A DNA stretch of 64,000 nt from Brachyhypopomus gauderio (lineage: Eukaryota > Chordata > Actinopteri > Gymnotiformes > Hypopomidae), in assembly GCF_052324685.1 (NCBI RefSeq), contig NW_027506916.1:769299-833298 (forward strand), read 5' to 3'. Of the stretch, positions 1 through 64,000 are shown in pieces. The translations under genes and the position numbers were made by a program. Under the pieces are notes generated by a model. That model searched no databases. It saw only the letters and a program-made list of their open reading frames with translations, and was not told where the DNA came from. Each line of letters opens with the position of its first letter. Within the stretch, counting starts at the first letter, position 1.

Positions 1-13
1 GTGTGTGTGTGTG

Positions 14-104
<91 letters not shown>

Positions 105-258
105 ATGTGTGTGTGTGTGTGTGTGTGTGCGTGCGTGCGTCAATGGGCATGTGTGTATATGTTGGGATGTGTGTGTTTGGGTGTGTGGATGTGTGCAGTT
201 GGGTGAGTGTGGGGATGTGTATGTATGTGAGGGTGTGTGTGTGTGTGTGGTTAGTGAG

Positions 259-325
<67 letters not shown>

Positions 326-336
326 TTCCCACAGAG
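1..336. repeat. GT microsatellite followed by CA microsatellite
   Basis: Positions 1 to about 250 are an interrupted (GT)n tract and 262-322 an uninterrupted (CA)n tract on the same strand. The two halves are mutually complementary, so the locus can fold as a hairpin. All apparent reading frames here are Cys-Val or Thr-His repeats of the microsatellite, not a gene. Confidence 0.95.
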
Positions 337-1928
337 GTTTTAGAGAGTTAGTCATATGTAAACATGTGGAGAGGTTCACACACCCCCACCCATGCTGGGG
401 TCCTACAGCTGGACAGCTGATGGCGTCTCCCTGGACAGCAGTAAACGCTCCTGGCACGGAGACGGAGAGTGGAATGTTTCCTCCACAGAAGAAGGCAACG
501 TCCCGACATACACACCCCAGGACTCCGGCCCTGAGAACAGCAGCGTTCAGACATTTCACACGGCTCTGCCATAACGGAAGGAGCAAAACGTCCACCTTTA
601 TTCACCAGTCCAACAGTTCTCTCCTTTCCACACTTTACACGTGCGCTCATCTCAACTCCCCCCTCGCTGCTGGTTCGGACCGCAAATCCCAGAAGCCCCA
701 GCTGATGCCAAGCTTCCCAGCAACTAAAAGCACAGAGCTTGTGTGTTTAGGGACCAGACCAGGAAGGGAAATGCGAGAGAAAGAGAGAGAGAGATAGAGA
801 GAGAGAGAAAGAGACAGACAGAGGGAGAGAAAAAGAGAGAGAAAGAGAGAGACAGGCAGAGAGAGCAGACTGAGTGAACACAAACCCAACAGACCCGTCT
901 GAAGCTCTGATCAAAGGGGAGGGATGAGGGAGACACCAGGCCTGCCAGTCACACACAGCCATGACACACGCATCATATAATCATATATAATAATAACCTA
1001 AAATGGCATCACTGTGCTGTGTGTGTTTTATCTATACTTTTCTTTCTTGAAGTGGCGTCTACTGTGGCGTCTACACTGTTATGAGTGTGTGTGTAAATGT
1101 GTTCCCCTTGTTTTTCATTAAAAGGCTAAATAATTAATAAACTAGTAATCCATAATCTAACCTAATATCCCATGAAATAAACTAATAACCCATAATCTAA
1201 CCTAATAACCTAGAATCTCGTCAAATAACCTAACGCATTAGCTGATAGCCAAAAACATGATAACCAGAAACATTCTGATAACCTAAAACATAACCTAACA
1301 ACAGACACATAATCTAATAAAATGTAATCATAAAACGTTTCCAAATATTCTGAAAACTAACCTAATAATCTAGAATCAAACTTAGAATACCCTTTAACCT
1401 GATGTATTACCTTTATTACCTGATGTAATAAGCCCACCTAAAATCACCGAACCTCCGTTAACACGTTAAGACTATTTACATAATGTCCACTGTCCTGCTG
1501 CGGCTGCTCAGAACATACAGATTAACTGCAGTCTGTCCACGTGTCCTGTATGTAACGGGCATGTCAAATCTCCTCAGCCCTCAGAACTTCCAAGAAGGCC
1601 CCGCCCACTCAGTACCAGCAACCACACCCACGTGAACGGGTCACCGGGTCAGCATGAACCCACGCTGGCCTTTCAGGTGGCTAAGGCCATATCCCTCCGA
1701 CGAGTTAATGCAAGATCGGTTTACGACTTGTGAATGTGGATATTAGATAAATGATACTAAATGACACATTTAAGACTTTGGTTGTGATTACTGCTTTACT
1801 TTTTGGTCCTGGTCACTTGGCCCCTGGGCTGAATGTGCCGCGTTATTCTAAATGAGGCCCGACACCCCAGGGACACGTACTGCTGGATACATGAGCACAC
1901 GCATGCACGCACAAATACATCACACTAG
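337..1928. other. No gene seen; purine-rich and AT-rich low-complexity DNA
   Basis: I see no coding exon in this stretch. Positions about 766-872 are a degenerate (GA)n tract. Positions about 1118-1445 are a degenerate AT-rich array built on variants of TAATAACCTA. The rest is unique-looking non-coding DNA. Confidence 0.6.
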
Positions 1929-2458
1929 AGGGTTTTCCATCCACCGAGTTTTTGCGCATTTTGAAAATGCGCATGAAAAAAGCTGGATGGAAAAAGACCA
2001 AAATTCGAAAAAAGCCCCAAATATCGCAAAAAGATTTTTATGCTAGGAGGAGGTGGAAAAGTTAGACTATCGCATCGCCAAAATTCGGAAAAACTAGATG
2101 GAAAAGGGTTTTTTCGCATAAACGATGACGTATCATGCCTCAAGTCATGTGGTTCTGTACATGATCGCGATGTAAAGATGGCAAATGCATACAAAAACAG
2201 TTCTGGAGAGAGCAAAAATTGAATTTAACTTCTCCATGTATAGAAAAGAAAAAGAAAAAAATTTTTCAAAACCTCAACGTGCAAAAATGCGTAACTGCCA
2301 GATGGACGTAAAACCACTATTGTTTGGCGTCCTTTCACGTGATCTAAAGTTTATTCGCATAACTGTAATGAATGGAAACAAGGCTTAATTCGCATTTTTT
2401 TCTGCCGAAACTTGGAAATTGCGCATTATTTTTTCGAAAGGTCTGGATGGAAACCCGG
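1929..2458. mobile_element. Non-autonomous DNA transposon with terminal inverted repeats
   Basis: The left end GGGTTTTCCATCCA and the right end TGGATGGAAACCC are inverted copies of one another. The interior is rich in the palindromic word GCGCATTTTGAAAATGCGC and in TTCGCATAA-like motifs, and it has no transposase frame. This is the usual form of a short non-autonomous element. I could not find a convincing target-site duplication, so the superfamily is left open. Confidence 0.6.
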
Positions 2459-2662
2459 CTGGCGTGATGCCATGTGCAGCACCACTGACAGACAACAGCC
2501 CACGCTGTATGAGCAGACACCAGGAAGTGTTCAAAGATAAAGAACTCATCACCTACAGGTATTCGGTTTGGGCCCCAAACACTCCATAACTGCACCCCAA
2601 TTACTCAAACATCTGTCAGGGCCCGGTCACAGGCTGCAGGTGGGGCCCCTCTGCTTGGTGAA

Positions 2663-2663
<1 letters not shown>

Positions 2664-2703
<40 letters not shown>

Positions 2704-2720
2704 CCCTATACCCCCCTGAA

Positions 2721-2760
<40 letters not shown>

Positions 2761-2776
2761 CCCATACCCCCCTGAA

Positions 2777-2814
<38 letters not shown>

Positions 2815-2830
2815 CTATACCCCCCTGAAC

Positions 2831-2861
<31 letters not shown>

Positions 2862-2908
2862 CTATACCCCCCTGAACCACACACACACACCTCTATACCC
2901 CCCTGAAC

Positions 2909-2939
<31 letters not shown>

Positions 2940-3108
2940 CTATACCCCCCTGAACCACACACACACACACACACACACCCCCCTATACCCCCCTGAACCA
3001 CACACACACACACACACACACACCCCTATACCCCCCTGAACCACACACACACACACCCCCCCCTATACCCCCCTGAACCACACACACACACCCCTATACC
3101 CCCCTGAA

Positions 3109-3192
<84 letters not shown>

Positions 3193-3207
3193 CTATACCC
3201 CCCTGAA

Positions 3208-3262
<55 letters not shown>
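2664..3262. repeat. Compound (CA)n and CCCCTATACCCCCCTGAAC array
   Basis: CA tracts of varying length alternate about eleven times with the unit CCCCTATACCCCCCTGAAC. It is a minisatellite whose unit contains a microsatellite of variable length, and the last CA tract runs to about 3262. The Thr-His and Cys-Val frames across it are not genes. Confidence 0.95.
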
Positions 3263-3264
<2 letters not shown>

Positions 3265-3419
3265 GGCCTGAAGCTTAAAAAACCCAAAAGGCAGTAATTA
3301 CAGTGATGCTATGGTTGCCCCAGTCTGGAGTTATATGAGGGACAAACCTACAAACAACATGAAACCTTAATTGCTTCGGTCATCCACATCTGGGCAACAG
3401 GCTGTGTCTCTGTCTCTGT

Positions 3420-3420
<1 letters not shown>

Positions 3421-3490
<70 letters not shown>

Positions 3491-3622
3491 AATGCTCCAG
3501 CACAATTCTCTATGGGTTCTGGTGTCGGTCCTGTTTACACTCTGTTCATTTCCATGCCTTTGATCAGAGCTCCAGTCACCCACACAGTTGCTACACAACA
3601 TCCACCACATTAAGCTGATCAG

Positions 3623-3676
<54 letters not shown>
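3421..3676. repeat. Two CA microsatellites
   Basis: (CA)n tracts lie at about 3421-3486 and 3627-3676, separated by roughly 140 bp of non-coding sequence. Confidence 0.9.
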
Positions 3677-3678
<2 letters not shown>

Positions 3679-3834
3679 CACTGACCTCTCAGTTACCTGC
3701 ACTCATTACAATCCAAAAATCTCTACAAATTTCCACAGCAGTTTTACATATAGCGATGGTCAGCCAGGGGGCGCTGTTCTCTCTGAAGAATCAGTCCAGG
3801 GTGTTGATGGTACCGGTCACGAGATGCTGGTTCC

Positions 3835-4440
3835 AGCCATTGACTGTATATATAATGGACGGTACGTCACCGTTGACTCCCATTGTGAGTTTTTGAAGCC
3901 ACCAAGATGGCCGCACGGACGCCGCCATCTTGAAAATTGGAGCCAGAGCGTGCGCATTAGAACCGGTAGGCAGGACAGTATCTCTGCCAGAGACCGTATC
4001 TCCGCCCCAACATTCGTTAGGATACGCCCACCAGTATAGACACTTTGACGTTTTTACAAAATAAACAAAGGTAAAATGTTTTAATACTGCTGTCGAGAGT
4101 TTTGCTCTCGAGAGTTTTGCTCTCGAGAGTTTTGATGTTGAGCGCGTTCACATTTGAGCGTCTGCTATTAGATGTCAACCAACGCAGCTATTAACTGTCA
4201 ATCACCTTATCGCCACACCCCTTTAAATAACACTTAATAACTTCTGTAAAATCTGTTTATCGTAGAGAAAAACATTGGGAGAGATACTAACGCAATGGGG
4301 TGTTATAGAATTGACAACATATAATTGCTCAAAAAACTTATTTTACGTGTAATAAAAATTCAAAGTTTCTTGTCCGGCCCGTACACTTACATGGGAATGG
4401 GCGGGGTTAAAAGTTGTACTGCAGCCAGCTAGTGGATCCC
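3835..4440. repeat. Probable interspersed repeat, class unassigned
   Basis: The segment beginning with TTGACTGTATATATAATGGA and containing paired AAGATGGCCGC / GCCGCCATCTT words resembles a dispersed fish repeat I recognise by eye but cannot name. At 4091-4138 a short unit CTCGAGAGTTTTG repeats three times. I see no clear terminal repeats or coding frame, so the limits are approximate. Confidence 0.35.
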
Positions 4441-4900
4441 CAGGACAACAAAATCCCGGCAACGTGGTGGTGTCTGGGTGGAGGATGGGTGGAGGATGGG
4501 TGGAGTCTGTTAGGGTACGCTGGTGTAACACCTTCCACTGGAATCACAAGTACTCACACAAGGGTCACATGACCCAGCATGTGGTAAAGGTGAACTGTAG
4601 AACTCCTGCCTCACATGCCGTCAGAAGCGACACACACCACTGCGACACACACCACACCAGTGTCTGTTTACACAGCTTGGACAAATATTAAACATTTGTT
4701 GAAAAAACTAAAACCTCACAATACCACAGAAAATACCTGAATGACAAGGGCAGACTAGAGCATGCTGAAGAGGGTGGGGCTAGAACAGGGGGCGGAGCCT
4801 AGGCCTCTGGTTTGGATATCAGAGGGTCAGGGTCACCACATTCCACTCAACACTTATAGAGTGCTTAACAAAAGCAGCTGAATTTGTTTACTCTGAGTGT

Positions 4901-4954
<54 letters not shown>

Positions 4955-5136
4955 ACAAGGCTCCTACCAGTTAGCTAAGAGGGTTGTATCCTGTCACCGG
5001 AGCCTCAGGTCAAATCCTGACTACACACAGAGTGAGTCACATGTTGCCATAGCGTTGCCATAGCGTTGCCATGGGAGAAATTACAATGCTAAAGAAGTTA
5101 CTACAAAGAACGGAATGTCTAACCATTCCCAACGCC
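4441..5136. other. No gene seen; GT microsatellite inside
   Basis: No exon is recognisable. A (GT)n tract lies at about 4902-4952, and a 12-bp unit (GCCATAGCGTTG type) repeats about three times near 5043-5070. Confidence 0.6.
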
Positions 5137-5262
5137 ACGGATATGGGACGGGTACGGGAGACAGGACAGGGTAACGGGTACAGGACAGGGGGACGGGTAC
5201 AGGACAGGGAGACGGGTACAGGACAGGGGGACGGGTACAGGACAGGGGGGGGGGGGGACAGG
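5137..5262. repeat. G-rich minisatellite ending in a poly-G run
   Basis: Units of the type GGGACGGGTACAGGACAGG repeat about five times and end in a run of twelve G. The strand asymmetry and G-runs could support quadruplex structure. Confidence 0.85.
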
Positions 5263-5316
5263 ATTAATCATCATCACAATATCACCCACCGTGAAACTCA
5301 GGCAGCAATGTGTGAA

Positions 5317-5412
5317 TGAGCCAATCAGAGCCAGGTACCTGTATAATCACAGTACTGGTCCAATCAGAGCCAGGTACCAGTATAATCACAGTACTGGTCC
5401 AATCAGAGCCAG
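5317..5412. repeat. 39-bp tandem repeat carrying CCAAT boxes
   Basis: About two and a half copies of a 39-bp unit, each beginning with CCAATCAGAGCCAGG. CCAATCA is the core of the NF-Y binding site. No neighbouring gene start was found, so a regulatory role is only a possibility. Confidence 0.7.
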
Positions 5413-5433
5413 GCTGTTGAGTCGGTTTGTTAG

Positions 5434-5476
<43 letters not shown>

Positions 5477-5622
5477 GAGACACAAAGGCAGCGTGTGGTT
5501 TTTCTTCTGAAGGCATCATTTCCCGTGTTTGTGAAGAACCGGCTTTACTGCACTGTGTTTTTCAGATTCAGAAGGCACAAAGAAGACACACCACAGACTG
5601 ATCCCCAATCAGCCATACCTGT

Positions 5623-5655
<33 letters not shown>

Positions 5656-5779
5656 GCAGAGCTCAACACACACACAGCAGAGTTCAACACACACACAGCA
5701 GAGCTCAACACACACACAGCAGAGCTCAACACACACACAGCAGAGCTCAACACACACACACACACACACAGCAGAGCTC

Positions 5780-5820
<41 letters not shown>
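5434..5820. repeat. GT tract, then CA tracts alternating with AGCAGAGCTCAA
   Basis: A (GT)n tract lies at 5434-5476. From 5628 to 5820 CA tracts alternate with AGCAGAGCTCAA about six times. A 200-codon open frame crosses this block but consists mainly of the repeats. Confidence 0.9.
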
Positions 5821-6240
5821 CCTCCTCAGTCTGAATGTGGCATCAAATCAAGAGTGTGACGGCGGAAATGTTAGCAGACACCATGGGCATTAATCATACA
5901 ACTAATGAAGACATTAGCTGCCTCATTAGATCGGCCTAACAGGACAACTAGTGGAGTTCAGGGTGGGGTTCAGGGTGGGTGGGGTTCTCTGCTCAGAGGG
6001 CCACTCCCTGGATCAGAAGCAGTCATGTGTGTTGTGGTTGGTGTATTCAGCATGAGGGCCAGAAGCAGTCGTGAACATGGCGGTATCTTCTCTGAAGCAC
6101 TATTAGAAGGTCTATTTATAGCACTTCTCTCTGTGGTCTGGATGGCGTATCTATCATGTCTGTCCCTGAGGGGATGAGACGTCACACAGGATCACAGCTG
6201 GAGGAGACGAGAGAGAACAGAACACAGTGGTCTCAACAGC

Positions 6241-6535
6241 AGTGGGGGGGGTGGGAATATAGAGGGGTGTGTGTGGGGGGGGGGGGTGTGGGGTGTGTGG
6301 GGAGGGTGTGGGGGGTGTGGGGGGTGTGACTGACTGATGCTGCTTCTCCCCAAAACAAACAACCCTCTACAGAAATGATGTCCCAAAGAGTAAAAACATG
6401 AGGAAATGCAAGAAGTAAAGAATAAAGGAGAGATAATATGGCCAAGTGAGGGAGGGAGGGAGAGAAAGAGAGACAAATAGAGACAGAGAAAGAGAGAGAG
6501 AGATATAAAGAGAAAGAGTTACAGAGAGAGAGAGA
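6241..6535. repeat. G-rich and GA-rich low-complexity tracts
   Basis: Positions about 6241-6330 are GGGTGTGGGG-type sequence with G runs of up to about eleven. Positions about 6445-6535 are a degenerate (GA)n tract. No coding potential is evident. Confidence 0.8.
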
Positions 6536-6612
6536 ACTTCCAGATGAAAAGTGGGCCAAAGCAGGTTTGTGAAACTCATGAAATATTACTGACCCGTTAA
6601 CACCTGGGGGCC

Positions 6613-6783
6613 TGACACACGCGCACACGCGCACTCGCACTCGCGCACACTCGCACTCGCGCACACTCGCACTCGCGCACGCACGCACGCACACGCGCAC
6701 TCGCACGCACTCGCACGCACTCGCACGCACGCACGCACGCGCGCACGCGCGCACGCACACGCACACGCACACGCGCACACACA

Positions 6784-6860
<77 letters not shown>
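6613..6860. repeat. CG/CA alternating purine-pyrimidine array
   Basis: Interleaved CGCACTCGCACACG and GCACGCAC units give way to a pure (CA)n tract at about 6785-6860. The long alternation of purine and pyrimidine, much of it CG, is the sequence type most prone to left-handed Z-DNA. Confidence 0.9.
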
Positions 6861-6862
<2 letters not shown>

Positions 6863-6954
6863 AGTGCCTTCATGCTCTTAACAAGCTGCTCTGGGAAGAT
6901 CAACCAGGACTGAAGCTGAAGAGGTGAGTCTTCCCATAGCGACAGAACGAGAGC

Positions 6955-7545
6955 TTCTTCACACCTCCTCACACCTCCCCTCACGCCTCCACACGCCTCC
7001 TCACGCCTCCTCACACCTCCCCACACCTCCCCACACCTCCCCTCACCTCCCCTCACCTCCCCCCACCTCCCCACACGCCTCCACACGCCTCCACACGCCT
7101 CCACACGCCTCCTCACGCCTCCTCACACCTCCCCACACCTCCCCTCACCTCCTCACACCTCCCCTCACCTCCTCACACCTCCCCACACCTCCCCTCACCT
7201 CCCCACACCTCCCCTCACCTCCCCCCACCTCCCCACACGCCTCCTCACGCCTCCACACGCCTCCACACGCCTCCACACGCCTCCTCACACCTCCACACGC
7301 CTCCACACGCCTCCTCACGTCTCCTCACGTCTCCTCACGCCTCCACACGCCTCCCCACACCTCCCCTCATGCCTCCTCACGCCTCCACACGCCTCCACAC
7401 GCCTCCACACGCCTCCTCACGCCTCCACACGCCTCCTCACGCCTCCACACGCCTCCTCACGCCTCCTCACGTCTCCACACGCCTCCCCACACCTCCCCAC
7501 ACCTCCCCACACCTCCCCTCATGCCTCCTCACGCCTCACTAAGGT
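6955..7545. repeat. CACGCCTCCA-type minisatellite
   Basis: About 590 bp of roughly 10-bp units alternating between CACGCCTCC(A/T) and CACACCTCCC. One strand is almost free of G apart from CpG. A 209-codon Ser-Pro-His-Thr-rich frame crosses it but is a product of the repeat. Confidence 0.92.
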
Positions 7546-8069
7546 TACAATAACCTTACAATACAATAGTATTCCAATAACACACTAAAATGTCCTCCAG
7601 TAATCCCATATGAAACATTCTTCCCCATATGAAACACGTTTCTCCCACCTGGGTTAGCAGCGGCTTAGACTAAAGACACCAGAGGTTACTTAGCATCCGG
7701 TCATCAATGAAACTCTCCAGGTATGATGAAGCGATGGAGTTGTCATCAGACTCGTGCTGGTCTGTCTCCAGTCTGTGCTGGTCTGTCTCCAGTACGGTCA
7801 TGTGGGCTCACAGCACACTGGGTGACACCATAGCTGTCAGAGTACAATCAGAAGTACTTCTAGAAACATACTTGTCTTGCTTAAAATTTTTTACTAACTG
7901 TGATTTATAATTTGTTCTTCCTGTTGTTTAAATTGTTTATTTGTGCTACAATTACAAACATTATTACAATTACAATCATTATATTCAGAGGGTGTTTTTT
8001 TATGTGACATCTGTTTGGGTCAAATACTGTATCCAATATAGTCGATGGTAAATATCAAAATACTGGACT
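7546..8069. other. No gene seen
   Basis: I see no exon, repeat family or RNA gene in this stretch apart from a short duplicated CTGGTCTGTCTCCAGT motif near 7758-7795. Confidence 0.5.
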
Positions 8070-8406
8070 ACTATACTATAGTGATCACTGTCTAACTATA
8101 TATTGATATCTACCGGACTAATAAAGTAACTCAGGTAATTCAGGTATCACTAACTGACAACTATAGTGATACCTACCTGACTAATATAGTGATCCCTATT
8201 AGACTAATATAGATATACCTATCTGACTACTATAATGATCCCTATTAGACTAATATAGATATACCTATCTGACTACTATAGTGATCCCTATTAGACTAAT
8301 ATAGATATACCTATCTGACTAATATAGTGATCCCTATTAGACTAATATAGATATACCTCTCTGACTAATATAGTGATCCCTACCTGACTAATATAGTGAT
8401 ACCTAT
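8070..8406. repeat. 46-bp AT-rich minisatellite
   Basis: Roughly seven degenerate copies of a 46-bp unit built from GTGATCCCTATTAGACTAAT and ATAGATATACCTATCTGACT. No gene lies in it. Confidence 0.85.
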
Positions 8407-9404
8407 CCGCATCTGTCTGCCATTTTTACCACCCTCACCATCGCACCAATACGTCATCTTAGCAAAACCAGGTGAGAAAGTGGAAACACAAACGTACTAT
8501 ACAGTCATTCTTGGAATTTGGTCCAGATCTCCACACGTCAACGTTTCATCAAGCATCTGAGAGCTGTGTAGTTTCCGCCGATTGTGTCCGTTTGAGGAGC
8601 TGGTGGTCGTCAGAAGCGGCCTGCACCGTGTTCCTGTGTTAACAGGACAGATCCACCTGCATCTGCTGGTCCAAACCACACAGCAGATCCAACGGCCACA
8701 TACACAGCTCTCCACCCAACACTACACCCAACAGCATTCTGCAACACCACCCAACAACGTACTGCAACACCACAAAGATTTGGGCTACTGATTTATTTAT
8801 TTTACAAAGGCGCTGACCAATCAGGGCCAGGCGTCCCTCCCAGTTCTCCCAGTCCTCCCAGTCTGCCTTTCACACTCTTCTACTGCCTCAAACATTTGGA
8901 GGAGAAGTGAGCAGACACACAGGACTCGGCAGCTGAATAAAGACCGATCGCCTTTTCCATGAATCTACCGCCGACAGCTCCACTGTGTCGGACGCAAAGC
9001 CGTTTCTGCATTATGAGACTCCCACTCACCAAACCGAGAGACTGTTCAACTCACCGTGAACTCATGCTGCTCCTGCACTTCGTGGAGATGTGGGTGCGGG
9101 TGCTACAGTCGCCTTCCAAACCTCGCCAGCACACCAAGCCAGGGCTTAAGGAGTTGGATGGTTTCATTTATCAAAAATAAAAATGTGCTGTTCCCCTCAT
9201 GTTTAGTTTATGTTGTATAACGTATCTTATCACCACAGAACAATGTGGCATTGAATCAAACTTGGAATGCAGTGAATCATTACACACGTACATGCAGGCC
9301 CTTCAAACACGGGTCGTCAAGGTTAGATGTTGGCACAGAACAGTTAACAGCAACACAATCTTTTAAAACTGATTTAGGCCAGCTCACACCCACTAATGAT
9401 GCAC
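8407..9404. other. No gene seen
   Basis: Short open frames exist on both strands, but none has recognisable protein character or paired splice sites. I see no repeat family that I can name. Confidence 0.5.
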
Positions 9405-9545
9405 GCCAGTGCGGACCCGCCCCTCACACGCCAACGCGGACCTGCCCCTCACACGCGAATGCGGACACGCCCCTCACACGCGAACGCGGACACGCCCCTC
9501 ACACGCGAACGCGGACACGCCCCTCACACACCAGCGCGGTCCTGC
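9405..9545. repeat. 25-bp minisatellite
   Basis: About five and a half copies of a 25-bp unit of the form GCGGACACGCCCCTCACACG plus five bases. It is CpG-rich. Confidence 0.88.
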
Positions 9546-9797
9546 CTCTCCAGTAGAGAAAATTGGCGTTTCAGATCCAAGTGGCTGTTCAACCTGAGAT
9601 AATCTCTCTTCTGGGGTACTTTAAACCTCCAAACCTAAGCAGTGTAGCAGAGATGGAACTACAACGTAGCGCTAGGACACAAAGACCTAACCTCCACCTG
9701 ACCACTAGAATGACCTCTTGACCTCTCAGATCTTACAACGATCTGAATAAATTGATGAGAAAATCTTCAGAGATGGATTGAGGCCCTGCGTGATGAC

Positions 9798-10622
9798 CAG
9801 TGTTGGGAATGTTACTTTAAAAAAGTAATTAGTTATAGTTACTCACTACTTGTTCAAAAAAGTAACTGAGTAACTGAATTACTCTATAATAAAAGTAACT
9901 TGTTACCAGGGAAAGTAACTATTTGCGTTACAATTAAAAAAAGGTTATATGCCAATTAATTAAGTTTTTTTTTAAAGCAGTTTTCACAGTCAGTTGAAAT
10001 GAGTAGATCAGAAAATTGTTTAACTGAAAATTGTTGCAAGATAAAATCCTTTAAAATCCCAAATCTTTGTAAAAAAAAAAAAAAGCAAATTTCGCCATTT
10101 CGGCCTCTTCTCCGTTTGTGTCATGTCACTCGCGTGCTTCGGCGCGCGTGTAAAAACACTGGCTCTGATTGGCTATCATAACGCTGCCTTAGCCAATCGC
10201 TTACTGACTTGTTAAGTTAAACAGGTGTTACACCGAGAACTGTGACCTATCGGGATCTGTGACTCCTCACTAGCCTGGGCAGCGGTCCGCTCGCATTAGT
10301 ATATCAATATGTAGTAACGCACCACTCACGGACGTAATTTGGGGGGGGGGGGATGGGGGGGGACATGTCCCCCCCACTTTTTCAAAAGCCGGTTTTGGTC
10401 CCCCCCAGTTTTTACGGTTAAAACCAAATATTTAAATAGCGATGAATCCATGTCCCCCCCACTTTTTATTACAAAACTACGTCCATGGCACCGCTTTTAA
10501 TGACCAGTAACGTCAACGGCGTTGTAACGACAGAAAAAGTAACTAATTATATTATCCCGTTACTGACAAAATTACGACGTTACCTAACGCCGTTATTTTT
10601 AACGGCGTTATTCGCGACACTG
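9798..10622. mobile_element. hAT-type non-autonomous transposon with 8-bp target-site duplication
   Basis: The element starts CAGTGTTGGGAA and ends with the inverted form TTCGCGACACTG. It is flanked on both sides by the identical octamer GTGATGAC (9790-9797 and 10623-10630). Short TIRs with an 8-bp duplication are the hAT signature. The interior has AAAGTAACT-rich and TAACGCCGTTA-rich subterminal parts and no transposase frame. A second element (10327-10487) has inserted inside it, so about 664 bp belongs to the outer element. Confidence 0.85.
10327..10487. mobile_element. Short hAT-type MITE with G-run and C-runs, nested copy
   Basis: The 161-bp element starts CACGGACGTAATTT and ends AAAACTACGTCCATG. 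The flanking octamers GCACCACT (10319-10326) and GCACCGCT (10488-10495) differ at one base, as expected of an old 8-bp target duplication. It carries a G-run near the left end and several C-runs. A second copy of the same family lies at 49728-49925. It sits inside the hAT element at 9798-10622. Confidence 0.82.
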
Positions 10623-10633
10623 GTGATGACAGA

Positions 10634-10653
10634 CCCCCCCCCCCCCCCCCCCC
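10634..10653. repeat. Poly-C homopolymer
   Basis: An uninterrupted run of about twenty C immediately follows the right target duplication of the hAT element. Confidence 0.9.
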
Positions 10654-11172
10654 TGGTGTCCTGGGGACCGTGATGGACCCGTCCTCCCCCCACACTACCA
10701 GTGTGTGGTGTCCCATGTCTCCTTGTCCACACTGCTACACTATAATCCTGTTATCTCCTAATGCTTAGATTATTGTTCAAATTTTTCTTGCTAATTGTAG
10801 TTTTACAGTTTAAAATTAAACTTAAATTTTTCATTCTTTTCATGTGTTAACAATGGAAGTTGTTATTTCATGTGGAATTTCATGTGTTTAGAATGAAAAT
10901 AAAAGTAACCATGAAACAGACTATTCCATTAACCACAGCCTATAACCACTAGATAAGCAGCACCAGTAAAACCAGACAGCTAATCATGAGATCAAATATA
11001 ATTTATTTCTCTGTAGGTGTTTGTTGAATGCTGTGCCCTGTATAAAGGACAGTAGTGCAGTGAAACCCACTAACTCAGAACCAGTTACCAGAACCAGTGC
11101 AGTAGGACCCACCGGTCAGATTACAGATTACAGTTCACATTAGTGCTGGACCATCTTACCATCTTAATGGTG
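10654..11172. other. No gene seen
   Basis: No coding exon is evident. On the minus strand an AATAAA signal lies near 10999-11004, which could end a minus-strand transcript, but no upstream coding exon has been tied to it. Confidence 0.4.
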
Positions 11173-12119
11173 GAGCTCCAGTAAAGGGTTCTGGTGTGCG
11201 GCACGGTCGGTGTGTGGCACAGTCGGTGTGTGGCACAGTCTGTCCTGCCATGCTCTCGGTGACTACACCTCACTGCACTGAAACCAGCCTTCCTACCGAG
11301 AGTCAGGGGCCTGTCACTAAAGACCAGCCACTGTGTGTGTGACTGTACACAGACCATCACGCCCCACAGTCCTGCAATAACATCTCTGCTGACACCAGCA
11401 GAATTAAACAATGAACAAGCAAATTGTAAAAAATCACTTAACCTGCATTTCAATCCACCATGACATTGTTCTAGTACAACCACTGAAATTTCACATCACA
11501 TCTTACAACAGGTTTACATGATCTGCTGTTATAATGTACTTGTGAAACCATTTAGATACTCCAAACAAGCACCAGAAAAAAACAAACAAATCTCAGTTTC
11601 TTCCGTTTGAAAGTAAAAAAAAAAAAAAGAAACAATTCTGTTCAGGGTCTGAACTGCGTGTGCCATGACCCATTGTGGTGTGAACTACGGGTCTGAACCA
11701 GAAGAAGACAGTACGACAGTTAAACCTTCCACATACTGTGGCTTCACAGCAGTTGAGCTACTGGACCTCTCGATGGTATCAGCATGCCAGCTTCAGACCC
11801 GGCGAGTCACCGTGTCCCACAGTCCCGCAGCTCTGACATCAGCAGGAACATCAAAATGCCCTTCGTTCAGCAAACAGTGTCAAGCAGCTCCAGATCCCAA
11901 ACACAAAACAGGAGCCATCCAGACACCGGCCATCCAGACACCGGCCCAACTGGCTGCATCACTGAGAAAAAATGTCGTGGCTGGTCTTTAGTGACGGGCC
12001 CCTGACTCTCGGTAGGAAGGCTGGTTTCAGTGCAGTGAGGTGTAGTCACCGAGAGCATGGCAGGACAGACTGTGCCACACACCGACCGTGCCGCACACCA
12101 GAACTCTTTACTGGAGCTC
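11173..12119. repeat. Long inverted repeat, arms 11173-11331 and 11977-12119
   Basis: The left arm (159 bp) is the reverse complement of the right arm (143 bp) with only a few mismatches. The size difference is one extra 16-bp tandem copy (GTGTGTGGCACAGTCG type) in the left arm. The spacer is 645 bp. Neither the arms nor the spacer shows a protein I recognise. Any transcript crossing both arms would form a long RNA duplex. Confidence 0.9.
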
Positions 12120-13130
12120 GACCACGACTTGCAACACAACGGCTCCAGAGACAACGGCGTTAAACACATCAACAGTGTCCAGGAGAGCAAACGAAACATT
12201 ACAGGCCAAAAACATAAGCTGGGTCAGCACATCACTGCTGGATATTAAAACTAAACCATCACATGTGCAGGAAACGGTACGATGTGTGAAGTAATGATGA
12301 AGCGAGAGCCTCTCCACCAATCACAGGGCGAGCTACTGACCAGGAAAAAATCAGACTATTAAAAAACTCAGCAGGGAAGGATTCTAGAGTCCAGTTGCAG
12401 GGGTCAAGGGTCAGGAGTATTTTTAGTTTGGTCTAAGGCCCGCCCCCTCCCCCATGCTGGGGTTAACAGCAGTAAGCAGGTTATGGGTAGTGAACACAGC
12501 ACCAGCTGCTATGACAACACACATGTCCAATACCATGAGGGTGACAATATTCACATCAGGAGAGTCTGATTAGTCTGATTAAATGAGGACACTTGACATT
12601 TCTACATTAGGCTGATTTTTCCCTTTTAAAAGCTACTCTCCAACAGGATGTAAACAAACACACATTTCTGAAAGAGCTTCTGAACTTGGACTTGGGTCAT
12701 GGTGTGTGCACATGGTGTCATACAGATGAACAATATCAAACACATCAGTCATGACAAACACAGACACGTTACACACGTTAAACACTAAACACCTGCCATA
12801 ACAGCACTTTGCAGGGAAAAGGACTGCACGATTTTGCACTCTTTATTCTAGGGTGTCATTAACTGGATACAGTTTATTGTGCATTTGGGGGAAATACCAG
12901 TAAGCCGGACGACAACAGTCGAATCGCGGCACAAAAACTGGGATCAGTGCTGGTAGCTACAGCCCACGAACCCTAAAGTTACCTTAGATTAAACCACCTA
13001 CATCCTACACACAACCACAAATACGATACGCGCAGCACTTCAACTTAACACACACACACACACACCGAGAGTTTGGTGAAATAACGTGTGTGTGTGTCTG
13101 TGAGCGGCGGTTCACACTCATCACACCAGT
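12120..13130. other. No gene seen
   Basis: I see no coding exon on either strand. A minus-strand AATAAA lies near 12839-12844. The reading frames in this stretch have no recognisable protein character. Confidence 0.45.
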
Positions 13131-13463
13131 CTTCATCCTAAACGTCTAAACGCACTTTGGTGGGTGGACCTCGGGCCAAGCGTTACCGGCGAACCCACCC
13201 TGCTGTCCCCCCGCCCGGCTCCGGTACCGGTACCACGGCGCGCCCCGGTACCACGCGGGTGCACAAAGACTCGCGAGTCGCACGAGACACAGCGGTTCCT
13301 CGCGCTCTTCGGCGAGATCCGGTCAACTTCCACAACGTGTTGGAGCGCGTGGAAACATCTCGAGCCCTAAACGCGCCTTCCGTCACGCTGCCACGGACGC
13401 GCGCGACACAGCCCAACTTCAGCAGCGATGTGCGCGCGACACCAGCGCGAGCCCCGGTCTTAC

Positions 13464-13640
13464 CTGGCAGGTTGATGGAGCGGGTCGCGTGGCTCTCAGC
13501 TGCGCGCAGAAGTTTTCTAGCCCAAATGTCCCCTAGGCTCGGTATCGGTCCCCCTGCCGGTCTCCGGTCTCGGGACTCCGCCGCTCAACACACTGCGCGA
13601 GGACTGGGGAGTGACGTCAGCGCCACCGGGGCAGGACCGG
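13464..13640 (-). promoter_or_regulatory. CpG-rich promoter and probable first non-coding exon of an unidentified minus-strand gene
   Basis: The block from about 13150 to 13640 is GC-rich with many CpGs. A perfect CRE palindrome TGACGTCA lies at 13612-13619. Reading the minus strand from there, a strong 5' splice site CTGCCAG|GTAAGACC occurs at 13464, so a first exon of roughly 120-150 bp would end there. I found no coding exon to join to it, so the gene probably continues beyond the left edge or through the 1-13 kb region with exons I could not recognise. The plus-strand open frame across the island (218 codons) looks like GC-rich chance sequence. Confidence 0.5.
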
Positions 13641-13686
13641 CCCGCTCAATAGTGCGCGGTATCAGAAATACATTTAAACAAATAAT

Positions 13687-13689
<3 letters not shown>

Positions 13690-13724
<35 letters not shown>
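13690..13724. repeat. (CT)n microsatellite
   Basis: An uninterrupted CT tract lies just beyond the CpG-rich block. Confidence 0.95.
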
Positions 13725-13726
<2 letters not shown>

Positions 13727-14225
13727 GTGGCTGGCACGTGCCCTCTGCCTGCGAGTTCTCATCAACATACTGAAGTTTCCCGCAGTCACATTAGTACATT
13801 TGAACGCAGTTAAATCTTTGTGAAGCAGGCAAAAAACTGAATAACGTTACACTTAAGTGTTACAAACTTAACACTTTTTATTTTTTATGTTTACCGGCAA
13901 TGCATAACTCGTTGGTCTATAGTGTGTTCAGGGTGTTCTTTGGGTGTGAATGCGGACACACACGGAAACACAAGCCGCCTGGGCACGTGCTCCACCTCCA
14001 CAACCAGCTAGCAGTAATTATATTTTCACCCCGTTTTACCGTCGTATACCTGCAGTGGTATCTGCATCTTATTTATATTATTATTATATTATCTTATTTC
14101 CTTTTGGCGAGACTTGTCAACCTTTAAAACACATTTCAATTAAACCAGAATTCTTGATCCACAACTTTGTAATCATGCTGATTTATGAAGACACCCACCG
14201 TTCTTTATATTCAAGCCTAGACGTG

Positions 14226-14230
14226 TGTGT

Positions 14231-14275
<45 letters not shown>
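14226..14275. repeat. CA microsatellite
   Basis: An uninterrupted (CA)n tract. The surrounding 13725-15076 is non-coding as far as I can see and probably includes the 3' UTR of the gene ending at 15077. Confidence 0.9.
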
Positions 14276-14277
<2 letters not shown>

Positions 14278-15076
14278 AACAAAAGGTGCTTCACACGTCA
14301 ATGTTTACAAAGGACAGTACGATCCAGGAACTGGGACGCATCATGCGATCATACAAACAGAATCACAATTAACCTCATGCATAATTCATCAGCAGAGTCA
14401 CGATGTCATCCTCCAAATTCATACGGGTATGCATTATTGATTTGTCGTTATGAGCGGATTGAAATAAACAAACGTGGTAACATTCGGATTATTTCTCGAT
14501 TCAATTTCAATTGCATTACAAAGAAAAGCCAAACATGTAACAAATAAATGTCCTGTATATCCAGCAGTGGTTTGAGTCTAACTGATGGAGCCTCAGTGTT
14601 TGCATGTCATTCTTCTCCGTGAATTATTCTTTCATTCAGTAGTGTATGCAGGTTAACTGTAGTTCGTTATGCCTCCAGCCTGTTCAGCCGCCTGTTCACA
14701 TAACACGTGTATTTTTCCATAATTCAGTAGCACCCTCTGCTGTTCAAATGCTGTAACTACACGGTACATCGTTTTAAAAATACTTAAATTCTCCATAGAA
14801 ATAATTCTAAAATTATGTATTCCATATACATTATTTAAAAGGAGTAAAACTAATACAGTACTAAAATAAATATATTTATATTTTTACCGTTAACACAAAG
14901 TTCATGTGCAAAAGTATGCTATTGTGTGTCTCAAACGATGAGAAGAGGGAGTTCTGAAGAGGCTTTTCCGCATGGTTCTACAAACACACCCAGTTTCAGC
15001 ATCTTTGGAGATGAAGGCAGCGGTCCGGTGCTGGACGTTTAACGTTAGTTACGACTCTTCCGTCGCTGACGAGTTG

Positions 15077-16175
15077 TCATCTCTGGGCCAACTCCAGTTT
15101 AGCTTCTGACCTAACCGGAGCATCAACAACCTCCCCGCACATAAACTGCTCCTGCAAAATAAACAGCAGTTCATCAACTGGAGGCATTACGCAAACTCCA
15201 TACAGCTCCCGTCTGTGTGTGTGTGAGATAAATCCACCTAATCAGAGGTGGACATCCCAGGTTTAGAAACTAAAACTCCTTCCCAGGATTTTACTCCAAT
15301 TTGCTGGATTTTCTAATTAGTGCCATCCAGGTAAAATTAGTGGAATCAACACAATCCAGGAAGCCTGAGCAAAATCCTGGTGAGGACTTTTACTTTCTGA
15401 ACCTGGAATGCCCTCTGCACCCAACTCTACCCATCACTATGGATGAAGGCCGTTATAGTGGAGCTCACAGACACCGAGCACCGACAGTCACGTGCACACA
15501 AACGTCGCGGACGTCGGTGAAGCGGCACACGTGTCTTGCCTTGTCGTAGATGACTTTAATGATGAGTGAGCAGCTCGCACAGGTGGCCACCTCCTCTCCG
15601 CCCTGCAGATCCTCCTGGAAACACAGCCAAACACACTTACCCCACACACACCGGCCGAGCGCACTTACCCCACACACACACACCGGCCGAGCGCACTTAC
15701 CCCACACACACACACCGGCCGAGCGCACTTACCCCACACACACACACCGGCCGAGCGCACAACACCACACCGGCCGAGCGCACAACACCACACCGGCCGA
15801 GCGCACTTGCCCCACACACACCGGCCGAGCGCACTTGCCCCACACACACCGGCCGAACACACAACACACACACCGGCCGAACACACAACACACACACACC
15901 GGCCGAACACACAACACACACACACCGGCCGAACACACAACACACACACGTGTCTCCGTAACTTTGACAAATAACTCAAATGAGTTTCTGACTATAAAAA
16001 CAAGCGACCGAGACTAAGCCGGTTATACATCTACACACAGACATATTTAAACCGGGTGAAAACTTACTTTAGTGATGGCGAATCTGTCCCCGCAGGGACA
16101 CGGGAAGTAGTAGGTCTCTGTTTCTTCGTCATATTCAAAATCTTCTATTTCTACTTCGTCGTGAAAGACGGACAT
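15077..16175 (-). CDS. dph3: Diphthamide biosynthesis protein 3 (CSL zinc finger), three exons
   Basis: DPH3 is the small iron/zinc electron carrier that supports Dph1-Dph2 in the first step of diphthamide synthesis on elongation factor 2; its homologue Kti11 also serves Elongator. Exons on the minus strand are 16175-16068, 15614-15540 and 15151-15077, giving 85 aa (human about 82). Exon 1 encodes [20 protein letters not shown] and the CPCGD motif (C26, C28). Exon 2 encodes TCASCSL (C48, C51), completing the four-cysteine CSL finger. Exon 3 begins EQFMCGEVV. Splice sites: AAA|GTAAGT with TTCCAG for intron 1; AAG|GCAAGA, a GC donor, with TTTGCAG for intron 2. Reading through the GC donor gives an unrelated tail, whereas splicing restores the conserved DK-EQFMCGE junction. 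The start follows conserved family usage. Intron 1 (453 bp) is mostly minisatellite. The gene is intact. Confidence 0.97.
15632..15950. repeat. Minisatellite filling dph3 intron 1
   Basis: About eleven copies of a roughly 20-30-bp unit containing ACACCGGCCGAGCGCAC or ACACCGGCCGAACACAC. It lies wholly inside dph3 intron 1 and ends about 18 bp before the exon 2 acceptor. On the gene strand four units contain GGGGTAAGTG and two contain GGGGCAAGTG, both matching a 5' splice-site core. Confidence 0.92.
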
Positions 16176-16273
16176 GGTGAAAGTTTGGCTGGAGGATATT
16201 ATCTCACATGCGACACTACAGGACTGTCGCGGAGAAGTGACGTACCGCTGAGGCCGAGCAGGGAGGGTTTCTG

Positions 16274-16433
16274 CCACTAGAGGGCGCTGCTGCTGCCACG
16301 TGTTGCCACTAGAGGGCGCTGCTGCGGCCACGTGTTGCCAGTAGAGGGCGCTGCTGCTGCCACGTGTTGCCACTAAAGGGCGCTGCTGCGGCCACGTGTT
16401 GCCACTAGAGGGCGCTGCTGCGGCCACGTGCTC
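16274..16433. promoter_or_regulatory. Five-copy 32-bp array of CTCF-type and E-box motifs upstream of dph3
   Basis: Five units repeat at an exact 32-bp period. The motif CCACTAGAGGGCGC starts at 16274, 16306 and 16402, CCAGTAGAGGGCGC at 16338, and CCACTAAAGGGCGC at 16370. Four of the five fit the vertebrate CTCF core CCASYAGRKGGCRS and the fourth in order has one mismatch. Each unit is followed by CACGTG, the E-box bound by USF/MAX-type factors. The array starts about 100 bp upstream of the dph3 start codon, so it lies in or next to the promoter. Binding is inferred from sequence only. Confidence 0.8.
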
Positions 16434-17436
16434 CTAACTGCAAGTACCCGTCGCTGCAGAATCAAAAGTCCAGGGGGCGGAGCTGCATCTGATCCAACTC
16501 CTCCTACGTGTTGCTTACGTTTTCCGACCAGGAAATAGAAATCCCATAAATTCACCCTTTTACCGTTTAAAGATCTAAATGTTTTTTGAACGTTATTTAA
16601 ATAACACAATACACGTTTTTTAAGTTTACAAGAAAACGTAAAAGTGGACAGGAATAATGATCTGTGATTGCTAACATAATAAAGTATAGTACGTTTCTTA
16701 AATATGTACTATTTCATTTTTTTTACCTTTAATAAAAATTACTTTTTTCGTTAGGACAGTACACTTCAGGTGTACAGAATGGACAGTGGTATTTACTACA
16801 ACATGTAGTGCACTGCACAACTGAAAGCGTCTGTCCTTTTTTCAAAACCGTGATATGCATCTATAGGTGGATGGAAAAATATAAATAGCATTATATTAGT
16901 TTTTCAGTTTTTCGGTCTGTGGCGGGCGCTGCGTGCAGAGCGTTGAGGAGCGATTTCGATTGGTAGATCGTGCTCTCTGTCATTTTTTATTATTATTAAT
17001 TTTTTTGCTGATGCTGATCCAGCATGTCGCGTGCCAGTGATTATGCCTCGGCATGCCAACGGTGGCACGCATGCCATAGGTTATCCACCCCTGGTCTAAC
17101 TCATCATGTGATCCCTCCGCGACACGATTGACAGACAATACTGAAACGTGAAAAAAATAGGTCAGCATTCCCGTAAAGATGGAGCAGTCTAAGCCAGGGT
17201 CTAAACAAACTACGAAACGGTGGCGCTGAAAAGCTGAGAGAGAAAAAAGAAAAGCTGCAGAGGTTTTACTCACTGAGTGAACAATGTAGGTTTCAGTAGC
17301 TTTCCAGTTGTTTTTCCCCTGTATTTTGTCAGGGTAAAGTTGTTAAGTTTGTTAGTTATTTTGTTATGCCACTATGTTGTCCATATGACAATAAAAGCTG
17401 TCATATACAATATGTGCCATGTATAGATTCATATAC

Positions 17437-17440
<4 letters not shown>
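16434..17440. other. No gene; possible hAT terminus
   Basis: No coding exon is seen. Around 16985-17097 the minus strand reads CAGGGGTGGATAACCTATGG, like the end of a fish hAT element, and the plus strand from 17179 has a short Lys/Arg-rich frame. These may be remnants of one degraded transposon, but the limits are unclear. Confidence 0.35.

Positions 17441-17478
<38 letters not shown>
17441..17478. repeat. CA microsatellite
   Basis: A short (CA)n tract. Nothing gene-like is seen between it and 18200. Confidence 0.9.
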
Positions 17479-18204
17479 CACACACATACACACATATATA
17501 ATATAGTGGTGTTCACCTGCCCAGCTCTGGGTTCAGGCCACAGCCAGCATCTGAGGGGTGTTTGGTGGTTCAGGGTGAAAGAGTTTTTACTGAAGTATGA
17601 CCTGAGCAAACTTAAATGGAGGTGCGGGAGTGTTGGGTAATCGCCGTGTTGGGCAAATCAGGCTGTACACAGCCCACTGCCTCCCCGGCGTTCGAGGTGA
17701 AGTTTCAGTCATTGGTTCGGCAGGTGTTTGTCATATTTTACTGTTCTGAAACACAGTTTGTTCCCTCAGGTGTGCAAACGGCACGTGAGTCTGGGTAAGA
17801 TGGACACAAATGAAACAGCCAACGAACAATTTCAGGAGAAATAAGTGTTGGAGACAACCTTCACTGAACCATATCAGTCAAGCTCTTGGTAAGCGGGAGA
17901 TGACGGTGACTCTGTGATGGTGATCTTTGATGGCATGGTGGAATTCTGATGACTCTGGGATGTTGATCTTCTGACTGTTTATCATGCATCCTGCTTCATT
18001 TACGGACCCACGGTTAATATGAATGAATGTGTGGGAACTGGTGGTAGCAACAGTTCTTTACTGATGTGCAGCACAGTCTGTGGATCTGAGCGAGGCCCAC
18101 GTGTAGACCCTCCTGAGACTGATGTCCTGAGACCAGTGCACGGCCTGCTCGTGAAGCCTGTTCACCTCCTGCTGCTTTGAGGGGCTTAAGCTATAAGCTG
18201 TACT

Positions 18205-18372
18205 GCAGTGGGCTGGTCTGCGGTCGGCTGGTGGGCTGGTCTGCGGTCGGCTGGTCTACTGTTGGCTGGTCTGCAGGTCGGCTGGTGGGCTGGTCTGCGG
18301 TTGGCTGTTCTGCGGTCGGCTGGTGGGCTGGTCTCCTGTTGGCTGGTCTGCAGGTCGGCTGGTGGGCTTGTC
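18205..18372. repeat. GGCTGGTCTGCGGTC-type minisatellite
   Basis: About seven interleaved copies of GGCTGGTCTGCGGTC and GGCTGGTGGGCTGGTCTG. Open frames on both strands across it are repeat artefacts. Confidence 0.88.
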
Positions 18373-18659
18373 AGCTTTTCTATGCTCAAGATGTGACACT
18401 TTGAGGTCAGGTGCGTGAGACATCTGTGCTACGTCCTGATGTGTTCTGTGGGCTTCAGTACCTGCCAGGTGTGTGTACTCTCGTATCAAAGCGTAAGGAC
18501 TGTGTTTGACCTTCGGTTTGGCCTGGATTTGTGTGGTCTGCTTTACATCAGCAACAGACTCCAGATGCAAATGTCACGTCTAGAATTCACTCCTCGAGTC
18601 CCATGACCTAAAATGCAAATATTCACAGTCCCCCAACCCCCCCAAAGTACTGAAATGGA

Positions 18660-18725
18660 AAAAATAGATAAGATAAGATAGTCCTTTATTGATCCCGCAG
18701 CGGGGAAATTTGCAATATTCAGACA
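18660..18725. mobile_element. 3'-end fragment of a non-LTR retrotransposon
   Basis: The sequence GATAAGATAGTCCTTTATTG followed by ATCCCGCAGCGGGGAAATTT is the hallmark tail shared by many fish LINE copies. Only the last few tens of bases are present. The family assignment is open. Confidence 0.5.
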
Positions 18726-19699
18726 GAAAAGTACAGAAATATAAAAGAAATTTTCAGTGTATTTCAGTGCACCGTTTATTCACAATTTATGCCCTCAGGT
18801 AGCTAATTAATTAAATCAATTTTAACCTCTTCGGAAGTCACGTCACCTTCTGTAGGAAGGTTTCAGATATGTTGTGAACCTGGGTGTGTGCCGTTGGAGC
18901 CGATTGTGGACTTGTTCGTGTGAGAATGTGCGCTATGTCAGGAATGAAGCTCCCTGAAACATGACAGCTATTTAAGGTTTACGATAAAAGATCGTTATAA
19001 ACATAGTGCCTGGAGCCAAGTTCCGCCCACTAACCTGTTTCTGTGCACTGTACACTGAAACTTCTTTAGATTGTCAAGTCTATTTATAATTCTGTTTCTC
19101 CGTTTTGCTGTACTGTAAAACGTTTTGACAGAACTTTGTCTAATTTTAGCACTGTAGTCACAAACCAGGTGTTCTGTCGAATTTTCCTACCTAGGCTTAC
19201 TGCGCATGCACAAGTCACTATTACGTCATGATTTTGGTGGCTTAATGCTGGTTTATAATGACACACAGGCTAAAACATGTTCATACAAAGATGTAAACAA
19301 TCCAATTTGCTTGTATTAATATTAATAACAATACATAAATACGCAAAATAAAATTTAAAGATTATCCTACCTTTTAAACACTGATTTGCGCTACATTATG
19401 ACGTTTCCAGAAGGTAAACAAACTTTACATAGATACATCTACAAATACGCGATGCCCTCGGACACGGTAGGAAAATTCGACAAGGTAGGAAAATTCGACA
19501 GAACACCGGACAGGATAAATAGCATCACGCCAGACCACGTCCGTTTCTTACTCTCCGAGTTCCTTCTGATAACATTTTGTTGGTTAAAGGACCCTATCAT
19601 GGAAATAAAATATTTCCACAGCTCTAGCAAAACAATGAAAATTGGACATGTAACAAGTTTCAAAACCCGCTGAGGCCAATGTGTTTTTCGTGCAAGTCC

Positions 19700-19890
19700 A
19701 AGAGTTTAGAGAAGGATTTAAGCAGACTTTATTGTCATTCACATCACATGTGGTACATGAGGTGGAACGAAATTTAGAACCCAAGGTCCCAGTTTTTACC
19801 CCAAAACAGCAGTAGTATAATAAATATAGAATAGAATAAAATAAAATAGAATAAGTAGAATAAAAATAAATCTGTAATAAATAAATAAAT
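19700..19890. mobile_element. LINE 3'-tail fragment, Rex1-like, minus orientation
   Basis: CAGACTTTATTGTCATTCAC followed shortly by GAACGAAATTTAGAACC resembles the 3' end of Rex1-like LINEs read on the opposite strand. An AT-rich AATAAAAT tract follows. No coding part is present. The window also has similar tails at 48247 and 52185. Confidence 0.5.
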
Positions 19891-20982
19891 CCTAAGTAGT
19901 GTGTAAGTGTAAAAAATTGACTGTGGGTAGTGTCTTGGGTAAAGTGTCTTGTGTAAAGTGACTGTGTGCAGCTTGTCAGAGAGACCAACTGAGTGCTGTT
20001 TCTCATTTAGAGTTGGTGAGTCTGACAGCTTCCAGAATGATCTAAACATCACTGCTGGCATGTTTACACAACCCCAGTTTTAAATTCACGTTAGCAGACG
20101 TTGTAACGTCTAAGGAAGCGGAGAACCTCAGTGACATTGCATAATCACACCAGTCACCTCATTCCCAGCCTAAACAGGTTACCCTTCGTTTACAGAGGAA
20201 CGTTCATAGAGCAGTATGCATGCTCCCTGGCAGATGACCTCGTGACCTTGGACCCACATACGTCCCCCTGCCGCCTCTACTTTGTAACCCAGACGACTGA
20301 CCCAACAGACTGCGTTCATGTGTAAAGATGGTCATCTGTGCTCTGCTTAAGTTCTGGTGAGTTTATCCGTATGAAACAGAGGACTATGGGTAGAATCTCA
20401 CAGCTTACTCTGATGGTTTGAAACATTCTCTCTCCCATCCCCCCTTCTCTCCTCCTCTCGTTGTTTGGATTTGAAAGTCTTCAAGGCCCAGACCAGAGAG
20501 TGTGTATCCCTCTCACCAACGTGGAGGCTTTGGGCTGTAACAGAAGAAGCTTTGAGGAAGCCGGTGTTGAGAGCAGGAGGATGGGAGACTGTAGATATGG
20601 AGGGGGTGTTGTCCCGAGCTGGGGTGGGGTGGGGGTTGGGGGGGTTATGGCATGTAGACATAAGATGTGAAATGTAAGCAGTGTTCACGCTCTCTGTTCC
20701 CGGATTCTCAGGGTGGAGAGCAGAATCTCCAGATACCTGCTGAGGCAACAGGGCCGAGGTAAAGAGGAGACTCGGTTTGCTCAGAAGTATCTTCTTCTAC
20801 TTTGATGTCCTAAACTTGTCCACATTTTGGTTATTTCTGTTTGTTTTCTTTGTTAAGATTGATACAGTGTGAGATTCGGAGAAAGAAAACCAGGAAGGAC
20901 GTTCTTGTCTTTGACAGCCAGGAGGGCAGTGAGTACCGTGAGTACCGTGAGGACCATGAGGACCATGAGGACCGTGAGGACC

Positions 20983-22352
20983 ATGCCTCGTCTGTATGCC
21001 TCACTGCTTCTGTGTGGTTTGGTGATGGGACTCTTCTACCTCACGGGTGAGTCTCCCAAATGTCCTCTACCTCTCGGGGAGTGTGAGTGGGAATGTGTAC
21101 TGTACTGTGACTGCCTCCAGAACTAGGAGAAAAAGTGTCAGACCTTCTCGAATGCAGAACAGGCTACGGCAGTAACGGATGCACTCTGAATGAAAGGGTC
21201 AGGTTCAGTAGTGGTTGGAAACTGCCAATAGGAGAAGACTGCAGCGTTAATCAGGAATTCAGCTGCGTTTAGCTGTCTAAGATAAACAGATGTTAAATGA
21301 CATCTGTTTATCTACAGTGTTAATCTGATCTTTTTCATGGTCTCTTGGAGATGCAAATACAGGTCTCAGATCTGTGAGTGTGCGGGTGCTATTCACCAGT
21401 GTGTAAGGCCCCACCCCCAGCTCCTGCTCTCTTGAGAACTTTTGCACATTAATGATCGGTAAAGACCCAGCCCAGCAGGTCCGTAGAGACCCGGCCCATC
21501 AGGTCTGTAGAGACCCTGCCCAGCAGGTCCGTAGAGAACCGTCCCATCAGGTCTGTAAAGACCCGTCCCAGCAGGTCCGTAGAGACCCGGCCCAGCAGGT
21601 CTGTAGAGACCCGGCCCATCAGGTCTGTAGAGAACCGTCCCAGCAGGTCTGTAAAGACCCAGCCCAGCAGGTCTGTAAAGACCCGTCCCAGCAGGTCTGT
21701 AGAGACCCGGCCCATCAGGTCTGTAGAGACCCGGCCCAGCAGGTCCGTAGAGAACCGTCCCAGCAGGTCTGTAAAGACCCAGCCCAGCAGGTCTTGTTAT
21801 ATGTTGATTTGTGTGTTTCTGCTTTTAATCCTCTGGCTGCTGTATCACTCCTTTTTTTCTTATTAGGGGCAGAAGAGAGTCCTGGTGAGTAATTATTAAT
21901 TCATTATGAGAATGCAATAATTATTAGTTTATTAGATTGTTACCTTTATATTTTTTTAAATAACAACAATTGTTATATTAAACAATTATTTCTCCTAATA
22001 ATTGAACTATCATTTGAATGTAATGCATTTTCTAACCAACACAAATGGTGCCTGTATGAAGTGTGTTGAGTGTGAGGTACCCACTGAGCACATGGTCTCC
22101 TGACTTCTTCACCTTTATTGCTTTTTGCCCCGCCCTCTGCTTTTCTTACTCACTGATTGGTCCTCAGCTGAGTCCAGGGAGAAGCGGGCCATGCCCAACT
22201 GGGCTCTGACCTCGTCCGACTTCTTCGCCTGGGTGGAGGACCTGCGAGCACATGCTGGTTATGAGCAGATCGAAGAGCTGGCCAAGACCTTCTGGGCCCA
22301 CTTCCCCTCGGCCAGCCGTCTGGGCTACGACCCGCCCGCCCCCGAAGAGTGA
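20983..22352 (+). CDS. otos: Otospiralin, three exons
   Basis: Otospiralin is a small secreted protein known from fibrocytes of the inner ear, needed for normal hearing in mammals; its biochemical role is not settled. Exons are 20983-21046, 21867-21884 (only 18 nt) and 22168-22352, joined in phase 1 with GT-AG sites, giving 88 aa (human 89). Residues 1-22 form a signal peptide with a hydrophobic core around YASLLLCGLVMGLFYL. After a short acidic stretch and a Lys-Arg pair comes the conserved domain from AMPNW (about 36-40) through SSDFF, YEQIEELAKTFWAHFP and LGYDPP, the family hallmark. Two further in-frame ATGs lie upstream at 20956 and 20965, within a short GAGGACCAT repeat, so the start is ambiguous by up to nine residues. 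I chose the third because it gives the cleanest signal peptide and length. Intron 1 contains a 24-bp minisatellite. Confidence 0.93.
21462..21795. repeat. 24-bp minisatellite in otos intron 1
   Basis: About fourteen copies of a 24-bp unit containing AGACCCGGCCCAGCAGGTC. Because 24 is a multiple of three, one frame stays open and runs into otos exon 2, giving a false 146-codon frame of eight-residue repeats (RDPAQQVC type). Confidence 0.92.
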
Positions 22353-22468
22353 GGATGTAGAGGGGGCCTGGCCAAACGCCACCCCTCCCCTCTCACCCTG
22401 CGTAACGGCACCAGTTGCCAAAGAGAAAAAAATTATTTTGTCTTGTGAACTCTGTCTCTCATAACGCA

Positions 22469-22474
22469 AATAAA
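22469..22474 (+). terminator. Polyadenylation signal of otos
   Basis: AATAAA lies 117 bp beyond the otos stop codon and is followed by the GT/T-rich stretch GTGTTGCTTCT. This fits a short 3' UTR. Confidence 0.75.
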
Positions 22475-22499
22475 CGTGTTGCTTCTCTATCACATGTTT

Positions 22500-23090
22500 A
22501 CTGTTTAATGTGGGATGTACTTAAGGCACATTTAAGGTTCATGTCAATGGCCAGCAGCTGCTAAACTAATTTCACCATTGTTGCAGGTTCCTTATGTTAT
22601 TCATACATATGTTAGATAGAAAACCAATGTGGCTGTGGAGAATGAGGGAAGAAGACAACTAGAGAACAAAGAGAAACATCCACTGTCTCCTCGTCCACTG
22701 TCTCCTCATTGAGTCTCCTTATTTAGTCCCCTCATTTACAGTCCCCTCGTTTACACTCCTCTCGTTTACAGTCCTCTTATTTACAGTCCCCTCGTTTAGA
22801 AAACTGTGCATTTACCTTTACTGTGTTTAATCAAAGAAGCCCCATATCCATCAGCTTAAATGTCTAGATTGGTCAGGGTGCTCACTGCCCACATGATGCA
22901 AACACTTGTGATTTGTTAGTGTCTGTTGGAATATTAGGGCCTTCTGCAGTCAGCGACCTTTGAACCACAGTGAGCAGGAAGACAGGATGTGTTCGGTAGG
23001 ACTGTGAGATTTTGGTAAAGGCAGCTAAATGTTATTACATAAAAAGTGTTGGACTACAGTTTGTAGGAACTCAAAGGCCTTAACCTGACT
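22500..23090. other. No gene seen
   Basis: Non-coding sequence. A short cluster of CCCTCGTTTACAGT-type units repeats about seven times near 22685-22800. Confidence 0.5.
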
Positions 23091-23550
23091 GTAGCGTGTT
23101 ACGGTTACAACTGTAGCGTGTTACGGTTACAACTGTAGCATGTTACAGTTACGACTGTAGGGTGTTACGGTTACGACTGTAGGGTGTTACGGGTACGACT
23201 GTAGGGTGTTACGGGTACGACTGTAGGGTGTTACAGTTACGACTGTAGGGTGTTAGGGTTACGACTGTAGCGTGTTACTGTTACGACTGTAGCGTGTTAG
23301 GGTTACGACTGTAGCGTGTTAGGGTTACGACTGTAGCGTGTTACTGTTACGACTGTAGGGTGTTAGGGTTACGACTGTAGCGTGTTACTGTTACGACTGT
23401 AGCGTGTTACTGTTACGACTGTAGCGTGTTACGGTTACGACTGTAGCGTGTTACGGTTACGACTGTAGCGTGTTACTGTTACGACTGTAGCGTGTTACGG
23501 TTACGACTGTAGCGTGTTACGGTTACGACTGTAGCGTGTTACGGTTCAGC
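23091..23550. repeat. 22-bp minisatellite
   Basis: About twenty-one copies of a 22-bp unit, GGTTACGACTGTAGCGTGTT plus AC, with variants at the C/G of AGCGTG and at the GGTT/GTTA junction. Confidence 0.92.
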
Positions 23551-24163
23551 CCCCCCTTGTTCTGCACACACCACCGGTTCAAAATGGCTTCTTAAGGAGC
23601 ATTTGATGATGCATTTTGATTTACAACAGCAGACATTTCACCGGCCTGTGTTGGAGTTCAAATAATCGCTGACAAAAACAGTTCAGACTCCTGTGCAGAC
23701 TGCTAGATGGGGTTCAAGCAACATTTATCTTTTTTTATAGACGTCTGTTCTATAAATGTGATACTTTTATAACAAATGTAGGAGTTTTCTTAATGCATCT
23801 AGACTGCATTCCCTGAAATCTCATGAAATGTTAAATCTCTGCCTAGTAGTCTTCCTGTGTTAAATCTCTAGCTTCCTCTGAACGTGTATGTCAGGTTCTC
23901 TATATAATTATATAAGCTATATAATTAAACATGAATTTATTCAATATATTTCTGTAAAATAAAAACAATATTCTGCCACAATCTTCATCACCCCAGTGGG
24001 GCCCCAGTTGGAGATTTAGACTTTATTATATCACCATCCATTATGTTGTTTCAAGAGAAGGACCCATAGAGGACAAGTGGAGAGGGATCGATAGACATAC
24101 ATCCATCCACACACGCAAACGCAAACACCCATACAAACACACAAACACCCACACCCACACCCA

Positions 24164-24202
<39 letters not shown>

Positions 24203-24270
24203 ACATTTACATTTACATTTACATTTAGGGCATTTAGCAGATGCTCTTATCCAGAGCGACTTAAAAAAGT

Positions 24271-24306
<36 letters not shown>

Positions 24307-25269
24307 AGCATGGGAAAACAGCATTCTTGGAGACTAGGGGCTACAGGCAGGCTGAGACAAACACACTGGTGAAGGCATGTTTTACCTGAGCTGTTCCATT
24401 ACTCAGGCTGTTCCTTAGTGTTTCACAGAGTAATTTTGTAAGGGCACGCTGGTGTTAGGCTATAGCCTGTATCCATTTATGTACCCACTATCCTTGCTAT
24501 TATCATTGTGCATGTGTCAGATCTAGCCAAGTAATTCTCTTGTTCACCTCTAGAGGGCACTTCAGTGCTGTGGATGGTTCACAGCCAACCATTAAATAGT
24601 TCATTTAGTAAGTGATGGAGTTTATCATCCACTCTGTGTGAAACTTTATACTTTCAGCCATTAACATTTAACCTGTATCTTTGTATCTTATGTCCTGGTT
24701 GCTTTGAACTTGCTGCCTGTGTTTCTGATGTATGATTCTGAAACACTATTTCTAAACTGGTTTTTAAGGAATTAAAAACTTCCATTGGCATTTCTGGAAT
24801 GAGGTTTTACTACCTGCATATTGTCAGAATATCACATCAGCATGTGACAGCATATTATATTTTTAAATATATCCTATTTTAAATATCATATTCTACCATA
24901 TATCACGGCAGCTTATGGAGCAATGTTTTGCCAGATTCTAGACTGGCCACAGACTCATACTTATCAGGGACACGACGGGGGGGGGGGGTTTGGGGTTGTC
25001 ATCTTGACACATGATGTCTAGACCCCTAGCTGTTCTCCTCTATTGTAATGACAGTTTTGTTCAGAAGGTGCCGAGTGATCGCGCACTACTGGAACTGTCG
25101 TTCAGAAAATTCCACAGTCTTTTCTCAGAAGCAGCAGATAGACTTGAGGAGCAGGAAGGAACTCTGACAATTCAGTCCCAGTAATGCGATAAATACTGCC
25201 GTGCTACAGGTGCCCAGTACAGGTGCACGTCACGCCCATGTGGGTCACGCCCATGTGGGTCATGTAAAT
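23551..25269. other. No gene seen; interspersed-repeat fragment inside
   Basis: No exon is recognised. At 24205-24268, between CA tracts (24170-24197 and 24273-24301), lies TTTACATTTAGGGCATTTAG followed by CAGATGCTCTTATCCAGAGC, a widely dispersed fish repeat core whose class I cannot assign. A G-run lies near 24978. Confidence 0.5.
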
Positions 25270-25576
25270 GTGCCATATTTTGTCAATTGTGACTTTTCAC
25301 CACAATTGAAATTTGTCCTCTGCTTTTTACCCATCTGTGCAGTTAACACACACACACACACACATACACACACACACACACACACACTAGTGATTACTAG
25401 GGGGCTGTGAATCACATGTGCCCAGAGCGGTGGGCAGCCCTATCCCGGCGCCCGGGGAGCAGTTGGGGTTAGGTGCCTTGTTCAAGGGCACCTCAGTCAT
25501 GGCCTCAGGTCTGGGAATCGAACTCACGACCCTCCAGTCACAAGACCAGTTCCCTACCACAGGACCATGACTGCCC
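25270..25576 (-). mobile_element. tRNA-derived SINE, near full length
   Basis: Read on the minus strand the element starts GGGCAGTCATGGTCCTGTGG and shows a degenerate RNA polymerase III A box (TGGTAGGGAAC) and a B box (GAGTTCGATTCCC). A central part follows with GAGGTGCCCTTGAACAAGGC, then a GT-repeat region and an ACTGCACAGATGGGT tail. A shorter copy lies at 40186-40340. The internal (CA)n tract is part of the element. Confidence 0.8.
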
Positions 25577-26025
25577 TTAAAAAGTATCAGGGGAGAGCAA
25601 GAACACAGTCCCCCACTACCAGAACTTGTGCAGTCGAGATTCCCGCACTTGGGGAATTCGCAAGGATCAGGACATCCTGAGTGCAATGGCTGAGTCTCAC
25701 CTTGGGCAAACCACCTTCCTAATCATGGTCTCACCCCTGCCAGGTAAGTAATGCCCACGTGGGCCACACCCACACAGGTCTGTGTGTGTGTGTTTGCGGG
25801 TGTGTGGGAGAGGACGTGTATGCATGCAATTGTTTGTGTGTGTGTGTGTTCATATTATACAGGGTCCCAACTTTGTCTGGTAACCTCTGTGTTATGACTG
25901 TTCTCTGCTCATATCTAGCATCAGTGTCTGCTTCTCCTACCACTGCGTGTTTCTCTGGTCTCAGACTTGATGTTCTCCACCACTCTCCATGCTTCCACCC
26001 ATTTGGACTTGGTTAGCTCATATGC

Positions 26026-29000
26026 CCTGTATATGTTCCTGTATATGTTCCTGTGTACATGTTCCTGTATATGTTCCTGTATATGTTCCTGTATATGTTC
26101 CTGTACATGTTCCTGTATATGTTCCTGTATATGTTCCTGTGTACATGGTCCTGTATATGTTCCTGTATATGTTCCTGTATATGTTCCTGTGTACATGTTC
26201 CTGTACATGTTCCTGTATATGTTCCTGTGTATATGTTCCTGTGTACATGTTCCTGTATATGTTCCTGTATATGTTCCTGTATATGTTCCTGTGTACATGT
26301 TCCTGTATATGTTCCTGTATATGTTCCTGTGTACATGTTCCTGTATATGTTCCTGTATATGTTCCTGTGTACATGTTCCTGTATATGTTCCTGTATATGT
26401 TCCTGTGTACATGTTCCTGTATATGTTCCTGTATATGTTCATGTGTACATGTTCCTGTATATGTTCCTGTGTACATGTTCCTGTATATGTTCCTGTGTAC
26501 ATGTTCCTGTGTACATGGTCCTGTATATGTTCCTGTGTACATGTTCCTGTATATGTTCCTGTATATGTTCCTGTGTACATGGTCATGTATATGTTCCTGT
26601 GTACATGTTCCTGTATATGTTCCTGTGTACATGTTCCTGTATATGTTCCTGTATATGTTCCTGTGTACATGTTCCTGTATATGTTCCTGTGTACATGTTC
26701 CTGTATATGTTCCTGTATATGTTCCTGTGTACATGTTCCTGTATATGTTCCTGTATATGTTCCTGTGTACATGTTCCTGTATATGTTCCTGTATATGTTC
26801 CTGTACATGTTCCTGTATATGTTCCTGTATATGTTCCTGTGTACATGGTCCTGTATATGTTCCTGTATATGTTCCTGTGTACATGTTCCTGTACATGTTC
26901 CTGTATATGTTCCTGTGTATATGTTCCTGTGTACATGTTCCTGTATATGTTCCTGTGTACATGTTCCTGTATATGTTCCTGTATATGTTCCTGTATATGT
27001 TCCTGTGTACATGTTCCTGTATATGTTCCTGTATATGTTCCTGTGTACATGTTCCTGTATATGTTCCTGTATATGTTCCTGTATATGTTCCTGTGTACAT
27101 GTTCCTGTATATGTTCCTGTATATGTTCCTGTGTACATGTTCCTGTATATGTTCCTGTATATGTTCCTGTGTACATGTTCCTGTATATGTTCCTGTATAT
27201 GTTCCTGTGTACATGTTCCTGTATATGTTCCTGTATATGTTCCTGTGTACATGTTCCTGTATATGTTCCTGTATATGTTCCTGTGTACATGTTCCTGTAT
27301 ATGTTCCTGTGTACATGTTCCTGTATATGTTCCTGTGTACATGTTCCTGTGTACATGGTCCTGTATATGTTCCTGTGTACATGTTCCTGTATATGTTCCT
27401 GTATATGTTCCTGTGTACATGGTCATGTATATGTTCCTGTGTACATGTTCCTGTATATGTTCCTGTGTACATGTTCCTGTATATGTTCCTGTATATGTTC
27501 CTGTGTACATGTTCCTGTATATGTTCCTGTGTACATGTTCCTGTATATGTTCCTGTATATGTTCCTGTGTACATGTTCCTGTATATGTTCCTGTGTACAT
27601 GTTCCTGTATATGTTCCTGTATATGTTCCTGTATATGTTCCTGTGTACATGGTCCTGTATATGTTCCTGTATATGTTCCTGTGTACATGTTCCTGTACAT
27701 GTTCCTGTATATGTTCCTGTGTACATGTTCCTGTATATGTTCCTGTATATGTTCCTGTATATGTTCCTGTGTACATGTTCCTGTATATGTTCCTGTATAT
27801 GTTCCTGTGTACATGTTCCTGTATATGTTCCTGTATATGTTCCTGTATATGTTCCTGTGTACATGTTCCTGTATATGTTCCTGTATATGTTCCTGTGTAC
27901 ATGTTCCTGTATATGTTCCTGTATATGTTCCTGTGTACATGTTCCTGTATATGTTCCTGTGTACATGTTCCTGTATATGTTCCTGTATATGTTCCTGTGT
28001 ACATGTTCCTGTATATGTTCCTGTGTACATGTTCCTGTATATGTTCCTGTGTACATGTTCCTGTGTACATGGTCCTGTATATGTTCCTGTGTACATGTTC
28101 CTGTATATGTTCCTGTATATGTTCCTGTGTACATGTTCCTGTATATGTTCCTGTGTACATGTTCCTGTATATGTTCCTGTATATGTTCCTGTGTACATGT
28201 TCCTGTATATGTTCCTGTGTACATGTTCCTGTATATGTTCCTGTATATGTTCCTGTGTACATGTTCCTGTATATGTTCCTGTATATGTTCCTGTATATGT
28301 TCCTGTACATGTTCCTGTATATGTTCCTGTATATGTTCCTGTGTACATGGTCCTGTATATGTTCCTGTATATGTTCCTGTGTACATGTTCCTGTACATGT
28401 TCCTGTGTACATGTTCCTGTATATGTTCCTGTATATGTTCCTGTATATGTTCCTGTATATGTTCCTGTGTACATGTTCCTGTATATGTTCCTGTATATGT
28501 TCCTGTGTACATGTTCCTGTGTACATGTTCCTGTACATGTTCCTGTGTACATGTTCCTGTATATGTTCCTGTGTACATGTTCCTGTATATGTTCCTGTAT
28601 ATGTTCCTGTGTACATGTTCCTGTGTACATGTTCCTGTACATGTTCCTGTGTACATGTTCCTGTACATGTTCCTGTGTACATGTTCCTGTATATGTTCCT
28701 GTATATATGTTCCTGTATATGTTCCTGTGTACATGTTCCTGTACATGTTCCTGTGTACATGTTCCTGTATATGTTCCTGTATATGTTCCTGTGTACATGG
28801 TCCTGTATATGTTCCTGTATATGTTCCTGTATATGTTCCTGTGTACATGTTCCTGTATATGTTCCTGTGTACATGTTCCTGTATATGTTCCTGTGTACAT
28901 GTTCCTGTATATGTCCCTGTATATGTTCCTGTGTACATGGTCCTGTATATGTTCCTGTGTACATGTTCCTGTATATGTTCCTGTATATGTTCCTGTGTAC

Positions 29001-29385
29001 ATGTTCCTGTATATATGTTCCTGTATATGTTCCTGTATATGTTCCTGTATATGTTCCTGTGTACATGGTCCTGTATATGTTCCTGTGTACATGGTCCTGT
29101 ATATGTTCCTGTGTACATGTTCCTGTATATGTTCCTGTATATGTTCCTGTGTACATGTTCCTGTATATGTTCCTGTGTACATGTTCCTGTATATATGTTC
29201 CTGTATATGTTCCTGTATATGTTCCTGTATATGTTCCTGTACATGTTCCTGTATATGTTCCTGTGTACATGTTCCTGTATATGTTCCTGTATATGTTCCT
29301 GTGTATATGTTCCTGTGTATATGTTCCTGTATATGTTCCTGTACATGTTCCTGTACATGTTCCTGTATATGTTCCTGTATATGTT
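26026..29385. repeat. 3.36-kb satellite of ATGTTCCTGTAT (12 bp) and ATGTTCCTGTGTAC (14 bp) units
   Basis: About 265 units of two lengths alternate irregularly. Neither unit contains a stop codon in any of the six frames, so frames of more than 1100 codons run through the array on both strands (repeating MFLY, CSCI, VPVY on plus; IQEH, YRNI, TGTY on minus). This is a property of the unit, not evidence of a protein. Segment 26281-26740 recurs at 27121-27580 with one visible difference, so the array also has longer-range duplications. Confidence 0.97.
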
Positions 29386-29815
29386 CACCTGGAGAGTAAC
29401 ATTGCAGTCGGAGCCTACAATACCAGCATCGCTGCTCCGACACGGAATGAAAGCCTGGCGTTCATCAACAGACATTTACAGTGACAATATCATAACCCAG
29501 AACTTTCATTTTTACCTTTACTTAGTCTGATTGTGTGATTTGTGTGTGACTTGTGTATTTGTCTGTATTTTGTGTAATCTGTGTGTTAACGGGCCGCCCA
29601 ATGGAGGATGGGTTCCCTTTTGAGTCTTGGTTCTCCCGAGGTTTCTTCCTATTCCCCACTATCTTAGGGAGTTTTTCCTCGCCACTGTCGCCCTTGGCTT
29701 GCTCATTAGGGTTCTGGACCCGTAGTATTGTTAACCTTTTAAATCCTGTAAGGCGCTTTGTGACAACATGTGTTGTGAAAAGCGCTATACAAATAAACTT
29801 TGATTGATTGATTGA
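29386..29815 (+). mobile_element. Short retroposon with L2-type 3' tail, inserted in the satellite
   Basis: The element begins TTCACCTGGAGAGTAAC, contains CCGCCCAATGGAGGATGGGT and GGGAGTTTTTCCTCGCCACT, and ends AGCGCTATACAAATAAAC followed by (TTGA)n, the typical L2 terminus. Satellite units resume right after it at about 29816. A second copy with the same 5' end is at 52440-52893. It may be a SINE using L2 machinery, or a truncated second L2 subfamily. It has no coding part. Confidence 0.75.
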
Positions 29816-29967
29816 TTGACTGTGTACATGTTCCTGTATATATGTTCCTGTATATGTTCCTGTATATGTCCCTGTATATGTTCCTGTATATGTTCCTGTA
29901 TATGTCCCTGTATATGTCCCTGTATATGTTCCTGTATATGTTCCTGTATATGTTCCTGTATATGTCC
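29816..29967. repeat. Continuation of the 12-bp satellite beyond the insertion
   Basis: About twelve units of ATGTTCCTGTAT and the variant ATGTCCCTGTAT. The CCC variant is rare in the main array but common here. Confidence 0.92.
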
Positions 29968-31605
29968 CGTCCCCCTCCTGCTGGTGTCAGATAGAGTCAT
30001 TGTGTTTCAGATTCTGGGCGGAGGCCCCATGGTGCATTGAGGGTCGTTTCTGCTCTTGACGTCGGTAGCTTTCAGTTATTTTGCTAATTATGCCTGCTGG
30101 GTGTCTGATGACTAGTGTGGTATACATATCTGAGGCTTTGATCTTATTGTCCTCATGCTAATGACTGTTAATGACCTGTCTTACTCTGTTTGTGTGATGT
30201 TTATGAATCATCAGCTGTGAACGAGCTACAGTGAATGACCAGGTCATACAGCTCAAATTAACATGCATTGTTAGTAGATTATCAGGATCCCAGGACCATA
30301 AAGGAATCCCATCCACAATCCAATATTATATTCATCATATTCCTTGGGTTTCATTTCAAAGACACAAAGACACAGAGATGAAGGCCTCCTCCCACCACAC
30401 ACAAAAGCACCTCTCTTTGGTATGTTCCAATAATAGTGTTTAACCTTTGCATGTTGCATAATGTGAATACATTTTTTTAAAGCCAACACAAGGATTTATG
30501 CTGCATTTGAACCATGATTAAACATGTCTACATATGCTACCTTTGACCTCTGAGGGCTGAAGGGTGTCATACTGTTATGATTCTTCTAGAATATTCTGAA
30601 TGCTATATCTTATTGTGAATCTTCTAAGATCTTTTGAATGCTATAAGCTATTATGAAGCCCCACCAGCTGAGTTTAGCAGAGGCCGCGCAGCCTCTATAA
30701 TAAAGTCAATACTACGCCAGCACAGCATAAAATAACTGCTATTTTAGATTTCACCAGAAGATGGCAGTAGACCTGGCGCACAACACCAGCCTGGCCCTTT
30801 ATGACAGCGTACCACATGCATTATTTGCATATGATTTACATAAACGTACGGTAAATACGCATTATATAAAACAATAATAATTTGCAAAAAACATTCACAT
30901 TAAATGAAGTTAGTGTGCAATAAATCATCTGATTCAAGTAGAAAAAGTAATTTGATAAAAATCATTGACTTTTATTATTATTTTATTATTATTAAAATAT
31001 GGTCCAATCTTAGTCTTAGTAAAGCAATACATAAAAAGTTTTGTTTTACCAGTGCAATGTAAAACAACACCACCGCCACCAACAACAACAACAACAACAA
31101 CAACATCTCAAGAAGAAAAACAACAACAGGCAATCTGATTCAATCTCAGTTTTTCTTTGCAAAGAATAACTTGAAAAGTCATGCTTGCTTATATGGAAAA
31201 CTCAAAAACACAAGACTTTAAAAGCTCTGGGTGAATAAAACAGAGAGGGAGACATAAGAAAGATCAGGACCTCTTCACAATCATCTACCAGCAATGAGAA
31301 GAGAAGAGGTGAAGAAGAAGTGAAAGAAGAGAAGAGGTGAAGTGGTGAAAGGTTACTTGGTGCTACATAACACTCACATAACACTGAGTATGACATTACT
31401 ACAGCTCAGCGGCACAGCTCAGCTCTCTTTACCTTCTGTGGTTAGACTATTAAAACATGATGCATGTGATGGTGCTTTAAAATGACGGTCAGGATGAAGG
31501 GAATTGCCAGATTTAGTAAAGCTTCTGTTGCACAAGTGTTCAGGACCCAGACGGGGACACACGCATCTAGAGGAAAAGCCTTTTAGTCAGAGTGTACCTT
31601 TCAAA
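29968..31605. other. No coding exon; possibly distal 3' UTR of st6gal2
   Basis: Nothing here looks protein-coding. (CAA)n occurs near 31080-31104. On the minus strand AATAAA words occur in the run at about 30967-30983, which could end the st6gal2 transcript, but there is no direct evidence. Confidence 0.4.
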
Positions 31606-31978
31606 ACGCCCCCTGAGAGAGCCAGCTGACCCGAAAGAGAAGGAAACGCCCCCTGAGAGAGCCAGCTGACCCGGAAGTGAAGGAAACGCCCCCCGAGAGA
31701 GCCAGCTGACCCGGAAAAGAAGGAAACGCCCCCTGAGAGAGCCAGCTGACCCGGAAGAGAAGGAAACGCCCCCTGAGAGAGCCAGCTGACCTGGAAGTGA
31801 AGGAAACGCCCCCCGAGAGAGCCAGCTGACCCGGAAGTGAAGGAAACGCCCCCCGAGAGAGCCAGCTGACCCGAAAGAGAAGGAAACGCCCCCTGAGAGA
31901 GCCAGCTGACCCGGAAGTGAAGGAAACGCCCCCCGAGAGAGCCAGCTGACCCGGAAGAGAAGGAAACGCCCCCTGAGA
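31606..31978. repeat. 40-bp minisatellite
   Basis: About nine copies of a 40-bp unit containing GAAACGCCCCCTGAGAGAGC. Copies differ mainly at CCT/CCC and AGAGA/AGTGA. It lies 460-840 bp downstream of the st6gal2 stop codon, perhaps inside the 3' UTR. Confidence 0.9.
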
Positions 31979-32254
31979 AAGCACTAACTACTCAGCAGCT
32001 GAGCTGATGTCCAGACTACCAGCATGTAGTTTACTGACAGCAGCTTGTTAACAATGGAGACAGACTAGAACGATCAGCGTACACTCACTTTGGGCCAGAA
32101 TCCTAGTTTAATAAACAGAGTACAACAGCCATCCAGCTGTCATACAGACACGGCTGTGCAAGTCGTGTGTATGATGAACCCATCACAGTGTGTGCAGCTG
32201 AACATGTGGCCTAGTTATAAGAACACGTACAGTATGTGATATAAGAACACGTGT

Positions 32255-32412
32255 GTGATTCTCCACTCTGTCCAGAGGGGTTTAGTCTATGAGAACACGT
32301 ATACGGGTGGTTTGGTGATTCTCCACTCTGTCCAGAGGGGTTTAGTCTATGAGAACACGTATACGAGTGGTTTGGTGATTCTCCACTCTGTCCAGAGGGG
32401 TTTAGTCTATGC
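32255..32412. repeat. 60-bp tandem repeat just downstream of the st6gal2 stop
   Basis: Two complete copies and most of a third of an exact 60-bp unit starting GTGATTCTCCACTCTGTCCA, almost without differences. The nearest copy is 29 bp from the st6gal2 stop codon, so it is very likely in the 3' UTR. Confidence 0.9.
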
Positions 32413-32440
32413 GTGTAGCAAACACTCTGGAACTTGGAGA

Positions 32441-35400
32441 CTAGCAGGTGATCTGACTAAACCCTGACAGGACGGCCTTGCCCTCCTTGGAAAGGTTGTC
32501 CATGGACGTGGAGGTCATTCTTCTGACCAGGAGTTTCTCGTAGAGTAGAGGGTGATAGGCTCCCAGCGTACAAGCCACGTCACGGTAGTGTTCATAGTAG
32601 TGACACAGTGGTGTGTGTTTCTTGGAGGGGATGAACTCATACACATCGACCTGCTCACACAGACTGAGCATTACAACAATTCCTGAAACAGAACCAGAAA
32701 TACGACATACATGAACATTTTAATTCTGATGTTCGTTGTCTGGACTAGTTACTGCATGAGAAAAAGAAATGTGGACAAATCGCTCTCTCACAGACAAACA
32801 CCACCCAACATTGAACCCCACCCAACACAGGACACCACCTAACACAGAACCCCACCCAACACTGAACCCCACCCAACACAGGACACCACCCAACACTGAA
32901 TCCCACCCAACACTGAATCCCACCCAACACTGGACCCCACCCAACACAGGACACCACCTAACACAGAACCCCACCCAACACAGGACATCACCTAACACAG
33001 GACATCACCTAACACAGAACCCCACCTAACACAGAACCCCACCTAACACAGAACCCCACCTAACACAGGACACCACCTAACACAGGACATCACCTAACAC
33101 AGGACACCACCTAACACAGGACACCACCTAACACAGAACCCCACCTAACACAGGACACCACCCAACACAGAACCCCACCCAACACAGGACACCACCTAAC
33201 ACAGAACCCCACCCAACACAGGACACCACCTAACACAGGACACCACCTAACACAGGACATCACCTAACACAGGACACCACCTAACACAGAACCCCACCTA
33301 ACACAGAACCCCACCTAACACAGGACACCACCTAACACAGGACACCACCCAACACTGAACCCCACCTAACACAGGACACCACCTAACAGAACCCCACCTA
33401 ACACAGAAGACCACCTAACACAGGACACCACCTAACACAGAACCCCACCTAACACAGAACACCACCTAACACAGAACACCACCTAACACAGAACCCCACC
33501 TAACACAGGACACCACCTAACACAGGACACCACTTAACAAAGGACACCACCTAACACGGAACCCCACCTAACACAGAACACCACCTAACAAAGGACACCA
33601 CCTAACACAGAACCCCACCTAATACAGGACACCACCTAACACAGAACCCCACCTAATACAGGACACCAGCTAACATAGAACCCCATCTAACACAGGACAC
33701 CAGCTAACACAGAACCCCACCTAACATAGGACACCACCTAACACAGAACACCACATTACACAGAAGAGAACCCCACCTAACATAGGACACCACCTAACAC
33801 AGAACCCCACCTAACACAGGACACCACCTAACACAGGACACCACCTAACACAGAACCCCACCTAATACAGGACACCACCCAACACAGGACATCACCTAAC
33901 ACAGAACCCCACCTAACACAGGACACCACCTAACACAGGACACCACCCAACACAGGACACCACCTAACACAGGACACCACCCAACACAGGACACCAGCTA
34001 ACACAGAACCCCACCCAACACAGGACACCACCTAACACAGGACACCACCTAACACAGAACCCCACCCAACACAGGACACCACCTAACACAGGACACCACC
34101 TAACACAGAACCCCACCTAACACAGGACACCACCTAACACAGAACCCCACCCAACACAGGACACCACCTAACACAGGACACCACCTAACACAGAACCCCA
34201 CCCAACACAGGACACCACCTAACACAGAACCCCACCCAACACAGGACACCACCTAATACAGGACACCACCCAACACTGAACCCCACCCAACACTGAACCC
34301 CACCCAACACAGGACACCACCTAACACAGAACCCCACCCAACATACAGGACACCACCCAACACTGAACCCCACCTAACACAGAACCCCACCCAACACAGG
34401 ACACCACCTAACACAGAACCCCACCCAACACAGGACACCACCTAACACAGGACACCACCTAACACAGAACCCCACCTAACACAGGACACCACCTAACACA
34501 GGACACCACCTAACACAGGACATCACCTAACACAGGACACCACCTAACACAGAACCCCACCTAACACAGAACACCACCTAACACAGGACACCACCTAACA
34601 CAGAACCCCACCTAACACAGAACACCACCTAACACAGGACACCACCTAACACAGGACACCACCCAACACTGAACCCCACCTAACACAGGACACCACCTAA
34701 CACAGAACCCCACCTAACACAGGACACCACCTAACACAGGACATCACCTAACACAGGACACCACCTAACACAGAACCCCACCTAACACAGAACCCCACCT
34801 AACACAGGACACCACCTAACACAGGACACCACCCAACACTGAACCCCACCTAACACAGGACACCACCCAACACTGAACCCCACCTAACACAGGACACCAC
34901 CTAACACAGAACCCCACCTAACACAGAAGACCACCTAACACAGGACACCACCTAATACAGAACCCCACCTAACACAGAACACCACCTAACACAGAACCCC
35001 ACCTAACACAGAACCCCACCTAACACAGGACACCACCTAACACAGGACACCACTTAACAAAGGACACCACCTAACACGGAACCCCACCTAACACAGAACA
35101 CCACCTAACAAAGGACACCACCTAACACAGAACCCCACCTAATACAGGACACCACCTAACACAGAACCCCACCTAATACAGGACACCAGCTAACATAGAA
35201 CCCCATCTAACACAGGACACCAGCTAACACAGAACCCCACCTAACATAGGACACCACCTAACACAGAACACCACATTACACAGAAGAGAACCCCACCTAA
35301 CATAGGACACCACCTAACACAGAACCCCACCTAACACAGGACACCACCTAACACAGGACACCACCTAACACAGAACCCCACCTAATACAGGACACCACCT

Positions 35401-38400
35401 AATACAGGACACCACCCAACACAGGACATCACCTAACACAGAACCCCACCTAACACAGGACACCACCTAACACAGGACACCACCCAACACAGGACACCAC
35501 CTAACACAGGACACCAGCTAACACAGGACACCACCCAACACAGGACACCAGCTAACACAGGACACCACCTAACACAGGACACCACCCAACACAGAACACC
35601 ACCTAACACAGAACACCACCTAACACAGGACACCACCTAACACAGGACACCACCTAACACAGAACCCCACCTAATACAGGACACCACCTAACACAGAACC
35701 CCACCTAATACAGGACACCACCTAACACCTGACACCACCTAACACAGAACCCCACCTAATACAGGACACCACCTAACACAGAACCCCACCTAATACAGGA
35801 CACCACCTAACACAGGACACCACCTAACACAGAACCCCACCTAATACAGGACACCACCTAACACAGAACCCCATCTAACACAGGACACCAGCTAACATAG
35901 AACCCCATCTAACACAGGGCACCAGCTAACACAGAACACCACCTAACACAGAACCCCACCTAATACAGGACATGTACATACAGTCTGCGTGTGCGTTCAC
36001 TGTGTCTGCTGGCGATTAGACACCAAGATATATCAGAAATATTAGAGGGTTTGTGAATCATGTCATTTGAAGAGAGAATATAAAATTCAAATTCATTAGT
36101 ACAGATTTCTTCCTCTTAGCAATGTAATCCAACCCCTGGACTTATTGACATAAAGTCAAATCATATAATTCAGCATTTGACCCAGTTAATCTCACAAACA
36201 AACCTGCTGAACAGATTAAAACTAAAAACTCACGAGCACACTGCACACTGCAAGATAATGGCTGAAACTGACATGCATGAATTTGACATCCTCTCTAATA
36301 CGCAAAAATGAGAGGTCAGTGCAGCAGGTCCGTGTCCTACCGCTGAAATAGTAACGTCACGAACCAAAAATGTTTGCCATCGTACAAATGTGTTTGTGTG
36401 TGTATGTGTGTGACCTGAGTGTGTGTGCGCTGGTACTTGTTAATACTGTATGTGTGTGAGTATGTGTGCAATGTAAGAGTCTCTACTATGCAAACTTCAG
36501 AAGGAAGTGTAAATGTAGCTCAGCAGTCTGACCTAAACACAAACAGCGTCGCAGTCGTTTATGTTAATTACTATTTACCGCCCCCCTGGTTCATACTCTG
36601 AGTTCTTGCAGGAGTTTTCAGACTTCCTGTCTCATGTAGTGCTATCAGCCGATAAGGTGATTATAGTTGGTGATTTTAATATCCATTTTGAAAATCTATG
36701 TGACTCTTTTAGCATTCATTTTCAAGCAATTCTTGATTCAATGGGTATCACTCAGAATGTGGTGGGTCCTACGCATAACTGTAGTCATACTTTAGACTTG
36801 GTCTTGTCATTTGGTATTGACATATCCAGTTTAGCAATTCTTCCTCAGAGTGAGGCTGTTTCTGACCACAGCCTCATAACGTACGAGTTGTGTTTAACTG
36901 ACTGTGTTCATCGACCACCCCGCTACCAAATTAAACGAGCTATAACACCCAGCACCATAGCCGCGCTCACTGATATTTTACCGGGTCTGACAAACACTGA
37001 TCCACTTGTAGCTCCGGAAGGACTAGAGCGTTTCACCGAGCACGTCGAGACTTCCCTTCGTACAGCTTTAGACAAAGTTGCACCACTACGATATAAGAGA
37101 GCCACGGAGAGAAGAATAGCGCCATGGTACAATGAGCACACGCGTAGCCTCAAACGAGCCGCGCGGATCCTGGAACGTAAATGGCGAAATATGAAGTTAG
37201 AAGTGTATAGACTATCATGGAAAAGCAGCCTTATTGAATATAAGCATGCCCTCAATACGGCAAAGTCCTTATACTTATCGGCCTTAATAGAAAAACATAA
37301 AAACAATTCAGGACTCCTTTTTAAAACTGTTTCCAGCCTTACGAGGAGTCACGAACAAATCAATTATCTAATTCCACTAGAGTGTAGCAGTAACAATTTT
37401 ATGAAGTTCTTTAATGATAAGATTGATAAAATTAGGGAAAAAATTAGTGCTATCTCAGAGCCTGTCAACATGCCAATGCACCTTGACAGCTGTCTGGTCA
37501 GCTCTGATGCCCTGTTAGAGTCCTTCTCCCCAATTGGTCGTGAGGAGCTTATTTCACTGGTGAAATCTGCTAAACCCTCCACATGCATACTAGATGCTGT
37601 ACCAACCCATCTACTTAAAGAATTACTGCATAGCAATGTAGAACCGTTGCTTACTATAATAAACTATTCTCTGAGCCTGGGCTATGTGCCCAGATCATTT
37701 AAACTTGCGGTCATCAAGCCGCTAATTAAAAAACCTGGTCTTAACCCCCAGGAACTGTCCAACTATAGGCCAATTTCTAATCTGTCATTCATATCCAAAT
37801 TTTTAGAGAAAGTAGTTTCTTCTCAACTCTCTTCCTTCTTACAGACAGACCATGTTTTAGAGTTATTTCAGTCTGGATTTAGAGCTCATCACAGCACTGA
37901 AACAGCACTAACTAAAGTACTGAATGATCTCTTAATATCCTCTGATAAAGAAGGATAATTAAAGAATCCTCTGATTCTTTTCTCATACTGCTAGACCTCA
38001 GTGCTGCTTTTGACACCATTGACCATAATATTCTACTTACTAGGCTGGAGACACTCATTGGCATAAGAGGTCAAGCACTCTCCTGGTTCAGGTCCTACCT
38101 GACAGATCGTTACCAATTTGTACTAGTAAATAATGAATGCTCAGAGCATTCTAAAGTAAAGTATGGTATCCCACAAGGATCTGTACTGGGCCCCATATTA
38201 TTCTCATTATATATGCTACCACTGGGCACTATCATTCGTAGGCATGGTATTAGCTTCCATTGCTACGCAGATGATACTCAGTTGTATATATCTTCTAATC
38301 CAGATGATATCACTACAACTCGCAAGATTGAGAACTGCGTCCAGGACATTAAAAACTGGATGGCATCTAATTTTCTTCAACTGAATTCTGACAAGACTGA

Positions 38401-39918
38401 GGTGCTGATTCTTGGGCCTAAAGCTGCTAGAAGCAATTGGGCTGATATTCCCCTTACCCTAGATGGTTTTTCAGTAACACCTAAATCTACTGCAAAAAGT
38501 TTAGGTGTCACTATTGATTCTGATCTTTCATTTGACAGACATGTATGCAATGTCACTAAGGGTGCCTTTTTCCATTTACGTAATATTGCCAAGCTGAGAC
38601 ACTTACTTTCATTAGCTGACGCAGAGAAACTGGTCCATGCTTTTGTCTCGTCGAGTTTGGACTACTGTAATAGTCTTCTAATTGGATCCTCTAAACAGTC
38701 CATAAAGAAGCTACAACTTGTACAAAATGCTGCAGCTCGAGTCCTAACTAAGGCCAGGAAATTTGATCATATTAGTCCCACTCTCGCCGCATTACACTGG
38801 CTTCCGATTAAATATCGCATTGAATTTAAAGTTCTTCCGTTAACCTATAAGGCGTTAAATGGTCTCGCCCCACAATATCTGAGTGAACTCATTGCTTACT
38901 ACAACCCATCTCACCCTTTGCGCTCCCAAAATGCTGGATTTCTCCTAGTTCCAAAAATTTGTAAGACTACAGCCGGAGGCAGAGCTTTCTCTTTTAAAGC
39001 CCCTCAATTATGGAATAGCCTTCCAGCTCCAATCCGAGATTCTGACACAGTTCCAATCTTTAAATCTAGACTGAAGACTCACCTATTTAATCAAGCCTTC
39101 AGCTAATATTCCCCTTGTAAGGTGTAGGGGCTGGGGGGCCCCCAGACGTTGAGATTTCTGGTAATCTGAGATGTTGATGCTGTCATGCAGTTGTGTCATG
39201 GCATCACTCTACTTGTGACAATGACTTGGCTGGAAAGCAATGTCTCAGTGAGCCCTCATGCCTGTAGTCACCTCTGAACCCCTCCCTTTAGTTATGCTGC
39301 TATAGATTAGCCTGCCGGAGCCACATGCTCATCACTGACACGTGAGCTACGTACATTTAAATCAACGGTGGTTTAAATTCATGTCCACTCAGTCTGTATT
39401 ATCTATCTTCTTGCATGGCTCTACCCAAGACGATTGGATACAGGCACCTGCAGGCACCTGGGGGATGGTCTGGCTTGTCGGTGGATGTGCTGATGCCGGG
39501 GTTGGATGAGCCGTTGCCACAGAGGGTCGTGCTGGTGCTGGCCCGCCTGAGGCCCACCGCCTGCACCGAGGGGACTGAAGCTGCTTGGCCGGGGAACAGG
39601 AGCCTTGACTGTTGCTGTGGAACTTTGAAACCACCCTGCGACCACGGACTTGTGTTAACGGACCGCCCAATGGAGGATGGGTTCCCTTTTGAGTCTTGGT
39701 CCTCCCGAGGTTTCTTCCTAATCCCCACCATCTAGGGAGTTTTTCCTCGCCACTGTCGCCTTTGGCTTACTCATTAGGGATCTGGACCCATATGATTGTA
39801 AAGCTGCTTTGTGACAACGTGTGTTGTGAAAAGCGCTATATAAATAAATTTGACTTTGACTTTGACAAACCAGATACTGAAGGGCTGGTGTGACCAGCTG
39901 TGCTAAACAAGCTCAAAC

Positions 39919-39969
<51 letters not shown>

Positions 39970-39974
39970 GACTC

Positions 39975-40022
<48 letters not shown>

Positions 40023-43000
40023 CTGCATGCACACACACCCTCACCCAGACACAAACACACACACACACACACACACACACAGCTGCATGCACACAAGTAC
40101 ATGAGGACCAGTAAAACCAGGAATTGGGGGGGGGGGGGGGGGGTCAAAGACTGCTGGCTTCAGTCGTGCTCCCGCATGTGTTGCACACACACACTAGTGA
40201 TTACTAGGGGGCTGTGGTGCACACATGCCCAGAGTGGTGGGCAAGCAAGCAGTTGGGAACCCAGTTGGGAAGCTGGGAATTGAACCCACAACCCTCTGGT
40301 CACAAGACCAGCTCCCTAACCACCAGACCATAACTGCCCCATAGGGTGATGTGTTTCCTGTGCTTGCGTGCGACTCACACCTATGAAGCCAGAGGATGGG
40401 GGGTTGGCCTGTATTTTCTCGTCTGTGTTGTTCTGAAGCACGTCCCACAGACGCCAGATGAAGGCCGGGTGCAGGATGTAGAAGGGCTGTGAAGGTGATC
40501 TCTTCCTGCGCTTTGCGTAGGCCGTGAACAGATCATAGTCTGGCTTGCTGTACCACTGAGAGGCACAAGAGAGGGCAGAAGTCATGCGTGTTGAACTGGC
40601 CGACGTTACTGTGGCATCTTGTGATGTAGGGGCCAGCGTGTTATCTACGGTAGTGGTGATCTGTAGCAGCGTGTGTGAAGGCACATGAAGGCATGTGTCA
40701 TAACCCTCACTCAGGCAAGACTTGAGTAGCCCAGCTGATTAGACCAGAGAGATGAAAACCAGGGAAAAGTCACCAAAACCAGGAGAAGGCCACCAGAACC
40801 AGAACAAGGCCACCAGAACCAGAACAAGGCCACCAGAATCAGAGGAAGGCCACCAGAACCAGGAGAAGGCCACCAGAACCAGAACAAGGCCACCAGAACC
40901 AGGAGAAGGCCACCAGAATCAGAGGAAGGCCACCTGAACCAGAGTTAGATGGGTCTCACCTTCTCCAGGTCAGCAGAGTATGAACTAGGGTCCCATGCCA
41001 GCAGTGTACAATCATTATAGAGAGAACTGTTGGCAAAATGATGACGTGGGTCAGCCAGTACCTGTATGGGGTATGGGAAAGGAGTTCAATTATAACAGTT
41101 GTGAGTTAGTGAAGGAGCATATACCTGTGTGTTTGTGTGTGTGCTTGCTCAAGACCCACCTGTGAATTGATGATGCGGATGGTGGTCTTGCTGCCTACGT
41201 GGTACTCAAAGCCCTTCGTTGGAGCAGCATTGAAACGCAGCACTGCATCATGGGAATCTATTGGAACAATGGTGTCTTGTTATCCCAAAATGTCGATCAA
41301 ACTCATGAACTAAGAGTGACAAATATATCCCACACATTTGTTCTTCTCTGTTTATCACTTTTTGTACCTAAAACTGTGAACGGATAATCAACTGAAACAC
41401 TTGAAAAAAGTAAAGCCTGGTTTATACTTTCGCGAGCGACCGTAGCGCGCGACTCCGCCCACCTCGCGCGACCCTGCGCGAGCGGTGTAGCTTTCGTGAA
41501 CGTCGCGAGCGTCGCTGCAGTGTTCTCCGAAACGATAGGTGGCGATAGGTGGCAGTGGAGAATAAAAAACCCCTGCAAAACCGGTGAAAGAACATTTTTA
41601 CCTGACCAGAGACCGTATATATACACCAGGCATCAAACATAAATATGACTTTGCAATGTTGTCCGAAACGATATGTGGTAGTATAAAGAAACACCCCTCA
41701 AAAAAAAGGGAATGAACATTTAACTGACGCATTTTGATGTTGCTTTGTGTTTCAGGTTTGAAAAGTGCTGGAATTTAGGCTAAAGTACATTAAAATGTTG
41801 AAATTACGTTAACAAATACGAGCCTCTTGTAATTCCAGGACGAAACATGAGAGAACGTGAAGACGTTAAGATTGGGCGTTTTGAAAATAAACAACCATTA
41901 AATAATGTGATAAAAAAGCGAATTATTTCGAATCATTTCGAGTATATGTAGTAATATTAGTGGTGGGCCGTTAACGGCGGTCGTTAATTTGATACTCTTA
42001 TCGGGCGATATAAAAATTATCGCCGTTAATCTATTCTTAAAGTTGGGTTGGGAACTGGGTCAAAATGGGTAAACAAACTATGACTTTCAACTTGATAGTT
42101 TAGCTCGGCTGTATTCCTAACCAGATTGCACAGTAGGGGGCGAGAACGAGTTTTTAAACCTGTGAATTACAAATCGTACGTGTTTTTACATGGATGCAGC
42201 CACGAAGTCGCCAGGTTTGCTTCATGGAAAATTCATTTTAGGAACGTAAAGTGTTACCGGAGCGGAGCTCGGAGCGGTCGTTTTCTGCATGGTCCTAGCG
42301 CTAGATTCGTCGCTATTTAAATATTTCTTTTTAACCGTTAAAACTGCAGAGGACCAAAACTGACTTTTGAAAATTACGTCCGTGAGGTTAAATGTACTAA
42401 ATGTTGGCTTACATTTCAAATATCATGTTTAGCTGAATAAACATGTTATTTAATGTACAGTATGTAGGCTTACAAATTCATGTTTAACTGAATAAACCGT
42501 TGAACACAAGTAGCCTACATTTTATTGAGTATGTTTTTCTTCAAATATCAAAGTAGAACAGCTTTCTCAAGCAGTCATTGATGCATTTTGGAAACAGGAG
42601 ATGAGCCCCTGGTCTAATGCACCCTCTGTATTAAGAAACCCTATCTCAAAAACTGACTTTTAGTCATTACTTGGGTAGCACGCATATGAGCCATTTTAAT
42701 ATAGATTAATCTAGATTAATTTCAAGATTTCAGTGAGATTAATCTAGATAAAAAAAATTAATCTATGCCCACCCCTAATATTTAACTTAATTATGTTTAT
42801 CGTGCTGGAAAATATTGAAATGGACCTTGAAAGTGCCGTACAAGTGCTTTAATTCCACCTTGTTTAGGTGTATGAACCCTGCAAACATGACTTTGTCGAT
42901 CGCGCTGAAGCGCGGCGCACGCGCGAAGTTACAAAATTCAAGAGGTGCACGACGGCCCTCGCGCACGGGCGGAGCCTCAGCGATTACGTCATTTTCGCCG

Positions 43001-45217
43001 CGCGGACCCTTGCGCCTCTCGCGGCGCGTCAAGTATAAACCAGGCTTAAGTAAGCAATGTTAACAGTCCTGTATCGTATTCTCTCACATGGCTGTTTCTG
43101 GCATCTCTCCACTAAAAGTGTATATATGAACTAAACCCCCCCTCTCATCTCTTTTTCCCTTAAGCTCAGCTCAGAGGTCTGGGAGCTTGAGGGTCCTGTG
43201 TGGTATCTCAGCTGTTACCAGGACTGCACCCTTCCCAGAACAGTACTCTTCTGGACTGTTCCCAGGACTTTGCTCTTCTGAACTGTTCCCAGAACAGTAT
43301 TATTCTGGGCAGCTCCCAGGACTGCACTCTTCTGGACTGTTCCCAGAACAATACTCTTCTGTACTGTTCCCAGGATTGCACTCTTCTGGACAGAGATTGC
43401 ATATGCTGTTCCTGGGAGTTTCTGTATACTATGTTTCTGTATACTACATTTCTGTATACTACATTTCTGTATTCTCTGGTGCCCTTGGTTATGTCGTTCC
43501 CTGTGCCCTCTGTCTGCTAGCATGGTGCATCATGCTGTTAGGTGTTAGGATTGTCTCAGGAGCTGTTAGGATTGTCTCAGGAGCTGTTAGGATAGGCTAG
43601 AAAACACAGTAGGTATTAAAGGAGTTGCACTCTCCTGGTTTAGATCGTATTTGACCGACCAGTGTGTAAGTGTTAATAATAAAACCTCTAAATCTGTGCA
43701 GGTTAAATATGGTGTCCCACAAGGGACAGTCCTAGGACCACTTCTATGACTATCCCTCCGTGTTGCCTGTCTCATTTGTCATTTGTACTGTGATTTGTTT
43801 TCCCTATCGCTTATGTTAATCTCCGGTTGTACTCCTCTGTATCTAGTTTGCATATTCGGTTTTGTTTTCCTTCATTGTGTTAGATTGTAGTCTTTTCCCT
43901 CGTCATGTTCAGTTGTAGTCGAGTTAAGTCTCTCGTCCGTTATCTGGTTTCGTTTCTCTCCCGTTACTCGCTGCTTCCCTCGTTGTTTAATGGTTCTCCC
44001 TTTTACCTTTATTCATACGTTGGTTTTGTTATGATCCCGTACCTGTCGTCTTTCTTTAGTTGTTACGTATTCCTTCCTAACTATATTACCCGTTTATTAA
44101 TTAATGTAGTCCCTTTTAGCCTCCTATGTTGTAGTGTTGTGTTATGTTATTTACTTTTTAATAAATATTCATCATCTTGTGTTTGCATCACCCCTGCCTC
44201 TGATCTTTACAGAGGTGTGGTACTTTTTGTGGTTTACAAGATTTTTATAAATGAATGAGACTGCTGTTGTAATGACATTTATGATACACTCTTGTCTTAA
44301 AATGAAATGATATTCTAATTAACGTTCTGTATGACACACACTCATACCTTGTGTGTCATGTTCAACAGATAAGATCAAGGACGAATCAGGAAGAGGGTGG
44401 ATGTTAGCGGGTGAATGAGTGAATGGAGTATATGTAAAGGAGAGGTACAGCGAAAACATTGCAAGTAACTCCCAACTCGGATAAATAGATACATCTCACC
44501 ATAAAGGAGCTCGAGTATCTCACATCTACAGTATGTGGTGTACCTATCTAAGCTAACATTCATGTCTTGGTTCCTACCCAAACACTCACCGATCTCTTTC
44601 CCCAGCGATGATCTGAGCAAGGCCCCGGCAGAGGAGACGACGGCGCACGTCCTGAAGGGGGCGCCAGCGAGCTGCTGCAGGGCTCGAACCGGAACCAGCT
44701 GCCGCCAGCCCAGTCTGGAGAAAGGCTCCTCGGTCCCGTCCACGGTCCTGAGCTTCTGCTGCTTTAGCTGACACAGAACGTCCTGCGCTCCCTGCGGTTC
44801 CCGCCGCTGACCCGCGTAGGTGACGTTGTGCACGCTGACGTTCATATAACCGTTCTTGGCTCTCTGCAGTCGATGGCTCAGCATGTGGGAGGACGCCTGC
44901 CCACTCCACAGACCCTGCACCGCCTTGTTTCCCTCTGAGAAGTTCTCAAAGTCTAAGGGCCTCCTGAACCTCAGCCCTCCCTTGTTGGATGCATCCAACA
45001 TCTTCCTGCGGGTTGGATGCGGCACTATGGGGGCAGGGCGTCTGTTTCTCTCCTCCCACCACTGGGCTCCGCTGGCATTCTTCTGTCCTGTCGTTAAGGT
45101 CCTGGTGCCGAGCTGAACCACAGCGGTGCGCTTGGCAGAGTCCACGCCCCAGGAAATGTAGAAAAAGAGGAGCAGGGTGTAGCTCACCACACCAAACAAA
45201 ACCAGCTGGAGCTTCAT
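32441..45217 (-). CDS. st6gal2: Beta-galactoside alpha-2,6-sialyltransferase 2 (ST6GAL2 type), five coding exons
   Basis: A Golgi type II membrane enzyme of the GT29 family that moves sialic acid from CMP-Neu5Ac onto Gal-beta-1,4-GlcNAc ends. Coding exons on the minus strand are 45217-44590, 41257-41160, 41061-40960, 40555-40381 and 32682-32441, all GT-AG, giving 414 aa. Residues 5-24 form the membrane anchor. The L-sialylmotif starts at [11 protein letters not shown] and crosses into exon 2 ([24 protein letters not shown]). The S-sialylmotif NPPSSGFIG crosses exons 4/5. The C-terminal [17 protein letters not shown] holds the conserved His and Glu of motif [21 protein letters not shown] and [10 protein letters not shown] match ST6GAL2 better than ST6GAL1. 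The stem is short: 414 aa against about 529 in human ST6GAL2, possibly paralogue-specific. The ATG at 45217 has A at -3. A strong pyrimidine tract and acceptor at 45263/45264 imply upstream 5' UTR exons. Confidence 0.95.
32800..35972. repeat. 3.2-kb 17-bp minisatellite in st6gal2 intron 4
   Basis: About 186 copies of a 17-bp unit, ACCACCTAACACAGGAC or ACCCCACCTAACACAGA variants. A block at about 33400-33870 recurs 1520 bp later (34920-35390), including the rare variant ACATTACACAGAAGAGAA at both places, so a segment of the array has been duplicated as a whole. Confidence 0.95.
36480..39865 (+). mobile_element. L2-clade LINE, 5'-truncated, in st6gal2 intron 4 (antisense to the gene)
   Basis: The element contains the end of an apurinic-type endonuclease domain, a full reverse transcriptase domain, an about 760-bp 3' UTR and the L2-type terminus AAGCGCTATATAAATAAA with (TTTGAC)n. 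The 3' UTR includes CCGCCCAATGGAGGATGGGT and GGGAGTTTTTCCTCGCCACT. The 5' part of ORF2 and any ORF1 are missing. A second copy, shorter and in the opposite direction, lies at 53483-54600. Confidence 0.9.
36561..39106 (+). pseudogene. L2 ORF2 (endonuclease and reverse transcriptase), frameshifted
   Basis: The first open part (36561-37958, 465 codons) has the endonuclease motif GDFNIH at residues 37-42, a later SDHSLI, and the RT entry [17 protein letters not shown]. After one frameshift near 37945-37970 the frame continues through [13 protein letters not shown] (catalytic Asp), [10 protein letters not shown] and CYADDTQLY (the YADD box), ending with [11 protein letters not shown] at 39106. Upstream, NSVAVVYV is in another frame from ITIYRPPG, indicating a second shift near 36560. 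With only about two shifts and no other stops the copy is fairly young. Confidence 0.88.
39920..40091. repeat. CA microsatellites with AGCTGCATGCACACACACCC spacers
   Basis: Three (CA)n tracts separated by CTGACTCGGA and AGCTGCATGCACACACACCC. A run of about sixteen G follows at 40127-40142. Confidence 0.92.
40186..40340 (-). mobile_element. tRNA-derived SINE, second copy, 41 bp from a st6gal2 splice donor
   Basis: On the minus strand it starts GGGGCAGTTATGGTCTGGTG, with A-box-like TGGTTAGGGAGCTGG and B box GGGTTCAATTCCC. It matches the head of the SINE at 25270-25576 and lacks the tail. It shares ACTAGTGATTACTAGGGGGC at the distal end with that copy. Its 5' end is about 41 bp downstream of the st6gal2 exon 4 donor. 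Confidence 0.78.
40765..40935. repeat. 20-bp minisatellite in st6gal2 intron 3
   Basis: About eight or nine copies of the 20-bp unit CCACCAGAACCAGGAGAAGG with AACAAGG and AATCAGAGG variants. Intron 3 is only 405 bp, so the array is over a third of it and ends about 25 bp from the exon 3 donor. Confidence 0.9.
41413..43047. mobile_element. 1.6-kb TIR transposon in st6gal2 intron 1, 17-bp TIRs and 5-bp duplication
   Basis: The ends are perfect 17-bp inverted repeats, AAGCCTGGTTTATACTT and AAGTATAAACCAGGCTT. They are flanked on both sides by AAGTA (41408-41412 and 43048-43052). Both terminal regions are dense in CGCGCG/CGCGAG words. No transposase frame is visible. The superfamily is unclear because a 5-bp duplication does not fit hAT (8) or Tc1 (TA). 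A fragment of the same family lies at 59441-59665. Another element occupies 41957-42778. Confidence 0.85.
41957..42778. mobile_element. Element with TTAGTGGTGGGC / GCCCACCCCTAA ends nested in the TIR transposon
   Basis: The left end TTAGTGGTGGGC and the right end GCCCACCCCTAA are inverted copies with one mismatch. Subterminal parts have ATTAATCTAGATTAAT-type palindromes. The left end resembles that of the hAT piece at 58942, so it is probably a non-autonomous hAT relative. I see no clean target duplication. Confidence 0.6.
43225..43395. repeat. 30-bp minisatellite in st6gal2 intron 1
   Basis: About five to six copies of a roughly 30-bp unit containing CTCTTCTGGACTGTTCCCAG. It is followed at 43424-43470 by three copies of TTTCTGTATACTAC and at 43546-43590 by GGATTGTCTCAGGAGCTGTT. 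Confidence 0.85.
43613..43749 (+). mobile_element. Internal L2-type reverse transcriptase fragment
   Basis: The plus strand encodes [17 protein letters not shown] and [14 protein letters not shown], the RT segment that in the 36-39 kb copy reads [17 protein letters not shown] and [13 protein letters not shown]. It is a short piece lacking both ends and more diverged than the 36-39 kb copy. Confidence 0.8.
43750..44374. other. No coding exon; T-rich unclassified sequence in st6gal2 intron 1
   Basis: A T- and C-rich stretch with an open frame of 117 codons that has no recognisable protein character. It abuts the L2 RT fragment abruptly at 43749, so it may be an inserted element, but I could not identify its ends. 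Confidence 0.35.
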
Positions 45218-45263
45218 GGTCCCCCCCCCTCCCGCGAGGCGCACACGCTCAGTTCAGCCAGAG

Positions 45264-46155
45264 CTGCACAGAGAGGGAAGAGGGAGAAGATGGTTTCAGT
45301 TGTATCCTCAGGTCTGCCGTCATTCTGGTGAGATACACCCCTGTCAGACTAGTAACCCAAAATCCCCCTCAAACCATGACAGAACAGCCCAGTGAGCTGA
45401 TTAACCCAATCGCTGTGGGTCAAACCGTGTGCCAATGAAACGACGGTAAAATGGTGGCTAATGGAAACCACCTGGCAGCAACTGAAAGAAACAGACACCT
45501 GAAAGAAGTCAAAGGGCTCAAAGTGACAGGTGTTCTAGCAGGAGAGCAGGAACCCTCTAGTTCTCCACACACTCCCACATTCCAGGGAGGGAGAGACTGC
45601 CTCGGCAAGCCAACAACAGGCCTGGCCCTCTCCTTACCCATAATGCAACAGCGCTGGTCTAGAACAGAGCACAGACAGCTACAGCTGCCAGGTGTACGTT
45701 CACATTTAGATACGACTCCTTTATGGATCCCCACTGGGGGAATTCAGCTGATACAGCAGCTCCAGCACAGAACAGACACAGATAAAGGTTGAAAAAACAG
45801 ACGTGAGTAGACGTGTGCAGACGGCTGGGGCCGAGCCGTTGACGTGGCGGTGCTTTGATTTGAATGGGGCACGTTCGGGGGTATGAGAGATTCGTCTGTG
45901 CAGAAGCCAGAAGGGGAAGATCTCAGAGGAGTGTATCGGCACAAAAGGAACCAGAGAAACACTGAAACTGCACTGAGAGTACAGTGACATTTCAAATTCA
46001 GATTAAGGACATGTAATCAGACATGTAATCAGACACACTCCAGCCCTGGACATATAGTCAGACACATGCCACAGTGGAGATCAGTGGTAAAGTAAACTGG
46101 CAACATAGGAACAGATCCTGAAGCCAACTAAATTATATTTCCATACACAACTGTT
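45264..46155. other. No coding exon; upstream intron of st6gal2
   Basis: The minus strand just before the coding exon is a long pyrimidine tract ending CTCTCTGTGCAG, a strong 3' splice site. Beyond it no exon or repeat is seen. Confidence 0.5.
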
Positions 46156-46156
46156 T

Positions 46157-46280
46157 ATGTCCAATACACCTGTGTTGATGTCCAGTACACCTGTGCTGTA
46201 CACACCTGTGTTTATGTCCAATACACCTGTGCTGTACACACCTGTGTTTATGTCCAGTACACCTGTGCTGTACACACCTC
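46157..46280. repeat. Tandem repeat of about 45 bp
   Basis: Roughly three copies built from TGTTTATGTCCAATACACCT and GTGCTGTACACACC. Confidence 0.85.
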
Positions 46281-46989
46281 TGTGTTCATATAAAAAATTG
46301 AATGCTGGGTTTCTACCATCTTGTACAATGGTTCAATCCAGCAGAACCATGTTAATCACTCAAAAGCTGAAACACTCAGAATCAGTCCCATCTGTAAACT
46401 GTAAACAGTCCCATCTGTAAACTCTGTACTTTACACCCTTTGTGGTTTTTGTGTCTTTTGTTTATACAGCTGCACCATCTGTTTCCCATGGAGACACACC
46501 TACCAAACTGTGGTAACGATTCCTGTGACCAGTGAGTCTTCAGACTTTAGCAGTGATGTGCAACTTGTATTTATGCAGCAACAACCAATAAAACAGCTCA
46601 GCACACACACGGAGGCTGAACCAGGCACAACACACAGGGTGGCTGGCATCACCATGGCGATGTGGGCAGATACGTGCCCAACACACTGGCTTCCCTGCAG
46701 GTGTTAGTGAGGTTGTTCTATTCATCAGTATACATACAGCGAAACCTGCCCTGATCTTATCTGTGTGTCTGTTTCTAAAACAAAGGCCTGAACTCACAGA
46801 GACAAGATCACTGACTATTCTCCGTCTGTCAAAACTGTGAAGTGTGTTGTTTTGTGTGTTTATGTGTCCTCAGAAAAAGGTTGTTTGTTTAAGGGAGGTG
46901 CTGCATTTTACATTACAGCATTGAGTACCAGAGGTGATAAGAGTTTATACATTTGTTACACGTGTGTGGTTGGCAGATGGTGTTTTGGG
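46281..46989. other. No gene seen
   Basis: Non-coding sequence without a recognisable exon or repeat family. Confidence 0.45.
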
Positions 46990-47440
46990 ACCACCACAGA
47001 CCAGTACCCCTCCACCACAGACCAGTACACCTCCACCACAGACCAGTACCCCTCCACCACAGACCAGTACACCTCCACCACAGACCAGTACCCCTCACCA
47101 CAGACCAGTACCCCTCCACCACAGACCTGTACCCCTCCACCACAGACCAGTACCCCTCACCACAGACCTGTACCCCTCCACCACAGACCAGTACCCCTCA
47201 CCACAGACCTGTACCCCTCCACCACAGACCAGTACACCTCCACCATAGACCAGTACCCCTCCACCAGTACCCCTCCACCAGTACCCCTCCACCACAGACC
47301 AGTACCCCTCCACCACAGACCAGTACCCCTCCACCACAGACCAGTACCCCTCACCACAGACCTGTACCCCTCCACCACAGACCAGTACCCCTCCACCAGT
47401 ACCCCTCCACCACAGACCAGTACCCCTCCACCAGGTGCCA
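46990..47440. repeat. 21-bp minisatellite
   Basis: About twenty-two copies of a 21-bp unit (CCACCACAGACCAGTACCCC plus T) with shortened variants. A 213-codon Pro/Thr/Ser-rich frame across it is a repeat artefact. Confidence 0.92.
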
Positions 47441-47502
47441 CTACTGTAGTGTGGGGCACTTTTACGTTAATGCCGTAGTTCAGGATGAACAGGTGGGCTC
47501 AC

Positions 47503-47531
47503 CTTAGCCTTCTCCATGGTGACTCTGGGCT
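47503..47531 (-). other. Candidate 29-nt 5' UTR exon of st6gal2
   Basis: On the minus strand a 29-nt segment is bounded by the acceptor TATGTGTTTTCAG and the donor GCTAAG|GTGAGCCC, both close to consensus. Spliced to the acceptor at 45263/45264 it would join the 46-nt leader before the st6gal2 ATG. It contains its own ATG, which would open a nine-codon upstream frame (MEKAKLWLN) ending before the main start. There is no transcript evidence. Confidence 0.4.
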
Positions 47532-47884
47532 CTGAAAACACATACGAGGTCATGTTAAAGTGGATTAACAAGTTGTTGTGTCATGTTGTGACCTGTATTA
47601 GCACTTCACTATTAACGTTGCACTGAAACTAACTATGCCTAATAAGTACACAGCACACAAATACAGCCAGCAAGCTAAGAACACTAACACCAGATCCAGG
47701 CTGGGAAGATGGATCGGGAAATATTTATGCTATTTGAATACTGTGTTCCATATCTATTTTATCTTGTTAATAATTGCATTAGGTATCTACCCAATAAATA
47801 AGCAAACCCGATATTATGATTACCAAACAATTAAGATGAGTATCATCTTATCAACAGCACACATTTGTATGACAATTGTTCTGC

Positions 47885-48246
47885 TGTAACGAGTGGAGGA
47901 GACAGAGAGGGATCCTTGTGCAAAAGCGCAGTGCTCTTTATTTGGCAGATAGATACAACCAGAGAATGCGAGATGTTAATGCATAAACGGAGTTGATCTA
48001 ATGCCGTTTGTTGAGAGTGGTCTATCCGGTCCGGGGTCGTAACGGGAAGGCAGAGTCCGTACGGTACCTGAGGGCTAGGCAGAAGACGGGGTCGAGGGAA
48101 CAGGCAGAGGTCGGTACACAGGAGAAACAGCAGGGTATGATAACGCTCGGTACGCAACATGGTTGGCAATACTTCGCGATGAGGTGTTGTGACAGCGGAG
48201 TATATGAATGTCTGGAATGTGGGCGTGGTGATGAGGGACAGAGTCC
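47885..48246. repeat. Probable interspersed repeat, unclassified
   Basis: Sequence such as CGGGAAGGCAGAGTCCGTAC and GACGGGGTCGAGGGAACAGG resembles dispersed fish repeats that I recognise only by style. It has no coding frame, and its right border is the tail of the LINE at 48247. Confidence 0.35.
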
Positions 48247-49695
48247 TAATCAGAATCAGAATCGCCTTTATTGTCATTATAATTTGCATTATAATGAAAT
48301 TTGCGTCTACTCCAAGGGGCTTGTTGGGACAATAAATACACACAATACAGACAATAAATACACTCAATGACATAGAATGATCCAAATATACAACTGGTTC
48401 AGTGGAATGCTTACGTGATATGTTGGATATTGCACAAGCTATTTACAGTGTTATGTTACATATATTGCATGCGGGAAGTATTTTACATGGGTTGTATTGC
48501 ACAAGGATTGGGAATTTACATTATTGCCGTTATTTACATGTTGTTTAGTGCAGTGATGGCTCTAGGGTAAAAGCTGTCCCTGAGCCTACTTGTGTGAGTT
48601 TTGTGCAACCTGTACCGTCTGCCTGAGGGTAACAGGTCAAACAGGTGATTGCTGGGGTGGGATGAGTCTTTGGTGATGCTGAGGTAGCGAGAGGTGGCAA
48701 AGTCCTCCAGGCTGGGCAGGGAGCAACCAGTGATCCCCTGGGCCGTGTTGATCACCCTCTGCAGCGCGTTTTTATCTGCAGCTGAGCACCCTCCGTACCA
48801 TGTCGTGATGCAATACACGAGGATGCTCTCATTGATGGATCTGTAAAAGAGCACCAACAGTTTCTCCTCCATCTTGTTCCTCTTGAGCACTCTCAGGAAG
48901 TGGAGTCACTGCTGGGCTTTCTTCACCACCGTTGTGTTTGCAGACCAGGAGAGGCTGTCAGTGATCTGCACACCCAGGAACCTGATGGAGCTGACCCTTT
49001 CAACGCAGACTCCGTTTATGAGAAGCTGGGCTGGGTCAGTCCTGCCCTTCCTGAAGTCCAGAATTAGTTATTTGGTTTTTTGAATGTTCAGTGGCAGGTT
49101 GTTGGCAGAGCACCACCTGGACAGCCGGTCTATCTCATCCCTGTAATCCGACTCATCTCCCCCTGAGATGAGCCCGACCACGGTGGTGTCATCTGCAAAC
49201 TTTATGATGGTGTTAGAAAGATGAGTCGGGGAGCAGTCGTAGGTGTAGAGGGTGAACAGGAGAGGGCTCAGTACACAACCTTGGGGGGAGCCAGTGCTGA
49301 GTGAGATGGTGGAGGAGAGGTGGGGGCCTAATTTAACAGACTGTGGGCGGTCTGTGAGAAAATTCTGTATCCACTGGCAGGTGGGGGTGGAGATACCCAG
49401 AGCCGTGAGTTTGTGGACCAGAATCCTCGGGATGATGTGGTTGAATGCTGAGCTGAAGTCCAGGAAGAGCATTCTCACATAGCTCCCCCTATGCTCCAGG
49501 TGACTCAGCGCAGTGTGGAGCGTGATGTTTATGGCGTCCTCTGTGGAGCGGTTTGCCTTATAGGCGAACAGATGGGGGTCCAGGTTGGGAGGTAGACAGA
49601 CTTTCAGGTGTTTAGAGACCAGTCTTTCAAAGCACTTCATCATGACTACCGGTGTAAGTGCAATAGGCCTGGAGTTGTTCCTGACATCTGCGTGT
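48247..49695 (-). mobile_element. Rex1/Babar-like LINE, 5'-truncated
   Basis: The minus-strand element ends in TGACAATAAAGGCGATTCTG with a short ATTCTG tail, and carries the reverse transcriptase and the region after it. The endonuclease part is missing. An hAT-type MITE has inserted about 30 bp beyond its 5' end (49728). The terminal protein part (LLPSGRRYRLHKTHTSRLRD) is typical of fish Rex1-like elements as I remember them. Confidence 0.8.
48534..49643 (-). pseudogene. Rex1-like reverse transcriptase, two in-frame stops
   Basis: A single frame of 370 codons runs through [23 protein letters not shown] (catalytic Asp), [17 protein letters not shown] and [10 protein letters not shown] (FADD in place of YADD). 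After a stop at about 49068 it continues in the same frame through LILDFRKGR, then a second stop at about 48909, then RNKMEEKLLVLFYRS and WYGGCSAADKNALQRV. No frameshift was needed. Confidence 0.85.
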
Positions 49696-49727
49696 TTAAT
49701 CTTATTTTATGTTATTTTAATTCCCAC

Positions 49728-49925
49728 CACGGACGTAGTTTTGGGGGGGGACGGGGGGGACATGTCCCCCCCACTTTTTCAAAAGCCGGTTTTGGTCCCC
49801 CCCAGTTTTTACAGTTAAAACCAAATATTTAAGTAGCGACGAAGTCATGTCCCCCCCCCCCCGCTCAACAGTTCGCCACCCCAGGTTGTGTCCCCCCCAC
49901 TTATGAAATCAAAACTACGTCCATG
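49728..49925. mobile_element. hAT-type MITE with perfect 8-bp target duplication
   Basis: The 198-bp element begins CACGGACGTAGTTTTG and ends CAAAACTACGTCCATG, 16-bp inverted repeats with one mismatch. It is flanked by the identical octamer ATTCCCAC (49720-49727 and 49926-49933). The interior has a G-run and several C-runs and cannot encode protein. Same family as 10327-10487. Confidence 0.9.
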
Positions 49926-49933
49926 ATTCCCAC

Positions 49934-50255
49934 AACTGTATTGCTCAACTGTACACACTTTGTAATACTTGAATAAAATAACTATATAAATATTATTGTT
50001 GAATTAAAAAAAAACATTAAGAAATGCAGAAACATATTACATATTACACATATCATATTACAAACAAATCTCACTCCTCACAAAGTTTAATGAGATTCAT
50101 CATAAGATAAAAAAGATAAAACGCCAAGCCTGAGATTAGTTTGATGATCTCCCACTTTCTTGAGTAATATTGTAAATATGTAGCTACTCCTATACTATAT
50201 ATATATATATATATATATATAAAGCTTATTATATATAATGTGCTTTACATATATA

Positions 50256-50323
<68 letters not shown>

Positions 50324-50550
50324 CTATTTAATATATTTTAAATGTTTAAATGTATTTATTTAAAGATGCTTTTCCAACCTTTTCTTTTCTTTCTATACCT
50401 TAACGCTTTAGTCGAAAATTTAAACATTCTGTGCTAGAGTACAATCTGTGCTAAAGTCTAGAATCATGACGGAAATGCGTATGTGATTTAGCCTCAATTA
50501 AACGTTTAATCGTCAAATCAAGGAGATGTGCGAGATGTAAGTGCAACTAT
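49934..50550. repeat. AT-rich DNA with a long (TA)n microsatellite
   Basis: (TA)n tracts lie at about 50195-50221 and 50259-50321. No gene is seen. Confidence 0.9.
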
Positions 50551-50556
50551 ACTCAC

Positions 50557-50830
50557 CAATGCGCGAAATACTCCGCGGCCATTTATACTGAGCGCGCTGA
50601 ATATGAAGTTTGTAATTTTTTTCTCAATATTATAAAATTTACTACTGACCGAAATCACGTTACAACAACGTTACGGATAACTTAAAAAACTAAAACGAAA
50701 GCGCGTTTGTGCCCCTGCAGCGCGCGTGCGTGTGGAGTCGCTGTGTCGCGAGCTGTGCGGGTGTTGACGCAGCGCGTGTGTCGGGTGGTGTTTTTAAAGC
50801 GAGTGGTGAGGCTTCGGATTGGTGGACTGC
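50557..50830 (-). promoter_or_regulatory. CpG-rich candidate promoter, possibly of st6gal2
   Basis: The region 50550-50830 is richer in CpG than its surroundings. On the minus strand a TATAAAT word and the 5' splice site CGCATTG|GTGAGT (donor at 50557) follow each other closely. It is upstream of st6gal2 in the right orientation, so it could be that gene's start, but the distance between TATA and donor is very short and nothing ties the two together. Confidence 0.3.
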
Positions 50831-50904
50831 GAGGAGGTTTATTACTTATTTATTTATTTACATATTTATGAATGTTTTTACGATCAGATCATGTGACTCC
50901 TTGT

Positions 50905-51012
50905 TTTGAACCCAGGGATTTGGACCCACAAGATTGTTAACCTTGTAAAGCGCTTTGTGACAACATGTGTTGTGAGAAGCGCTATACAAATATATTTGAT
51001 TTGATTTGTTGG
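50905..51012 (+). mobile_element. L2-type 3'-tail fragment
   Basis: Only the last 100 bp are present: GTAAAGCGCTTTGTGACAAC, then AGCGCTATACAAATATATTT and (GATTT)n. It matches the ends of the L2 pieces at 29386, 39865, 52440 and 53483. Confidence 0.8.
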
Positions 51013-51317
51013 TGTTATAACGTATTCATAAATGATCATAAATTAACACTAGGACTCCCAGCATTTTAATTCCAAACTTTTTCTACCTGTCTCCACCAGG
51101 GGGCAGTTGTGGGGACATTTGCATCCCATTAGGCCACCCTTTGTTATGTACATGCAGCCACTGGATGGAGGGGGGGGTGGGGGGTGATGGTGTGAACCAG
51201 TGATCAGTTCATTGTTCAGGTGGATGTGTTTACTGACTCAGATAGAGAAGAAAAAACTCTGGCCTCTCCTTGGGGAGATTGTCTGTGTGGGTACATATAT
51301 GAGTAAATTTATGTTGG

Positions 51318-51500
51318 GATGAAGGTGTGTGGGTGTATGTGTGTGTGGGTGTATGTGTGTGTGTGTGTGTGTGTGTGGGTGTATGCGTGTGTACTGTAGG
51401 CTATGTGTGTATGCATGTGTTTGCGTGCGTGTGTGGTGTGTGCGTGTATGTGTGTATGGGTGTATATATATGTGTGTGTGTGTGTGTGTGCGTGTGAAGT
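51318..51500. repeat. GT-rich interrupted microsatellite
   Basis: Interrupted (GT)n with GTGCGTGT and GTATGTGT variants. Confidence 0.88.
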
Positions 51501-51548
51501 TGCTACCCAGACTGGGTCAGAGGTCAGCAGCTGTGGGTCAGAGGTCAG

Positions 51549-51765
51549 CGGTAGTGTTAGGGTAGGGGTAGGGTTAAAGTAGGGTTAGGATTACTGTTAG
51601 TGTAGGGTTAGTGTTAGGGTAGGGTTAGGTTAGGGTTACTGTTAGTGTAGGGTTAGTGTTAGGGTAGGGTTAGGGTTACTGTTAGTGTAGGGTTAGTGTT
51701 AGGGTAGGGTTAGGGTTAAAGTAGGGTTAGGATTACTGTTAGGGTAGGGTTAGGGTTACTGTTAC
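51549..51765. repeat. Degenerate TTAGGG-containing tandem array
   Basis: Words such as GTTAGGGTAGGGTTAGGGTT, GTTACTGTTAGTGTAGGG and GTTAAAGTAGGGTTAGGA recur with a higher period of roughly 40 bp. The vertebrate telomere word TTAGGG occurs many times but never as a clean uninterrupted run. Confidence 0.8.
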
Positions 51766-52184
51766 CATACCATAAGACCAAATGACTCCAAGAACTTACT
51801 AACCTCATTTTACACACAGGGAGGGTTGGACTATGCATTTGAAATTAAATCAGTCTGATCTATAATTTAATGTATAACCTGTACAGACTCATCAGGTGAT
51901 TTGAAACCCAGACTAATGAATGTCAGCATGAAGTTGAAACGCCACAGGATTTTGGCCGGTTGTGCGTGAGTATGATATGAACATGAAAATGTGCTTTCTC
52001 AGAACAAGGTGTGTTCAGTTCCCCGAACAAAAAACGTCAAATTCTTACATTTGCCAGGAAAAATGATCTCACTCTGACAGTGACCCAGCCTGCCCAGATC
52101 ACTCAGTTCTGTTTGATACAAGCTACGTCTCACCAAACTTGAAGCCCAGAGTCTGAGAGCCTCTATGTACACAATTAACCTTTA
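51766..52184. other. No gene seen
   Basis: Unique-looking non-coding DNA. Confidence 0.45.
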
Positions 52185-52290
52185 TAGATAGATAGATAGA
52201 TAGATTCAACTTTATTGTCATATGCATATGCATATGTACAGGTACAAAGCAACGAAATGCAGTACAAAGCAACGAAATGCAGTGTATGCA
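52185..52290. mobile_element. LINE 3'-tail fragment
   Basis: (GATA)n followed by TTCAACTTTATTGTCATATG and a duplicated GTACAAAGCAACGAAATGCA is the opposite-strand view of a Rex1-like LINE terminus. Confidence 0.55.
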
Positions 52291-52439
52291 AATATTATGT
52301 TTGTTTTATAGAAGTAAACAAACATAATATTTATTTAAATGATGACTAATGATGTTACACAAGTGGGAGTGTGATCAAAATAGGTACTGCACCGTTCTTT
52401 ATGTCCTGTTGTGTGTTCAACTAAATGCGATTAAATCTC

Positions 52440-52893
52440 CGAGGTTCACCTGGGGAGTAACACTGCAGTCGGAGCCTACAATACCAGTATCATCGCTCCG
52501 ACACGGAATGAAAACCTGGCGTTCCTCATAAGATATTTACATTGACAATATCAACACCCAGAACTTTCATTCTAGTTACCTTATACTTAGCCTGATTGTG
52601 TGATTTATTTGTAACTTGTGTATTCGTCTGTATAATTTGTTTTTGTGTATTTGTGTGTTAACGGGCCGCCCAATGGAGGATGGGTTCCCTTTTGAGTCTT
52701 GGTTCTCCCGAGGTTTCTTCCTATTCCCCACCATCATAGGGAGTTTTTCCTCGCCACTGTCGCCTTTGGCTTGCTCATTAGGGTTCTGGACCCGTAGTAT
52801 TGTTAACCTTGTGAATCCTGTAAAGCTGCTTTGTGACAACATGTGTTGTGAAAAGCGCTATACAAATATATTTGATTTGATTTGATTTGATTT
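52440..52893 (+). mobile_element. Short retroposon with L2-type tail, second copy
   Basis: It starts GTTCACCTGGGGAGTAACAC at the same internal point as the copy at 29386 and runs through CCGCCCAATGGAGGATGGGT to AGCGCTATACAAATATATTT and (GATTT)n. The identical 5' end in two independent copies suggests a defined unit instead of random 5' truncation. Confidence 0.75.
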
Positions 52894-52984
52894 GTGATTG
52901 GACACACATTTGTTGTGGTTATTCATGGTAAAAACTGAATTTATATACAGAATACACCATTCATGATAAACTGAAAGCATGCTG

Positions 52985-53162
52985 ATGGAGCGGTGTGTTG
53001 GTTAGCACTGTCGCCTCACAGCAAGGCAATCTGGGTTTGGTCTGGGCTGCTCCGTGTGCGTTTTCTACCTGTACCTGTGTGGGTTTTCTCCAGGTACTCC
53101 GGTTCCCTCCCACAGAGTGTTGGATTGTTTGGTCATTCTAAATTGCCCGTAGGTGTGAGTGC

Positions 53163-53211
<49 letters not shown>

Positions 53212-53325
53212 GGCCATGTGGTGGACTGGCGACCTGCCTTTGCTCTGAGATCCTGAGATTGGCTACAGCCTCCCAAGACACCAACTAGCGGGATTAAGCA
53301 GTAAAGATAATGGATGAATGGATGG
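52985..53325 (+). mobile_element. SINE-like fish repeat with GGTTAGCACTGTCGCCTCAC head
   Basis: Recognised by GGTTAGCACTGTCGCCTCAC, GGGTTTTCTCCAGGTACTCC, TAAATTGCCCGTAGGTGTGA, an internal (GT)n tract, GTGGACTGGCGACCTGCC and a terminal (ATGG)n tail. The head has an A-box-like TGGTTAGCACTG and a degenerate B box, consistent with a tRNA-derived SINE. Confidence 0.75.
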
Positions 53326-53482
53326 ATGTTCACTGTGATGAATGAACCTTTCAGACATTTTTAGTAAATGTCTTGCAGTACTGGGTACTAAGCCTGACTA
53401 CATTTGATTTTAAAAACTACTTTTTGTCATTACTTTGTTGAAGTTACAGTGTTCGTGTATTCATGTGTCATATATATTTTGA

Positions 53483-54600
53483 CATGTCAAAGTCAAAGTC
53501 AAATATATTTGTATAGCGCTTTTCACAACACACGTTGTCACAAAGCAGCTTTACAATCGTATGGGTCCAGATCCCTAATGAGCAAGTCAAAGGCGACAGT
53601 GGCGAGAAAAAACTCCCTAGATGGTGGGGATTAGGAAGAAACCTCGGGAGGACCAAGACTCAAAAGGGAACCCATCCTCCATTGGGCGGCCCGTTAACAC
53701 AAGTCCGTGGTCGCAGGGTGGTTTCAAAGTTCCACAGCAACAGTCAAGGCTCCTGTTCCCCGGCCAAGCAGCCACAGTCCCCTCGGTGCAGGTGGTGGGC
53801 CTCAGGCGGTGGGCCTCAGGTGGTGGGCCTCAGGCGGGCCAGCAGCAGCACGACCCTCCGTGGCAATGGCACATCCAACCCCGGCATCAGCACATCCACC
53901 GACAAGCCAGACCATTCCCCAGGTGCCTGCAGGTGCCTGTATCCAATCGTCTTGGGTGGAAGCATGCAAAAAAAATAGACAATACAGACTGAGTGGACAT
54001 GAATTTAATCCACCATTGATTTAAATGTACATAGCTCACGTGCCAGTGATCAGCATGTGGCTCCGGCAGGCTAATCTATAGCAGCATAACTAAAGGGAGG
54101 GGTTCAGAGGTGACCACAGGCATGAGGGCTCACTGAGACATTGCTTTCCAGTCAAGTCATAGTCACAAATAGAGTGATGCCAAGACACAGCTGGATGACA
54201 GCATCAACATCTCAGATCACCAGAAATCTCAACGTCTGGGGGCCCCCAAGCCCCTACACCTTACAAGGGGGATATTAGCTGAAGGCTTGATTAAATAGAT
54301 GAGTATTAAGTCTAGATTTAAAGATTGGAACTGTGTCAGAATCTCGGATTGGAGCTGGAAGGCTATTCCATAACTGAGGGGCTTTAAAAGAGAAAGCTCT
54401 GCCTCCGGCTGTAGTTTTACTAATTTTTGGAACTAGGAGAAATCCAGCATTTTGGGAGCGCAAAGGGCGAGATGGGTTGTAGTAATCAATGAGTTCACTC
54501 AGATATTGTGGGGCAAGACCATTTAACGCCTTATAGGTTAACAGAAGAACTTTAAATTCAATGTGATATTTAATCGGAAGCCAGAGTAATGCGGCATGCA
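53483..54600 (-). mobile_element. L2-clade LINE 3' half, minus strand
   Basis: The minus strand encodes the last part of ORF2 (WLPIKYHIEFKVLLLTYKAL through [11 protein letters not shown], stop at 54275), then the 3' UTR and the AGCGCTATACAAATATATTT (GACTTT)n end at 53483. Over the last 81 residues it differs from the copy ending at 39106 at only four positions, so both come from one young subfamily. Upstream of about 54600 the LINE sequence stops. Confidence 0.88.
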
Positions 54601-55049
54601 CCCCTCTAAACTTACACAAACCATATAACATCCAGGGTTTTGTACACCAGAATAAAATAAAGTATGTATATCAGATAAAAGATTATACCTACTATTACAT
54701 AATAGATATGAAGTAATTATTTGAAAGCCCTTTCAGTAAGTGTTGGCACCTGTAATTCAGCACAGAACATTTTTTTGTTATTGTTTAATTAAGGAAATTG
54801 AAATGGCTTTAATGTTTAGAATACACTATCACTAAGAATGACACTATTAAGTGTTTGAAAGCTTTAGCATTCCTAGCATACCTTCAGATCCTGCAAGTCA
54901 TTCTGAAGTTAATTACCAACACCACATGACGTGTCAAGACTTGCAATTTAATGCCAATAACAAGCAATGCTTTCACTCATTGGGTACTTAAATTTGCATT
55001 GTGGGATATGGGACACCTCTCACTGGAACAAAGTGTATTATAGCTTCCC
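54601..55049. other. No gene seen
   Basis: AT-rich non-coding sequence. Confidence 0.5.
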
Positions 55050-55380
55050 TGTGAACCCCAGACCCACAGACACCCAGACCCACAGACCTCTGAACCCTCA
55101 GACCCCCGGACCCCCAGACACCCAGACCCACAGACCCCCAGACACCCATACACCCAGACCCACAGCCCCACATACACCCAGACCCACAGACACCCAGACC
55201 CTCAGACCCCCGGACCCCCAGACACCCATACACCCAGACCCACAGACACCCATACACCCAGACCCACAGCCCCACATACACCCAGACCCACAGACACCCA
55301 GACCCTCAGACCCCCGGACCCCCAGACACCCAGACCCACAGACACCCAGACCCTCAGACCCACAGACCCTCACAGACCTT
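55050..55380. repeat. AGACCCACAGACACCC-type minisatellite
   Basis: About twenty imperfect units of 10-16 bp such as AGACCCACAGACACCC and AGACCCCCGGACCCCC. Open frames on both strands are artefacts. Confidence 0.9.
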
Positions 55381-56451
55381 TCAGGTATGTCTAATAATTT
55401 ACTGATGACATGTCAGTAGATAAATCTAATTCCATGGACTACGTAATGGTTAATGGTAAATTATCTTGTTTTCAATTTATTCTATTTAATTAGTGATGAC
55501 TATCACTATTTAGTTAATCTATAAAAGATATGTTATGTGTACACATACACAAGCATTCTGATGTTGATAGATAGCTCTAACTGATCCAGTTAATCCAGTC
55601 AAGTGCTCATGGTGGTGCTGCATGCTGTCTCCATTCCCGTGAGAACACGATGGATTAGATAAGGAGGCACCTGTGTGTGAGAGAGGGGAGGGAGGGTCGT
55701 CTCGTGATCACGTGCAACTCTCCGTCAGCCTGGTGCAACATGACACGTTCTGGGATTATCATCTGATTATCATCTGATTATCATCTGTAAATTATTCTCA
55801 TCGGAAACAAGCTCTTCTCTTCTTACAGGGAGGTAGCTAAACGAATACTGAACAGACTAAAGATTACTGCTAAAGACTTTAGAGTTTTTCTCAATTGCTA
55901 AAACACAAAACTCTGTTGTCTGAACCAAATTCTCAGTGTCCTAAACCGATTTATTGAAAGTTTCACCCTTTTGGCAGAACCATAAGCACATTTCACCTGT
56001 TAAGACACAGTTTGCATATTTTCACCCACTAAAACACAGATTGCACTGTGATGTCTATGGATTTGACTATGAGGGACACAGGACTTCAAGTTCAGCCCAA
56101 CCTGAGAAGATTCACTGTGTCCACTATAGTCCCAACGTTCAGAGAGACCAGGTCATTGCTTCATTCATTTCCTATATGTTTCAGTATGACTCAATACAGA
56201 TCTGTAAAAAGGTGTTTCATTACATGAATTTCCTAACACATTTGTAGGTTTAGTGCTGCATGTAATTTGTCATAATGACATGTTTTTTTGTATAATCACA
56301 AGACTGCCATATTGGGGGGGGGGGGGGGGTGTCCATGTTGAAGACACACCAAGAGACCCTCGTCCTCAAACTCTGCCAGTAACTGCGGGATGCCCCCTTC
56401 CCTACACAACACCTGTTTGGAAGGCCTGTGTGTAACGACGAAGGTGCTGAG
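55381..56451. other. No confirmed gene; possible DNA-transposon remnant
   Basis: From about 55870 the text AGTTTTTCTCAATTGCTAAAA resembles the end of a fish Tc1/mariner-group element, and an open frame of 97 codons (55954-56247) follows, but I see no transposase motif. A run of seventeen G lies near 56313. Confidence 0.35.
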
Positions 56452-56508
56452 CAGGGGCGGACAGGGGAGAAAACATGGCCCGGGAATTCCTGACAGACTG
56501 GCCCACTA

Positions 56509-56574
<66 letters not shown>

Positions 56575-56577
<3 letters not shown>

Positions 56578-57859
56578 GAGACCGGGTATGGTTGTAACAC
56601 ATTTTGCTTCAGCACCTGTAACTCACTGAATTTTTGAGCTAGACTTCTCAAACTTTTATACAAAGTACACCCATTTATTTACTACAAATGGCACCAATTC
56701 AAACTTCAATTGAAATATCACAGCCCTCGTGAGTTGATGTCAAATACAAGGCGTTCTCTTGTTACAACCTACCCCACTAGCAGGGTAGGTTGTAACACAT
56801 GCTGGGGTAAGTTGTAACAATTAGACAAAAGAAGCAAAAAACAGAGGCCACACCATGCAAAATGCTTCAAAAATATATATTTTAAATACAATAACAATCC
56901 AGAACAATGTATCTCTCTCTGTGACTGACCATAACTCATATTCACTTTCTGTTTTACTCAGAAGTGTGTATGTGTGTGGGTGTGGATATTAGTGTACTAG
57001 AACAAACTTATTTAACAATATGTATGCTTAATGAACACTAATACAATGTACCTGTGTAAAGAACATGTAGGTCAAATAACCAACGTCAATGTGTGTGTGT
57101 GTGGGTGTGTATGTGTGTGCAGTGGCGGACTTAGCAATTTGGGGGCTCAAGGGGAATTTAGCTAGGGGGCCCATCAACATTAATATGGGAGAAATAAGTC
57201 AGCCAGTCAGGGGGCCCCTACAGTGGGCTGCAGTGGGAGGGGCCCAAGGCAGTTGCCTAGCAACGCCTCTATGCAAAGACCGCCTCTGTGTGTGTGTGTT
57301 ACATGGCAGATACCATGTGCCTTTGCAACTGATCTGACTGACTTGCCCTTATTTGTGACCTCATCAGATGCTTCTTTTAAAAAAACATTTGCAGGCACAC
57401 CTCTGTCAGTCTTTCTTTAAAATGATAAAAAATCAATAAAGTTTTCTTAGTTGTATGTACGGTGATGGCTGTAACACGTTTTAAAGCTGTGTTACAACCA
57501 TCCCCACCCCTGTCAGCCAACTAGCTGTATTAGCAAGGTGATTTGAAATTAACAGGGTAAAAATGCATCACAATTTACCTGAGAAACTACTGTTTAATGT
57601 AATATAATTCATATGGTTTTATCTGCAATAGTACAAGTACTAAACAAAATATAGTCTTGATTCAGAAATTTACTTTCTTACCTCAAAATCAGTTTTTTTC
57701 GCGATGGAATCTGCAAGTGTATGTTTACAGCCTTGATATTCACCATGTGTGATCAGGGAGGAATTGTGTAAATACTGGAATGACTCATATCTTATCCGTG
57801 ATGGGTGGAACCGATGGTGCTACAACTCTCCCCATCTTACACCCATACCCGGTCTCCCC
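56575..57859. mobile_element. 1.29-kb TIR element with GGGGAGACCGGGTATGG ends, TA target
   Basis: Perfect 17-bp inverted ends GGGGAGACCGGGTATGG, flanked on both sides by TA within a (TA)n tract. This fits the Tc1/mariner superfamily target rule. The word GTTGTAACA and its complement recur many times in the interior. A perfect 14-bp-arm hairpin (GTTACAACCTACCC) lies at 56761-56796. No transposase frame was seen. An hAT MITE is inserted at 57120. Confidence 0.82.
57120..57288. mobile_element. hAT-type MITE nested in the GGGGAGACC element
   Basis: A 169-bp element with ends CAGTGGCGGACTTAGC and GACCGCCTCTG. It is flanked by TGTGTGTG on both sides, which fits an 8-bp duplication but is weak evidence inside a GT-rich tract. 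It contains GGGGGCCC blocks. Confidence 0.7.
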
Positions 57860-57865
57860 TATATA

Positions 57866-58128
57866 TCCAATAGCCTCCTTACAGAGTTTGCAAACACAAT
57901 GTACCATTAGAACACTGGAGTGATGGTTGTTGGAAATGGGTCTCCATACATCTATGTAGATATTGCATTAAAAACCAGACGTTTACAGCTAGAATAGTCA
58001 TTTACCACATTAATAATGTATAGAGTGTATTTTTGATGCATTTAATGTTAGCTAAATTGAAAAAAAAAAAACTGCTTTTCTTTCAAAAATAAGAACATTT
58101 CTAAGTGACCCCAAACTTTTGAACGGTA

Positions 58129-58132
<4 letters not shown>
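57866..58132 (+). mobile_element. Tc1-like transposon, 3' end
   Basis: Ends AAGTGACCCCAAACTTTTGA then ACGGTAGTGTA, the familiar terminus of a fish Tc1 family, directly next to a (TA)n tract (58132-58196). The coding part upstream is absent. Confidence 0.82.
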
Positions 58133-58196
<64 letters not shown>

Positions 58197-58205
58197 CCTA
58201 TATAT

Positions 58206-58815
58206 ATTTAGAAAACCCTTGAAAACCCTTGTGCAAGTAAGTTAGCACAGCTGAAAACAGTTTTGCTGATTAGAGAAGCTATAAAACTGACCTTCCTTTG
58301 AGCTAGTTGAGCTATCTGGAGCATTACAATTGTTGGTTCGATTAAACTCACAAAATGGCCAGAAAAAAAACAACTTTCAATTGAAATTCGACAGTCTATT
58401 CTTGTTCTGAGAAATGAAGTCTATTCCATGCGAGACATTGCCAAGAAACTGAAGATTTCCTACAATGGTGTGTACTACTCCCTTCAGAGGAGAACACAGA
58501 CAGGCTCTAACCAGAGTAGAAGGAGAAGTGGAAGGCACCGCTGCACAACTGAGCAAGAAGACAACATTAGAGTCTCAGGTTTGAGAAATCGACACCTCAC
58601 AGGTCCTCAACTGGCAGCTTCATTTAAATAGTACCCGCAAAACGCCAGTGTCAACGTCTACAGTGAAAAGGCGACTCCGGGATGCTGGCCTTCAGGGCAG
58701 AGTGGCAAAGAAAAAGCCATATCTGAGACTGGCTAATAAAAGAAAAAGATTAATATGGGCAAAAGAACACAGACATTGGACAGAGGAAGATTGGAAAAAA
58801 GTGTTATGGACAGTG
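58206..58815 (+). mobile_element. Tc1-like transposon, 5' half of transposase
   Basis: Leader sequence, then the helix-turn-helix region of a Tc1 transposase (MRDIAKKLKISYNGVYYSLQ, frame from 58428), interrupted near 58629, then STSTVKRRLRDAGLQGRVAK and KRLIWAKEHRHWTEEDWKKV from 58648. It stops at the codons for VLWT, just before the first catalytic Asp, and runs into (TA)n. The DDE catalytic part is missing, so it cannot be active. Confidence 0.88.
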
Positions 58816-58850
58816 TTTATATATATATATATATAAAATAAAAAGTGTTG

Positions 58851-58941
<91 letters not shown>
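58816..58941. repeat. (TA)n microsatellite
   Basis: A long AT alternation separates the Tc1 fragment from the hAT fragment. Confidence 0.95.
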
Positions 58942-58943
<2 letters not shown>

Positions 58944-59440
58944 GTGGTGGGACTTTAACGCGTTAATTTGATTACAGGAAGTTTAACGAACTAAAAAATT
59001 ACGCATTTTAACACATGAGACACTTTTGCACCGTGGAATGGATCTCAGTGCACAAGTTCCAGACATACAGATATGGACGCACAATAAGATCATGATGGAG
59101 ATGACTAAAGAGGCTACGCTGGTGGATGGGAAATTTAAATATAAGAAACTTCCAGATGGAAGTACAAACACAAATAGTGTTATTTGCACTTTATGTAGGA
59201 AGGAGTTCGCTTATCACAGGAGCACTTCCACCCTTCGTTACCACCTCAACGTAAAACATGTTGGGGCTAACGCGCAGGTCAGTAATGATAACTTAGCTGC
59301 TAAATGTATTCCTAGTACGAGCAAACAGTGTCGCCAGTCAACACTCAACCACATGTCGGGGTTCAAATTAAGAAACAAAATGTCAAAATCCACACGGCGT
59401 GTGACGTCATCCCTGAGGCTGGATTATTTATTATGGATTA
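58942..59440 (+). mobile_element. hAT transposon 5' end with BED zinc finger
   Basis: Begins AATAGTGGTGGGACTTTAAC. An open frame from 59026 encodes a BED finger: KYKKLPDGSTNTNSVICTLC, then KEFAYHRSTSTLRYHLNVKH. The pattern C-x2-C followed by H-x4-H is the DNA-binding module of hAT transposases. The frame is open to 59541, but the sequence after about 59440 belongs to another repeat and the catalytic part is absent. Confidence 0.82.
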
Positions 59441-59665
59441 TACTTTCACCAGTGACTGTAGCGCGCGACTCCGCACACCTCGCGCGAACGGTGGAAGCGT
59501 TCATACTTGGCGCGTCACATTCTGTGCAGTGTTGTCCATAACGATATGTGGTAGTATAAAGAAACACCCCTCAAAAACAGGGGAATGAACATTTACCTGA
59601 CCAATTTTGATGTTACATTGTGATTCAGGTTTGACAAGTGCTGGAATTTAGGCTAAAGTGAGGGC
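59441..59665. mobile_element. Fragment of the AAGCCTGGTTTATACTT family
   Basis: Shares GTAGCGCGCGACTCCG, ACGATATGTGGTAGTATAAA and GTGCTGGAATTTAGGCTAAA with the left part of the element at 41413-43047, in the same order. Truncated at both ends. Confidence 0.8.
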
Positions 59666-59940
59666 AGCCCTGTTCTTAATCAGAGTGTAGAGAGCGTGAC
59701 TGTCAGTACGCGACATGCAACGCCGCCCCCCCCCCCCCCCCCCCCGAGTTGGGACTCCATGTCTCAAAGGTTTCCGAGCCCTGAGTTAGACCAGCAGTGT
59801 CAGTGTGTAACTGGCGACTCTCTCTTGTCACTCGTGGGACACAAACAGGGAGATATAATGAATGTGGCATTAGTATGGACAAGGCTTTTCCAGTTCCTCA
59901 CTACTTATATTAATAAGTGACACACCTGCTGTATGTTTTC
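59666..59940. other. Unclassified sequence inside the nest with a poly-C run
   Basis: A run of about twenty-one C lies at 59725-59745. The rest shows no coding or repeat features that I can name. Confidence 0.4.
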
Positions 59941-60266
59941 GTAGTCCGGCCCAGATTTTCTGGGACAAGTTGGTTTTGTTTCTGATCTTCACTGCACACC
60001 GTCAGCCCGCATCAACTGGCCCAGTCCACGGCCCGGTCCAACTCGTTCATGTGTTTACAGGATCAGTCCGCGGCCGTGCGCTGAGCAGGTTAGTCTGACT
60101 GGAGCGGGGGAGGTAATAACACCGTTAAACAGCAGCGTGACTACGAACCGGGGCCGCAGTGCGCGGCAATGGCTCCTCACCGGGCCGAGTTAAACCACCG
60201 GCGGCCCACTAACCCATCGGCCCACTGGGGAAATCCCTGGTAGTAATGTATGCCAGTCCGCCCCTG

Positions 60267-61509
60267 ATAGTGAGCGATACGAAGGTGGACACCAGACATT
60301 AGTCAGTCACACACTCCAGAGTCATAGGGCTGGGAATACCGGAGATAGAAACATGATTGACACGCACAACAGGTAGAGACATATTCAACACAGTGAAAGA
60401 CAAGATAATAAATCTGAAGACCTGAACACTCTACAGAGCTGTGGGAACACACAAAGACCAGCGATGACTGAAGACACAGGGCACATATACAGGCTCAGAG
60501 GGGGAATGAACCACACACATGAAACCAGTAATGAGGGGTGGAGTTACAAATGATGAGGCATGAACACAGAACAAAATCAAAAGGGCACATGGTAGGTGAA
60601 AACAAGGTGGATCCTGTTTCTCCTGAGACTCCACAGACGAGTCCCACGTGCAGGCAGCCGTGTTTAAACACCTTTAATGAAGAAGAATCATGGGAAAATT
60701 ACTTATTGCAATTATTGCAAAAATCATGACAGTTTTAGGTTGACAAGATTCATGATATGCATAAATGTATCAGTACTGACAAAATTCACTTTCTTTGTTG
60801 TTATTGGACCAAGCTATTTTGCCATATTTCTGTTTGCACTCAGAATACTTTAAGAGGCTTGTGGAGTGTTGAGATGGTGGGGATTACCAGGGTTGCCAGA
60901 CACATAAATAATCAGTTTTTAGCGAGAAGTTGAAGAAACAAGCTATGGAACTAACATGTCAAAGTTTACATCATTTCATCCACTTACTCAGAGTTGGGTT
61001 GGGGGAGGAGTCTGGGTGAAGAAATGACACAAGGTCAGAGGTCAGATAACAAACAGCTGTGCTGTTTCTATGAGTAAGATGTCGGAGTTCACGCTGGACA
61101 CACAAGTAATCCATCAAAATTAATCCATCACAATTAATCCAAGGGGCAGCAATGTAATCAAATGGAGCTTTAAATGAGCTTTAAATGAGATTTAATGAAG
61201 CTGTAGATCACAGTGGATGAAGAAGCAGAACTCATGTGACCTTAAACAGGGACACAAAGACACCATCACCTTTGTTTAGCCTTAAACAGAACAGGTTAAA
61301 CAGATGGAGGCTGTGACGGAGGTAAACATGGTGCAGGAAGCGAGTGCATGGTGGAGCGTCTGTAGTTCAAAAGTGTTTACAGCAGTGTTCTCCATCACAC
61401 AGGACACTTATTTTCTACATTCAAAGCCAAATACCTTCAATAGACACCATTTCTGCACCTTTGGTTTCACAGAGAGATCGGGCCAAAGCTTCACCCCAGA
61501 GTGCAGGAT
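60267..61509. other. No gene seen
   Basis: No coding exon with splice sites, RNA gene or named repeat is visible on either strand. Confidence 0.45.
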
Positions 61510-62045
61510 AGAGATCTTAAGAAAGTGTTGAGAGACATAAATGAGACTGCTATCTTCGGGAGATGAAGAGAGACATGAGACTGTGCTATTTTCTTGAGAT
61601 GAAGAGAGACATAAATGAGACTGCTATCTTCAGGAGATGAAGAGAGACAAATGAGACTGTGCTATCTTCAGGAGATGAAGAGAGACATAAATGAGACTGT
61701 GCTATCTTCAGGAGATTAAGAGAGACATAAATGAGACTGCTATCTTCAGGAGATGAAGAGAGACATAAATGAGACTGTGCTATCTTCAGGAGATGAAGAG
61801 ACATAAATGAGATTGCTATCTTCAGGAGATGAAGAGAGACAAATGAGACTGTGCTATCTTCAGGAGATGGAGAGACATAAATGAGACTGCTATCTTCAGG
61901 AGATGGAGAGACATAAATGAGACTGCTATCTTCAGGAGATGAAGAGAGACATAAATGAGACTGCTATCTTCAGGAGATGAAGAGAGACATAAATGAGACT
62001 GCTATCTTCAGGAGATGAAGAGAGACATAAATGAGACTGCTATCT
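61510..62045. repeat. About 40-bp minisatellite
   Basis: Around fourteen copies of a unit containing AGAGACATAAATGAGACTGC and TATCTTCAGGAGATGAAG, with and without a GTG insertion. It is followed at 62100-62175 by GGGAGACAGGGAGT repeats. Confidence 0.93.
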
Positions 62046-62549
62046 TGCTATCTATGCAGGCAAATACAAAGTCTGCTGATCATCATCATAAGGCGAAGGA
62101 GACAGAGAGAGGGAGACAGAGAGACAGGGAGTGGGAGACAGGGAGTGGAAGACAGGGAGACAGGGAGTGGGAGACGCGAGTGTCACACGAAGAGACATCA
62201 TATCACACTCACATCGCCAAGATGCCTTAAACCTCCAACCATCTCAAACATGTCCCCATTAAAAGATCTTCCAGAAACTCACCTGTTTGCAAACTTGCTC
62301 AAATGATCAGAATGTTCAGCATGTCGAGTCAGAAATTTCCCCACCAGACTACTTCCTACCTGAAGCTGATGTCAGGGATGACGACATGCTTTGCTTTCTA
62401 AAAGCTGTTCTTCCTTGAACTTGTTCATGGTTCAGATATTCCACACTCAGGTTTTGGCAGGACTGGCGTGAACCAGGACACACGGCTGTGGCCTGTGCTT
62501 GGGCTGTCATGAGTGCACAAGTGTTTCTGGGGTTTTACGTGAACATCAC

Positions 62550-63695
62550 AGCTGGGAGAAGAGTGATCCAACACCCCAAACTATCACAGCTGGGAGAAGA
62601 GTGATCCAACACCCCAAACTATCACAGCTGGGAGAAGAGTGATCCAACACCCCAAACCATCACAGCTGGGAGAAGAGTGATCCAACACCCCAAACTATCA
62701 CAGCTGGGAGAAGAGTGATCCATCACCCCAAACTATCACAGCTGGGAGAAGAGTGATCCATCACCCCAAACTATCACAGCTGGGAGAAGAGTGATCCAAC
62801 ACCCCAAACTATCACAGCTGGGAGAAGAGTGATCCATCACCCCAAACTATCACAGATGGGAGAAGAGTGATCCAACACCCCAAACCATCACAGCTGGGAG
62901 AAGAGTGATCCAACACCCCAAACTATCACAGCTGGGAGAAGAGTGATCCATCACCCCAAACTATCACAGCTGGGAGAAGAGTGATCCATCACCCCAAACT
63001 ATCACAGATGGGAGAAGAGTGATCCAACACCCCAAACTATCACAGCTGGGAGAAGAGTGATCCAACACCCCAAACTATCACAGCTGGGAGAAGAGTGATC
63101 CAACACCCCAAACTATCACAGCTGGGAGAAGAGTGATCCATCACCCCAAACCATCACAGATGGGAGAAGAGTGATCCAACACCCCAAACCATCACAGCTG
63201 GGAGAAGAGTGATCCATCACCCCAAACTATCACAGATGGGAGAAGAGTGATCCATCACCCCAAACCATCACAGCTGGGAGAAGAGTGATCCATCACCCCA
63301 AACTATCACAGCTGGGAGAAGAGTGATCCAACACCCCAAACTATCACAGCTGGGAGAAGAGTGATCCATCACCCCAAACCATCACAGATGGGAGAAGAGT
63401 GATCCAACACCCCAAACTATCAAACCTGGGAGAAGAGTGATCCAACACCCCAAACTATCACAGCTGGGAGAAGAGTGATCCAACACCCCAAACTATCAAA
63501 CCTGGGAGAAGAGTGATCCATCACCCCAAACCATCACAGCTGGGAGAAGAGTGATCCATCACCCCAAACCATCACAGCTGGGAGAGGAGTGATCCAACAC
63601 CCCAAACTATCAAACCTGGGAGAAGAGTGATCCAACACCCCAAACTATCACAGCTGGGAGAAGAGTGATCCATCACCCCAAACTATCACAGCTGG
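62550..63695. repeat. 38-bp minisatellite
   Basis: About thirty copies of a 38-bp unit containing CACAGCTGGGAGAAGAGTGA. Variation is concentrated at a few positions: CAACACC or CATCACC, CTATC or CCATC, CAGCTG or CAGATG, and AAACCTG. There are no unique spacers, so it is not CRISPR-like. Confidence 0.96.
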
Positions 63696-64000
63696 GAACA
63701 GTTCAGACAGCAGCAGAAAACCAGCTCTAGTGTACCAACAGTATGAAGAGGATAAAATATATATATTGGTTTATATAAGCACACATAGACACTTGATTCT
63801 TGGGAGCAATTCATTCAGAGCGTGTGCTTACGTGACGGCCATTAACTAGCCCACAGTACAATACTGCCCTCTGCTGTTGATCCACAGAATGCCTCAAAGG
63901 AAACAATGTTTCTAACATTGACTGCATAACACAAAAGGAAGAGATTTGATAAAATGTTGTTTTATTGCATGAATGTGTTTAATTATGTTGTGTCACACTG
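63696..64000. other. No gene seen
   Basis: Non-coding sequence to the window edge. A short ATATATATATTGG tract lies near 63759. Confidence 0.5.

Follow-up and report, generated by a model that had tools for sequence, protein, structure and literature searches.

Introduction

Pairs of CTCF motifs <100 bp apart produce double shifts as well as double footprints, and active promoters are enriched for them (PMC4562119, PMC5973138). In the double CTCF site of TSP50, 33–58 bp lie between the two motifs (PMC4562119). The human SLC6A4 VNTRs, with units of 22–23 bp and 16–17 bp, bind CTCF in ChIP, and one of them is located ~1.2 kb upstream of the TSS and varies in copy number (PMC2848977). Three tandem copies of one CTCF site insulated better than one (PMC12885311). 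According to the same source, the CTCF core turns its downstream side towards the loop interior, and a secondary upstream motif, located 2–7 bp upstream of the core and contacted by zinc fingers 9–11, occurs in ~13% of CTCF sites.

In mouse cells, activation by CTCF is rarely associated with promoters whose motifs are all reverse; upon CTCF loss, 2% of them fell, compared to 29% of the promoters with forward or no motifs (PMC12695661). Activating promoter CTCF is located at a median of about 79 bp upstream of the TSS, and CTCF further upstream goes with antisense repression, where orientation matters less (PMC12695661). In zebrafish embryos, no clear CTCF orientation bias was reported at TSSs, and in the ctcf mutant at 24 hpf CTCF was present at the TSS of 68.8% of the down-regulated genes versus 12.3% of the up-regulated ones (PMC8438036). 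Human DPH3 shares a bidirectional promoter with OXNAD1, which is transcribed the other way from a start ~170 bp from the DPH3 TSS; a single human base is described as lying at distances of 8 bp and 163 bp from the TSSs of DPH3 and OXNAD1, respectively (PMC4742151). Here, we describe a short-period tandem array of candidate CTCF sites at the dph3 promoter of the gymnotiform fish Brachyhypopomus gauderio.

Results

The dph3 gene and its promoter region

The window analyzed is a stretch of 64,000 nucleotides, in which three coding exons of dph3 were modelled on the minus strand (Table 1). The tblastn queries were human DPH3, OTOS, and part of OXNAD1. The open frames of exon 1 (43.1 bits) and exon 2 (30.5 bits) scored above the PF05207 cut-off of 29.2 bits. 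Exon 3 had no Pfam match of its own and was absent from the tblastn matches of human DPH3. The spliced product of 85 aa is 100% identical, over its full length, to the Brachyhypopomus gauderio "diphthamide biosynthesis protein 3-like", which ranked first among 1291 proteins at E ≤ 1e-10, 120 of which were listed. Intron 2 appears to start with GC (AAG/GCAAGA, 15534–15540) and not with GT. Intron 1 holds a second minisatellite that is CA- and CCGGCCGA-rich (15634–15949).

A repeat array is located 97–256 bp upstream of the dph3 ATG. The CRE-like element between the array and the ATG is a possible core-promoter element, and a GC box is present at 16474, to the right of the array. An ETS site as at human DPH3 was considered and rejected, as the string matched at 16233 is without the GGAA core and only the CRE-like part is retained. 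The two 400-bp tiles over the array have CpG observed/expected ratios of 0.94 and 0.88, compared to 0.47 for the window; the repeat itself contributes part of this excess. The array contains 13 CpGs. None of its variable columns is a CpG-to-TpG or CpG-to-CpA change, and the shared CpGs are undecayed. This pattern fits a promoter that is unmethylated in the germline, without proving it.

With four open frames searched against Pfam, the only other gene identified was otos, near 22.2 kb. A CpG-rich stretch at 13001–13800 (GC up to 0.67, CpG observed/expected up to 1.25) may be another promoter. A very long minisatellite at 26026–29386 consists of about 264 copies of the 12-bp unit CCTGTATATGTT and mechanically yields open frames of >1100 codons on each of the two strands. 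Another long one, at 32798–35972, has about 186 copies of a 17-bp unit and a strong strand skew. Open frames at 48537–48905, 54278–54670, and 58311–58628 resemble, by eye, pieces of LINE proteins and of a Tc1-like transposase.

Table 1. Coordinates of the features in the window, with the basis of each assignment.
Feature	Position	Strand	Basis
dph3 exon 3, coding to stop TGA	15077..15151	-	spliced-product identity; stop read from sequence
dph3 exon 2, donor GC not GT	15540..15614	-	PF05207; tblastn with human DPH3; splice sites
dph3 exon 1, coding from ATG	16068..16175	-	tblastn with human DPH3; PF05207; donor GTAAGT
CRE-like TGACGTA, between array and ATG	16238..16244	+	sequence; function inferred
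Minisatellite, 5 x 32-bp unit	16272..16431	+	TRF
CTCF motif unit 1, 22.5 bits	16271..16289	+	MA0139.1 counts
E-box CACGTG unit 1	16297..16302	.	sequence
CTCF motif unit 2, 23.2 bits	16303..16321	+	MA0139.1 counts
E-box CACGTG unit 2	16329..16334	.	sequence
CTCF motif unit 3, 22.5 bits	16335..16353	+	MA0139.1 counts
E-box CACGTG unit 3	16361..16366	.	sequence
CTCF motif unit 4, 15.7 bits, weakened by G to A	16367..16385	+	MA0139.1 counts
E-box CACGTG unit 4	16393..16398	.	sequence
CTCF motif unit 5, 23.2 bits	16399..16417	+	MA0139.1 counts
E-box CACGTG unit 5	16425..16430	.	sequence
Moderate CTCF motif, 16.7 bits, beyond 3' end of dph3	14728..14746	-	MA0139.1 counts
Otospiralin (otos) exon	22179..22349	+	PF15182, E 1.3e-14; tblastn with human OTOS

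Structure of the array

The array consists of five head-to-tail units and, as a head-to-tail repeat with a unit between 10 and 100 bp, is a minisatellite (TRF: 16272–16430, period 32, 5.0 copies, 94% matches, 0% indels). The TRF consensus unit is TGCCACTAGAGGGCGCTGCTGCGGCCACGTGT. Pattern search located CCASYAGRKGGCRS on the plus strand: the matches at 16274, 16306, 16338, and 16402 are exact, whereas that at 16370 has a single mismatch. With up to one mismatch allowed, this pattern matched 10 times on both strands of the window; the shuffle mean was 1.16, and 10 matches were reached in none of 100 shuffles. The first-pass annotation had described five motif starts at exact 32-bp spacing, CACGTG after each motif, a minisatellite origin, and a position at the dph3 start. 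The sequence bears out all of this, including an intact CACGTG in each of the five units. As the copies arose by duplication, the five sites represent one event and not five coincidences or five independent pieces of evidence. The array unit had no matches in viral contigs, as expected for fish DNA.

Only four columns of the 32-bp unit are variable. Column 6 is C, except for G in unit 3, column 9 is G, except for A in unit 4, and column 32 is T, except for C in unit 5. Column 23 reads T, G, T, G, and G in units 1–5. The alternation of T and G in this column suggests that at least one duplication step copied a pair of units.

CTCF matrix scores

The units were scored with counts after the JASPAR matrix MA0139.1, whose column sums are consistent; the independent consensus pattern of the first-pass annotation gives the same picture. 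Four of the five 19-mers scored 22.5 or 23.2 bits out of a maximum of 26.1 bits (Table 1). Units 1, 2, 3, and 5 occupy ranks one to four among all CTCF matches of the window, followed by a match of 19.0 bits at 51090, and the highest score over 100 dinucleotide shuffles of the window was 19.7 bits. With the array removed, six matches of >15 bits remained, versus 0.5 per shuffle, and these are taken as the ordinary CTCF-site background of a vertebrate genome. In unit 4, A replaces a G that accounts for 903 of the 911 counts used at this position, which costs 7.4 bits. This unit should bind CTCF poorly.

The proposed identity of the repeated motif therefore held for units 1, 2, 3, and 5, which carry the vertebrate CTCF core motif (22.5–23.2 bits), and not for unit 4, which reached only 15.7 bits. 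The four high-scoring units are convincing CTCF sequences and look able to bind the protein. The array core has CCACTAG, followed by GGG, in common with the IL3 insulator core as quoted in PMC12885311. The moderate minus-strand motif past the 3' end of dph3 and the array would together make a divergent, boundary-like pair around the gene, but a single site of this strength could be due to chance.

E-boxes and spacing of the sites

Successive CTCF 19-mers are separated by 13 bp, and alternate ones by 45 bp (starts 64 bp apart). With at least two motifs <100 bp apart, here at a period of 32 bp, the array shows the motif spacing of clustered CTCF sites (2xCTS). No lower limit for the spacing of CTCF sites was found in the portions of the literature consulted, so the steric exclusion of neighbouring units has the standing of an inference. 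The 13-bp gap is tighter than the 33–58 bp of TSP50, which makes simultaneous filling of all five units unlikely. Neighbouring units would hinder each other and are probably not filled together, whereas alternate units could be.

Each E-box starts 7 bp past a CTCF 19-mer and, in units 1–4, ends directly (0 bp) before the next one. It thereby takes up the place of the secondary upstream CTCF motif. The 10-bp secondary motif itself is absent from the array: the best agreement was 5 of 10 bases for unit 1 and 6 of 10 for units 2–5, which is background, as 6 or more of 10 were reached at 28% of 5000 random positions in the window. CACGTG is not enriched in the window as a whole (25 occurrences, five of them in the array; shuffle mean 17.8, maximum 30 in 50 shuffles). 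The combination of CTCF motif and E-box found in HS4-type insulators is present, with CACGTG in all five units. Poly-G (VEZF1-type) G-runs are a further feature of such insulators; the array contains none, its longest G-run being three.

It had also been argued that the 32-bp period, being close to three helical turns, would line the sites up on the same side of the helix. With 10.5 bp per turn, one repeat unit deviates from three turns by 17 degrees, and four steps deviate by 69 degrees. We rejected this argument, as helical phase has little meaning for a zinc-finger protein that wraps around the DNA. CTCF is described as having no preferred 10.5-bp positioning relative to the TSS, a statement that concerns the TSS and not the spacing between CTCF sites (PMC11269187).

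Origin of the array and neutral expectation

Minisatellites with a period of 10–100 bp form 61 merged loci in the window and cover 15.3 kb, not counting loci whose units were all simple repeats. Because 45% of random 260-bp stretches touch one of these loci, a minisatellite beside a gene start is unsurprising. Among the 61 loci, the dph3 array alone has a consensus unit above 10 bits for CTCF. A random origin of such a unit is expected ~1e-5 times (p of 4.7e-9, multiplied by 1274 bases of distinct units and two strands), so the seed of the array was most likely a real CTCF site.

The preservation of the units was compared with a neutral simulation, in which three private substitutions were placed at random on the array and column 23 was treated as old. 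At least four sites of at least 22 bits were retained in 64% of the runs, five intact E-boxes in 54%, and both in 27%. Since 27% of the neutral runs preserve the sites equally well, the array sequence gives no evidence of constraint, and selection on the units is not supported. For the same reason, the earlier proposal of a repeat-driven regulatory gain is not shown by these data.

Discussion

Orientation and proposed mechanism

All five CTCF motifs are on the plus strand and dph3 is on the minus strand; the motifs thus point away from the gene. The direction was assigned by the usual CCA...GGC convention, which we assume to be "forward" in the literature. Relative to dph3, five of five motifs are reverse, not forward as in the activating promoter CTCF of PMC12695661. 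For comparison with the median of about 79 bp from the TSS given there, it should be kept in mind that the distance of the array, 97–256 bp, is measured from the ATG.

Our best account, to which we assign a probability of about 0.4, is that a promoter-proximal CTCF site was duplicated and that the array, with alternate units probably filled, acts as a directional barrier. One such site with its neighbouring E-box would have been tandemly duplicated to five, giving a homotypic CTCF cluster. In vivo, CTCF would bind two or three alternate units at once: units 1, 3, and 5 are strong and 64 bp apart, unit 4 is weak, and unit 2 would compete. Such alternate filling would keep at least one CTCF on the array most of the time. 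Because all motifs face right, away from dph3, they would stop cohesin that comes from the right at the dph3 promoter and would impede antisense initiation upstream of the gene. The E-box that abuts the following core lies where zinc fingers 8–11 of CTCF are expected to pass, so CTCF would face competition from an E-box factor (USF, MYC/MAX, or another), or such a factor would bind at units without CTCF. Against this account stand the missing secondary upstream motif, which only ~13% of CTCF sites carry in any case, a preservation within the neutral expectation, and the zebrafish data (PMC8438036).

Alternative explanations

The main rival of the barrier account is that an ordinary CTCF site of the promoter gave rise to a neutral minisatellite; one of the sites may function, but the additional copies would contribute little or nothing and vary in number by drift. 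We regard it as a serious, if doubtful, possibility. The abundance of minisatellites, with 61 loci touching 45% of random 260-bp stretches, is what this explanation would expect, as are the damaged unit 4 and a preservation that does not go beyond neutrality. It is less at ease with the uniqueness of the array, the sole locus of 61 above 10 bits, and with its four near-optimal units, although neither observation shows a use for the extra copies. A classical insulator or loop anchor, bound over the whole array on one face and with E-box factors adding an HS4-like barrier activity, appears unlikely. This is the strong form of the first-pass proposal. The strong cores in four of five units agree with it, as do the moderate motif of divergent orientation on the opposite strand (14728) and the joint presence of CTCF and USF motifs in the chicken HS4 core (PMC2736623). 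A model of mouse and human folding also gives more insulation with more sites, there placed 180 bp apart (PMC11828424). The assignment is weakened by the absence of the secondary upstream motif of insulator sites, by the poor unit 4, by a spacing tighter than that of the TSP50 double site (PMC4562119), and by a longest G-run of three, where HS4 has poly-G elements as VEZF1 sites.

Direct activation, in which CTCF or E-box factors bound to the array raise dph3 transcription, is made less likely by the reverse orientation of the motifs, and we consider it quite improbable. The location upstream of a housekeeping-type promoter and the intact E-boxes in all units would suit an activator. However, CACGTG is not enriched in the window, and its five copies in the array follow from duplication. 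That zebrafish genes falling without CTCF often have CTCF at their TSS (PMC8438036) speaks for activation; by this analogy, the zebrafish mutant figures fit activation better than a barrier, which leaves some room for an activating role. It is very hard to credit that the array acts as an RNA or coding element, within the 5' untranslated region of dph3 or an extended protein. It does lie within 256 bp of the ATG, and a minus-strand frame is open from 16433 into dph3, but the array has no ATG on either strand, 32 is not a multiple of three, and the identical B. gauderio protein has 85 aa, without any extension. On folding, the 260-nt minus strand is less stable than most shuffles (z +1.54; 194 of 200 fold at least as well), and folding thus gives no support to an RNA element.

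A possible former divergent side of the promoter

The array is on the side of dph3 where OXNAD1 starts in human. The part of the human OXNAD1 protein used as query gave no tblastn match at E up to 0.01 in the window, whereas human DPH3 and OTOS did match in the same search. A bolder reading of the locus than the directional barrier would be a CTCF ladder tunable by copy number. Since one period of this ladder cannot hold a full CTCF footprint, adjacent units and their intervening E-boxes would be mutually exclusive and form a competitive switch. Such a switch may have closed off a formerly divergent side of the dph3 promoter and left the gene transcribed in one direction. We consider this reading a long shot; the sealing of a former divergent side is its boldest part and has the contrast between human and the window with respect to OXNAD1 as its one basis.

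If CTCF binds, the array is a natural test of CTCF packing density, of whether the effects of several copies of a strong site accumulate at a promoter, and of whether minisatellite copy number tunes promoter direction or insulation. Length alleles, if they exist, would make up a dose series that needs no engineering. Without CTCF binding, the array is an ordinary minisatellite in a minisatellite-rich fish genome.

Comparison with known systems

CTCF-binding tandem repeats are already known, and the array at dph3 is distinguished from them by its short, regular period and by an E-box for each site. Among the best matches in the open-licence literature, there was no short-period CTCF minisatellite in fish, which is weak evidence of absence.

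As in 2xCTS promoters such as TSP50, at least two CTCF motifs lie <100 bp apart at a promoter (PMC4562119, PMC5973138). In contrast to TSP50, the array has five sites in strict 32-bp register with gaps of 13 bp, compared to 33–58 bp (PMC4562119). It is also found in a fish; CTCFL/BORIS arose in early amniote evolution (PMC5973138). The SLC6A4 VNTRs are likewise minisatellites with short units; their binding is documented by ChIP, whereas the CTCF sites described here are known from sequence (PMC2848977). Unlike in those VNTRs, each unit of the array has a near-consensus CTCF site together with an E-box (PMC2848977). DXZ4, the 1q23.3 tRNA VNTR, and D4Z4 are tandem arrays with CTCF binding in their units, and the dph3 array resembles them as a tandem array of candidate sites. 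Their units measure 3 kb, 7.3 kb, and 3.3 kb, respectively, compared to 32 bp.

The protocadherin clusters also have several tandem CTCF sites near promoters; there, the sites are spread over large gene clusters, whereas those of the array all lie within 160 bp (PMC7087399). The 250-bp core of the chicken beta-globin HS4 resembles the array in combining CTCF and USF-type motifs in one element (PMC2736623). In the array, five CTCF motifs alternate with five E-boxes, the longest G-run is three, and insulation is only putative, which sets it apart from HS4. At the chicken c-myc promoter, where it was first described, CTCF was found on three regularly spaced direct repeats in the 5' flank, an arrangement like that at dph3; the c-myc repeats are of the CCCTC type and number three, compared to five units here (cited in PMC6945661).
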